Positions 1-44,034 of a DNA stretch of 44,034 nt are shown in pieces. How positions within the stretch are numbered: the first letter of the stretch is position 1; the number at the start of each line of letters is the position of its first letter. The translations under genes were made by a program, and so were the position numbers. The notes under the pieces were generated by a model, which worked only from the letters and a program-made list of their open reading frames with translations, searched no databases and had not been told where the DNA came from. Location: positions 1-44,034 of the forward strand of contig JAKLDU010000008.1 in NCBI GenBank assembly GCA_022703355.1, in the 5' to 3' direction. The DNA comes from Deltaproteobacteria bacterium. Lineage in GTDB: Bacteria; Desulfobacterota; Desulfomonilia; UBA1062.

Positions 1-216
1 ATGATGGAGAGGCAGAACGACCGCCTCGGCCATCTCCACTCCCTGGTTTCCCTGCTGGACCCCGCCGAGACGCTCAAGCGCGGGTTCAGCATCACCCTCG
101 ACTGCAGGGGCCGGGTCATCCGGGACGCGGCAGGGGTTACGGAAGGGGAGAGCATCGTCACGAAGCTCCCGAAGGGAAAGATCAGAAGCGTCGTCACGGG
201 AAAGGAGCCGCAATGA
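1..216 (+). CDS. xseA: Exodeoxyribonuclease VII large subunit, C-terminal fragment
   Basis: This is the last ~71 codons of the large subunit of exonuclease VII, which degrades single-stranded DNA to oligonucleotides; the rest lies outside the window, so the Met at position 1 should not be read as the start. The visible part contains the family's C-terminal signature: a leucine-rich helix followed by LDPAETLKRGFSI, matching the usual 'LdPlatLkRGYaiv' that leads into the final small beta-barrel segment. Its stop overlaps the next gene (xseB) by 4 nt, the arrangement expected for subunits made in fixed ratio by translational coupling. Identification rests on this motif together with the xseB neighbour. 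Confidence 0.85.
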   Translation: MMERQNDRLGHLHSLVSLLDPAETLKRGFSITLDCRGRVIRDAAGVTEGESIVTKLPKGKIRSVVTGKEPQ

Positions 217-434
217 AGAAGACGGGCAGGTATTCCGAGGTGCTCAGGGAGCTCGAGGAGACCCTCGAGAAGATGAACAGGGGGGACGTCCCCATCGACG
301 AGCTCGAAGAGACGGTGAAGGGGGCGGCCAGGAAGATCCAGTATCTCCGCCAGGTGCTCCGCTCCACCCAGAAAGAGGTCGCGAAGGTCCTCGAGGACAT
401 CGGGGAGGACCAGGCACCTGCGGACGAGGGGTGA
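213..434 (+). CDS. xseB: Exodeoxyribonuclease VII small subunit
   Basis: Small subunit of exonuclease VII; several copies wrap the large subunit's coiled coil. The 73-residue product is the normal size and is almost entirely helical, with the family pattern of an N-terminal Y-x-E-x-L-x-x-L-E segment (residues 7-17), then L-E-K-M-x-x-G-x-V-P-I-x-E-L (17-30), and a second long amphipathic helix ending in an acidic tail. The ATG overlaps the xseA stop (ATGA), and xseB is followed after 54 nt by an aminotransferase gene. In many bacteria xseB is followed by isoprenoid genes (ispA, dxs); none is seen here. Confidence 0.93.
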   Translation: MKKTGRYSEVLRELEETLEKMNRGDVPIDELEETVKGAARKIQYLRQVLRSTQKEVAKVLEDIGEDQAPADEG

Positions 435-488
435 GCGCGGGGCACCAGCCCATTGACCCTTCGGATTGGCGTCTGTTATAGAGGGACC

Positions 489-1631
489 ATGGATACAGGC
501 CGTCAGATACAGTCCATCACCCCCTTCCTCGTCATGGATGTCCTGGAGAAGGCCAACGCCATGGCATCCGAGGGCAGGGAGGTCATCCACCTCGAGGTGG
601 GCGAACCCGACTTCGACACCCCGGGATGCATCCGGGCGGCAGCGGCGAAGGCCATGGAGAGCGCCCGGACCCACTACACCCATTCCCTGGGCATTCCAGA
701 GCTCAGGGAGGCCATCTGCAGGCATTACCGGGCAACCTACGGCGTGCTGGTGGACCCGGAGCAGGTGCTGGTGACCGCCGGCTCCTCGCCCGCCCTCCTC
801 ACGGCCATCGCCTGCCTCGTGGACCCGGGCGACGAGGTGGTCCTCACCGACCCCCATTACGCGTGCTACCCGAACTTCATCAGAATCCTGAGCGCGGTGC
901 CGAAGCTCATCCCCACCGGGAGCGAAGACGCCTTCCAGCTCAACCCGGACAAGGTGAGGGCAGTCCTGTCATCGAAGGTGAAGGCCATGGTGATCAACTC
1001 CCCGGCGAACCCCACGGGGATCTGCCTCGACGATGCCCACCTGCGGGAGCTCGCCGGGCTGGGGCTGCCCATCATCTCCGACGAGATCTACCACGGCCTG
1101 GTTTATGCGGGCGAGCAGCACACGATCCTCGAGTACACGGACGACGCCATCGTGATCAACGGGTTTTCAAAGGCCTGGGCCATGACGGGCTGGCGGCTTG
1201 GGTGGGCGGTCTTCCCGAAGAACCTCATCCGGACGGCCCAGAAGATCCAGCAGAACCTCATGATCTGCGCCCCCTCCATGGCCCAGTGGGCGGGCGTCGC
1301 CGCGCTCACCGAGGCGCACGGGGACGTCGAGCGCATGCGCCTGACCTTTGCCCGCCGGCGGGAGGTCATGCTCGGGGAGATGAAGAGGCACGGGTTCTCG
1401 GTGGAGGTGGAACCCACGGGGGCCTTCTATGTGCTCGTGAACATGAAGGAGTGGACAAACGACTCGTACCGCTTCGCCATGGACATCCTCGAAGCCACGG
1501 GGGTGGGGGTCACGCCTGGCATCGACTTCGGTCCGGGAGCCCAGGGCTACCTCAGGTTCTCCTACGCCAACTCGGAAGTGAACATCCGGGAGGGCGTTTC
1601 CCGGGTCGCCGGGTACGTCCGCAGCCTATGA
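489..1631 (+). CDS. Pyridoxal-phosphate aminotransferase, class I/II (aspartate aminotransferase-like)
   Basis: Fold-type I PLP aminotransferase of 380 residues. Visible landmarks are VGEPDF near the N terminus, the NSPANPTG motif with the Asn that contacts PLP, the SDEIYH motif with Asp and Tyr for the cofactor ring, the Schiff-base lysine K228 inside NGFSKAWAMTGWRLGW, and a C-terminal YLRFSYANS whose Arg should bind the substrate carboxylate. The start at the ATG at 489 is preferred because GAGGGA sits 2-7 nt upstream and the family begins near here; an upstream in-frame TTG at 453 would add 12 unconserved residues. The stop overlaps engB by 4 nt (ATGA). Substrate cannot be read from sequence; aspartate, alanine or aromatic amino acids are all possible. 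Confidence 0.88.
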   Translation: MDTGRQIQSITPFLVMDVLEKANAMASEGREVIHLEVGEPDFDTPGCIRAAAAKAMESARTHYTHSLGIPELREAICRHYRATYGVLVDPEQVLVTAGSSPALLTAIACLVDPGDEVVLTDPHYACYPNFIRILSAVPKLIPTGSEDAFQLNPDKVRAVLSSKVKAMVINSPANPTGICLDDAHLRELAGLGLPIISDEIYHGLVYAGEQHTILEYTDDAIVINGFSKAWAMTGWRLGWAVFPKNLIRTAQKIQQNLMICAPSMAQWAGVAALTEAHGDVERMRLTFARRREVMLGEMKRHGFSVEVEPTGAFYVLVNMKEWTNDSYRFAMDILEATGVGVTPGIDFGPGAQGYLRFSYANSEVNIREGVSRVAGYVRSL

Positions 1632-2215
1632 TCCCGAAGATCCGCGACGCCCAGTACGCCGGAACCGTGTACAACACCCTTCCCAGCCTCCCCCAGGTGG
1701 CCTTTGCCGGCCGCTCCAACGTGGGCAAGTCCTCCCTCATCAATGCCCTCGTGAACCGCAAAGCCCTCGTCAAGACGAGCAAGCAGCCCGGCAAGACCAG
1801 GAACATCAACTACTTCAAGGTGGACCTGGTGGACCTGCCCTCCCTGTACCTGGTGGACCTGCCGGGCTACGGGTACGCCCGGGTGCCCCTGGGCATGAAG
1901 ACCGCCTGGGACGAGCTCGCCTCGCGCTACTTCGAGGGCAACCGCGACCTCAAGCTCCTCATGGTGCTCGTGGACATCAGGAGGGACCTCGAGTCCGGGG
2001 AGTTCCTCATCCTGGACCTCGCCCGCAATGCGGGCATCAAGGCGGCGGTGGTGGCCACGAAGGCGGACAAGCTCACCTTCAGCGCCCGCGGCAGGCGCCT
2101 GCGGGAGATCCGGGAAGCCACGGGGATCGAGCCGGTGCAGGCGTCCGCCCACTCGAAGCTGGGACTCGAAGAGATCTGGGACAGGATCGTGCGGGAGACG
2201 GGCGGGAAGGTCTGA
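1628..2215 (+). CDS. engB: Ribosome biogenesis GTPase EngB/YsxC (YihA)
   Basis: Small essential GTPase acting in assembly of the large ribosomal subunit. At 195 residues it is the normal EngB length. It shows the P-loop GRSNVGKS at residues 28-35, a G2 region with KQPGKTRNINYF typical of the family, the G3 motif DLPGYGYA from residue 77, G4 TKAD at 144-147, and a G5 SAHS near residue 170. The start ATG at 1628 overlaps the stop of the aminotransferase gene, so the two are probably translationally coupled. The same reading frame stays open far upstream across the aminotransferase, but only the part from 1628 resembles EngB. Confidence 0.95.
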   Translation: MIPKIRDAQYAGTVYNTLPSLPQVAFAGRSNVGKSSLINALVNRKALVKTSKQPGKTRNINYFKVDLVDLPSLYLVDLPGYGYARVPLGMKTAWDELASRYFEGNRDLKLLMVLVDIRRDLESGEFLILDLARNAGIKAAVVATKADKLTFSARGRRLREIREATGIEPVQASAHSKLGLEEIWDRIVRETGGKV

Positions 2216-2287
2216 GGGCCGGCCAGCCGGCGGTCGGAATCCAGATCCTGCTTGAATTCATGCGGGATATGCCATAGAGCGTGAACC

Positions 2288-4135
2288 ATGGAAGGGTTCG
2301 ACCTCATCATAGTCGGAGGCGGACACGCCGGGGCGGAGGCCGCCTGGGCCGCCTCGAAGTTCGGGCTGAGCATTGCCCTCTTCACCATGAACATGGACAC
2401 GGTGGGGAGGATGCCCTGCAGCCCGTCCATCGGCGGGCTCGCCAAGAGCCACCTCGTCAAGGAGATCGACGCCCTGGGCGGCATCATGGCGGAAGCGGCC
2501 GACGAGACCGCCATCCAGTACCGGATTCTCAACACCAAGAAAGGCCCGGCGGTGCGCGCCACCCGGACCCAGAACGACCGGCGGCTCTACGAGTCTGCGG
2601 TCAGGTCCCGGATCGAGCGGTCCGGGGTTCACCTGCGGCAGGCGCGGGTGGACAGGATCGTGGTGCAGGACTCCCGGGTGACCGGGGTGGTGGACCACAC
2701 CGGCGAGTTCCACCGGTGCCGGGCGGTGGTCATCGCGGCGGGGACCTTTCTTTCCGGGACCATCCACATCGGGGAGCGCAGGATCCCCGCGGGGCGCTCA
2801 GGGGAGGAAGGCTCCTACGAGCTCGCCCGGAGCATCGCGTCGCTGGGCCTCGCCATGGGGAGACTCAAGACGGGCACCCCGCCGAGGCTCCACATGGACA
2901 CCATCGACGTCTCGAGCCTCCAGAGGCACGACGCCCTGGAAGGCTGCCTGCCCTTCGCCTTCGGCTCCCGGGGTCCGGCGCTTCCCCAGCTCCCCTGCTT
3001 CGTGACCCGGACCACGGAGCGCACCCATGAGATCATCCGGAAAAACATCAACCTGAGCCCCCTGTACTCCGGCGCCATCACCGGTACGCCCGCCCGGTAC
3101 TGCCCGTCTCTGGAAGACAAGGTCATGCGCTTCGGGGACCGGCAGGGCCACCAGGTGATCATCGAGCCCGAGGGGGTCGCCACCCGGGAGGCCTATGCCT
3201 CGGGGCTGGGCAACTCGCTCCCGGTGGAGCTCCAGTGGGAGATCGTGCGCTCCGTGCCCGGGCTTGAAAAGGCGGAGATCATCAGGCCCGCCTATGCCAT
3301 CGAGTACGACTACATCCTCCCCACCCAGCTGGACCGGACCCTGGAGGCGAAAGAGGTCGGGGGGCTCTTCCTCGCGGGGCAGGTCAACGGCACCTCGGGG
3401 TACGAGGAGGCCGCTGCCCAGGGGCTCATGGCGGGGGTGAACGCCTGCCTGAAGATCCAGGGCAGGGAGCCTTTCATCCTCGACCGGTCCGAGGCGTACA
3501 TCGCGGTCATGATCGACGACCTCGTGACCAGGGGCACCTCCGAGCCCTACCGGATGTTCACCTCCCGGGCCGAGTACCGCCTCGTGCTCCGGGAGACCAA
3601 CGCCCTGTTCAGGCTCACGGAGAAGGCCTGTGCCCTGGAACTCGTGGGGGAAGGGCGCAGGGCCGGGGTGATGGACATCCTCAGGGAGATGGAAGGCCTG
3701 GCGAGCCGCCTCGAGGAAACGAGCGTCGTGATCCCCCGGGACCTGCCGCAGGTCGCGCCCTCCGGGGGGGCGGAAACCGAGCGCATCAGCCTGGCCAGGC
3801 TTTTGAGGAGGCCCGAGGTGTCCCTGCGGGACCTGGGAGCCAGGGGGCTCGTCCCGGAGACGTCCCCGCTGAGCGCCCTGGAGGTGGAGGTGGGGATCAA
3901 GTACGAAGGCTACATCGCGCGGCAGCTGAAAGACGTGGCGCGCCTCAAGGAGCTGGAGCGGGTGAGGATACCCGAGGGAATGCCTTTCGACGGGATCGTG
4001 GGGCTTTCGAACGAGCTCAAGGTGCGGCTTGCGGAGATCAGGCCCCGGACCCTCGGGCAGGCTGCCCTGATCGAGGGCATGACCCCGGCGGGGCTCCAGG
4101 CCGTCCGGATCTTCCTCCGTTCAGCAGGGGTCTGA
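2288..4135 (+). CDS. mnmG: tRNA uridine-5-carboxymethylaminomethyl(34) synthesis enzyme MnmG (GidA)
   Basis: FAD-dependent subunit of the MnmE-MnmG complex that builds the cmnm5 group on wobble uridine 34 of certain tRNAs. The 615-residue length fits. The Rossmann FAD motif GGGHAG is at residues 10-15, followed by the highly conserved CSPSIGG segment, the TGTPPR loop, and the [10 protein letters not shown] stretch of the second FAD-contacting region; the C-terminal helical domain carries YEGYIARQ and the LGQ...GMTPA motif used to bind MnmE. It follows engB after 72 nt. rsmG (gidB), a very frequent downstream partner, is absent; the next gene is on the opposite strand. Confidence 0.96.
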
Positions 4136-4326
4136 AGGCTCCAAGGGCCCCGTCTTTTCAGAGCGTGCCCCGAAAACCCCGGCGGGCGGCGACTTGGTGT
4201 TCGAGGGTGGCCATGGCTGTTTCCCGCGGCTGCACGATGACTTCACAGGCGGTTGCCCTTACGCCCCTTCCTTCGAGTGTGGCGATGGCTGCCCCCTGCA
4301 GTTGCACCGCCGCCACCGTGCGAGGT

Positions 4327-5103
4327 TCAGTGGGAAGCGCCCAGGTCTTCGAGCCGCTCCTGCGCCTTCAAGCCGAAGGGGCCGTTTCCATCGAGCCGCA
4401 CCACCTCGTTCAGATGGCTGACAGCCTCGGCTGTCTGCCCCCTCCTGACGAGGATCTGGGCGAGGTCCCAGTGCGCCTCGGTGTACCCGTTGTAGTGCGT
4501 GATGGCGTTGTCCAGGGCTTTGATGGCCTCGTCCTCGTTCCCCTCCTGCTGATATGCCAGGGCGAGGTTCCGCCATGCGGGGGCGTACCGGGAATCCTTG
4601 TTCAGGGCCTGCTGGGCGGCCTGTATCGCTTCGGGGTAGCGCTTGAGGCCGTAGTAGATGGCGGAGATGTTGCTGTAGGCCATCTCGGGGTGTGAGTAGA
4701 GCTCGTCATCCGCGGCTGCCCGGAAGATTTTCACGGCCTCTTCCTCTTTCCCCCCCCGGAGCATGAGGATGGTCCCCTTCATGAAACGGGCGTCGCTTTT
4801 CATCCCGGGGTGGTCGAGGCCGACATTGTCGGCATATGCGATGGCCATCTCCGCGTTTTCCAGGGCCTTGTCGTAATCGCCGGTCTGCCGGTACACCAGG
4901 GCGTAGCCCATGTACACCTCGGGGTCGCCGGGGTTTGCGTCCTTCGCCTTCCTGAGCTCCACCAGGGCCCCCTGGACGTTGTCTTCCTGGATTTTGCTCA
5001 TGGCAAGGGAAACCATGGGTTTGGACAGCGCCCTCTTCTGCTCGAATGACGCACAGCCCGCGATCAGGGCCATGATGCCCAGGAAACAGATGGTCTTCTT
5101 CAT
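4327..5103 (-). CDS. TPR-repeat lipoprotein (PilF/PilW-like)
   Basis: Predicted 258-residue outer-envelope lipoprotein. The N terminus has two lysines, a hydrophobic stretch and a lipobox LIAGC (about residues 14-18), so the mature protein should start at a lipidated Cys. The remainder consists of tetratricopeptide repeats: recognisable units begin around GALVELRKAKDANPGDPEVYM, YDKALENAEMAIAYAD, YPEAIQAAQQALNKDSRYAPAWR and DEAIKALDNAITHY. Such proteins are scaffolds; PilF/PilW help assemble type IV pilus secretins, but no pilus gene is nearby, so the role is open. The ATG at 5103 is chosen because it begins the signal peptide and has a GAGG stretch upstream; the frame is open further upstream without homologous features. 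Confidence 0.85.
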   Translation of the reverse strand: MKKTICFLGIMALIAGCASFEQKRALSKPMVSLAMSKIQEDNVQGALVELRKAKDANPGDPEVYMGYALVYRQTGDYDKALENAEMAIAYADNVGLDHPGMKSDARFMKGTILMLRGGKEEEAVKIFRAAADDELYSHPEMAYSNISAIYYGLKRYPEAIQAAQQALNKDSRYAPAWRNLALAYQQEGNEDEAIKALDNAITHYNGYTEAHWDLAQILVRRGQTAEAVSHLNEVVRLDGNGPFGLKAQERLEDLGASH

Positions 5104-5237
5104 TCTTTGCCTCGTCACCGCGTATTCATCCCCACTCCGCACCGGGGAGGGGGATGGGGAAAGCATGAAATCCCCACACCTGCCTTTTATACCAAGCGGA
5201 TCGTCCGCGCAATCGGGCATCTGCGGCCGTGACCCGC

Positions 5238-6107
5238 TTACGGGAACTGGTCCGCCACCCACCCGGGGACGGCAAGGGTGCCCATGATGGCGGGATGCTG
5301 GTGGCAGTCGGACCCACCCGTGGCGATGAGGCCGTGACTGCGGGCGAACGCGAGATATGACTCTGCGACGCCTCTGGCGTGCCGCAGGTGCCAGCACTCG
5401 ATCCCGTCGATGTAGGGGAGCATGGCTTCCCGGACGACCCCCAGGTGATGGCTCATGTCCGGGTCAACGGACATGAGGGAGGTGCCCTTGGGGTCGCCCG
5501 GATGGGCGAGGACGAGCCTGCCGCCGGCCTTGCGTATGAGCCCCGAGGCCTCTTCGAGGCGCAGCGGCATCTTGGGGACGTCGCACGGCACGAGGTACCG
5601 GTCGAACGCCTCCTGCTTGTCCCGCACGATCCCCTTCTCCACCAGGTAGCCCGCGATGTGCGGTCTGGCCAGGCTCTCGTCCGCACTCTCCGTGATTGCC
5701 TCCATGTCCTTCTCCGTGAGCTCGGGAACGCCTGCCCTGCAGAACTCCCGGTTGAGGTTGTCGAAGATCTTCAGCGCCCGGAGGATGCGGTACGACCTGA
5801 GCTTCTCGAGCTTCCTGCCGAGCGACCGGTCGTAGATGTCGAACCCGTAGCCGAGGAAGTCGAGGGAAATGCCCCTTCCCCCCCGATAGTCCGGGTGGGA
5901 GAAGGTGACGTTGAGCTCGATGCCCGTGACGTATTTCATGCGGTAGCTCTGGGCCAGGGCGATGGCCAGGCCCTGGGCGGCCAGGGAGTCGTGGTCCGTG
6001 ATGGAGATGAAGCCGATGGCCTGCTTTTCGGCCTCGGCGAAGATGTCCGTCACGTCCCACCTGCCGTCGGAGCCGTTCTTGGAATGGATGTGGAGGTCGA
6101 TGTTCAT
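5238..6107 (-). CDS. PHP-domain metal-dependent phosphoesterase
   Basis: Protein of 289 residues with the polymerase-and-histidinol-phosphatase (PHP) fold. Metal-binding motifs are seen in order: DLHIHS at residues 4-9, TDHDS around residue 38, the GIE motif after KYVT, AHPGD in the last third, and GGSDCHQH near the C terminus. These ligands usually hold two or three metal ions that hydrolyse phosphomonoesters or nucleotides; relatives include the 3',5'-nucleoside bisphosphate phosphatase YciV/TrpH. The gene starts 10 nt after rlmN, so the two are probably cotranscribed. Substrate is not predictable. No strong Shine-Dalgarno sequence precedes the ATG, which suits translation coupled to rlmN. 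Confidence 0.85.
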   Translation of the reverse strand: MNIDLHIHSKNGSDGRWDVTDIFAEAEKQAIGFISITDHDSLAAQGLAIALAQSYRMKYVTGIELNVTFSHPDYRGGRGISLDFLGYGFDIYDRSLGRKLEKLRSYRILRALKIFDNLNREFCRAGVPELTEKDMEAITESADESLARPHIAGYLVEKGIVRDKQEAFDRYLVPCDVPKMPLRLEEASGLIRKAGGRLVLAHPGDPKGTSLMSVDPDMSHHLGVVREAMLPYIDGIECWHLRHARGVAESYLAFARSHGLIATGGSDCHQHPAIMGTLAVPGWVADQFP

Positions 6108-6117
6108 GGCCGTGCGC

Positions 6118-7173
6118 TCAGTCGTGCGCCCCCCCGTGCGGTGGCCGGGCCTTTTCCCCGCGTGCTTGTGCGCTCCCCGCGAGCTGGCCGCAGGCGGCGA
6201 GGATGTCGCGGCCCTTCTCCTTCCTGACCATCACGGCGTAAGGGGAGTCCTTGAGCACCTCCTCGAAGGAAGACACCGCTTCCGGGTCGGGCGCCTCGAG
6301 GTCGCAGCCGGGCCAGGGATTGAAGGGGATGAGGTTCACCTTCACCTTGAGACCGTGGAGGATGCGGACGAGCTCCCGGGCGTCTCTGACGCTGTCGTTG
6401 ATGCCCCTGACGAGGACATACTCGACGGTGATCCTCCTGCGGTTGGGGAGTCTGCAGGATTTCAGGGCGTTCAGGAGCTCGGCCAGGGGGTACTTCCTCG
6501 TGACGGGCATGAGCCTCTCGCGCACCGCATTGACCGGTGAGTTGAGCGAAACGGCGAGGGCGGCTTCGGTTTCCCGGCAGATGCTCTCGAGTGAGGGCAC
6601 GATCCCGCAGGTGGACACCGTGATCCTCCGCTTGGAGAAATGCGGGCCGTCGGGATCGGTGAGGATGCGGATGGCCTTCACCACGTTGCCGTAGTTGAGC
6701 AGGGGCTCTCCCATGCCCATGAAGACGACGTTCCTGATCTGCCGGTCGGGGTAGAGGCGCAGGAGGGAAAGCACCTGGGAGACGATCTCCGAGGTCTCGA
6801 GGTTCCGGTGGAAGCCCATGGTCGCGGTGTAGCAGAAGGCGCACCCCATGGCGCAGCCCGCCTGGGAGGAGATGCACAGGCTCCAGTGGCTTTTCTCGGG
6901 CATGAGCACGCTCTCGATGATCAGCCCGTCGTGGAGCCGCCAGGCGTGCTTTTCCGTGCCGTCGGAAGAGGCCTGCACCTTGACGTGTTCGGGGTAGGAA
7001 ATGGTGTATCCCCGGGAAAGCTCCGCCCGGAGGGATTTCGGAAGGGAGGTCATGGCGTCCAGGCCCGGGACGGCCTTGCCGAACACCCAGGCGAACAGCT
7101 GGCTGCCCCGGTACGGACTGTCCGTGAACAGGTCCCTCATCTGCTGCTTGTCGAGGTCGAGGAGATTGATCAT
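6118..7173 (-). CDS. rlmN: 23S rRNA (adenine-C2503)/tRNA (adenine-C37) methyltransferase RlmN
   Basis: Radical-SAM enzyme that methylates C2 of A2503 in 23S rRNA and A37 in some tRNAs. The 351-residue product has the CxxxCxxC iron-sulfur motif at C107, C111 and C114 in a context (GCAMGCAFC) typical of the RlmN/Cfr family, MGMGEPLLNY that binds SAM, RRITVSTCG, and the mechanistic C-terminal cysteine C328 in AACGQL. RlmN is far more likely than Cfr because this is a housekeeping context with no mobile element. The ~23 residues after AACGQL form a family-variable tail. It leads a likely rlmN-PHP transcription unit. Confidence 0.94.
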   Translation of the reverse strand: MINLLDLDKQQMRDLFTDSPYRGSQLFAWVFGKAVPGLDAMTSLPKSLRAELSRGYTISYPEHVKVQASSDGTEKHAWRLHDGLIIESVLMPEKSHWSLCISSQAGCAMGCAFCYTATMGFHRNLETSEIVSQVLSLLRLYPDRQIRNVVFMGMGEPLLNYGNVVKAIRILTDPDGPHFSKRRITVSTCGIVPSLESICRETEAALAVSLNSPVNAVRERLMPVTRKYPLAELLNALKSCRLPNRRRITVEYVLVRGINDSVRDARELVRILHGLKVKVNLIPFNPWPGCDLEAPDPEAVSSFEEVLKDSPYAVMVRKEKGRDILAACGQLAGSAQARGEKARPPHGGAHD

Positions 7174-7489
7174 GGTTCGACTGATCCTAGGGGGTATGGA
7201 TCAAAAATGCAAGGGGCAGAAATCATCGGGGAAAAGCCCATAAGAGGGGATTTTGCTTTGAAGAATTGTCAAGGCAGTGGTAAAATTATCATGCTTTTCT
7301 GCCCGGGAGGGGGGGCGGTTTTTCCCTTCCGATAAAGAATCAGTGATTTTAATTCATTATCTGTGCGGTCTCTTTGGCATGGATGATGCTCTCGGGCAGG
7401 GCATCGGGAAACGACGGGGTTCCCTGCATCCAGGTCCGCGGGGGACAGGGTCACGTGGTTCACGAATACGCACGGAAGGAGAGGGATGT
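7174..7489 (+). other. Divergent intergenic region between rlmN and hbd
   Basis: This 316-nt stretch separates two divergent genes and contains no convincing coding sequence. It is noticeably AT-richer around 7240-7370 than its surroundings, as expected of a promoter region. A possible plus-strand promoter is listed separately; from it the hbd transcript would carry a ~200-nt untranslated leader. Within that leader GGGAA (about 7408) can pair with TTCCC (about 7420), a small hairpin of unclear meaning. I saw no recognisable riboswitch core. Confidence 0.6.
7258..7286 (+). promoter_or_regulatory. Candidate sigma-70-type promoter for hbd
   Basis: TTGAAG (7258-7263) and TAAAAT (7281-7286) are separated by 17 nt. 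The -35 box matches 4 of 6 and the -10 box 5 of 6 consensus positions. The predicted start is near 7293, about 200 nt before the hbd ATG. The assignment is by pattern only. Confidence 0.4.
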
Positions 7490-8347
7490 ATGGAAATCAA
7501 GAAGATATGCGTTCTCGGGGCAGGTCTTATGGGCAGCGGGATTGCCCAGGTGTGCGCCCAGGCGGGATACCGGGTCGCCATGAGGGACATCGAGCAGAGG
7601 TTCGTCGACGGCGGCATGAAGATCATCGGGAAGAATCTCGACGGCGACGTGGCGAAGGGCCGCAAGACGAAGGAAGAGGCGGACGCCGTGCTCTCCCGGA
7701 TCACCCCCCTGGTCGATCTCAAGGCTGCGGCGTTTGATGCGGACGTCGTGGTGGAGGTGGTCATCGAGGTCATGGACATCAAGAAGAAGGTGTTCAAGGA
7801 GCTCGAAGAGATCGTGCCCGCGCACTGCCTGTTCTTCAGCAACACGTCGGGCCTGAGCCTCACGGAGATCGCCTCGGCCACGAAACGCCCCGAGCGGTTC
7901 ATCGGGACGCACTTCTTCAACCCGGTCCCGGTCATGAAGCTCCTGGAGGTCATCAGGGGGTACGACACCTCCGACGAAACGCTCCAGATCGCCCTCGACT
8001 GGGGCAAAAAGCTCGGCAAGGACTGCATCGTGGTGGACGAGGCCCCGGCCTTCGTGGTGAACAGGATCCTGTGCTCCATGATCAACGAGGCGTTCTTCGT
8101 GCTCGGCGAGCACCTGGCGAGCCCAGCGGACATCGACAAGGGCATGGTGCTCGGGTGCAACCACCCCATCGGCCCCCTTTCCCTGGGCGACCTCATCGGG
8201 CTCGACACGCTCCTCCACGTCATGGAAGGCCTTCACCGGGAGCTCGGGGACAAGTACATGCCCGCGCCCATGCTCGTCAAGCTCGTGCGCGCAGGCCGCC
8301 TGGGCCGCAAATCCGGCAAGGGAGTCTTCGACTACGCGAAGAAATGA
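7490..8347 (+). CDS. hbd: 3-hydroxybutyryl-CoA / 3-hydroxyacyl-CoA dehydrogenase
   Basis: NAD(P)-dependent oxidation/reduction of short-chain (S)-3-hydroxyacyl-CoA, used in beta-oxidation, butyrate-type fermentation or syntrophic acyl degradation. The 285-residue length is that of single-domain bacterial HBD. A Rossmann motif GAGLMG lies at residues 10-15, NTSGLSLTEIA is the family's NTSS-L-S segment with one Ser replaced by Gly, and the catalytic set H141 (in GTHFFNPVPV), E153 (in KLLEVI) and N191 (in VNRIL) is spaced as in clostridial enzymes. The C-terminal dimerisation domain ends in RKSGKGVFDYAKK. The ATG at 7490 has an AAGGAGAGGG Shine-Dalgarno. It stands alone, without crotonase or thiolase genes, so its pathway is not shown here. 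Confidence 0.93.
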   Translation: MEIKKICVLGAGLMGSGIAQVCAQAGYRVAMRDIEQRFVDGGMKIIGKNLDGDVAKGRKTKEEADAVLSRITPLVDLKAAAFDADVVVEVVIEVMDIKKKVFKELEEIVPAHCLFFSNTSGLSLTEIASATKRPERFIGTHFFNPVPVMKLLEVIRGYDTSDETLQIALDWGKKLGKDCIVVDEAPAFVVNRILCSMINEAFFVLGEHLASPADIDKGMVLGCNHPIGPLSLGDLIGLDTLLHVMEGLHRELGDKYMPAPMLVKLVRAGRLGRKSGKGVFDYAKK

Positions 8348-8377
8348 CCCGGGCAGGGCGGAGCGGGAAAAAGGAAG

Positions 8378-8451
<74 letters not shown>

Positions 8452-8456
8452 ATGTG

Positions 8457-9650
8457 CTAATTCTTTGCCATCAAGTGCTTGACCGCCTTCTCGAGGCCGC
8501 CCAGGGTGATCTCGAACATGGGGAACACCTCACCCACGGCCTCGATGGTCTGGGTGTGCGGCCAGACCACGGCGTATTTAGGATTGAGCCATACACTATG
8601 TTTGAACACCTTTGCAAGATATTCCAGCCTTTTTATGCTCGGCTCCCCGGACTGGCTTCCGTAATAGATGCCCCCGTTGCGGCTGAAGAGTTCGTAGGGT
8701 GACATCGAGGCGTCGCCCACGATGATGAGCCTCGTCAGGGGGTCGTACCGGGCGAAGTCCTCCAGGTGAAGGGGCTTGAACTGCCGCGAGGAGTCCTCCC
8801 ACACCCGGGAGTAGATGGTGTTGTGGAAGTAGCAGATCTTGAGGTCCTTGAACTGGTTCCGGGCATGGTTGAAGAGCACCTGCACCACGTTGATGTAGGG
8901 GTCCATCGAGAACCCCCCGTTGTCGATCATGAGGATGACCTTGAGCTTGTCCTTGAGGGCGCGGTCGAACACGATCTCGATCTCGCCGGCGTTCTTCATG
9001 GTGGCGTAGATGGTCTCGTCGACGTTCAGGGCGTCCCGGGGCCCGGTGGGCTGCAGGTGGCGGAGCCGCTTGAGGGCGTCGGAGATCTGCGAGGGCCCCA
9101 GCAGGGCGTCCTCGGTGTAGTCCTTGTACCTCCTGTCCAGGGCGACCTTCACGGCGGACTGGCCCCTGGAGGCCCCCCCGACCCGCATGCCCCCGGGGTG
9201 GTAGCCCGAATGCCCCACGGGGGAGGTGCCCCCGGTGCCGATCCACCGGTTGCCCCCGTCGTGCCGCTCGGTCTGGTCCTGGAGACGCGCCCGGAAATAC
9301 TCCTCGAGCTCCTCCGGGGTGAGGTGTTTGATCTCCTCCGGGTCGATGTCGAGCATGTCCGCGATGCGCTCGGGGTCCTTGAGCCACTCCTCGAGCATGG
9401 CCTGGATGGCAAGCTCCAGCTCGGAGGCGAGCTCTTCGGAGAGCTCGGCGCCCTTGAAGAAGTGGGCGAACACCCGGTCGTAGAGGTCGAAGTGCCGCTC
9501 GGACTTGATCATGATCGCCCGTGACAGGGAGTAGAAGTCGTCCAGGCACCGGATGAGACCCTCGTCGAGCGCCCGCTGGAGCCGGAGGAACCCCGTGGGC
9601 GAAAGAGAGAGCCCCTTGCTCCTGAGAAGGTAGAAAAACTCGGTGAACAT
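8457..9650 (-). CDS. CoxE-like von Willebrand factor A domain protein, partner of MoxR ATPase
   Basis: Protein of 397 residues. The first half is helical and charged (coiled-coil-like around residues 70-130); a glycine-rich linker (about residues 134-165, GGNRWIGTGG...GYHPGGMRVGG) follows, then a C-terminal VWA-type domain starting near LKVILMIDNGG. The metal-site (MIDAS) motif is degenerate: DNGGFS in place of DxSxS, with a later Asp in VGDASMS. Proteins of this type work with the MoxR AAA+ ATPase encoded immediately upstream (9-nt gap), like CoxD-CoxE or RavA-ViaA, probably to remodel or insert metal cofactors into client proteins. No client oxidoreductase is adjacent, so the target is unknown. 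Confidence 0.85.
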   Translation of the reverse strand: MFTEFFYLLRSKGLSLSPTGFLRLQRALDEGLIRCLDDFYSLSRAIMIKSERHFDLYDRVFAHFFKGAELSEELASELELAIQAMLEEWLKDPERIADMLDIDPEEIKHLTPEELEEYFRARLQDQTERHDGGNRWIGTGGTSPVGHSGYHPGGMRVGGASRGQSAVKVALDRRYKDYTEDALLGPSQISDALKRLRHLQPTGPRDALNVDETIYATMKNAGEIEIVFDRALKDKLKVILMIDNGGFSMDPYINVVQVLFNHARNQFKDLKICYFHNTIYSRVWEDSSRQFKPLHLEDFARYDPLTRLIIVGDASMSPYELFSRNGGIYYGSQSGEPSIKRLEYLAKVFKHSVWLNPKYAVVWPHTQTIEAVGEVFPMFEITLGGLEKAVKHLMAKN

Positions 9651-9659
9651 GGCCTGCCC

Positions 9660-10499
9660 CTACCGGTAAGACCCCCCGGAGTTCCTCTGCAGAACCGCGT
9701 AGTCTTCGCTCTTCTTGAAGAGCACGCCCAGGAAGGGGATGTCGTTCTTCGCGAGGTGCCGGGGGTCGAAGTTCCTGTCCATGAGCAGGATCCTGATCCA
9801 GTTGATGAGCTCCCGGGTGGCGGGCTTCTTCTCGATGCCCCGGATGTTCCTCAAACGGTAGAAGGTCTCGATGCATGCGTCGGAGATCTTCTTGTCGAGG
9901 TCCGGGAAGTGCGCCTGCACGATCTTTTCCATCATGTCCGGGTCCGGGAAGGCGATGTGGTGGAACACGCACCTGCCCAGGAAGGGGTCGGACAGGTCCT
10001 TCTTGGCGTTGGAGGTGATGATGATGATGGGACGGTTCCTCGCGGTCACGGTCTTGTCGATCTCGATGATGTCGAAGGACATCTGGTCGAGCACGTCCAG
10101 GAGGTCGTCCTGGAAGTCGGTGTCGGCCTTGTCGATCTCGTCGATGAGCAGGATCACCTTGGAGTCCGAGGCGAAGGCCTGCCCGATCTTGCCCATCTTG
10201 ATGTAGTCCTCGATGGAGCTCACGTCCCTCGTGGAGTCGCCGAAGCGGCTGTCGTTCAGGCGGGTCAGCGTGTCGTACTGGTAGAGGGCCTCGACGGCCT
10301 TCATGCTGGACTTCACGTTGAGGATGATGAGCGGCAGCTTCAGGTTCTCGGCGATGGCGTGGGCCAGCAGGGTCTTGCCCGTGCCCGGCTCGCCCTTGAT
10401 GAGCAGGGGCATCTCGAGCTTGATGCTGGCGTTGACTATCTTCGAGAGCTCGTCGTCGAGCACGTAGGTGTTGGTGCCGGTAAAGGTGTACTGTCCCAT
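9660..10499 (-). CDS. MoxR-family AAA+ ATPase
   Basis: AAA+ ATPase of 279 residues. Walker A is GEPGTGKT at residues 36-43; Walker B is LLIDEID near residues 116-122; sensor 1 is ITSNAKKDLSDPFLGRC with an arginine-finger candidate in GRC; sensor 2 falls in the helical lid (KPATRELINW). The MoxR group acts as hexameric chaperones for maturation of enzyme complexes together with VWA proteins. The CoxE-like gene follows after 9 nt, so they form a two-gene unit. A GGAGTG Shine-Dalgarno precedes the ATG. It is transcribed divergently from the corC-like gene. Confidence 0.92.
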   Translation of the reverse strand: MGQYTFTGTNTYVLDDELSKIVNASIKLEMPLLIKGEPGTGKTLLAHAIAENLKLPLIILNVKSSMKAVEALYQYDTLTRLNDSRFGDSTRDVSSIEDYIKMGKIGQAFASDSKVILLIDEIDKADTDFQDDLLDVLDQMSFDIIEIDKTVTARNRPIIIITSNAKKDLSDPFLGRCVFHHIAFPDPDMMEKIVQAHFPDLDKKISDACIETFYRLRNIRGIEKKPATRELINWIRILLMDRNFDPRHLAKNDIPFLGVLFKKSEDYAVLQRNSGGSYR

Positions 10500-10533
10500 G
10501 GTTCACTCCACACGATATGAAACGTTTTGCTTT

Positions 10534-10562
10534 CCCATACCACACTAAATGCGGCCGTACAA
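10534..10562 (-). promoter_or_regulatory. Weak candidate promoter for moxR-coxE-tRNA-Arg
   Basis: On the minus strand TTGTAC (10557-10562) and TATGGG (10534-10539) are 17 nt apart and point towards moxR, with a predicted start about 25 nt before its ATG. Both boxes are only partial matches. This is the most promoter-like spot in the 187-nt divergent region shared with the corC-like gene. Confidence 0.3.
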
Positions 10563-10686
10563 TCGCCGCGGCAAGGGGGCTTTCCGTCCGGATCCGCACC
10601 CGGCGGATGCTCACGGATAATTGACTCACGATAGGGTTTGCGTTAGAGAGGAAAGACTGAGACAGTGCGCAAAGGAGACCCGGTAG

Positions 10687-11541
10687 TTGGAGAGTAACGC
10701 GGAGAAGCGGGAGGAGACGAGCTATCTGAAGCGCCTCTGGTCCCTGCTCAGGGGCGAGGACGCCGAGCAGGACAAGGACGAGCAGATCGAGAAGCTCCTC
10801 GACGAGGTGGAGGAGCGCGGGTTCATAGACGAAGACCAGGGCGACATGATCCACAACATCATCGTGCTCCGGGACACCACGGTGCGCGAGATCATGATCC
10901 CCAAGGGGGACATGGTCGCCCTGGAGGTGTCTTCCTCCCTGGACGACCTCGTGTCCCTCATCAACAGGGAAGGCTGCTCGAGGATCCCCATCTACGAAGA
11001 GCACCTGGACAACATCATCGGCATCGTCTACGCCAAGGACATCCTCGAGTTCTGGAACTGCGACGCCCGGCCCGCCGATCTCAGGAGCCTCATGCACCCG
11101 CCCTACTTCGTGCCCGAGGGCAAGAAGCTCATCGACCTGCTGAAAGAATTCAGGAGCAACCGCCCCAAGATCGCCATCGTCATCGACGAATACGGCACCG
11201 TTGACGGCCTGCTCACCATCGGCGACATCATGACCGAGATCGTGGGCGACATGGTGGGGGAAGACGAGGAAGCCTCCGAGGAGGAGATCGCCGAGACGGG
11301 CGAGGGCGTCTTCACCGTGGACCCCAAGATCCCCATCGACGAGTTCTCCGAGGCGTTCAAGGTGGACATCCCCGAGGGCGACTACGACACCATCGGCGGG
11401 TTCATCATCAGCCGCCTCGAGAAGATCCCCAAGCCTGGCGAGACCCTCGAGTACGCAGGCCTGCTCTTCGAGATCGCCGATTCCGACAAGAAGCGCATCT
11501 CGCGCCTGGTGATCCGCACCCCTTCGGGGAAGAACGCTTGA
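10687..11541 (+). CDS. CorC/HlyC-type CBS-pair and transporter-associated domain protein
   Basis: Cytoplasmic 284-residue protein with a tandem CBS pair (about residues 62-185; VREIMIPKGDMVALEV opens CBS1 and the DEYGTVDGLLTIGDIMTEIVG segment closes CBS2) followed by a CorC_HlyC domain (about 200-280, including DYDTIGGFIISRLEKIPKPGE). Such proteins accompany Mg2+/Co2+ transport or act in envelope and rRNA-processing contexts (YbeX). There are no membrane segments. The start is TTG at 10687, supported by AAAGGAG 9 nt upstream and by the next in-frame Met lying more than 50 codons inside. The gene overlaps lnt by 4 nt, a pairing also known from Enterobacteria (ybeX-lnt). Confidence 0.9.
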   Translation: MESNAEKREETSYLKRLWSLLRGEDAEQDKDEQIEKLLDEVEERGFIDEDQGDMIHNIIVLRDTTVREIMIPKGDMVALEVSSSLDDLVSLINREGCSRIPIYEEHLDNIIGIVYAKDILEFWNCDARPADLRSLMHPPYFVPEGKKLIDLLKEFRSNRPKIAIVIDEYGTVDGLLTIGDIMTEIVGDMVGEDEEASEEEIAETGEGVFTVDPKIPIDEFSEAFKVDIPEGDYDTIGGFIISRLEKIPKPGETLEYAGLLFEIADSDKKRISRLVIRTPSGKNA

Positions 11542-13001
11542 AGCGCATCCTGCTCGCGGCGGCGTCGGGGCTCCTCTATGCCCTTTCCTTCCCGCTCTAC
11601 AGCCTGTTCCCCCTCGCCTGGGTGTGGGCGGTGCCCCTGTTCCTCCTCATGGAGAACGCCTGCGGGCTGGAAATCTTCCTCTCCGGGGTGATCTCCGGGA
11701 TGGTGGCCTGGGCCGGGATCGTCTACTGGGTGGCCTACGTCATGAACGAGTACGGGGGCATGACCCTGCTGCCGGCGGCCTTCCTGCTGCTCCTTCTCAT
11801 CACGTGCCTGTCGCTGTTTTTCGGCTTCTTCGCCCTGCTTTCCTCGAGGCTCCTGCGCACGAAGGGGGCGTTCCTCTTCATCCCGGGGCTCTGGGCGCTC
11901 ATGGAGCTCGTCCGCTCGTACGTGCCCTTTTCCGGTTTTCCCTGGGCCCTGCTGGGCTACAGCCAGCAGCCGTGGACGGCCTTCATCCAGGCCGCGGAGT
12001 TCGGCGGCGTCTATCTCGTCGGGGCGGTGATCATGATGGGGAACGTGGCGGTCTACGAGCTCGCGAGGAAGAAGGCCCTCGTGCCCGTGACGATCACCGC
12101 CCTGCTCGCCCTTTCCCTGGTCCTGTGGGGCTCCTGGCGGATGAACGGCTTCGCTGCGGGCCCGGGCACCGTTCGCGCCGCCGTGGCCCAGGCCAGCATT
12201 CCCCAGGACCGGAAGTGGAGTCCCGGGATGGTGGACCCCACCATCGACATCTATTCCCGGCTCACCCGCGAGGCCGCCGCCCGGGGCGCGCGGATCGTGG
12301 TATGGCCCGAGGCCTCGTGCCCCTTCTTCCTCATGCTGCAGTGGCCCTACTCGGGCCGGATCATCTCCCTGAGCTCCTCCACGGAGGCCAGGCTCATCGT
12401 CGGGAGCCCGGCCTACGAGAACGGCGTGTACCTGAACCGGATGTGGATGCTCGAGAAGGGGAAGATCGCGGGCTCCTACGACAAGGTCCACCTCGTGCCC
12501 TTCGGCGAGTACCTGCCCCTGGCGGACCTCATCAGGCCGATTTTCTCCGGGCTCACCGAGGAGGTGGGGGACTTCGCCCCCCTGAAGGGCAAGCCGTCCC
12601 CCATCGAGGACGCGGGGATCATGATCTGCTTCGAGGTCATCTTCCCGGACCTGGCGCGGGAGCTTTCCCTCAAGGGGGCCACGTACCTGGTCAACTCCTC
12701 CAACGACGCCTGGTTCAAGACCTGGTCGACCCCGGAGCAGCACCTGGAGATGAGCTGCTTCCGGGCGGTGGAAAACAGGCGGTGGCTGCTCTCCTCCACG
12801 AACCACGGCTACTCGGCCATCATCGGGCCGGACGGCAGGATCGTCAGGCAGGTGGGGCTCCTCAAGGAGGGATGGGCAATGGCGGACATCGCCCCCCTGC
12901 GGGAACTCTCGTTCTACACCCGGTACGGGCCGCTCATCCCGGCAATCTGGGCGGGAATTTCCCTTATTGCGGCATTGACAGCATACCGGCGCAAGTGCTA
13001 G
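11538..13001 (+). CDS. lnt: Apolipoprotein N-acyltransferase
   Basis: Inner-membrane enzyme that adds the third acyl chain to the N-terminal cysteine of lipoproteins. The 487 residues comprise about six N-terminal membrane helices (to residue ~200), a periplasmic nitrilase-like domain and a final helix near the C terminus. The nitrilase triad is present: E258 (WPEAS), K316 (YDKVHLVPFGEY) and C364 (MICFEV), with spacing close to E. coli Lnt. The start is TTG overlapping the upstream stop (TTGA); the next in-frame Met is at residue 38 inside the first helices, so TTG is likely genuine and initiation coupled. prfB follows after 12 nt. Confidence 0.95.
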   Translation: MKRILLAAASGLLYALSFPLYSLFPLAWVWAVPLFLLMENACGLEIFLSGVISGMVAWAGIVYWVAYVMNEYGGMTLLPAAFLLLLLITCLSLFFGFFALLSSRLLRTKGAFLFIPGLWALMELVRSYVPFSGFPWALLGYSQQPWTAFIQAAEFGGVYLVGAVIMMGNVAVYELARKKALVPVTITALLALSLVLWGSWRMNGFAAGPGTVRAAVAQASIPQDRKWSPGMVDPTIDIYSRLTREAAARGARIVVWPEASCPFFLMLQWPYSGRIISLSSSTEARLIVGSPAYENGVYLNRMWMLEKGKIAGSYDKVHLVPFGEYLPLADLIRPIFSGLTEEVGDFAPLKGKPSPIEDAGIMICFEVIFPDLARELSLKGATYLVNSSNDAWFKTWSTPEQHLEMSCFRAVENRRWLLSSTNHGYSAIIGPDGRIVRQVGLLKEGWAMADIAPLRELSFYTRYGPLIPAIWAGISLIAALTAYRRKC

Positions 13002-13013
13002 GAGGGCATGATC

Positions 13014-14136
13014 ATGGTGGGAGACTATCAGCAGTCAATTGATCTGATCCGGGAAAAGCTCGATAACGCACGAGGTTATCTTTGAAGTCCCCGACAGGGA
13101 AAAGCGCCTAAAAGAGCTCGAAGCCATCCTCGCAGACCCCGACACCTGGAAGGACCCGGCAAAGACCCGGGAGCTCCAGTCCGAACGCTCGCGCATCGAC
13201 GCCATCCTGGTCAACTGGAGCAAGGTCTGGTCCCTCTGGGAAGACCTCGAGGCCCTCGTCGACCTGGCGAAGGAGGACGAGCAGGCGGTGGCTCAGGACA
13301 TCAGGGACACCGTCGCGGCCCTCAAGGGGAACCTGGCCGCCATGGAGAAGGCCCACGTCCTGTCCGGGCACGACGACCCCAAGAGCGCCTTCCTGGAGAT
13401 CCACGCGGGCGCAGGCGGTCTCGAAGCCCAGGACTGGGCGGAGATGCTCCTGCGCATGTACCTCAGGTGGGCGGAGAAGAGCGGCTTCAAGGCGCGCATC
13501 ATCGACATTTCCTCCGACGAGGAGGCGGGCGTCAAGAGCGCCACGGTGGAGGTCGAGGGGCAATGGGCCTTCGGCTACCTCAAGTGCGAGTCCGGGGTGC
13601 ACCGGCTCGTGCGCATCTCGCCCTTCGACGCCAACAGCCGCAGGCACACCTCCTTCGCGGCGGTGATGGTCACGCCGGAGGTGGACCTCACCATCGACGT
13701 GAGGATCGAGGACAAGGATTTGAGGATCGACACCTACCGGGCCTCGGGCCACGGCGGCCAGCACATCAACAAGACCGACTCCGCGGTGAGGATCACCCAC
13801 CTTCCCACGGGGGTCGTGGTGCAGTGCCAGAACGAGCGCTCCCAGCACAAGAACAAGGCCTTTGCCATGAAGCTCCTGGCGTCGAAGCTCTACGAACTCG
13901 AGGAGCTCAAGCAGAAGGAGCGCGTGGGGGAGTTCCACAAGGGCAAGAAGGAGATCGCCTGGGGCTCGCAGATCAGGTCCTACGTCATGCAGCCCTACCA
14001 GCTCGTGAAGGACCACCGGACGAACTTCGAGGTCGGCAACGTCGAGGCCGTGCTCGACGGCGAGCTCATGCCGTTCATCGACGCCTGTCTCACCTTTGAC
14101 GCCACGGAAGGGAAACCGGGTGAAGGACGCGATTAG
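13014..14136 (+). CDS. prfB: Peptide chain release factor 2, made by +1 programmed frameshift
   Basis: Release factor for UGA and UAA stop codons, 373 residues after frameshifting: 13014-13082 joined to 13084-14136. Codons 1-23 end in ARGYL followed by an in-frame UGA (13083-13085); skipping one base gives LEVPDREKRLKEL and the full RF2 sequence. The tripeptide anticodon motif SPF is at residues 202-204 and the hydrolysis motif GGQ at 247-249, both within a few residues of their E. coli positions. The ATG at 13014 has GGAGGG 7 nt upstream; an ATG at 13008 sits too close to it. An annotation that ignores the shift would start wrongly near 13288 and lose ~90 residues. Expression should be autoregulated by RF2 level. 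Confidence 0.96.
13071..13085 (+). promoter_or_regulatory. RF2 autoregulatory +1 frameshift site
   Basis: The stretch CGAGGTTATCTTTGA contains the slippery CTT codon followed by UGA, with a Shine-Dalgarno-like GAGG just upstream in place of the AGGGGG of E. coli. The peptide context RGYL-stop is the one conserved across bacterial prfB genes. When RF2 is scarce, the ribosome pauses at UGA and slips from CTT to TTT; otherwise a 23-residue peptide is released. Confidence 0.93.
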
Positions 14137-14165
14137 GGACCGGATGTTCGGGAAGTGAGGAGTGC

Positions 14166-15320
14166 ATGCCCAAGGAATGCCTGGAAGTCGACGGCAAGGA
14201 GATCATGATCGTGGGGACTGCCCACGTGTCCAAGGCCTCGGTGGACGAGACCCGGAAGGCCATCGGGGAGTTCGGGCCCGACGTCGTCGCCATCGAGCTC
14301 TGCCAGAACCGCTACGACGTCATGCGCAATCCCGGCACATGGCAGGAGATGGACATCGTGAAGGTCATCAGGGAGAAGAAATCGCTCCTCCTGTTCGCGA
14401 ACCTCATCATGTCGTCCATCCAGAGGCGCATGGGAGACAAGCTCGGGGTCAAACCCGGGGAGGAGATGCGCGCGGCCATAGAGGAGGCGGACAGGGCGGG
14501 GATCGCGCTCGCCCCGGTTGACCGCTCCGTGCAGATCACGCTCAAAAGGGCGTGGAACTCGCTCACCTTCTGGGAAAAGAACAAGTTCCTCTTTTCTTCT
14601 CTGACGTCCATCCTCGGCATGGAGGAGGTCAGGGAGGAGGACGTCGAGGAGCTCAAGACGAAGGACACCCTCACCCAGGCCGTGGAAGAGATCTCCCGGC
14701 AGGCCCCCACCATCAAGCGGGTGCTCATCGACGAGCGGGACGCCTACATGGCCCGCAAGATCCTCGATGCAGAGGGGAAGCGGGTGCTGGCCGTGGTGGG
14801 CGCGGGGCACATGGAAGGCATCCTCGGGCAGATCAGAAACCCGGTGACGGACCTCGCTCCCCTGGAGGAAGTCCCGGAGAAAAAGGGCGGCCTGATGGGC
14901 TGGATCCTGCCCATCGCGGTGCTGACCCTCGTGGGCGCGGGCTTTTTCCGCGGGAGCCCCCAGCAGGGCTACGAGATGATCAAGTGGTGGATTCTCTGCA
15001 GCGCTTCGATGTCCGCGCTCGGCGCCGTCGCGGCCTTTGCGCACCCGGTGACCATCCTCGTGGCCGCGGTCTCGGCGCCCATCACGACGCTGAACCCGGC
15101 GCTGGCCGCAGGGTGGTTCGCCGGCCTGAGCGAGGCGTACCTCAAAAAGCCAAAAGTGGCCGACTTCGGGACCATCCACGAAGACATCATCCACGTGAAG
15201 GGCTGGTGGAGAAACCCCATCACCAGGATCCTGCTCGTGGTGGTTCTCGTCAACCTGGGGGCCTCGGTGGGCGCCATAGCGGCCATGCCCATCCTCACGA
15301 AGATCATGCTCCACGGGTGA
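14166..15320 (+). CDS. TraB/PrgY-family (TIKI-like) membrane protein
   Basis: Protein of 384 residues. The N-terminal TraB domain (to ~235) has the family signatures GTAHVS near residue 17, a conserved Glu in VVAIELCQNRY, and VGAGHMEGI near residue 216, which correspond to the metal-site His/Glu set of the TIKI/TraB fold. Four or five hydrophobic segments follow (about 245-265, 275-300, 300-330, 355-380), so the domain is probably anchored in the inner membrane. The archetype PrgY lowers peptide pheromone activity in Enterococcus and TIKI is a metalloprotease, but the role in free-living bacteria is not established. A GAGGAG Shine-Dalgarno precedes the ATG, 29 nt after prfB. Confidence 0.85.
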   Translation: MPKECLEVDGKEIMIVGTAHVSKASVDETRKAIGEFGPDVVAIELCQNRYDVMRNPGTWQEMDIVKVIREKKSLLLFANLIMSSIQRRMGDKLGVKPGEEMRAAIEEADRAGIALAPVDRSVQITLKRAWNSLTFWEKNKFLFSSLTSILGMEEVREEDVEELKTKDTLTQAVEEISRQAPTIKRVLIDERDAYMARKILDAEGKRVLAVVGAGHMEGILGQIRNPVTDLAPLEEVPEKKGGLMGWILPIAVLTLVGAGFFRGSPQQGYEMIKWWILCSASMSALGAVAAFAHPVTILVAAVSAPITTLNPALAAGWFAGLSEAYLKKPKVADFGTIHEDIIHVKGWWRNPITRILLVVVLVNLGASVGAIAAMPILTKIMLHG

Positions 15321-15387
15321 GGGGCGCGAACCCCGGCCGGGCGGGGATTCCCGGCACGGGCCAGGCGTGAGCTTTCCCGCGCAGGAG

Positions 15388-15415
15388 TTGATTCCTCCCG
15401 ACACCGGGTTATAAT
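15388..15415 (+). promoter_or_regulatory. Strong candidate sigma-70-type promoter
   Basis: TTGATT (15388-15393) and a perfect TATAAT (15410-15415) lie 16 nt apart, with the predicted start near 15422, about 60 nt before the small gene at 15484. It is one of the cleanest -10 elements in the window. Confidence 0.65.
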
Positions 15416-15483
15416 AGGAGAGTACCGCCCGTTCCGTTCGCCCCTGCTGAGGCGTCGCGGCGTCGGTTTTCCAGGAGAGCGTT

Positions 15484-15834
15484 ATGAAAAAGGCCAATGA
15501 CCCTTCCGCACACGGTCCCGGCATCATGAAGCTGCTGGACATTCTTCCCGCCGAGCTCAGCAGGCTCATGGAATACGGGGATACCGGAGAAAATGCCTTC
15601 GATGTCTACACCCTCTACAAATCCGCCGCGAAAAGAAGGTTGAGCGACACCATTCAAACGAACGACTCCCTGGACATGCTGAACCTGGCGTGGATGACGA
15701 GGTCGGAGCTCCAGCAGGCCAGGAGGCTGCTCAGGAGGCTTGGCTACATCACGGAGACAACGGACCGGGCGGATGTGAGAAAACCCGAGGTCCGCCTCGT
15801 CAGGCTCGGGGGGAGCGGCGTGCGGGGGCACTGA
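15484..15834 (+). CDS. Small protein of unknown function, possible winged-helix
   Basis: A 116-residue protein that I do not recognise by name. Residues ~38-95 (YTLYKSAAKRRLSDTI, then a helix with LAWMTRSELQQARRLL and RRLGYI) follow a pattern seen in winged-helix DNA-binding proteins, where a helix-turn-helix 'W-x-x-x-x-L-x-x-A-R-x-L-x-x-L-G-x-I' leads into a basic wing, here DVRKPEVRLVRL. The N terminus is acidic and helical. The protein has no signal peptide or membrane segment. It has its own promoter-like sequence upstream and faces a response-regulator gene convergently 55 nt away. Codon use resembles neighbouring genes, supporting a real gene. The DNA-binding role is inference only. Confidence 0.7.
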   Translation: MKKANDPSAHGPGIMKLLDILPAELSRLMEYGDTGENAFDVYTLYKSAAKRRLSDTIQTNDSLDMLNLAWMTRSELQQARRLLRRLGYITETTDRADVRKPEVRLVRLGGSGVRGH

Positions 15835-15889
15835 GGTCCGCCGGGATCACGCCTCGCATGAAAACAGCGCCCGCTTTCGCCGGCGGATC

Positions 15890-16294
15890 CTACCAGGCGG
15901 CAGCCTGGAATGCCGGCTCCATCTTCGCTGCAGGCACCGTCAGGAGCTCGCTGATGGTGTCCTTGAGCCGGGTGAGGTCGTGAGATTTCAGCACGTACGC
16001 ATCGGCGGCCATGACGATGGGATTGTCCTTGTAGCTCGCGTAAGCCGAGTGGATGATCACGGGCTTGTCGATCTTCGACTTGATGATGTGGCCGAAGGCG
16101 TCGAGGCCGTCCATCCGGGGCATCCGTATGTCGAGGATGATGAGGTCCGGCTCTTCATTCACCTCGGCGAACAGCAGGGCGAGGGCCTCCTTGCCGTCCG
16201 ATGCCACGGCCACCTCGTACCCGTCGTCCATGAGCTCCTCCCTGATCAGGAACTGCAGGTGCCTGTCGTCTTCAACCAGCAGAATCTTTTTCAT
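15890..16294 (-). CDS. Single-domain response regulator (CheY/Spo0F-like receiver)
   Basis: Stand-alone receiver domain of 134 residues with no output domain. The acidic pocket is D9-D10, the phospho-acceptor is D55 in LIILDIRMPRMDG, the switch Ser is S83 in IIHSAYASY and the conserved Lys is K103 in VLKSHD. About 15 residues after the receiver form a short tail. The start at 16294 is set by MKKILLVEDD and a GGAGGAAGGGG ribosome site; the frame is open for 56 further codons upstream without similarity. No histidine kinase is nearby, so the partner is unknown; proteins of this type act in phosphorelays, chemotaxis or by protein-protein contact. Confidence 0.9.
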   Translation of the reverse strand: MKKILLVEDDRHLQFLIREELMDDGYEVAVASDGKEALALLFAEVNEEPDLIILDIRMPRMDGLDAFGHIIKSKIDKPVIIHSAYASYKDNPIVMAADAYVLKSHDLTRLKDTISELLTVPAAKMEPAFQAAAW

Positions 16295-16523
16295 TCCCCT
16301 TCCTCCTCGCGTATTCGCGACCATCTTCTCCTGCGGACAGCACGTGCCAGAGCATGTTCCACCATTCCCGTTCACCGGTCGTTTCATGGGGCTCGGCGCC
16401 GAACGATAGTGAGCATAAAATATGCCATGGCGAAGGGTTTGCTGTAATAAACCGATATTCAACGTTTAATTTGAAGAACTCGGAAAGGCCGGGGGGTGTC
16501 TCGAACGGGATCCTCCGAATGCT

Positions 16524-16537
16524 GTCAATATATTGAC
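16524..16537. repeat. 14-bp perfect palindrome GTCAATATATTGAC
   Basis: Every base pairs in the inverted repeat, in an otherwise GC-rich setting. It lies 230 nt upstream of the response-regulator start and about 120 nt before the candidate small-RNA promoter. It resembles an operator but matches no regulator I can name; the half-site spacing differs from FNR/CRP consensus. Confidence 0.5.
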
Positions 16538-16679
16538 TCGCGCCCTGTCGATCTGCGGGCGATTTGACGCCTCCGCCCGGTGCCCTGCGGCGCCCCGCTC
16601 GAGATTCCCTGTAAGGATGATCCTACACCGGGTGCGCTGGGGGGTCTGACAAAAATATCCACGCCAGTCTTATTTCCAG

Positions 16680-16769
16680 AGCCTGGGGGGTGTGGCATAG
16701 GTTGAGTTGCCAGAAGAGAGAGATATTCTCACAAAGAGTCAGGCATCGGTTCTTCTGGCTTTTTTTTTT
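16680..16769 (+). ncRNA. Candidate small RNA ending in an intrinsic terminator
   Basis: A promoter-like pair, CTGACA (16646-16651) and TCTTAT (16668-16673), predicts a start near 16680. About 90 nt later a 9-bp hairpin runs into T10. There is no gene on this strand for the terminator to serve: the nearest upstream plus-strand gene ends at 15834 and the next begins at 17745. The predicted transcript opens with a G-rich run and has a small inner hairpin GAGA/TCTC. Nothing in it matches a known RNA family by eye. Confidence 0.3.
16709..16769 (+). terminator. Hairpin plus T10, probable rho-independent terminator
   Basis: GCCAGAAGA (16709-16717) pairs perfectly with TCTTCTGGC (16751-16759), followed directly by ten T residues (16760-16769). 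The 33-nt loop is longer than usual but can be shortened by an inner GAGA/TCTC stem. Orientation is plus strand. Confidence 0.5.
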
Positions 16770-16845
16770 GTCCTTGCGCCCGTGCCGGGCATCACCGCCG
16801 CACCGGTTTTTAAGCGGGAGCCTGTTTCCCGCGCCTTCGGGTATC

Positions 16846-17484
16846 CTACGCCCCCCCCTCGATCCGCCAGCCCTTTTCGTCCCAGGCGAGCCAGCGGCCC
16901 GTGCCGAAGAACGGCGGGAGCACGATGAGGCGCTCGGACAGGATCATCCGGTGCAGGTGCCCGCAGACGACCATGTCCACCTTTTTCTTCGAGGCCAGGG
17001 AAGGGTCGATGGATGTCCGGGGCGGCCTGACCGTCGCGGAGGACGAGACCAGGAACCGGGCGAGCCGGTCCTTGAGGGCTCCCGGGAGGGCCCGGTCGAG
17101 GAGCCTGAGCACCGGCCACCCGAAGGCGTGCAGGGCCTTGAACCCGCGGTCGGCGTTTGTGAGGGTGTGGCCGTGGGCAAGGAGGAGCCTCTGGGAGGTG
17201 GGCGAAAGAACGATCTCCTCTTCCCCCAGTATCGCTGCCTTAGGGGCGGAGTTGCGGGATAGGAGGAAATCCCGGTTGCCGGGAATGACGAAAACCTGCG
17301 GCGAGGAGAGGGCGTCGAGGACCTCCCCGAGCCGGCCCCCGATGCCGGAGTACCAGTAATCGAAGAGGTCCCCGAGGATGTAGATCTGCCCCCCCCGGCC
17401 TTTCGCCCCTTCGAGCCAGGCCAGGAAACGTGCCGAATCACCGTTTCGTCCCGGCCGTATGTGGATGTCCGCCACGCAAATCAT
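16846..17484 (-). CDS. lpxH: UDP-2,3-diacylglucosamine diphosphatase LpxH
   Basis: Calcineurin-like metallophosphoesterase of lipid A synthesis; it hydrolyses UDP-2,3-diacylglucosamine to lipid X and UMP at the inner membrane. The ligand set is complete: D6 and H8 (ADIHI), D39 (GDLFDYW), N70 in GNRDFLL, a signature that favours LpxH over generic family members, H104 (AHGH), and H176/H178 (CGHLHR). The 212-residue length is slightly short of the E. coli enzyme (240). The start at 17484 (MICVADIH) is chosen from the family's N terminus; upstream in-frame codons to 17550 run through a promoter-like palindrome. No clear Shine-Dalgarno is seen. Other lpx genes are not nearby. Confidence 0.82.
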   Translation of the reverse strand: MICVADIHIRPGRNGDSARFLAWLEGAKGRGGQIYILGDLFDYWYSGIGGRLGEVLDALSSPQVFVIPGNRDFLLSRNSAPKAAILGEEEIVLSPTSQRLLLAHGHTLTNADRGFKALHAFGWPVLRLLDRALPGALKDRLARFLVSSSATVRPPRTSIDPSLASKKKVDMVVCGHLHRMILSERLIVLPPFFGTGRWLAWDEKGWRIEGGA

Positions 17485-17510
17485 CACGGGACTGATACAA
17501 CCAGAAGATG

Positions 17511-17524
17511 CTTGATATATCAAG
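17511..17524. repeat. 14-bp perfect palindrome CTTGATATATCAAG over a -35 box
   Basis: A perfect inverted repeat between divergent lpxH and the Band 7 gene. Its left half contains the -35 hexamer of the plus-strand promoter described separately, the usual position of a repressor operator. The TTGAT-N2-ATCAA spacing is 2 nt short of an FNR box, so the binding factor is unknown. Confidence 0.5.
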
Positions 17525-17540
17525 TCAATCCTTTTATATA
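17512..17540 (+). promoter_or_regulatory. Candidate sigma-70-type promoter for the Band 7 gene
   Basis: TTGATA (17512-17517) and TATATA (17535-17540) are separated by exactly 17 nt. The predicted start is near 17547, giving a ~200-nt leader before the Band 7 ATG. The -35 box is inside a 14-bp palindrome. Confidence 0.55.
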
Positions 17541-17744
17541 GGGGACCCATGAACCCGATGGGAAGTCTCCGCTTCCGAAAAAGGGGGCGTCGCGGCCGTA
17601 AATGCCCCCGACGGAACGGGCAGCGGGCCGCCCAGGTTCAGGCCGCTTGCGGGAAAGATGCCGGCGATGCTTGACGAGGCCTCCCCGGACGATACAATGA
17701 AGCTCAGTACCAGGTCCTGATCTCCATTTCGAAGGAGGGTGAAC

Positions 17745-18497
17745 ATGCAAGCCTATGCACTTCTTACGATCGTCGTCATCGTGGTGCTCTTTCTCGTCTC
17801 GTCCATCAAGATACTCAACGAGTACGAGCGGGCCGTGGTGTTCCGGCTGGGTCGCGTGCTCGAGGCCCCCAAGGGCCCCGGGCTCATCATCATCATCCCC
17901 ATGGTGGACCGGTTCATCCGGATCAGCCTGCGCACCGTGGTGCAGGACGTGCCCTCCCAGGACGTCATCACCAGGGACAACGTCACGGTCAAGGTCAACG
18001 CCGTGGTGTACTTCCGGGTGATCGAGCCCATGAAGGCGGTCCTCGAGGTGGAGAACTACCTCTATGCCACGAGCCAGTTCTCCCAGACGACGCTGCGGTC
18101 CGTGTGCGGCCAGGCCGAGCTCGACGATCTCCTCGTGAACCGCGAGGAGATCAGCTCCCGCATCCAGGAGATCCTCGACCGCCACACCGACCCCTGGGGC
18201 ATCAAGGTTTCCGCCGTGGAGCTCAAGTACATCGACCTGCCCGAGGAGATGCAGCGCGCCATGGCCAAGCAGGCCGAAGCGGAGCGCGAGCGGAGGTCCA
18301 AGGTCATCCACGCCGAAGGGGAGTTCCAGGCCTCGCAGCGGCTTGCGGACGCCGCGAAGGTGATCTCGGAGCATCCCATCGCCCTGCAGCTGAGATACCT
18401 CCAGACCATCCGGGAGATCTCCTCCGAAGGCTCCACCAACACCATCGTCCCCATCCCCATCGACATTCTCACCCCGTTCCTCAAAGGGGCGAAGTGA
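17745..18497 (+). CDS. SPFH/Band 7 membrane protein (slipin, stomatin-like)
   Basis: Protein of 250 residues: one N-terminal membrane helix (about residues 6-22), then the SPFH domain (about 25-190) beginning with the characteristic [22 protein letters not shown] segment and containing [24 protein letters not shown] charged helix ([20 protein letters not shown]) and an assembly segment with YLQTIREI follow; all are typical of prokaryotic slipins. These proteins oligomerise on the membrane and organise microdomains or proteases. The usual partner NfeD is not adjacent; a TrmH-type gene follows after 25 nt. The ATG at 17745 has AAGGAGG 6 nt upstream, better than the in-frame GTG at 17739. Confidence 0.92.
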
Positions 18498-18522
18498 AGG
18501 GTTGCCCGGCGAAGGGCCGTTC

Positions 18523-19260
18523 ATGGGGGCGATAGGGAGCACCGCGAATCCGGCCTTCAAGGCACTGCTCAAGGCCGGGAGGGACAGGGGCCTCATGCTC
18601 CTCGAGGGCAGGAGGCTCGTCGGGGACGCCCTTTCGCGGGGCATGACGCCCGCGCTCACCGCCATCACCCCCGGCTATGCCCAGGAGCACGGCCTGCCCG
18701 GGGTTCCCCACGCAATCCTCGGGGCGAAGCTCTTCGGGCGCATCGCCGCGACCACGACGCCCCAGGGCATCCTGGCATTCTTCCCCGTACCCTGGGCATC
18801 CTTCGAGGAGGCGGCCTCGGTGGACCGCATCGTCGTCCTGGACGGGCTGCAGGACCCGGGCAACGTGGGCGCCATCGTCAGGACGGCCGAGGCCTTCGGG
18901 TTCGGGGCCCTCATCGTGACCGAGGAAACGGCCTCGCCCTTTTCCCCCAAGGCCCTGCGGGCCTCCATGGGCTCGTTCCTGGGGGTCCGCATCGCGCGAG
19001 CCCGCAGGGAAGACCTGAAAAAGCTGCCGCACCGCATGGTGGTCCTGGCGCTCACGGGCAAGGCACGGCTCGGACCGGACCTGTTCACCGGCAAGACGGC
19101 CATCTGCCTGGGCCAGGAAGGGGCGGGGGTGAGCGGGGAGGTCCTCGAGCTCCCGGGGGAGAAGGTTGCCATCCCCATGCAGGGCGACATCGAATCGCTC
19201 AACGTGGCGGTGGCCGCGGGCATCGTCATGGCCTACGCCAGCGGCGTCTTCACCCCTTGA
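18523..19260 (+). CDS. TrmH/SpoU-family RNA 2'-O-methyltransferase
   Basis: SPOUT-fold enzyme transferring methyl from SAM to a ribose 2'-OH in rRNA or tRNA. The 245 residues show an N-terminal substrate-binding domain (LLEGRRLVGDALS...) and the three SPOUT motifs: DGLQDPGNVGAIVRTAEAFG near residue 105, LGQEGAGVS near 198, and IPMQGDIESLNVAVAAGI near 215, forming the trefoil knot. The Asn and Arg of motif 1 and the Ser-Leu-Asn of motif 3 are intact. The ATG at 18523 has GAAGGG 6 nt upstream; an earlier TTG at 18502 is possible but adds only seven residues. The family cannot be split confidently into RlmB, TsnR-like or TrmH by eye. Confidence 0.88.
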   Translation: MGAIGSTANPAFKALLKAGRDRGLMLLEGRRLVGDALSRGMTPALTAITPGYAQEHGLPGVPHAILGAKLFGRIAATTTPQGILAFFPVPWASFEEAASVDRIVVLDGLQDPGNVGAIVRTAEAFGFGALIVTEETASPFSPKALRASMGSFLGVRIARARREDLKKLPHRMVVLALTGKARLGPDLFTGKTAICLGQEGAGVSGEVLELPGEKVAIPMQGDIESLNVAVAAGIVMAYASGVFTP

Positions 19261-19274
19261 GGCCTCCCCGGGGG

Positions 19275-19301
19275 TTCCGGGCAGGTTCCCGGCTTTTCGG
19301 G
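19275..19301 (+). repeat. 27-bp hairpin repeat, copy 1 (terminator-like)
   Basis: First copy of an exact 27-bp direct repeat located 14 nt after the TrmH-family stop. Within it CCGGG (19277-19281) pairs with CCCGG (19288-19292) and is followed by CTTTT, as in a short intrinsic terminator for the upstream gene. Confidence 0.6.
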
Positions 19302-19345
19302 AAGGTTGAGCTCGGCGGCAAGTGCCTGAAGCCTTCCTCGAAAGT

Positions 19346-19372
19346 TTCCGGGCAGGTTCCCGGCTTTTCGGG
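19346..19372 (+). repeat. 27-bp hairpin repeat, copy 2 (terminator-like)
   Basis: Second exact copy, 71 bp downstream of the first. It carries the same CCGGG/CCCGG stem and CTTTT tail, and both copies are followed by an AGG after one differing base. The pair fills most of the 142-nt convergent gap before wecB. Confidence 0.6.
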
Positions 19373-19402
19373 CAGGCCGGTCACGACAGGCCTAAGGGGT
19401 GC

Positions 19403-20479
19403 CTACAGGAATCTTTCCCTGACGAACCGGGCGACGCGCATGCTCGCCCGCCCGTCGCCGAAGGGGTTCTGTGCCTCGGGCACGCCCGCGCCCGCCATGT
19501 CGAGGGCCGCCCGGCGGATGAGCCGGGGCTCGGCGGCCACGAGGCGGTTGCCCCCCGCCTCGACCGTCTCGGGCCACTCCGTGGTGTCGCGGACCGTGAC
19601 GCAGGGGCACTTCAGCAGGAAGGCCTCCTTCTGCACCCCGCCGGAATCGGTGACGATGCACGAGGCGTCCCTGACCATGGCGAGCATGGTGAGGTAGCTC
19701 ACGGGTTCGATGGCCTGCAGGCCGCCCGATGACGAGATCACTTCAGGGTACATGTTCCCGGTCCTCGGGTGAACGGGGAAGATCACCGGCAGGTCCCGGG
19801 CCAGGAGGGTGAGCCCTTCCCAGATGGCCAGGAACCTCGACCGGTCGTTCGTGTTTTCCGCCCGGTGGATGGTGGCGAGGGCGAAGGGGCGCCCGTAGGG
19901 CTGGGGGACCTTCAGCGCGGAGAACTTCAGGAGGGCGTCGTACATCACGTCGCCCGTGAGCACCCCCTCGATGCCTTCCCGGGCCAGGAGGGCCACGGCG
20001 TTTGCCGTGGGGCAGAAGTGGTGGTCGGCCGCGCGGTCGGTGAGGACGCGGTTGATCTCCTCGGGCATGGAGCGGTCGAAGGAGCGTACGCCCGCCTCGA
20101 CGTGGCCCACCTTCACCCCCAGCTTGACGGCGGCCAGGGCTCCCGCCAGGGTGGAGTTCGTGTCCCCGTACACGAGCACGAGGGCGGGCTTCTCGGCCAG
20201 GAGCACCTCCTCGATGGCCTCCAGCATCCTCGCCGTCTGCTTCGCGTGGCTCGAAGAGCCGATGCCCAGGTGGAAGTCGGGCCGGGCAAGCCCCAGGGTC
20301 TCGAAGTGCACGTCCGACATGGCGAAGTCGTAGTGCTGGCCCGTGTGGATCACCTTGAAGGGGATGCCCAGGGAGGTGAACGCCTCGGCCACGGGGGCAA
20401 GCTTGATGAACTGGGGCCGCGCACCCACCACGTGGATCACCCCGCCGGGTGCCTTCTTCGTGTCTTCCCGCATCGTCAT
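19403..20479 (-). CDS. wecB: UDP-N-acetylglucosamine 2-epimerase (non-hydrolysing)
   Basis: Interconverts UDP-GlcNAc and UDP-ManNAc, supplying ManNAc-type sugars for surface polysaccharides. The 358-residue product has a GT-B-like fold with family motifs GARPQFIKLAPV, HTGQHYD, VYGDTNSTLAG, HVEAGVRSFDRSMPEEINR, ATIHRAENT and the UDP-binding TDSGGVQKEA. The start is uncertain: ATG at 20479 has GGGGTGG just upstream, and a GTG at 20485 is also in frame. It lies 16 nt or less after the SPOR gene, so argS, the SPOR gene and wecB probably form one transcript. The rest of a ManNAc pathway is not seen in this window, though polysaccharide genes occur near the right end. Confidence 0.92.
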   Translation of the reverse strand: MTMREDTKKAPGGVIHVVGARPQFIKLAPVAEAFTSLGIPFKVIHTGQHYDFAMSDVHFETLGLARPDFHLGIGSSSHAKQTARMLEAIEEVLLAEKPALVLVYGDTNSTLAGALAAVKLGVKVGHVEAGVRSFDRSMPEEINRVLTDRAADHHFCPTANAVALLAREGIEGVLTGDVMYDALLKFSALKVPQPYGRPFALATIHRAENTNDRSRFLAIWEGLTLLARDLPVIFPVHPRTGNMYPEVISSSGGLQAIEPVSYLTMLAMVRDASCIVTDSGGVQKEAFLLKCPCVTVRDTTEWPETVEAGGNRLVAAEPRLIRRAALDMAGAGVPEAQNPFGDGRASMRVARFVRERFL

Positions 20480-20495
20480 GTCCACCCCGGCCCGA

Positions 20496-21023
20496 TCAGA
20501 GCTTCACCACGGCGCAGTCTGTCTCGAGCCTGTCGCTGAGCGTCCTGCAGTAGCGCTCCGCCACTTCCCGGGTGCGGAAGCTTCCCCACCTCACCACGAA
20601 CACACCGTCCAGGGGCGTCACCTCGCAGGTGAGACGGTTCCTGCTCTCGAGGGAGCCTGCGAGCTCCAGGGCGGCCTCGCGGGAGTCGAACGAGGCGATC
20701 TGCACACCGTAGCCCTGACCCGGTGAAGCGCCCTTGTCCGGGAGCAGGAGGATGTCCCAGAAGGAATACTCGAAGGACCCGGCGGAGCCCTCCTGCGGCC
20801 CGGGCTTTGCCGTCTCCGCAGGCGCCTTTTCCCGGGCCTTCGAAACCATCTTGCTCAGGTTCTTTTCGATGGGCTCGCAGGAATACTCGGGCCGGGTGTT
20901 CAGCATGGAGAACAGGACGCTCGCGCCGGCCAGGATGAAGACGGACAGCAGGAGCAGGGCGACGTTCTTTGCCAGCGACTGTTTCTTGAGCCTGGTCCTG
21001 CGCTTCTTGCGGGCCTTTGCCAT
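20496..21023 (-). CDS. SPOR-domain membrane protein
   Basis: Protein of 175 residues with a strongly basic start (ARKKRRTRLKKQ), a single membrane helix at about 20-42, a low-complexity Pro/Ala/Lys linker (about 60-85), and a C-terminal SPOR domain (about 100-172: GYGVQIASFDSREAALELAGSL ... VVRWGSFRTREVAERYCRTL). SPOR domains bind peptidoglycan strands stripped of stem peptides, concentrated at the septum, so a role in cell division or wall remodelling in the periplasm is likely. It starts 6 nt after argS. Pairing argS with a SPOR gene is also known from FtsN-like genes in other proteobacteria. Confidence 0.88.
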   Translation of the reverse strand: MAKARKKRRTRLKKQSLAKNVALLLLSVFILAGASVLFSMLNTRPEYSCEPIEKNLSKMVSKAREKAPAETAKPGPQEGSAGSFEYSFWDILLLPDKGASPGQGYGVQIASFDSREAALELAGSLESRNRLTCEVTPLDGVFVVRWGSFRTREVAERYCRTLSDRLETDCAVVKL

Positions 21024-21029
21024 GGGGGT

Positions 21030-22691
21030 CTACATGCTCTCCGGCGCGCTGATGCCCATGAGGTCCAGTGCGTTCGCCAGCACCTGCTTCTCCGCCGAGA
21101 TCAGGGTGAGCCTCGCCAGGGTGAGGCCCCGGTCGTCGGAGATCACCCGGTTCCTGTTGTAGAACCGGTGGAAGGCCGTGGCGAGCTCGAGGACGTAGTA
21201 GGCGATCCGGTGCGGCTCGAGGTCCGCGGCGCAGGACACGACCACATCGGGGTAGGACGCCAGTGACTTGATCATCTCCAGGTCGTCCCCAGAGCCCAGC
21301 CTGGACAGGTCGCAGTCCGGTGCGTCCGGGGAGAGCCCCTGCTCCCGGGCGTTCCTGAGGATGGAGCAGATCCGGGCATGGGCGTACTGGATGTAGTACA
21401 CCGGGTTCTCATCGCTCTTCTTCTTGGCGAGGTCGAGGTCGAACACCAGCTGGGCGTCGGACTTGCGCATCATGAAGAAGTACCGGCACACGTCCTTGCC
21501 CACCTCGTCGATGATCTCCCGCAGGGTGACGAACTCCCCCGAACGCGTGGACATCTGCACGGGCTGGCCGTTCCTCACCAGGGAGACGAGCTGGATGAGG
21601 AGGGCGTGGAAGGCTTCCTTCGGGGCGCCGAGGCCCTCGATGGCCGCCCTCATCCGCGGGACGTACCCGTGGTGGTCCGCGCCCCAGATGTCGATGACCT
21701 TTCCGAAGCCCCGGTCGAGCTTGTCCTTGTGGTAGGCGATGTCCGGGGCAAAGTAGGTGAGCGACCCGTCCTGCTTCCTGAGCACCCGGTCCTTCTCGTC
21801 CCCGAAGCGGGTGGTCCTGAACCAGAGTGCGTCGTTTTCCTCATAGCTCAGGTCGATGGATTTCAGGTAGGCGAGCATCTCCTCGACCTTGTCGTCCTCG
21901 TACAGGGCGGACTCGCTGAACCAGTTGTGGAAGCGCACGTTGAAGAGCTCGAGGTCTTCCCGGATGCCCTCGAGGATGGCGTTCGCCGCGTAGTGCCTGC
22001 AGGCCGCCACGGCCTCTGCCTCGTCCATGTCCAGAAGCTCGCTTCCGCGGGCGTCCTTGAGGGCGCCCGCGATGTCCCCGATGTAGCTGCCCTTGTAGCC
22101 GTTCTCCGGGAAGGGGGTCTCGGCGCCGTGGAGCTCCCGGTACCGGCTGAGCACCGACAGGCCGAGCATGTTCATCTGGTTGCCCACGTCGTTGATGTAG
22201 TACTCGGACTGCACGTCGTAGCCGGCCGCCTTCAGGATCCGGGCGAGGGTGTCGCCCACGGCGGCTCCCCGGCCGTGGCCCACGTGGAGGGGGCCGGTGG
22301 GATTGGCGGAGACGAACTCCACCTGGACCTTGAGGCCCGCCCCAAAGGAGCTCGTGCCGAAGGCGGAGCCTGCCTGCAGAACCTCGCCCAGGACGCTCAC
22401 CCACATGCCCGGCGAGACCACGAGGTTGATGAACCCCGGGCCCGCGATGTCGATGCGCTCGAAGACGTCGGTGAGGGTCTCGAGGCGCTCCTTGATGACC
22501 GCAGCGATGTCCCGGGGCTTGCGTTTCGCCCGGGACGCCAGGACCATGGCCGCGTTCGAGGCGAAATCGCCGAATTCCCTGTTCGCGGGCACGCTCAGGC
22601 CAAGGCTTCCGATGTCGTGGGCGGGGATCGCCCCCTCGTGCATGAGCGCTTGAAGTGCTTCCTTCAGGATCTCCTGTATCTTTTCCTTCAC
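21030..22691 (-). CDS. argS: Arginyl-tRNA synthetase
   Basis: Class I aminoacyl-tRNA synthetase of 553 residues charging tRNA-Arg. The order of domains is the N-terminal Add-1 domain (to ~110), the catalytic Rossmann fold with FVSANPTGPLHVGHGRG (HIGH motif present as HVGH) and YYINDVGNQ, and the C-terminal anticodon-binding helices with the typical YYVLELATAFHRFYNRNRV. The canonical KMSK is replaced by a VQMSTRSGEFVTL segment, normal for most ArgRS. The start is GTG at 22691, supported by AGAGGA 7 nt upstream. A promoter-like sequence is seen about 60 nt upstream. Confidence 0.96.
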   Translation of the reverse strand: MKEKIQEILKEALQALMHEGAIPAHDIGSLGLSVPANREFGDFASNAAMVLASRAKRKPRDIAAVIKERLETLTDVFERIDIAGPGFINLVVSPGMWVSVLGEVLQAGSAFGTSSFGAGLKVQVEFVSANPTGPLHVGHGRGAAVGDTLARILKAAGYDVQSEYYINDVGNQMNMLGLSVLSRYRELHGAETPFPENGYKGSYIGDIAGALKDARGSELLDMDEAEAVAACRHYAANAILEGIREDLELFNVRFHNWFSESALYEDDKVEEMLAYLKSIDLSYEENDALWFRTTRFGDEKDRVLRKQDGSLTYFAPDIAYHKDKLDRGFGKVIDIWGADHHGYVPRMRAAIEGLGAPKEAFHALLIQLVSLVRNGQPVQMSTRSGEFVTLREIIDEVGKDVCRYFFMMRKSDAQLVFDLDLAKKKSDENPVYYIQYAHARICSILRNAREQGLSPDAPDCDLSRLGSGDDLEMIKSLASYPDVVVSCAADLEPHRIAYYVLELATAFHRFYNRNRVISDDRGLTLARLTLISAEKQVLANALDLMGISAPESM

Positions 22692-22973
22692 GATGGTCCT
22701 CTCGTGGCTTGTTGCCGCACGTTCTGATTCCCCCCGTCGGGTGGTACTCTGTACATATCAAATCCATTTTCTTTGTCCAGATATTTCCATGGGAAAAGAA
22801 CCGGCCCCCTGCCGTGATGGCCCCCGTGCCGACGGGGAAGAAGGAAACGGTGCCCGTCTCCCCCGGCGGAAAATGGCGGGCTATGCGAGTGCCCCGGGGG
22901 GGCCGAAAGGGAAGGGCATATCAAAAAGATGAAGGATATCTTATACCTCTCAACAAAGAGCCCTGTTTGTATA
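22692..22973. other. Divergent argS-hrcA intergenic region
   Basis: About 280 nt between argS and the hrcA promoter with no convincing gene. It holds an argS promoter candidate at 22752-22779 and a 6-bp hairpin CCCCGT/ACGGGG at 22822-22837. The 60 nt before the hrcA promoter are AT-rich. Confidence 0.5.
22752..22779 (-). promoter_or_regulatory. Candidate promoter for argS-SPOR-wecB
   Basis: On the minus strand TGGACA (22774-22779) and TATGTA (22752-22757) are 16 nt apart. The -35 box matches 5 of 6 consensus bases; the -10 box is weaker. Confidence 0.35.
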
Positions 22974-23002
22974 TTGACATCCCCCGGGAGAATCTCTATA
23001 AC
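22974..23002 (+). promoter_or_regulatory. Vegetative (sigma-70-type) promoter of hrcA-grpE-dnaK
   Basis: Perfect TTGACA (22974-22979), a 17-nt spacer, and TATAAC (22997-23002). The predicted start near 23009 falls inside the CIRCE operator, the arrangement by which HrcA blocks initiation at normal temperature. Confidence 0.85.
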
Positions 23003-23007
23003 CACTG

Positions 23008-23034
23008 TTAGCAGTTAAGGCAGGTGAGTGCTAA
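23008..23034 (+). promoter_or_regulatory. CIRCE operator (HrcA binding site)
   Basis: TTAGCAGTT (23008-23016), 9-nt spacer, GAGTGCTAA (23026-23034). The right arm equals the consensus; the left arm differs from TTAGCACTC at two positions. It overlaps the predicted transcription start and lies just before the hrcA ATG, so it can act on DNA as operator and may form a 5' hairpin in the mRNA. Confidence 0.93.
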
Positions 23035-23038
23035 ATCC

Positions 23039-24073
23039 ATGGCGTACCAGTTGAGCGAACGAGACAAGAGCATCCTGGGTGCGATCATTCAGGAATACGT
23101 GTCCACCGGCGAGCCGGTGGGCTCGAGGATCGTGTCCCGGAAGTACATGATGGCCCTCTCCCCCGCCACGGTCCGCAACGTGATGGCGGACCTCGAGGAG
23201 CTCGGCCTCCTCTACCAGCCTCACATCTCGGCAGGCCGAATACCCACGCCGGAGGGCTTCCGCTTCTATCTGAGCGAGATCATGCAGGTCAGGGCGCTGC
23301 CAAAGATGGAGAAGGGCATCATCTCCCGCCACATGGCCAGGACCGTGGGGGACGTGAGGGAAACACTCCACGAGGCCTCTCTCCTGCTCTCGCAGATCTC
23401 CCGGAACGCCTCGATCCTCATCATGCCCCGGATCGACCCCTTCCTGTTCAAGCGCATCGACTTCGTGCGGCTCGACGACAGCAGGATCCTGGTGATCCTC
23501 GTGAGCAAGGCGGGGATGGTGTACAACCACATCGTCCACGGGGAGGACATCTCCCAGGACCTCCTGGTCAGGTACGCCAACTACCTCAACGAGTGCAGCG
23601 CGGACCTCTCCATCCACGAGATGAGGGACCGTCTCGTCAGGGAGATGTCCAGCGAGAAGGCCCGGTTCGACAGCATGATGAAGCAGGCCCTGAGCCTCGG
23701 CATGACCGCGCTGGAGGGCATTGCCGGCTCCCCGGACGTCTACATCCAGGGCAAGGAGAGCGTGTTCAACAGCCCGGACCTCGCCGATTTCGCCAGGCTC
23801 AGGGATATCGTGACGGCCTTCGAGGACAAGGGCAAGATGGTGCGCCTGCTCAACCGGGTGCTCGAGGACCCCGGGGTCAAGGTCCTCCTGGGCGACGACA
23901 TGGAGCAGTTCGGCACGGACCACTTCAGCCTGGTGGCCAGCGGGTACTACCGCGGCGAGGTCCCGGTCGGTTCGCTGGGGGTGATCGGGCCCATCCGGAT
24001 GGATTATTCGCGGGTCATCCCGCTCGTTGGCTATGTAGCGAAAATTCTGAGCGATCTACTGGAGGATGTATAA
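23039..24073 (+). CDS. hrcA: Heat-inducible transcription repressor HrcA
   Basis: Represses class I heat-shock genes by binding CIRCE; activity depends on GroEL. The 344 residues comprise an N-terminal winged helix (LSERDKSILGAIIQEYVSTGEPVGSR... SPATVRNVMADLEELGLLYQPHISAGRIPTPEGFRFYL), a GAF-like dimerisation domain, and the C-terminal GVIGPIRMDYSRVIPLVGYVA motif. The ATG at 23039 is favoured because the family normally starts just before LSER and AGGTGA at 23023-23028 provides a ribosome site; a GTG at 23024 is in frame but its spacing to AAGG is short. It is first in hrcA-grpE-dnaK, 2 nt before grpE, and is autoregulated through the adjacent CIRCE. Confidence 0.96.
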   Translation: MAYQLSERDKSILGAIIQEYVSTGEPVGSRIVSRKYMMALSPATVRNVMADLEELGLLYQPHISAGRIPTPEGFRFYLSEIMQVRALPKMEKGIISRHMARTVGDVRETLHEASLLLSQISRNASILIMPRIDPFLFKRIDFVRLDDSRILVILVSKAGMVYNHIVHGEDISQDLLVRYANYLNECSADLSIHEMRDRLVREMSSEKARFDSMMKQALSLGMTALEGIAGSPDVYIQGKESVFNSPDLADFARLRDIVTAFEDKGKMVRLLNRVLEDPGVKVLLGDDMEQFGTDHFSLVASGYYRGEVPVGSLGVIGPIRMDYSRVIPLVGYVAKILSDLLEDV

Positions 24074-24075
24074 GG

Positions 24076-24624
24076 ATGGATGAAGAAAGAATGGACACGC
24101 TCGGCACGGAAGAAGGGCTGACGGACGAGTGCGCCGCCGGAGGAGCGGCGCAGGAAGGCGCGCAGGCGGCCGGGGAAGATGCCGCGGCCCTGAAGGCCCA
24201 GCTGGACGAATACCGGGACAAGTACCTGCGCTCGTGTGCGGAAATGGACAACATGAGGAAACGCCTCGCCCGGGAGCGCCAGGACATCGTCAAGTACGGG
24301 ACGGAGAAACTGTTGAAGGATTTTCTCCTGGTCTACGACGCCGTCGAGAAGTCCATCGACGCCGCCTCCCAGCGCGAACCGGTGGACGAGCCTCTGCTGC
24401 AGGGCCTGAGAATGACGGAGAAACTGTTCCTGGAAACCTTGAAAAAGAACCAGGTGGAGCCTATAGAAGCAAAGAACGTACCGTTTGATCCGAGATACCA
24501 TGAGGCCCTGATGCAGGTGAACAGGCCGGATATGCAGAAAGGGATGGTGCTGGACGAGCTCGAAAAGGGGTTCATGGTGCACGACCGCGTTTTGAGACCA
24601 GCCAAAGTGACGGTCTCGGGTTGA
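24076..24624 (+). CDS. grpE: Nucleotide exchange factor GrpE
   Basis: Cochaperone that promotes ADP release from DnaK. The 182 residues show an acidic, alanine-rich leader, the long dimerising helix (about residues 40-90, with YRDKYLRSCAEMDNMRKRLARER) and the C-terminal beta domain ending in the signature GFMVHDRVLRPAKVTVS (about 165-181). The ATG lies 2 nt after the hrcA stop; GGAGG is 10 nt upstream, inside the end of hrcA, so translation is likely coupled. dnaK follows 30 nt later. Confidence 0.96.
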   Translation: MDEERMDTLGTEEGLTDECAAGGAAQEGAQAAGEDAAALKAQLDEYRDKYLRSCAEMDNMRKRLARERQDIVKYGTEKLLKDFLLVYDAVEKSIDAASQREPVDEPLLQGLRMTEKLFLETLKKNQVEPIEAKNVPFDPRYHEALMQVNRPDMQKGMVLDELEKGFMVHDRVLRPAKVTVSG

Positions 24625-24654
24625 TCGCCGGAGAACATAGAAGGAGGAGAGGAA

Positions 24655-26571
24655 ATGGGAAAAATTTTAGGGATCGATCTGGGGACCACCTTTTCCTGCA
24701 TGGCCATCATGGAAGGTGGTGAACCGAAAGTCATACCGAATGCCGAAGGGGCGCGGACAACGCCTTCCGTGGTGGCGTTCACCAGCAGCGGGGAAAGACT
24801 GGTGGGCCAGGTGGCCAGGAGGCAGGCCATCACGAACTCCGAAAACACGCTCTATGCCATCAAGAGGCTCATCGGCAGAAAATATGAGGATGCCGAGGTC
24901 CAGAACGACAAGGGGATCATGCCCTTCAAGATCGTGCGGGCCGACAACGGAGATGCCGCAATCAACGTCGACGACCGCAGGTACGCCCCTCCGGAGATCT
25001 CCGCCATGGTCCTCCAGAAGCTCAAGATGGACGCCGAGGCGTACCTGGGGGACAAGGTTGAGGAGGCGGTGATCACGGTGCCCGCCTACTTCAACGACTC
25101 CCAGCGGCAGGCAACCAAGGACGCGGGCAAGATCGCCGGGTTCGAGGTCAAGCGCATCATCAACGAGCCCACCGCGGCAGCCCTCGCATACGGGCTGGAC
25201 AGGAAGAAGGAGGAGAAGGTCGCCGTGTTCGACCTGGGCGGCGGCACCTTCGACATCTCCATCCTCGAGATCGGCGACGGGGTGTTCGAGGTGAAGTCCA
25301 CCAACGGCGACACCCACCTGGGCGGCGAAGACATCGACAACCGCATCATCGACTTTCTGGTTTCCGAGTTCAGGAAGGAGACGGGCGTCGACCTGAGCAA
25401 GGACAAGATGGCCCTCCAGAGGCTCAAAGAGGCTGCGGAGCGGGCGAAGATAGAGCTCTCCTCCATGATGGAGACGGAGGTCAACCTGCCGTTCATCACC
25501 GCCGACCAGTCCGGGCCCAAGCATCTCAACATGAAGCTCACCAGGGCAAAGCTCGAATCGCTCGTGGAAGACATCATCACCAAGCTCGAGAACCCCTGCC
25601 GCAAGGCCATGCAGGACGCGGGCATGTCCACCTCCGACATCGACGAGGTCATCCTCGTGGGCGGGCAGACGAGAATGCCCAAGGTCCAGCAGAAGGTCAG
25701 GGACATCTTCGGCAAGGAGCCCCACAAGGGTGTGAACCCCGATGAGGTCGTCGCCATCGGCGCAGCCATCCAGGCGGGCGTGCTGGGCGGCGAGGTCAAG
25801 GACGTGCTGCTCCTCGACGTGACCCCGCTTTCCCTGGGGATCGAAACCCTGGGCGGCGTGTTCACGAAGATCATCGAACGCAACACCACGATCCCCACAA
25901 AGAAGACCCAGATCTTCTCCACCGCGGAAGACAACCAGAACGCGGTGACCATCCGGGTGTTCCAGGGCGAGCGGCCCATGGCAGGCGACAACAAGCTCCT
26001 CGGCCAGTTCGACCTGGTGGGACTGCCCTCGGCCCCGCGGGGCATCCCGCAGATTGAGGTGAGCTTCGACATCGACGCCAACGGCATTCTGCACGTGTCC
26101 GCGAAGGACAAGGCCACGGGCAAGGAGCAGTCGATCAAGATCACGAGCTCTTCAGGCCTGAACGAAGGGGACATCAACCGCATGATCCGCGAGGCCGAGG
26201 AGCACGAGACCGAGGACCGCAAACGCCAGGTCCTGGTGGAGGCCAAGAACAAGGCGGACTCCCTCGTGTACACCACGGAGAAGACCGTCAAGGAACACGG
26301 CGACAAGGTGGACGCACAGACCAGGGCGAGCATCGAAAACGCCCTGTCCGACCTGAAGGACGCCCTCAAGAGCGATGACGCGGACCTCATCAACCGCAAG
26401 GCCGAGTCCCTCACCGCCGCATCCCACAAGCTCGCGGAGGTCATCTACTCCCAGGCCGCGTCGAGTGCGGGCGGGCCTCAACCCGGCGGTCAGGCGGGGC
26501 AGGGAGGCGGACGTCCGGATGAGAACGTCGTGGACGCGGAGTTCGAAGAGGTCAAGGGAGACAAGGGCTGA
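24655..26571 (+). CDS. dnaK: Chaperone protein DnaK (Hsp70)
   Basis: ATP-dependent chaperone of 638 residues. Nucleotide-binding domain motifs: [10 protein letters not shown] near residue 5, [18 protein letters not shown], the [11 protein letters not shown] segment, [12 protein letters not shown], and [11 protein letters not shown]. The linker [19 protein letters not shown] precedes the substrate-binding domain, and the lid region ends in a Gly/Gln-rich stretch and the conserved acidic tail [12 protein letters not shown] strong AAGGAGGAGAGG ribosome site precedes the ATG, fitting high expression. It ends the CIRCE-controlled operon; dnaJ is not next but lies convergently about 0.6 kb further on. 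Confidence 0.98.
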
Positions 26572-26580
26572 TACCCGGCA

Positions 26581-26608
26581 GGGCAGGGTTCCTCCGGGAA
26601 TCCTGCCC
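26581..26608 (+). terminator. Long perfect hairpin between dnaK and fmdB
   Basis: GGGCAGGGTTCC (26581-26592) pairs with GGAATCCTGCCC (26597-26608) around the tetraloop TCCG: 12 pairs including one G-T. It lies 9 nt after the dnaK stop. The tail TTCACATT has no T-run, so it is either a weak terminator, a processing/stability element for dnaK mRNA, or both. Confidence 0.5.
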
Positions 26609-26644
26609 TTCACATTGCACCCTTCCTGCTGTATATATCCCCTC

Positions 26645-26986
26645 ATGCCTATCTATGAATACAAGTGCGGAAAGTGCGGTCAGGTGAAGACCGTGTACGC
26701 CCAGGGCTTCGGGGACCCCGAAGGGCTCGCCTGCGACGCCTGCGGGGAAACGGGGCTCAAGCGGCTGGTCTCGCGGGTGAACTACCACCAGTCCTCCTCC
26801 GACCGCCTCGCCTCCTACGACCCCAGGTCCCGGAACGCGGACTCCTTCATGCGCGATTCCCGGAACATCGGCCTCCACGCCGAGCACATGCTCAAACAGG
26901 CGGGGGTCAAGCCCACCGAAGACTTCCAGAACAAGCTCGAAAACCTCAGGGCAGACCCCTCCCGCGTGACGAAAGGGGAAGACTGA
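26645..26986 (+). CDS. FmdB-type zinc-ribbon protein
   Basis: Protein of 113 residues whose first half is the FmdB/CxxC_CxxC_SSSS domain: PIYEYKCGKCG, a second pair in CDACGETGLKRLVS, and a stretch of serines (QSSSDR) in place of the usual SSS motif. The four cysteines should bind one zinc. The C-terminal half is helical and charged without recognised function. First described as a regulator of formamidase genes, the family is widespread and mostly uncharacterised. It follows dnaK after a strong hairpin. Position relative to dnaK suggests read-through expression is possible. Confidence 0.85.
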   Translation: MPIYEYKCGKCGQVKTVYAQGFGDPEGLACDACGETGLKRLVSRVNYHQSSSDRLASYDPRSRNADSFMRDSRNIGLHAEHMLKQAGVKPTEDFQNKLENLRADPSRVTKGED

Positions 26987-27205
26987 CCCCCGCAGCTTTG
27001 CTGCTCGCATCGGGGCCTCCTTTTGGAGAGGAGCGGGAAAGGACTCGAAAGAGGGGTGTGAATAGGCCGGGAAGGGCATTTCAGCCCCGGGAAGGCGCCT
27101 GCCGGCGCGAGTCAGGTGTGGGAATCCCCGATTTCTGCGCCGGGAGAACAGAAAGCCCGCGGCAGGCATTGCCCGCAGCCGGCTTCCATGGTCGAGCCCC
27201 GCTTT

Positions 27206-28306
27206 TTAAAAGCTGAACAGCTTCTTCTTTTTCGAGGAAGACTTCAGGCTCTCGCCGCTGAGCTTCGCGAACTGCTCGAGGAGCTCCTGCTGCTCCTTCG
27301 TGAGCTTCTTCGGGATCACCACCTTCACGCCCACGTTCAGGGACCCCGTCCTGTTGGAGCGGAGGTGCTTGACGCCCCTGTCCCTGATGGAGTAGATCTC
27401 GCCCGGCTGGGTGCCCGGCCTGATTTCGAGGTCGGTCTCGCCTTCCAGGGTGGGCACCTTGATGGTGGTGCCCAGGGCGGCCTGGATGAAGGAGATGCTC
27501 GTCTCGAGGAACAGGTCGTCGCCCTGCCGGACGAACGTCTCGTGGGGTTTGACCTCGATGAAGACGTAGAGGTCACCCGGGGGCCCGCCCAGGTCTCCCA
27601 GGTCGCCTTCACCCGAGATGCGCATGGTCGCCCCGGTGTCGACCCCGGCCGGGATCTTCACCTTGAGCTGGCGCTTGCGGGTGATGGTGCCCGCCGTCCG
27701 GCACTCCCTGCAGGGCTTGGCGATGACCTTGCCCGTGCCCCGGCAGTGGGCGCAGGTGGTGGAAATGGTGAAGAACCCCTGGGTCCGGTAGACCTGGCCC
27801 TTGCCTCCGCAGATGCCGCACGGCTCGGGCTTCGTGCCGGGCTCGGCCCCGCTGCCGCCACAGTGCTCGCACGGCACGGTTTTGGGGACCTCGATCTCGA
27901 TCTCCGTGCCTTTGGCCGCCTGCTCGAGGGTTATGGAGGTGTCGAACCGCAGGTCGGAGCCCCGGGTGGGCCGCCTGCGCCCGCCCCTCCTGGCCCCCCC
28001 GAGCCCGAAGACCTCGCCGAAGATGTCCCCGAAGGAACTGAAGATGTCGTCGAAATTGTTGAAGCCCTGGAACCCTCTGCCCTGAAGCCCCTCGTGCCCG
28101 TACTGGTCGTATATCTGTTTTTTGTCCGGGTCCTGGAGGACTTCGTAGGCCTCCGCGGCTTCCTTGAACCTGTGCTCCGCCTCGGAGTCCCCCGGACAGC
28201 GGTCCGGGTGGCACTTCATGGCGATCTGGCGGTAGGCCTTCTTTATCTCGTCTGGCGAAGCGGTGCGGGGGATTTCCAGGATCTCGTAGTAATCCCTTTT
28301 GGTCAT
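27206..28306 (-). CDS. dnaJ: Chaperone protein DnaJ (Hsp40, type I)
   Basis: Cochaperone that delivers clients to DnaK and stimulates its ATPase. The 366 residues show the J-domain (1-70) with HPD in MKCHPDR, a G/F-rich region (about 75-125), a zinc-binding domain (about 143-215) and C-terminal beta domains. Zinc motifs are [24 protein letters not shown] and CRECRTAG; the last lacks the central Gly of CxxCxGxG but keeps both cysteines. The end is lysine-rich ([11 protein letters not shown]). The start ATG overlaps the rpoZ stop by 4 nt. A short inverted repeat AAGCT/AGCTT at 27210-27223 overlaps its 3' end and is flanked by T-rich sequence on both strands, perhaps a weak bidirectional terminator. 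Confidence 0.95.
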
Positions 28307-28497
28307 GACTTTTCGCTTAAGGAAATCTTCCCTTCGGCGAGCTCTCTCAGGGCGGTCACGACAGGCCTGTTCTCCTTGCGCTTGGAGAGGGCAGGCGCGC
28401 CCTTCATGAGCTGTTTCGTGCGCTTCGACGCGGCGATCGCGAGCGAGAAGCGGTCATGGACCTTGTCCAAGCAGTCTTCCACTGTTACTCGTGCCAT
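28303..28497 (-). CDS. rpoZ: RNA polymerase omega subunit
   Basis: Small RNA polymerase subunit (64 residues) that binds the beta-prime C terminus and aids assembly. It has the conserved [26 protein letters not shown] segment, a basic loop (KRKENRP) and [13 protein letters not shown], all diagnostic for omega. AGGAAGGA precedes the ATG. It overlaps dnaJ by 4 nt (ATGA); rpoZ is more often next to gmk, so this pairing is unusual. Confidence 0.94.
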
Positions 28498-28800
28498 GGC
28501 ATTCCTTCCTGATAATCACAAAGTGAGGTAGCCTATGCCATACAATACCGGAATCGTCAAGTCCCTCCTGCGCCTGAGCCTCCGCTCAGGCAGGGGAGGC
28601 CGGCCCTCCAGGGAAAGCGGAATCTTCCCCTGGGCTCGAGGAAAAACGCGATGCAGGATGCCTGGAATGAGACAACCCCTCGCTCCTCCCCTGGGCACGG
28701 GGGAAAACGGGCCCCCTCGCACGGTGGCCGGAAGGCAAATCCTCTTCACCCGGAGCGGTCCGCGGGGGGAGGCCTGTTCCCCGGAGCCCAGGCGGGAAGA
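28498..28800. other. Intergenic region rpoZ-fba with repeats and hairpin
   Basis: About 300 nt with no convincing gene. An 8-bp perfect hairpin GCCTGAGC-CTCC-GCTCAGGC lies at 28572-28591 and can be lengthened by CTCC/GGAG flanks. Two 23-bp imperfect direct repeats starting TCCCCTGGGC (28626-28648 and 28687-28709, 20 of 23 identical) follow. The region is downstream of fba and upstream of rpoZ, both on the minus strand, so the hairpin may separate the two units, though no U-tract follows. Confidence 0.55.
28532..28560 (-). promoter_or_regulatory. Candidate promoter for rpoZ-dnaJ
   Basis: On the minus strand TTGACG (28555-28560) and CATAGG (28532-28537) are 17 nt apart, with a predicted start ~25 nt before the rpoZ ATG. 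The -35 box is good (5 of 6), the -10 box weak. No CIRCE is seen here. Confidence 0.4.
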
Positions 28801-30072
28801 TCAGTCGTCGAAGTTGCCCGTGGGGCCCCCCTCTTTTTTGAACGCCCTGGCGCGCTCGAGGATCTTCTCCCTCGTCCACTCTCCGGGGTTCTCGATTCGC
28901 TTTCCCTTGGGGCCCAGGTCGCAGGAGCCGGCCTCGAGGATGGCCTCCATGGCCAAAGGCGCCGTGTCGCCCGCGTTGAAGCAGTGCACCAGCAGGTCGT
29001 AAATGAAATCCTCGACGCCCTTGACCATCCGCTCCCTCACTTCCCTGGGCTGGGCCAGGAGCTTCTTCTCGAAGGGGAGGTTGAGCTTCTTGTAGTCGCC
29101 CTTCTTCAGGGCCTTGTCGTTGGCGTACGCGACCATCTCCTGCCACATCTCCTCGGTGACGCCCGCCCCTTTGACCTTGAGGAACTCGCCCTTCTCGTCG
29201 AGGATGGCGTTGCCGTAGGGGTTGACCTCCAGGCCCCAGGAGATCATCTGCAGGGCGGTGGCCACGTTGGCCTTGGTGGTGGCGGTTTCCGAGGCGATGC
29301 GCCTCAAGCGCTCCGCGCTGTTGCCGGAGGTGCCGTGCTGGGCGCCGGAGATGCCGTATTTCCCGAGCGCCTCGTGGATCTCCCGGGTGAGCTCCACCTG
29401 GATGCCCGCGTCGCTCTCCTCGATGCCGTGGGTGGTGCCGTTGTTCAGGGCGATCCAGTCGGGGAAGATGCCGTGGGCGTTCAGGCCCTGGATGAGGAAG
29501 AGCGCCTCTTCCGGGGTCGAGAGCCCGGCCTTGCCCTTGATCTCCCCCACCTCGGTCTCGTAGCCCGCCCACCCGGGGATGTACGCGCTCAGCTCGATGT
29601 TGGCGAGCAGGTTGTCCTCCTCGGCCATGTGGGAGGCGTCGATGGCGATGGAGGTGATGCCCGCGTCGATCATGGAGGGGATGTCGGTCCGGGCCTTCTC
29701 CACCTCCACGGACTTCTTGAGGCCGAAGTGGTCCGCGTGCACGGCCACCGGTACGGTGATGCCCAGCTCGTTGCAGAAGGCGTCGACGTACTGGGCGAGG
29801 TTCCACATGTTGATGGGGCAGTAGTCAGCCTCGGACTTGGCGATCTCGACGATGACCGCCGCGTTGGCCCGCTGGGCGGCCTTGAGCGTGGCCCTGATCA
29901 CCGCGGAGCTCCTGCCGTTGGCCGCGATGGTCATGGCCTTGCCCTTCTTCATCATGGCGCGGTCGATGACCTTGCCGCTCACGATGAGGGCCTTCGAGTT
30001 GGGGAAAAGCCTTTTGATCGTAGGGGGCCGTCCGATGGCCAGAACCTTGTCGAAATCTGCCGAATAGCTCAT
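28801..30072 (-). CDS. fba: Class II fructose-bisphosphate aldolase, long form
   Basis: Zinc-dependent aldolase interconverting fructose-1,6-bisphosphate with DHAP and glyceraldehyde-3-phosphate. At 423 residues it belongs to the longer bacterial form with an extended C terminus. Metal and catalytic motifs seen are VHADHFGL (Asp and His), IDASHMAEEDN, NNGTTHG and GAQHGTSGNS. The gene lies 42 nt after fbp on the same strand with a GGGGAGGA ribosome site; the pair makes consecutive steps of gluconeogenesis, so the transcript is likely biosynthetic. Tagatose-bisphosphate or related aldolase activity cannot be ruled out by eye. Confidence 0.88.
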   Translation of the reverse strand: MSYSADFDKVLAIGRPPTIKRLFPNSKALIVSGKVIDRAMMKKGKAMTIAANGRSSAVIRATLKAAQRANAAVIVEIAKSEADYCPINMWNLAQYVDAFCNELGITVPVAVHADHFGLKKSVEVEKARTDIPSMIDAGITSIAIDASHMAEEDNLLANIELSAYIPGWAGYETEVGEIKGKAGLSTPEEALFLIQGLNAHGIFPDWIALNNGTTHGIEESDAGIQVELTREIHEALGKYGISGAQHGTSGNSAERLRRIASETATTKANVATALQMISWGLEVNPYGNAILDEKGEFLKVKGAGVTEEMWQEMVAYANDKALKKGDYKKLNLPFEKKLLAQPREVRERMVKGVEDFIYDLLVHCFNAGDTAPLAMEAILEAGSCDLGPKGKRIENPGEWTREKILERARAFKKEGGPTGNFDD

Positions 30073-30114
30073 GCGTGTCCTCCCCAGTCTTTTTTTATGG
30101 CGCAGTGCGACCCG

Positions 30115-31131
30115 TCATGAAAGATTCTTTTTCGCGAACTCCTCGTATTCGAGCACGTCGTCCTTCGAACCGATGATGAGCGGCACCCTTTGGTGCAGCT
30201 TCGCGGGCGTGATGTCCAGGATCCGCTCGTAGCCCGTGGAAGCCCATCCGCCCGCCTGCTCCACCACGAAGGCCAGCGGGTTGGCCTCGTAGAGCAGCCG
30301 GAGCTTGCCCGTGGGCTTCTTCGGGTCCTTGGTGTCTTCGGGGTAGAGGAAGATCCCCCCCTTGAGCAGGTTGCGGTGGAAGTCCGCCACGAGCGAGCCG
30401 ATGTAGCGCGAGGAATACGGGGCCCCAAGCGTGTTGCGCTCGGACTTCAGGTAGTCGATGTACTCCCGGGTGCCCTTCTTCCAGTAGGGCTGGTTGCCCT
30501 CGTTCGTGCTGTAGATCTTTCCCCGCGCGGGGATGCGGACATTGGGGTTCGACAGGACGAACTCGCCCACGCTCGGGTCGAGGCTGAAGACGTTGACCCC
30601 GTTGCCCGTGGTGTACACGAGGTTCACGCTCGAGGAGTAGATGATGTAGCCCGCGCCGAAAAGCTTGCTGCCCGTCTGGAGGCAGTCCTCGAGCTTTCCG
30701 TCGCCGCCGCCGGTCACGCGCTTGTAGATGCCGAAGATGGTGCCGATGGAGACGTTCACGTCGATGTTGGTGGACCCGTCGAGGGGGTCGAACATGACCA
30801 CGTAGTCGCCCTTGGGGTGCTCGGGCGGGATGACGATCATGTCGGGCTCTTCCTCGGAGGCCATGACGCAGACCTTGCCGATGTAGTTGAGCGCGTTGAT
30901 GAAGACCTTGTTGGCATATTCGTCGAGCTTCTGGACCTCCTCGCCCTGGACGTTCTTCTGGCCCGTCCGGCCGAGGATGTCCTCGATGAGGCCCGCGTGG
31001 GAAACCTGGGCCGCCACCACCTTGGCGGCGAACACGATCTGGCTCAGGATGGCGCTGAAGTCTCCCCGGCCGCCGTAACGGCTCTGCTCACTCATGATGA
31101 AACGGTCTAACGAGATGATCCTGTCGTTCAT
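30115..31131 (-). CDS. fbp: Fructose-1,6-bisphosphatase, class I
   Basis: Hydrolyses fructose-1,6-bisphosphate to fructose-6-phosphate, the committed gluconeogenic step. The 338 residues include the metal motif DPLDGSTNIDVNVSIGTIFGIY, an upstream EE pair in MASEEEPD, and the substrate-binding YSSRYIGSLVADFHRNLLKGGIFLYPED stretch. The ATG has a GGGGAGGA ribosome site. It leads fbp-fba, with no good promoter seen in the ~200 nt upstream; a TACAGT sequence about 25 nt before the start codon could serve as a -10. Divergent to the trp operon. Confidence 0.95.
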   Translation of the reverse strand: MNDRIISLDRFIMSEQSRYGGRGDFSAILSQIVFAAKVVAAQVSHAGLIEDILGRTGQKNVQGEEVQKLDEYANKVFINALNYIGKVCVMASEEEPDMIVIPPEHPKGDYVVMFDPLDGSTNIDVNVSIGTIFGIYKRVTGGGDGKLEDCLQTGSKLFGAGYIIYSSSVNLVYTTGNGVNVFSLDPSVGEFVLSNPNVRIPARGKIYSTNEGNQPYWKKGTREYIDYLKSERNTLGAPYSSRYIGSLVADFHRNLLKGGIFLYPEDTKDPKKPTGKLRLLYEANPLAFVVEQAGGWASTGYERILDITPAKLHQRVPLIIGSKDDVLEYEEFAKKNLS

Positions 31132-31333
31132 GGTTCCTCCCCATGCGCTGAGACTGTACCCTATGCCGGTTTTCCGATCTCGGGGGATGATACCATTTTC
31201 AGGGGTGGGAAAGCAAGGCGATGTCGGCCTTTGTCCGACACGGCATCACACCGGGGGCGGGCTTCTGCCGTGGTGCGGAAATACCCGGCACCGCACATTC
31301 CAGAACGGGCCAGGAAAATAAATGACACGGGGC

Positions 31334-31362
31334 TTGACAGGGCAGTTGTTTCTATATATAGA
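31334..31362 (+). promoter_or_regulatory. Promoter of the trp operon
   Basis: Perfect TTGACA (31334-31339), 17-nt spacer, TATAGA (31357-31362); a shifted TATATA at 31355-31360 would give a 15-nt spacer. The start is predicted at about 31367-31369, which coincides with the leader peptide ATG. The -10 lies inside an 18-bp palindrome. Confidence 0.75.
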
Positions 31363-31365
31363 AAC
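31348..31365. promoter_or_regulatory. 18-bp perfect palindrome over the trp -10 box (candidate operator)
   Basis: GTTTCTATATATAGAAAC is a perfect inverted repeat that covers the spacer end and the -10 hexamer of the trp promoter, exactly where a repressor dimer would block RNA polymerase. It does not resemble the E. coli TrpR operator with its CTAG core. The cognate regulator is not in the window. Confidence 0.6.
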
Positions 31366-31368
31366 ATC

Positions 31369-31461
31369 ATGCAGAAGGAATTTGCCAGGATCGCACGCGG
31401 GAAAAAAGGCCTCTGGTGGTGGCGCGCCTCGAAGAATGGCGTGAGCGGGGGTTTGCCTTAG
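31369..31461 (+). CDS. trpL: trp operon leader peptide
   Basis: A 30-codon reading frame with three consecutive Trp codons (residues 16-18, 31414-31422) in the context GKKGLWWWRAS, followed by a stop at 31459-31461 just before the attenuator. This is the hallmark of ribosome-mediated attenuation: stalling at the TGG codons when charged tRNA-Trp is scarce lets the antiterminator form. No Shine-Dalgarno precedes the ATG, and the predicted transcription start is at or within 2 nt of it, so the message may be leaderless here. Too short for most gene callers. Confidence 0.85.
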   Translation: MQKEFARIARGKKGLWWWRASKNGVSGGLP

Positions 31462-31503
31462 AGCGATTCTGACCAGTCAGACGGCACCGAGCGGCAGGCT
31501 TTC
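31447..31503 (+). promoter_or_regulatory. trp antiterminator (segments 2 and 3 of the attenuator)
   Basis: GGGGGTTTGCC (31447-31457) can pair with GGCAGGCTTTC (31493-31503) over 11 positions, five of them G-U. Segment 2 overlaps the end of the leader peptide frame and segment 3 is the left arm of the terminator, so the two structures exclude each other. A ribosome that reaches the leader stop would cover segment 2 and release the terminator. In the loop between, TCTGAC/GTCAGA (31468-31481) can form an extra small hairpin. Confidence 0.6.
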
Positions 31504-31528
31504 CCAGAAAAGCCTGCCGCTTTTTTTT
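31490..31528 (+). terminator. trp attenuator terminator
   Basis: AGCGGCAGGCTTT (31490-31502) pairs perfectly with AAAGCCTGCCGCT (31509-31521) around a 6-nt loop, and eight T residues run from 31521 to 31528. It sits 16 nt before the trpE ATG and 28 nt after the leader stop. A textbook intrinsic terminator. Confidence 0.93.
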
Positions 31529-31544
31529 ATCGAAAGGAGAGAAG

Positions 31545-32930
31545 ATGGAAAAGATCCGGGTGTTCAGGGACAGGAAAGACCGGGGCGTCGTGGTGGAAAA
31601 GAGGCTCTCCTGCGACACGCTCACCCCCGTCCAGGCCTATTGGGCAGTGGCGGGAGAGGGACCGGGCTTTCTCCTGGAATCCATCCCCGGGTCCTTCAGC
31701 TTCCTGGGCAGGTTTTCCACGGGCGACACTCTGACCGTGCACGAAGCGGCCGACCCCTGGTCCCTGCTGCCCTTGAGGGGGAGCGTGCTCCAGTTCGACA
31801 AGGAAGGCCTGCCGCCCTTCATCGGGGGGTACGTGGGCTACCTGGGCTACGACCTGGTGCGCGGCATCGAGAAGCTCCCCCGCCCGGTCGTTCCGTCGGG
31901 CTTCCCGGACGCCATGCTGGGCTCCGTCGACACCCTGGTGGTGTTCGACCATCTCAGGCAGTCCCTTTCCCTCATCCACACCGTTCCCCTCAGGTTCATG
32001 GGCGAAGAGGACGCGCTCAAGCGTGCCCGGGAGGCGTTCGGGCCCATCGAGGAGGCCCTGCGCTCAAAGCCCCTCATGCCCGCGGCCGGGGTGCCGCCCC
32101 GGTGCAGGGTCAGCGGGGTGTCCCTCGACGATGCGGCCTTCATGGAAGCCGTCGAAAAGGCAAAAGAGTACATCCGCGACGGCGACATCTTCCAGAGCGT
32201 GCTTTCGAGGAGACTGGAGCTCGACGCATCCTGCGGCGCCTTCGACACCTACCGCCGTCTCCGGCACATCAACCCCTCCCCCTACCTCTTCTACATACGC
32301 CTGGGAGACGTGACGCTGGTGGGTTCGTCGCCCGAGGTCATGGTCAGGCTCAAGGGGGACACAGTCACGTCCCTGCCCATCGCGGGCACCAGGCCGCGGG
32401 GAAAGAGCATCGAGGAGGACGAGTTCCTGGCCGAGGACCTCATGAACGACGAAAAGGAGAGGGCGGAGCACCTCATGCTCCTCGACCTGGCGCGCAACGA
32501 CGTGGGCAGGGTGTCGAGGCCCGGCACGGTGAGGGTTTCCACCCGGGAGGTCGTGAGGAGATACTCCCACGTCATGCACATCGTGTCCCGGGTGGAGGGG
32601 GAGAAGAAGCCCTCGCTCTCCAACATCGACGTCCTGAAGGCCTGCTTCCCGGCGGGCACGGTCTCCGGGGCGCCCAAGGTGAGGGCCATGGAGATCATAG
32701 ACGAGCTCGAAGGCATGTGCCGGGGGCCCTATGCCGGCGCGGCGGGTTACCTCTCCTACTCCGGCGACATCGACACCGGCATCGCCATCCGCACGGTCTT
32801 CATCCGGGGCAAAAAGGTCTTTGTCCAGGCAGGCGCGGGCATCGTCTGGGATTCGGTCCCCGCCCACGAACTCAGGGAGATCGACAACAAGCTCAAGGTG
32901 TTGAGCATGGCTCTGGGAGGCATGGCATGA
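31545..32930 (+). CDS. trpE: Anthranilate synthase component I
   Basis: Converts chorismate to anthranilate with ammonia from TrpG. The 461 residues show the N-terminal domain with LLES at residues 43-46, the element that binds feedback tryptophan, and the chorismate-binding domain with VGSSPEVMVRL, IAGTRPRGKS, DEKERAEHLMLLDLARNDVGR and the final GAGIVWDSVPAHELREIDNK. AAAGGAGAGAAG precedes the ATG. The stop overlaps trpG (ATGA). Aminodeoxychorismate synthase PabB is a close relative, but the position first in a complete trp operon behind a Trp-codon attenuator settles the assignment. Confidence 0.97.
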   Translation: MEKIRVFRDRKDRGVVVEKRLSCDTLTPVQAYWAVAGEGPGFLLESIPGSFSFLGRFSTGDTLTVHEAADPWSLLPLRGSVLQFDKEGLPPFIGGYVGYLGYDLVRGIEKLPRPVVPSGFPDAMLGSVDTLVVFDHLRQSLSLIHTVPLRFMGEEDALKRAREAFGPIEEALRSKPLMPAAGVPPRCRVSGVSLDDAAFMEAVEKAKEYIRDGDIFQSVLSRRLELDASCGAFDTYRRLRHINPSPYLFYIRLGDVTLVGSSPEVMVRLKGDTVTSLPIAGTRPRGKSIEEDEFLAEDLMNDEKERAEHLMLLDLARNDVGRVSRPGTVRVSTREVVRRYSHVMHIVSRVEGEKKPSLSNIDVLKACFPAGTVSGAPKVRAMEIIDELEGMCRGPYAGAAGYLSYSGDIDTGIAIRTVFIRGKKVFVQAGAGIVWDSVPAHELREIDNKLKVLSMALGGMA

Positions 32931-33505
32931 TCCTCATGATCGATAATTACGACTCATTCACGTTCAACCTGGTGCAGGGCTTCGAGTCCCTGGGCGAGGT
33001 GGTGGCGGTGTTCCGGAACGACGCCATCGTCATCGACGCCATCGGGAAGATCGATCCGTCGGGCATCGTCATCTCGCCGGGGCCTGGCAGGCCGGAATCG
33101 GCGGGCATCTGCGTCGAGGTGGTGAGGCATTTCCACCAGTCCGTGCCCATTCTCGGGGTCTGCCTGGGGCACCAGTGCATAGGAGAGGCCTTCGGGGCGG
33201 CCATCAGGCCCGCGGGAAGGGTCATGCACGGGAAGTTCTCCCCCATCACCCATGACGGGTCAGGCCTTTTCGAAGGGATTCCCCAGGCGTTTGCGGCGGT
33301 CCGTTACCACTCCCTCGCGGTGGAGAGGGAGACGCTTCCGCCCGGGCTCATCGTGAGCGCCGTGGCCGAAGACGGCGAGGTCATGGGTCTCAGGCACGAA
33401 AGGCACCCGCTCTTCGGCGTCCAGTTCCACCCCGAGTCCGTCGCCACAGACCACGGCTGCGATATCCTGGCCAACTTTCTCTCGAGAACGGGGAGGGTAG
33501 TATGA
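32927..33505 (+). CDS. trpG: Anthranilate synthase component II (glutamine amidotransferase)
   Basis: Class I glutaminase of 192 residues supplying ammonia to TrpE. It starts with the typical MIDNYDSFTFNLVQ; the nucleophile is C79 in GVCLGHQ, and the catalytic His and Glu are in FHPES near residue 168. It is a stand-alone subunit, not fused to TrpD as in enterobacteria. Its start and end both overlap neighbours by 4 nt. Confidence 0.97.
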   Translation: MILMIDNYDSFTFNLVQGFESLGEVVAVFRNDAIVIDAIGKIDPSGIVISPGPGRPESAGICVEVVRHFHQSVPILGVCLGHQCIGEAFGAAIRPAGRVMHGKFSPITHDGSGLFEGIPQAFAAVRYHSLAVERETLPPGLIVSAVAEDGEVMGLRHERHPLFGVQFHPESVATDHGCDILANFLSRTGRVV

Positions 33506-34491
33506 AGACCATCGTGGAGAAGCTCATTGACCGCAAAGACCTCGAAGACCGGGAGATGGAGATGGCCTTCGACATGATCATGTCGGGCCAGGTGGGCGAC
33601 AGCCTCGTGGCGGGGTTCCTCGTGGCGCTGAGGGCCAAGGGCGAGAAGCCTTCGGAAATCGCGTCCGCGGCCCGCATCATGCGGGAGAAGGCCCTGCGGG
33701 TGAACGTCGGGTTCGACGTGGTGGACACCTGCGGCACGGGCGGAGACGGCGCCTCCACCCTCAACATCTCCACCGCCGTGGCCTTCGTCCTGGCAGGGGC
33801 GGGCCTGAAGGTCGCCAAGCACGGGAACCGCTCCGTCTCCTCCACGTCCGGCAGCGCCGACTGCCTCGAGGCCCTGGGGGTGCCCATCGATCTGAACCCC
33901 TGCGAGGCGGAGGCGGCACTCAAGGACAAAGGCTTCGCCTTCATGTTCGCCCCGCGCTACCACCCGAGCATGAAGCACGCCATGCCGGCCCGCAAGGGCC
34001 TGGGCATGAAGACGGTCTTCAACATCCTCGGCCCGCTCACCAACCCGGCCCGGGCCCAGTACCAGGTCATCGGGGTATACCGGGAGGAGCTCATCGACCC
34101 CATCGCCCAGAGCCTGAGGATCCTCGGCCTCAAGGGGGCCATGGTGGTCCACTCGGGGCTCGACGAGGTGTCCATCTCCCGGCCCACCCGCTATGCCCGG
34201 CTCTCGGGAGGGGCAATCGTACGGGGCGAGGTGTGCCCCGAGGACGCGGGGCTTGAACGCGGCCCCCTCGACGGGATCAGGGTGTCCACACCGGAAGAAT
34301 CGGCCCGGCGCATCGAGGCGGTGTTCTCGGGCGACCTGAAGGGCCCCTGCCTCGACACCATCCTCCTCAACGCCGGGGCGGCGTTCATGGCGGTGGACGG
34401 CCGCCTGGGCCTCCGGGAGGGGGTCCGGCGGGCGGCGGCGGTGATCGAGGGGGGCGGGGCCCTCCGGGCGCTCGAGCGGGCGAGGGGATGA
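33502..34491 (+). CDS. trpD: Anthranilate phosphoribosyltransferase
   Basis: Transfers phosphoribose from PRPP to anthranilate. The 329 residues include the PRPP-binding DTCGTGGDGASTLNISTAVAF segment (about residue 75), KHGNRSVSSTSGSAD, the second metal motif GLDEVS in VVHSGLDEVSI, and GPLTNPARAQYQVIGVY. It is a single-domain enzyme of normal length. The ATG overlaps the trpG stop; the stop overlaps trpC. Confidence 0.97.
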   Translation: MKTIVEKLIDRKDLEDREMEMAFDMIMSGQVGDSLVAGFLVALRAKGEKPSEIASAARIMREKALRVNVGFDVVDTCGTGGDGASTLNISTAVAFVLAGAGLKVAKHGNRSVSSTSGSADCLEALGVPIDLNPCEAEAALKDKGFAFMFAPRYHPSMKHAMPARKGLGMKTVFNILGPLTNPARAQYQVIGVYREELIDPIAQSLRILGLKGAMVVHSGLDEVSISRPTRYARLSGGAIVRGEVCPEDAGLERGPLDGIRVSTPEESARRIEAVFSGDLKGPCLDTILLNAGAAFMAVDGRLGLREGVRRAAAVIEGGGALRALERARG

Positions 34492-35228
34492 TGGACTTCC
34501 TCCGGAGCATGTACCGGCTCTCGAAGGAACGGGCCGCCGGGCTCAGCCCTTCGGCAGGCCGTCACCGCTACCCGGTGCGGTCGTTCCGGGAGGCCCTGAA
34601 GGGCATGTCGGTCATCGCCGAGGTGAAGTACGCCACTCCCGCGGAAGGGCTCTTGGGCATAGAGGAAAGCCCTTCGGAACTCGCTTCGCGCTTTCAGTCA
34701 CTGGGCGCGGCGGCGGTCTCCTGCCTCACCGAGCCGCACTTTTTTTCCGGGAGCATGTCCTTTCTTCAGGAGATCAGGGAGGCGTGCAGCCTGCCCATTC
34801 TCATGAAGGACTTCATCGTCGATTTCAGGCAGATCCTTGCCGGAAGGGAACTGGGGGCGGATGCGTTCCTGCTGATCACGGAGATGCTTCAGGCGGATGA
34901 GCTCGAAGAGCTGTACGCCTGCGGCAGGGAGCTCGGCATGGACTGCCTGGTGGAGGTCCACGGGATCGAAGGTCTCGAGAAGGCCATCCGGATAGGTGCG
35001 GAGATCATCGGCGTGAACGCGAGGGACCTGTCGACCCTCGAGGTGGACCCCGCGAGGCACGAGATGATGGCAGGGCTCCTGCCCGCGGGCGTGGGCAAGG
35101 TGGCGGAGAGCGGGATCTCCTCGCCCGGGAGGCTTCTGGAGCTCAGGGAGTCGGGCTACGACGCCGCGCTCGTCGGCCGGGCCATGGCGCGGGAGGACCT
35201 GCGAAGGGAGCTGCTCTCGTGTGGGTGA
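34488..35228 (+). CDS. trpC: Indole-3-glycerol phosphate synthase
   Basis: TIM-barrel enzyme of 246 residues closing the indole ring. Catalytic residues are in place: E and K of VIAEVKYATP, the second Lys in MKDFI, Glu in LVEVH, Asn in GVNARDL, and E-S in VAESGI. The first motif is divergent: KYATPAEG instead of the usual K-[RS]-x-SPSxG, so phosphate or substrate contacts may differ slightly. It is monofunctional, separate from trpF, with which it overlaps by 10 nt. Confidence 0.94.
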   Translation: MMDFLRSMYRLSKERAAGLSPSAGRHRYPVRSFREALKGMSVIAEVKYATPAEGLLGIEESPSELASRFQSLGAAAVSCLTEPHFFSGSMSFLQEIREACSLPILMKDFIVDFRQILAGRELGADAFLLITEMLQADELEELYACGRELGMDCLVEVHGIEGLEKAIRIGAEIIGVNARDLSTLEVDPARHEMMAGLLPAGVGKVAESGISSPGRLLELRESGYDAALVGRAMAREDLRRELLSCG

Positions 35229-35782
35229 AGATCTGCGGGATCACCCGGTGCGAAGACGCCCTCGCCGCCTGCGAGGCCGGGGCGGACGCCCTGGGGTTCG
35301 TGCTCACCGGGAGCCCTCGCAGGGCCGACCCGGAGGGCCTCCTCCCGTGGATCGCCTCGTTCAGGGGCGTGGAAAAGGTGGGTGTGTTCACTGACGAGCC
35401 CCCCGGGTACATCGTGGAGGTGTCGACCCTGCTGGGGCTCGACACGGTCCAGCTTCACTCGCCGGTGAGGCCGGAGCACGGGATCTTGAGGGGACGCTTC
35501 GGGATCATCCGGGCGGTGAAGAGCCTCGACGGGCCGGGCCTTTTTCCCCCCGGCACGGACCGCGTGCTCCTCGACCCCAGCTTGGGCACGGGCACGAGGG
35601 GGGCATGGGAGCGCCGGGAGGTGCCCTTCATCCTTGCGGGGGGGCTGAACCCGGAGAATGTCAGGCGGGCGGTCCGCGAGGCCAGGCCCGAAGGCGTGGA
35701 CGCGAGCTCGGGCGTGGAGGTCTCCCCGGGGATCAAAGACGCGGAGAAAATCAGAAAATTCATCCAGGAGGCCAGATCATGA
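35219..35782 (+). CDS. trpF: Phosphoribosylanthranilate isomerase
   Basis: Isomerises PRA to CdRP. The 187-residue TIM barrel is on the short side. It has the diagnostic WVKICGIT start with the catalytic Cys, GSPR in [16 protein letters not shown], the catalytic Asp in [14 protein letters not shown], and [10 protein letters not shown] followed by GVDASSGVE, which binds phosphate. It starts with GTG at 35219 within the end of trpC; a second in-frame GTG at 35225 is also possible. The stop overlaps trpB by 4 nt. Confidence 0.95.
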
Positions 35783-36930
35783 ACGGCTATTTCGGGGAGT
35801 TCGGCGGGCAGTACGTACCGGAGACGCTGCTCCCGGCATTGACGGAACTCGAGGAGGCATTCGCCGCCGCCTCGAAGGACCCCTCCTTCCGGGGTGAGTA
35901 CGGCGCCTACCTGAGGGACTACGTGGGCAGGCCCTCGCCCATGACCCATGCCCGCAGGATTTCCGGGAACCTGGGGATCGACGTGTACCTCAAGCGGGAG
36001 GACCTGAACCACACCGGCTCGCACAAGATCAACAACGCCCTGGGCCAGATCCTCCTCGCCCGAAGGATGGGCAAGGGCAGGGTCATCGCCGAGACCGGCG
36101 CGGGGCAGCACGGCGTGGCGACGGCCACGGTGTGCGCGCTCTTCGGCCTTCCGTGCGCGGTGTACATGGGCTCTGAAGACATCGAGCGGCAGAAGCTGAA
36201 CGTGGAGCGCATGAGGCTTCTGGGCGCCGAGGTCGTGCCGGTGACCTCCGGGAGCGCCACCCTCAAGGACGCCACGAGCGAAGCCATCAGGGACTGGGTG
36301 GCCAATGAGGACACCACCTACTACCTCATCGGCTCGGCCATCGGCCCGCACCCGTACCCCACGCTCGTCCGGGAGTTCCAGCGGGTCATCGGCACCGAGG
36401 CCCGGGCGCAGATCCTCAAGAAGGCCGGCAGGCTCCCGGATGCGGTGATCGCCTGCGTGGGCGGCGGCTCCAACGCCATCGGGATCTTCGCGGGCTTCCG
36501 AAACGACCCCGTGGAGCTCATCGGCGTGGAGGCCTACGGCGACGGGAAAAGCAGGCACGGGGCGAGCATCCGTTTCGGCACGCCGGGCGTGCTCCACGGC
36601 ACGCGATCGTTCCTCCTCCAGGACGAAGACGGCCAGGTGCGGGAAACCCACTCGGTTTCGGCCGGCCTCGACTACCCCGGCGTGGGTCCGGAGCACAGCT
36701 TCCTCGCCACTACGCAGCGGGCCCATTACGAACTCGTGGACGACGCCCGGGCGTTGAGCGCCTTCACGATGCTGAACCGGCTCGAAGGGATCGCGCCCGC
36801 CCTGGAGAGCGCCCATGCCGTGGGGTACCTGGAGCAGTACGCGAAGGACCACCAGGGGGCCGTCGTGGTGGTGAACCTTTCGGGCAGGGGGGACAAGGAC
36901 CTGCACACCGTGCTCAAGGAGGGCCTGTGA
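35779..36930 (+). CDS. trpB: Tryptophan synthase beta chain
   Basis: PLP enzyme condensing indole with serine. The 383 residues begin with the TrpB1-type [14 protein letters not shown] and carry the Schiff-base lysine K83 in [14 protein letters not shown], the catalytic Glu of the [14 protein letters not shown] segment, the phosphate-binding [10 protein letters not shown] loop, and a final [10 protein letters not shown]. TrpB1 rather than TrpB2 is supported by length and the trpA neighbour. ATGA overlap with trpF; GTGA overlap with trpA. Confidence 0.98.
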
Positions 36931-37682
36931 TAGCTGAAGCCATCAGGAACAGGGAAAGAGCGATCGTCCCCTATGTGACAGCCGGACTGAAGGGGCTCGA
37001 TGCCACGGGTGAGATCATCCGGGCCCTCGATGCGGAGGGGGCGGCGTTGATCGAGGTCGGCATACCCTTCTCCGATCCCATGGCGGACGGGCCGGTGCTT
37101 CAGAAGGCCTCCCACATGGCGCTCCTGTCGGGTTTCACCCTGGACGGGCTTTTCGGGCGCCTGGGCACCTGGAGCGCTTCCGTGCGGGCGCCCCTGGTGA
37201 TCATGTCGTACATCAACCCCCTCATGAGGCGGGGCCTCGAGGAGACAGTCGCGCGCTTCCGGGACAGCGGCGTCGAGGGCGTGATCATCCCGGACCTGCC
37301 GCTGGAAGCGGGGGACATCTATGAGCTCTGCCTCAAGGCGGGTCTGGACCTCATCAGGCTCGTCGCGCCCACGACTCCCGAGGCGAGGCGAAGGGAAGTG
37401 GTGTCCCAGTGCGGCGGGTTCGTGTACGCGGTGACGGTCAGGGGTGTGACCGGCGCGCGGGCAGATCTGCCCGCGGGGGTCCGGGACCAGGTGGCAGGCA
37501 TCAGGGCTTTCACAAACCTCCCGGTGTGCGCGGGGTTCGGGGTGTCCAGCGCGGACCAGGTGAGCCGGATGCTCGCCTTTTCAGACGGGGTGATCGTGGG
37601 GAGCCACCTCATGGCCAGGGTGCTCGAGGCCCATGACCCCGTGGAGACCGCGCGGCTGACCTTTGCCTCCCTCATGAACTGA
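36927..37682 (+). CDS. trpA: Tryptophan synthase alpha chain
   Basis: Cleaves indole-3-glycerol phosphate to indole and passes it to TrpB through a tunnel. The 251-residue TIM barrel has the catalytic pair E43 ([11 protein letters not shown]) and D54 (MADGP), and a later [13 protein letters not shown] segment with the phosphate-binding [10 protein letters not shown]. The start is GTG overlapping the trpB stop. It ends the operon; a GGGGTG/CACCCC hairpin at 37709-37730 follows without a T-run. Confidence 0.96.
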
Positions 37683-37897
37683 AGCGGGCAACGGGGGGAA
37701 GACGACCAGGGGTGTTTCCGGTTTCACCCCCGGCCGCCGCGGATGAAGTGGCGGTACTGATCGACGACAACGCCCACCCGAAGTTCACCCCGGGAGCAGC
37801 GGGTGGAGCGCCCTGGTCATGCCGGAATATCCGTGCCAGTGAGGATGGGGGTTCGGCGCCCATTGATCGCCCGGGGCGCCGGTGGTATCCTGCCCGC

Positions 37898-38827
37898 ATG
37901 ATGGTATTCGCCTGGCGCTACCTGCCGGTGTTCTTCCTCTGGCTCATAGGGCTGAGCGTGCTCGACAACGCTCTGCACCACATCTCCCCGCCCGTGGAGA
38001 GCGTCGCGGTCCTGGCCTTCCTCCCCCTGGGGGCTTTCCTCGTCCTTTTGTGGCACGCCTGCCGGAGGGAATACGGGGCCGATGGCGCACGGAGGAGGTT
38101 CGTCCCCTGGGCAGCGGTCCTGGCGCTTTTGTACTGCACCCCGCTCCTGCACACCCTCTCGATGCCCCTGGGGCTTTCCGGGCAGAAGCTCATCTATGAG
38201 TTCAGCGCCCTGGCCCAGTTCGCCATCTTCGTCGTCCACGCGCGGACCTGGTTTAAGCCCTGGGACTGGGCCTGGGTCTTCGGGGCCACGCTCCTGTTCG
38301 GCATGATCCTCGAAAACGGGGGGATCATTCTCGGCGTGTTCTCGGAACCGGGCTTCCTCCTCTACCTGCCGGGGCTCCCCGCGCCCCTGGCAACGGCCCT
38401 GGGCTGGGTGAACGTGCTGTACTGCGCCTTCTTCGCCGTGGAGAGGGTTTTGCCGCCCCTGCCGCCCGTGGGCAGGGGCCTGGTGTGCTCAGGCATCGGG
38501 CTCTGCCTCGATATCCCCTTCGACCCCGTGGCCACCAGGCTCGGGTGGTGGGTATGGGAAGCTTCGCTGGACGCAGCCGTCTGGGGCGTGCCCGTGATCA
38601 ACTTCGCGGCCTGGTTCTGGGCGCTCTTCCCCTATGGTGCGGCGTACTACCTGGCAAGGGGAAACGGGGGACTAGGGGAGGCGAAAAGGCTGGGGTGGTT
38701 CGTGGCGGGGTTTCCGGTGATCCTGTGCGGGGAGTTCCTGGGGGTCGTTGCGACCCTGTTTCTGGCGGGGGATCGCGCAGGGCTCGCGGTGATGCAGAAG
38801 TTCTTCAGCTCCCTCGGTCTTCCGTGA
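37898..38827 (+). CDS. Polytopic membrane protein, CruF-like (carotenoid biosynthesis, DUF422)
   Basis: About eight hydrophobic segments in 309 residues. The best-conserved-looking part, GIGLCLDIPFDPVATRLGWWVWE followed by WGVPVINFAAWFWALFPYG, matches the pattern of the DUF422/CruF family (D-P-x-A-x-x-x-x-W-x-W, then GVP-x-NF-x-xW), and an earlier ENGGIILGVFSEPGF fits the family's first motif. CruF hydrates the end of linear C50/gamma-carotene-type carotenoids; no other carotenoid gene is adjacent, so the assignment is tentative. The start at 37898 (ATGATG) is chosen at the beginning of the first helix; no clear ribosome site. Its last 23 bp overlap the convergent glycosyltransferase gene. 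Confidence 0.6.
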   Translation: MMVFAWRYLPVFFLWLIGLSVLDNALHHISPPVESVAVLAFLPLGAFLVLLWHACRREYGADGARRRFVPWAAVLALLYCTPLLHTLSMPLGLSGQKLIYEFSALAQFAIFVVHARTWFKPWDWAWVFGATLLFGMILENGGIILGVFSEPGFLLYLPGLPAPLATALGWVNVLYCAFFAVERVLPPLPPVGRGLVCSGIGLCLDIPFDPVATRLGWWVWEASLDAAVWGVPVINFAAWFWALFPYGAAYYLARGNGGLGEAKRLGWFVAGFPVILCGEFLGVVATLFLAGDRAGLAVMQKFFSSLGLP

Positions 38828-39947
38828 GGGACAGGTAGAGGGACTGGTACCGCTCCACCATGGCCGAAAGGCTGTAGTGCTCCAGGATGCGCTTTCTGGC
38901 CTTTTCCCCCAGGGCTTTGCGGCGGTCCGCCCCTGCATCATGGAGGCGCTCCCAGGCGGCGCACAGGGCAGAAGGGTCGGCCTTCGGGACAACGACCCCG
39001 GTCTCGCCCACGAGGGCCGCGGAGTCGCCGGCATCGGTCACCGCGCAGGGAAGGCCCGAAGCCATGGCCTCGCCCACGGCGTTGGGCAGGCCTTCGCCCC
39101 AGGCGGAAGAGGACGTCGCCACGTCCAGGGATGCACAGACGGCGGGGATGTCGCTCCGCTCCCCCAGGAGGTGGAAAGCGCGTGAGTCGGGCAGGATCTT
39201 CCGCAGGGAGGGGTTGTCCCTGGTGACTCCCCTGCCTGCCAGAACGAAGCGGGCATCCGGGCACAAGCGGAGGAGTTTCTCCGCGGCCAGGAAAAAGGTC
39301 TCATGGTCCTTCATGGGGTCGTACCTGCACACGAGGCCGACCGTGAAGGCTTTGCCGGGGATGCCCAGCTCCGCCCGGATGCGTGCGCGGGCTTCCGGGT
39401 CAGGCCTGAACACGGCGGTGTCGAAGCCATTGGGAATGACCGTCCACCGCCGGGGGCGGTATCCGAGCGCCGCATGCACGTCCCTGCCCGCCTGCGAGTT
39501 GACCACCACGGCGGAAGGCAGGCCCGAGAGCAGGGCCCCTGCCTTCACGGCGAAACGGTACACCCCCCCGTAGAGCGAGAGGTCCATGTCCGAGCAGCGG
39601 ATGTTCCAGAGAGTCCTCTTCGGGTCAAGGAGGGACAGCCCGAGAAGGTTGGCGTGGTACATCCAGCACTGCACGAGGTCAGGCCTCATGAGGCTCGCAG
39701 TGAAGCGGAGGCGCAGAATGGCCCTCGGCTCGGGCACACCCTTCTCCATGTTCAGGAAGTGCACCGGGATGCCCGCGAGTTCGAGGGAGCGGGCGAGCGG
39801 CCCCGGCCTGGTCATGCACGCCACGTGGTTTTCGAAGAGGCCGGCATCCATGGAGGAGGCCAGCCTGAGGAGGTTCTGCTCCGCGCCGCCCACGTCGAGG
39901 GTGGAGATGAGGTGGAGCACCCTGATCTTCGGCCGGGGCTGTCTCAT
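38805..39947 (-). CDS. Glycosyltransferase, family 4 (group 1)
   Basis: GT-B glycosyltransferase of 380 residues. The N-terminal domain has VLHLISTLDVGGAEQNLLRLA, the glycine-rich loop expected before the acceptor site; the C-terminal domain has VIPNGFDTAVFRP, VCRYDPMKDHETFF, and the donor-binding GEGLPNAVGEAMASGLPCAVTDAGD, with the second Glu of the E-x7-E motif in it. It transfers a sugar from a nucleotide donor to a glycan or lipid at the cytoplasmic face, likely for an exported polysaccharide. The start at 39947 overlaps the asparagine synthetase stop (ATGA). The 3' end overlaps the convergent CruF-like gene. Sugar and acceptor are unknown. Confidence 0.9.
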   Translation of the reverse strand: MRQPRPKIRVLHLISTLDVGGAEQNLLRLASSMDAGLFENHVACMTRPGPLARSLELAGIPVHFLNMEKGVPEPRAILRLRFTASLMRPDLVQCWMYHANLLGLSLLDPKRTLWNIRCSDMDLSLYGGVYRFAVKAGALLSGLPSAVVVNSQAGRDVHAALGYRPRRWTVIPNGFDTAVFRPDPEARARIRAELGIPGKAFTVGLVCRYDPMKDHETFFLAAEKLLRLCPDARFVLAGRGVTRDNPSLRKILPDSRAFHLLGERSDIPAVCASLDVATSSSAWGEGLPNAVGEAMASGLPCAVTDAGDSAALVGETGVVVPKADPSALCAAWERLHDAGADRRKALGEKARKRILEHYSLSAMVERYQSLYLSLTEDRGS

Positions 39948-41842
39948 GCGCCGTACCGCTCCTTCCACATCATGAACACGAGGAGGAGCCAGACGCGGTC
40001 CACTGCGATGGAGCCTTTTTTCCGGGTGAACTCCCCGACAGTCTTCAGGACCACCTCCGGGTCGAACAGGGTCTGGGCCTTGAGGGCGTCGGGGTTGAGG
40101 TGCTCGCTCACCAGGTCCAGGAGGTCGTTGTGGAGCCAGGAGTACACGGGCACGGCGAAGCCCTGCTTGGGCCTCATGAAAAGCTCGTCGGGCAGGTACC
40201 TTCCCAAGAGCCTCTTGAGGAGGTACTTCATCTCGCCCCCCGAGCGCTTGAGCCTTAAGGGGAGGGTGCAGGCGAACTCCACGATGCGGTGGTCCAGGAA
40301 AGGGTCCCTGCTTTCGAGGCTGTGATGCATGGTCGCCCGGTCAACCTTCGTGAGGATGTCCTCCGGGAGGTAGTGTTTCAGGTCCCAGTCCATCATCGCG
40401 CGCAGGAGGTCCTTCGACGGGTCGAGCGCGGGCCGCGGGTCACGGTAGGAGCCCATGAAGGAGCTTACCTCGTGGGGGAGCCAGTAGCCCACGGAGTACG
40501 GGTAGGCTCCCGAGGCGCCACCCTGCCAGTGGGTGAGCACGGCCTGGAGCTTGCGCATGCGATCCTTGAGGGCGGGGAGCCGCAGGCCAGGCCACGCCCT
40601 GGCGAGGTCTGCCGCCCGGTCGCTCCCGAGGACGCCCAGGGCCCTGCCCAGGGTCCGGGGCAGGAAGGCCGGGAAGGGGGAGAGCACCCGGTCCAGGCCG
40701 TTCATGACCCAGTAGCGGTGGTAGCCGCAGAACAGCTCGTCCCCGCCGTCGGCGGACAGGCTCACCTTGACGTGCTTCCTGGTCATCCGAGCCACGATGG
40801 CCGTGGGTATACCCGAGATGTCGCCGAAGGGCTCGTCGTAGATCTCCGGCCACAGGGGCAGGATCTCCCGGGCGTGCTCCGGGGTGACGGTCTCCTCCGT
40901 GTGCTCCGTGCCCAGGAAGTTCGCGATCCTCCGGGCCCAGCCTGACTCGTCGTAGCTCTTCTCCCGAAACCCGATGGTGAACGTCTTCACCGGGGCGGTG
41001 GTGTGCCGGGCCAGGATGGCCGTGACCAGGGACGAGTCCACCCCGCCCGAGAGGAAGACTCCCACCGGGACATCCGCCACGAGCCTCAGGGAGAAGGCGT
41101 CCTTCATGATCTCTTCGAGCTCGTCGAGATATTTCCCCTCGTCCCTCTGCCCGTCTGTCGGGGCTTCCGGGAAATCCCAGTACCTGCCCTTCTCGAGGGA
41201 GAAGCCGGGGGTCACCTTCAGCCAGTTCCCGGGCTCCAGCTTTAAGGTGTGCCGATAGATGGAGCGGCTGCCGGAGATGTAGCCGTAGTGGAAGAACTCG
41301 GCCAGAGAGGCGTGGTCCACCTCCAGGCGCCCCTCGAGGCCCCGGTGCAGGGCCTTGAGCTCGGAGGCGAAGGCGAAGGTTCCCTCGTGATGGTAGTAGT
41401 AGAGGGGCTTGACGCCGACGCGGTCGCGGCAGAGGTGCAGGACTCGCTCCTGCGCGTCCCAGAGGGCGAAGGCGAACATGCCGTTGAGCCGGTGGGCGCA
41501 CTCCGGCCCCCACTGGGAAAAGGCCTTGAGCACCACCTCGGTGTCGGAGGAGCTGACGAAGGAGTGCCCCAGGCCCTCGAGCTCTGAGCGCAGCTCCCGG
41601 AAGTTGTAGGCCTCCCCGTTGTAGCAGATGGTGTACCGGCCGAAGGTCATGGGCTGCCGGCCGTTCGGGCTGAGGTCGATGACGCTCAGGCGGCGGTGCC
41701 CCAGGGAGAGCCCGGCCTGTTCGTCGATGAAGAGCCCCGAGTCGTCGGGCCCCCCGCGGACGAGGGTGTCACGCATCGCCTTGCACCTGCGGCGCAGCGC
41801 TTCAGGAGTTTCGCCCGTCCATATTCCTGCTATGCGGCACAT
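39944..41842 (-). CDS. Asparagine synthetase-like amidotransferase 1 (altered glutaminase site)
   Basis: Class II glutamine amidotransferase fused to an ATP-pyrophosphatase synthetase, 632 residues. The N-terminal nucleophile Cys2 is kept (MCRIAG), as are the Asn in YNGEAYNF and Asp in SSDTEVVL. The usual HRGPD is changed to RGGPD near residue 34, so the arginine that holds the glutamine carboxylate (R49 in E. coli AsnB) is Gly here. The synthetase PP-loop FLSGGVDSSLV and SADGGDELFCGYHRY are intact. In polysaccharide clusters such enzymes amidate sugars or peptides rather than make free asparagine. It follows its paralogue after 5 nt and overlaps the glycosyltransferase gene. Confidence 0.9.
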   Translation of the reverse strand: MCRIAGIWTGETPEALRRRCKAMRDTLVRGGPDDSGLFIDEQAGLSLGHRRLSVIDLSPNGRQPMTFGRYTICYNGEAYNFRELRSELEGLGHSFVSSSDTEVVLKAFSQWGPECAHRLNGMFAFALWDAQERVLHLCRDRVGVKPLYYYHHEGTFAFASELKALHRGLEGRLEVDHASLAEFFHYGYISGSRSIYRHTLKLEPGNWLKVTPGFSLEKGRYWDFPEAPTDGQRDEGKYLDELEEIMKDAFSLRLVADVPVGVFLSGGVDSSLVTAILARHTTAPVKTFTIGFREKSYDESGWARRIANFLGTEHTEETVTPEHAREILPLWPEIYDEPFGDISGIPTAIVARMTRKHVKVSLSADGGDELFCGYHRYWVMNGLDRVLSPFPAFLPRTLGRALGVLGSDRAADLARAWPGLRLPALKDRMRKLQAVLTHWQGGASGAYPYSVGYWLPHEVSSFMGSYRDPRPALDPSKDLLRAMMDWDLKHYLPEDILTKVDRATMHHSLESRDPFLDHRIVEFACTLPLRLKRSGGEMKYLLKRLLGRYLPDELFMRPKQGFAVPVYSWLHNDLLDLVSEHLNPDALKAQTLFDPEVVLKTVGEFTRKKGSIAVDRVWLLLVFMMWKERYGA

Positions 41843-41847
41843 CGGTC

Positions 41848-43824
41848 CTATGCTCCGAAAGCCACGCCGGCTCTGCCGGGAGATGCGGTTCGTGGTCCCT
41901 GGTGCTCATGCCAGGCCTGGAACATGAGCACGTCCCAGAGGAGGTACTGCCAGTTGCTCTGCCCGGAAAGGTGCTCCGTCCACTTCTCACGGATGGGGGC
42001 AGGGTCGAAGAACCCCTCCCGCCTGAGGCGGCCTTCGTCCAGCAGGCCCTCGGCCCAGTCACGGAGCGGACCCCGCAGCCACAGGTCGATGGGCACGCCG
42101 AAGCCCATCTTGGGCCGTTCCAGAAGGCCGCGGGGGACATGGCGGTACAGGATGCCGCGCAGGGCCAGCTTCCCCTGGTCGCCGCGGATCTTCATGGACA
42201 GGGGCAGGCTCCAGGCGAACTCCACCACCCGGTGGTCGAGGAGGGGGATGCGCGTCTCCAGCGAGACGGCCATGGCGGCCCGGTCCACCTTGACGAGGAT
42301 GTCGTCCGGCAGGTAGGTGACCTGGTCCAGGTGCATCATCCGGAGCTCCTGGGCCCCGCAGTCCAGCCACAGCTTCGGCTGGTTGGCCGGCGTCTCCGGC
42401 TCCCTGCTGCCGAGGACGAGGGACGCGGGCTCGTGCCAGTGGGACAGCAGGCTGAGGTAGAGCGTTTCGAGCGTGTTGGGCCCCAGCGTCTTCGCCATCT
42501 GGTGGAGCTTGGTCCCCGGGCTGCTGGCGTTGCGGAGCCTCGACCCCGTCAGGGGGCGTAGAAGCGCGAACAGCCTGTCCCAGGCGGCGGGCGGCACCAG
42601 GGTGACCGCCCTGATGAGCTTCCGGCGGAGGTTGGCCGAAACCCTGTTGATCTGGCCGAGGAGATCCATGGCCCTGAAATACCGGGGGTAGCCGCCGAAG
42701 AGCTCGTCGCCGCCGTCGCCCGAGAGGCTCACCGTCACGTGCCTCCGGGCGAGCTCGGACACGAGGAAGGTAGGAATCTGGGAGGAATCTGCAAAAGGCT
42801 CGTCGTAGATTGCCGGCAGCCTCGGGATGACGTCCCGGCATTCCCTGGGCGTGAGACAGAGCTCGGTATGCTCCGTCCCCAGGTGGGCGGCGACGGCCTT
42901 TGCGTGCCCGGCCTCGTTGTAGACCTCCTCGTGGAATCCGATGGTGAACGTTTTGACCGGCCGGGTTGCCTGCGCCTGCATGAGGGCTACGACCAGGGAC
43001 GAGTCGAACCCTCCCGACAGGAAGGCGCCCAGGGGCACGTCAGCCACCATCTGGGCCTTGACCGCCGACTTCAGCAGGCGTTCGAGCTCGTCTTTCGCCT
43101 CGGACTCGTCTCCGGGGAAGGGGTGCGCGATCCCCGCGCGGGCCGCCTCGCGGGCGGACCAGTAGGCTCCCGGGGCAGCCGGGGAGTCGGGCGAAGCCAA
43201 AGTCAGGCTCGTGCCCGGGAGGACCTTGCTCACGCCCTCGTAGATGCTCCAGGGTGCGGGGATGTAGTTGTGGCGCATCAGGAGGGCAAGGGCATCCCGG
43301 TTGATCGAAGGGCTGAACCCGGGGAACGCCCGGAAGGCCTTCAGCTCGGAGGCGAACAGGAGCGACGTGCCCGTCCTGCCGTAGTAGAGGGGTTTCTCGC
43401 CCATCCTGTCCCGCGCCAGGGTGAGGCAGCGATCCTTTCTGTCCCAGACCGCGAAGGCGAACATGCCCGTGAGCTCCTCCAGGGACTGCCTGATGCCCCA
43501 GGTGTCGATGGCCTCCAGGAGTGTCTCGGTGTCCGAGTGCCCTCGCCAGGTGGAGAAGTTCAGCTTCCTGCGGATCTCCAGGTGATTGTAGACCTCGCCG
43601 TTGAACACGATGACGTATCTGCCCGAGGCGGATACCATAGGCTGATGTCCGGCAACACTCAGGTCGAGGATCGACAGCCGCCGGTGGGCCAGGGCGACCC
43701 CTGCCGCACTGTCCGTCCAGACGCCGCTGTCGTCCGGGCCGCGGTGGGCGAGGGTGTCGGCCATCGCCTCGGCGACGAGGTCAGGGTGTTTCTGCTGGCC
43801 CAGGAATCCCGCTATGCCGCACAC
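41848..43824 (-). CDS. Asparagine synthetase-like amidotransferase 2
   Basis: Second member of the family, 658 residues, same domain order: glutaminase (1-~210) with Cys2 in MCGIAGF, intact LAHRGPDDSG, FNGEVYNH and SDTET; synthetase with FLSGGFDSSLV, GDGGDELFGGYPRYF and DRAAMAVSLETRIPLLDHR. It starts with GTG at 43824. Like its neighbour it probably amidates a component of a surface polysaccharide; true AsnB activity cannot be excluded. Lies 39 nt after the partial methyltransferase and 5 nt before amidotransferase 1. Confidence 0.92.
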   Translation of the reverse strand: MCGIAGFLGQQKHPDLVAEAMADTLAHRGPDDSGVWTDSAAGVALAHRRLSILDLSVAGHQPMVSASGRYVIVFNGEVYNHLEIRRKLNFSTWRGHSDTETLLEAIDTWGIRQSLEELTGMFAFAVWDRKDRCLTLARDRMGEKPLYYGRTGTSLLFASELKAFRAFPGFSPSINRDALALLMRHNYIPAPWSIYEGVSKVLPGTSLTLASPDSPAAPGAYWSAREAARAGIAHPFPGDESEAKDELERLLKSAVKAQMVADVPLGAFLSGGFDSSLVVALMQAQATRPVKTFTIGFHEEVYNEAGHAKAVAAHLGTEHTELCLTPRECRDVIPRLPAIYDEPFADSSQIPTFLVSELARRHVTVSLSGDGGDELFGGYPRYFRAMDLLGQINRVSANLRRKLIRAVTLVPPAAWDRLFALLRPLTGSRLRNASSPGTKLHQMAKTLGPNTLETLYLSLLSHWHEPASLVLGSREPETPANQPKLWLDCGAQELRMMHLDQVTYLPDDILVKVDRAAMAVSLETRIPLLDHRVVEFAWSLPLSMKIRGDQGKLALRGILYRHVPRGLLERPKMGFGVPIDLWLRGPLRDWAEGLLDEGRLRREGFFDPAPIREKWTEHLSGQSNWQYLLWDVLMFQAWHEHQGPRTASPGRAGVAFGA

Positions 43825-43863
43825 TTCAGGTTTACCCCATCTGAATCAGTTGACCGGAGCGTC

Positions 43864-44034
43864 TCATACTTTCCGGAAGATGTACTCGTTGTTCCCCGAA
43901 CCCTGGCGGGTGAGGAGCCGCTGCAGGGTGAAGCCGCGCCCCCGGCAGAAGTCGAAGACGGCCTCGGGGGTCGCCACCTCGAAGGGCCACCCCCCCATCC
44001 AGTCCACCAGGTCGTGCCAGGGGGACATGCCCCG
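43864..44034 (-). CDS. SAM-dependent methyltransferase, C-terminal fragment
   Basis: Only the last 56 codons are inside the window; the gene continues beyond 44034. The visible end contains MSPWHDLVDWMGGWPFEVA followed by a FDFCRGRGFTLQRL segment and NNEYIFRK, a tail I associate with class I methyltransferases of polysaccharide clusters (R-G-M-S-x-W-H-D-x-x-D-W-x-G-G-x-P-x-E). The catalytic domain is not visible, so this is recognition from the C-terminal pattern only. It appears to be upstream in the same transcript as the two amidotransferases and the glycosyltransferase. Confidence 0.65.
   Translation of the reverse strand, partial: RGMSPWHDLVDWMGGWPFEVATPEAVFDFCRGRGFTLQRLLTRQGSGNNEYIFRKV

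Follow-up and report, generated by a model that had tools for sequence, protein, structure and literature searches.

Ribosome-mediated attenuation of trp operons is textbook knowledge, and its combination with TrpR repression is generally presented as typical of enteric bacteria. In the trp operon of Escherichia coli, which has a trpL attenuator and TrpR, a leader with Trp codons is followed by a segment 2 located near the leader stop codon, by mutually exclusive 2:3 and 3:4 pairings and by a T tract, and a TrpR-family repressor acts at the promoter.

In Sinorhizobium meliloti, the transcript of trpL (rnTrpL) starts with the ATG of the small ORF; this leaderless gene is under attenuation, and no transcription repression is reported to act on the trpLE(G) operon (PMC7298713). 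TrpR regulons have been reconstructed in eight gammaproteobacterial lineages, with trpE and trpR itself as core targets and DAHP synthases as targets in some taxa, and TrpR was reported to be absent in other classes (PMC5343134).

Here, we report on the control region of a trpEGDCFBA operon found in a 44,034-nucleotide stretch of deltaproteobacterial DNA (contig JAKLDU010000008.1, hereafter the window). This region probably combines TrpR-type repression at the promoter with leaderless ribosome-mediated attenuation, the two controls acting in series. It shares with the E. coli system all the elements named above, the repressor being here proposed. It differs from that system by a longer leader devoid of a Shine-Dalgarno sequence (24-37 codons in the family), by its predicted operator and by a 1:2 protector hairpin which is not conserved among the relatives. 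What this locus has in common with S. meliloti trpL is attenuation through a leaderless leader peptide, the leaderless state being here a prediction; however, the leader of the latter has only 14 codons and, in the present case, a putative operator overlaps the promoter. The likeness to the gammaproteobacterial TrpR regulons lies in the TrpR-family repressor, here a candidate, and in trpE, trpR and DAHP synthase as targets, whereas the lineage is another one, the TrpR is divergent, and the dyad TGTTTCT-N6-AGAAACA is also present before trpB2.

A further comparison is offered by a sister family (f2, 18 genomes), in which trp attenuators with a WWW-type leader, a GGAGGTCTGCC-like segment and a terminator before trpE were observed. 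In contrast to the present family, a Shine-Dalgarno-like sequence precedes the leader start where this is readable (GGTGG or similar, with a short 5' UTR, for several leaders), the dyad is not above background and the TrpR domain was found in none of the 18 genomes. An incomplete literature search brought up no previous description of either trp attenuation or TrpR for the present lineage. Judged from sequence, the attenuator belongs to a known kind, and what appears to be new is the association of a predicted leaderless start and a probable TrpR operator in one promoter.

Organization of the trp control region

The features of the control region and of the operon are collected in Table 1.

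Table 1. Features of the trp control region and operon in the window.
Feature	Position	Strand	Basis or remarks
Predicted -35, TTGACA	31334-31339	+	Identical hexamer in each of the 18 family promoters examined
Perfect 20-bp dyad TGTTTCTATATATAGAAACA, putative TrpR operator	31347-31366		Overlaps the -10
Predicted -10, TATAGA	31357-31362	+	17-nt spacer; read from sequence
Leader peptide gene trpL, 30 codons and TAG, predicted leaderless	31369-31461	+	Sequence; family comparison
Segment 1	31407-31415	+	Forms the protector hairpin with 31446-31454 when folded without constraints; not conserved
Stall site TGG TGG TGG (three Trp codons)	31414-31422	+	Sequence; 2-3 Trp codons at all 19 family trpE loci
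Segment 2, antiterminator 5' strand, beside the leader stop codon	31447-31457	+	Family consensus GGAGGTTTGCC
Intrinsic terminator hairpin (3:4), 14 pairs	31489-31522	+	
Segment 3, antiterminator 3' strand and terminator 5' arm	31493-31503	+	
T8 tract of the terminator	31521-31528	+	First one or two T within the stem
trpE Shine-Dalgarno, AAAGGAG	31533-31539	+	Read from sequence
trpE	31545-32930	+	NCBIfam TIGR00564, 467 bits, below the 518-bit cut-off
trpG	32927-33505	+	By motif; translation MILMIDNYDSFTFNLVQGF...GVCLGHQ...
trpD	33502-34491	+	TIGR01245, 387 bits
trpC	34488-35228	+	PRK00278 models, 223 bits, below cut-off
trpF	35219-35782	+	PF00697, 111 bits
trpB	35785-36930	+	TIGR00263, 598 bits from ORF residue 61; start taken from the model match, the ORF itself opening at 35605
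trpA	36927-37682	+	TIGR00262, 218 bits

The leader gene translates as MQKEFARIARGKKGLWWWRASKNGVSGGLP, followed by the stop. The antiterminator consists of 11 contiguous pairs, five of which are G-U. In the terminator, the arms 31490-31502 and 31509-31521 form 13 Watson-Crick pairs around a loop of six nucleotides, and a closing G-U pair (31489/31522) brings the stem to 14 pairs. A first-pass annotation of this DNA had already described a 30-codon leader with three consecutive TGG codons, which proved correct to the base, as well as a possible 11-position antiterminator and a perfect 13-bp terminator with T8 just before trpE, both confirmed from the sequence. The promoter, the dyad and the lack of a Shine-Dalgarno sequence before the leader ATG had escaped it. 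The gene order that it proposed downstream of the attenuator, trpEGDCFBA, was borne out by family-model matches and by the trpG motif. TrpE matches in other lineages, obtained by a contig search, did not exceed about 50% identity.

The probability of a chance occurrence was estimated with 20,000 dinucleotide-preserving shuffles of positions 31300-31544. WWW in an ATG leader of 10-45 codons was obtained in a single shuffle. Perfect stems reaching at least 12 bp and followed by T7 did not occur, nor did the combination of such a stem with a WWW leader (0/20,000 in both cases). The plain fold of the window attenuator gave a weak z-score (-1.3); it is conservation that carries the case for the attenuator. 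At the gathering threshold, Rfam detected only a tRNA in the window; the Trp_leader family (RF00513) scored 15.8 bits, below its gathering value of 41. The other matches of a permissive Rfam search, all to unrelated sRNAs, were judged to be due to chance or driven by the terminator.

Upstream, the operon is flanked by the divergent fbp gene (class 1 fructose-bisphosphatase, 30115-31131, minus strand), which adjoins trpE in 13 family loci. A conserved upstream sequence, AAATCAAGGCGATGTC, was considered as a part of the attenuator and rejected; it is read as belonging to the divergent fbp promoter region. A block resembling AAATCAAGG(C/T)(C/G)ATGTC is kept upstream of the trp promoter in the window (31211-31227) and in relatives, and is consistent with the divergent fbp promoter. 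Two long ORFs of the window, 37712-38827 and 28651-30120, gave no NCBIfam or Pfam match; the DNA being GC-rich, they may lie in a wrong frame.

Conservation of the attenuator

The family sample consisted of 24 genomes from 10 genera, in which the upstream DNA could be read for 19 trpE genes, that of the window among them. All 19 loci have kept two or three Trp codons and the terminator, as well as the segment-2 motif followed by the stop codon of the leader. Thus, the Trp codons and exclusive hairpins on which the first-pass reading depended are conserved in the relatives.

In the alignment, 93.9% of the terminator cells are paired. Changes on both sides were found in 8 of its 14 pairs, compared with 4.9 in shuffles, and none of 500 shuffles reached its covariation score. 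For the antiterminator, 91.1% of the cells are paired, versus 36-58% when it is slid. Its covariation does not exceed that of shuffles (one pair changed on both sides, 1.2 expected), as segment 3 has to match segment 4 as well. With a covariance model derived from this alignment, we recovered the element in 20 of the 24 family genomes, 19 times before trpE and once before a TRAP-transporter gene (G008). The matches that it gave in G004:C140, G005:C234 and G010:C213 resemble ordinary terminators.

At the G008 locus (L193, G008:C70, around positions 300-500), the Trp leader MGMIMKYYSDSYSGWWRWYGGRGSVHRR, closed by a stop codon, and a terminator precede the gene of a TRAP solute-binding protein (DctP), which is a candidate tryptophan transporter gene under attenuation. 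In three other genomes (L196, G012:C63; L198, G013:C40; L197, G014:C32), Phe-rich leader peptides ending with SFGFFFFD before the stop were observed. They have a short predicted 5' end and no obvious Shine-Dalgarno-spaced start, and are followed by an antiterminator-like segment, a terminator and the gene of a periplasmic-binding protein (PF13458). These leaders likely represent a phenylalanine attenuator acting on a transporter.

Modelling of the switch

The folding of the leader transcript was modelled for the 18 genomes with a full leader, the ribosome being placed either at the first Trp codon or at the stop codon. Segment 2 paired with segment 3 in 18/18 models of the stalled ribosome. 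When the ribosome stood at the leader stop codon, this pairing was found in 0/18 models and the terminator was left free. The mutually exclusive hairpins that had been expected under alternative folding constraints were reproduced by computation. In these 18 genomes, the last Trp codon of the cluster is usually separated from the stop by 12 codons, a distance at which a stalled ribosome does not cover segment 2.

A 1:2 protector hairpin of the E. coli type is formed by the window sequence, and most relatives lack it. In most of the latter, as long as segment 4 is not yet made, the fold energies favour the 2:3 pairing even without a ribosome, and the default of an untranslated leader may thus be read-through in many of them.

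Taken together, ribosome-mediated attenuation, as first proposed for the trpE leader, is well supported at the sequence level by conservation, fold models and shuffles. The further statement that it operates as known from E. coli holds for the leader and the exclusive hairpins. It does not extend to the predicted leaderless start, to the putative operator placed on the promoter or to the 1:2 hairpin, which is mostly unconserved.

Promoter and predicted leaderless start

Only 6 nt lie between the predicted -10 and the trpL ATG. A strict sigma-70 consensus scan of the window did not list the trp promoter, because position 6 of TATAGA is an A. No Shine-Dalgarno sequence was found upstream of the trpL ATG in the window. 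Reading on from the dyad, the first ATG to be met shares the frame of the Trp codons in 18/18 genomes, the window included. This ATG is located 29-33 nt past TTGACA in all 18 promoters, and the dyad shifts by 4 nt relative to the -35. The leader ATG tracks the -35, at a distance where transcription should start. The trpL leader is thus predicted to be leaderless, with its ATG coinciding with +1 or lying no more than about 2 nt from it.

A leader of the same type was observed on the minus strand of G004:C78 (L134). A dyad, the leader MRGRTTVHTATWWWQTDIYGSASAIIP, ending with a stop codon, and a hairpin are found there before a gene coding for an Lrp/AsnC ligand-binding domain fused to a TrpD-type phosphoribosyltransferase. 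The Phe-rich leaders described above are arranged in like manner.

The dyad and the TrpR protein

With at most one mismatch, the dyad was found in 22 of the 24 family genomes, and the reversed control was nearly empty. Counted by genomes, the sites are associated with the trp operon (18), trpR (5), trpB2 (11), DAHP synthase (3 or 4) and the Lrp/AsnC-TrpD fusion (1); for about four weak sites, no trp gene was evident behind the dyad. In G007:C66 (L118, around 1543-1617), the dyad is followed by a Trp-rich short ORF, MQEERRLWWKFWKILTGKWYWRAW with its stop, before trpB2, and no obvious terminator was seen.

A TrpR domain (PF01371) is encoded by 21 of the 24 family genomes and by all 16 of those of good quality. 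The protein of the window genome (G000:C101:24047-24265) scores 46.4 bits with PF01371, for a cut-off of 27, and 39.7 bits with NCBIfam TIGR01321, for a cut-off of 67.25; it is still nearer to the TrpR model than to YerC/YecD. Its own gene is not preceded by the dyad. A phmmer search of the PDB with a single TrpR gave no match, and a TrpR profile matched TrpR and YerC-like structures about equally. When the TrpR proteins of the family were aligned, the stretch ISLCKITRGS was invariant.

In a sample of 198 genomes of the phylum, only two TrpR genes from outside the family were above the cut-off, and both are preceded by the dyad, 50-65 nt upstream. This is the strongest single argument, drawn from comparison of loci, that TrpR binds the dyad. 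One of the two genomes (G221) has a second dyad before trpE, followed by a WW leader with a Shine-Dalgarno sequence. In the same genome (L230, G221:C10), a trpB-like gene lies directly after the trpR gene that has the dyad upstream.

The dyad of the window is thus the probable operator of a TrpR-type repressor. More generally, we consider it likely that a non-gammaproteobacterial TrpR, recognizing TGTTTCT-N6-AGAAACA, controls the trp operon, trpR, trpB2, DAHP synthase and the Lrp-domain/TrpD fusion, and that in one family this operator has been merged with the promoter of a leaderless attenuator, all in about 200 bp.

Discussion

In the model that we propose, abundant tryptophan would lead the TrpR-type repressor encoded on G000:C101 to occupy the dyad over the -10, and initiation would be blocked. 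Transcripts that escape repression would have their first base at the leader ATG or beside it, and the ribosome would consequently load on a 5'-terminal AUG without the help of a Shine-Dalgarno sequence. When charged tRNA-Trp is scarce, the ribosome would stall at the three TGG codons, leaving segment 2 free to pair with segment 3; the terminator would not form and trpE-A would be transcribed. When tRNA-Trp is plentiful, the ribosome would reach the TAG and cover segment 2, and the 3:4 hairpin would end transcription with the T tract.

The same attenuator could also work with nothing leaderless about it, if translation of the leader began internally, behind a Shine-Dalgarno sequence, or if the transcript began further upstream. 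The AAGGA found at 31375-31379 in the window, the in-frame ATG behind a Shine-Dalgarno-like AGGAG in two of the 18 genomes (G002 and G012) and the use of Shine-Dalgarno leaders in the sister family and in G221 are in line with such a start. However, the window contains no in-frame ATG, GTG or TTG from 31375 to the Trp codons, the Shine-Dalgarno sequence is missing in most relatives too, and the constant placing of the leader ATG behind the -35 in 18 promoters argues for the leaderless start; we hold an internal or upstream start to be quite unlikely. As for the attenuation itself, a constitutive terminator next to a chance Trp-rich ORF would agree with the plain-fold z-score, but conservation, terminator covariation, the ribosome-position folds and the shuffles all contradict it, and its probability is practically nil.

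Concerning the dyad, another factor, for example another regulator of aromatic amino acid genes, might be the one that binds, the co-occurrence with TrpR being due to descent only. This would account for the trpR of the window's own genus, before which no dyad was seen in the loci read, and for the difference between the dyad and the E. coli TrpR operator. The presence of the dyad before trpR in five family genomes and before both non-family trpR genes points instead to TrpR, as do the tryptophan and aromatic genes that make up its targets and the joint lack of TrpR and dyad in the sister family, and binding by another factor seems unlikely. The overlap with the -10 might further suggest that the dyad reflects a mere core-promoter constraint in an AT-rich region and binds nothing. 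Yet its distance to the -35 varies by 4 nt, the arms TGTTTCT/AGAAACA do not correspond to a promoter consensus, and it recurs at other trp-related genes while the reversed control pattern is almost absent, which makes this explanation very improbable.

Repression by a TrpR-type protein in series with leaderless attenuation, as we favour it here, would place the two control layers in a lineage remote from the enteric bacteria and under another operator, next to a sister family predicted to have attenuation without TrpR. The family and its sister family thus form a natural comparison for the gain or loss of these two layers. In addition, the predicted leaderless leader peptide would provide a test case for whether ribosomes that load on a 5'-terminal AUG can follow RNA polymerase as closely as attenuation requires.
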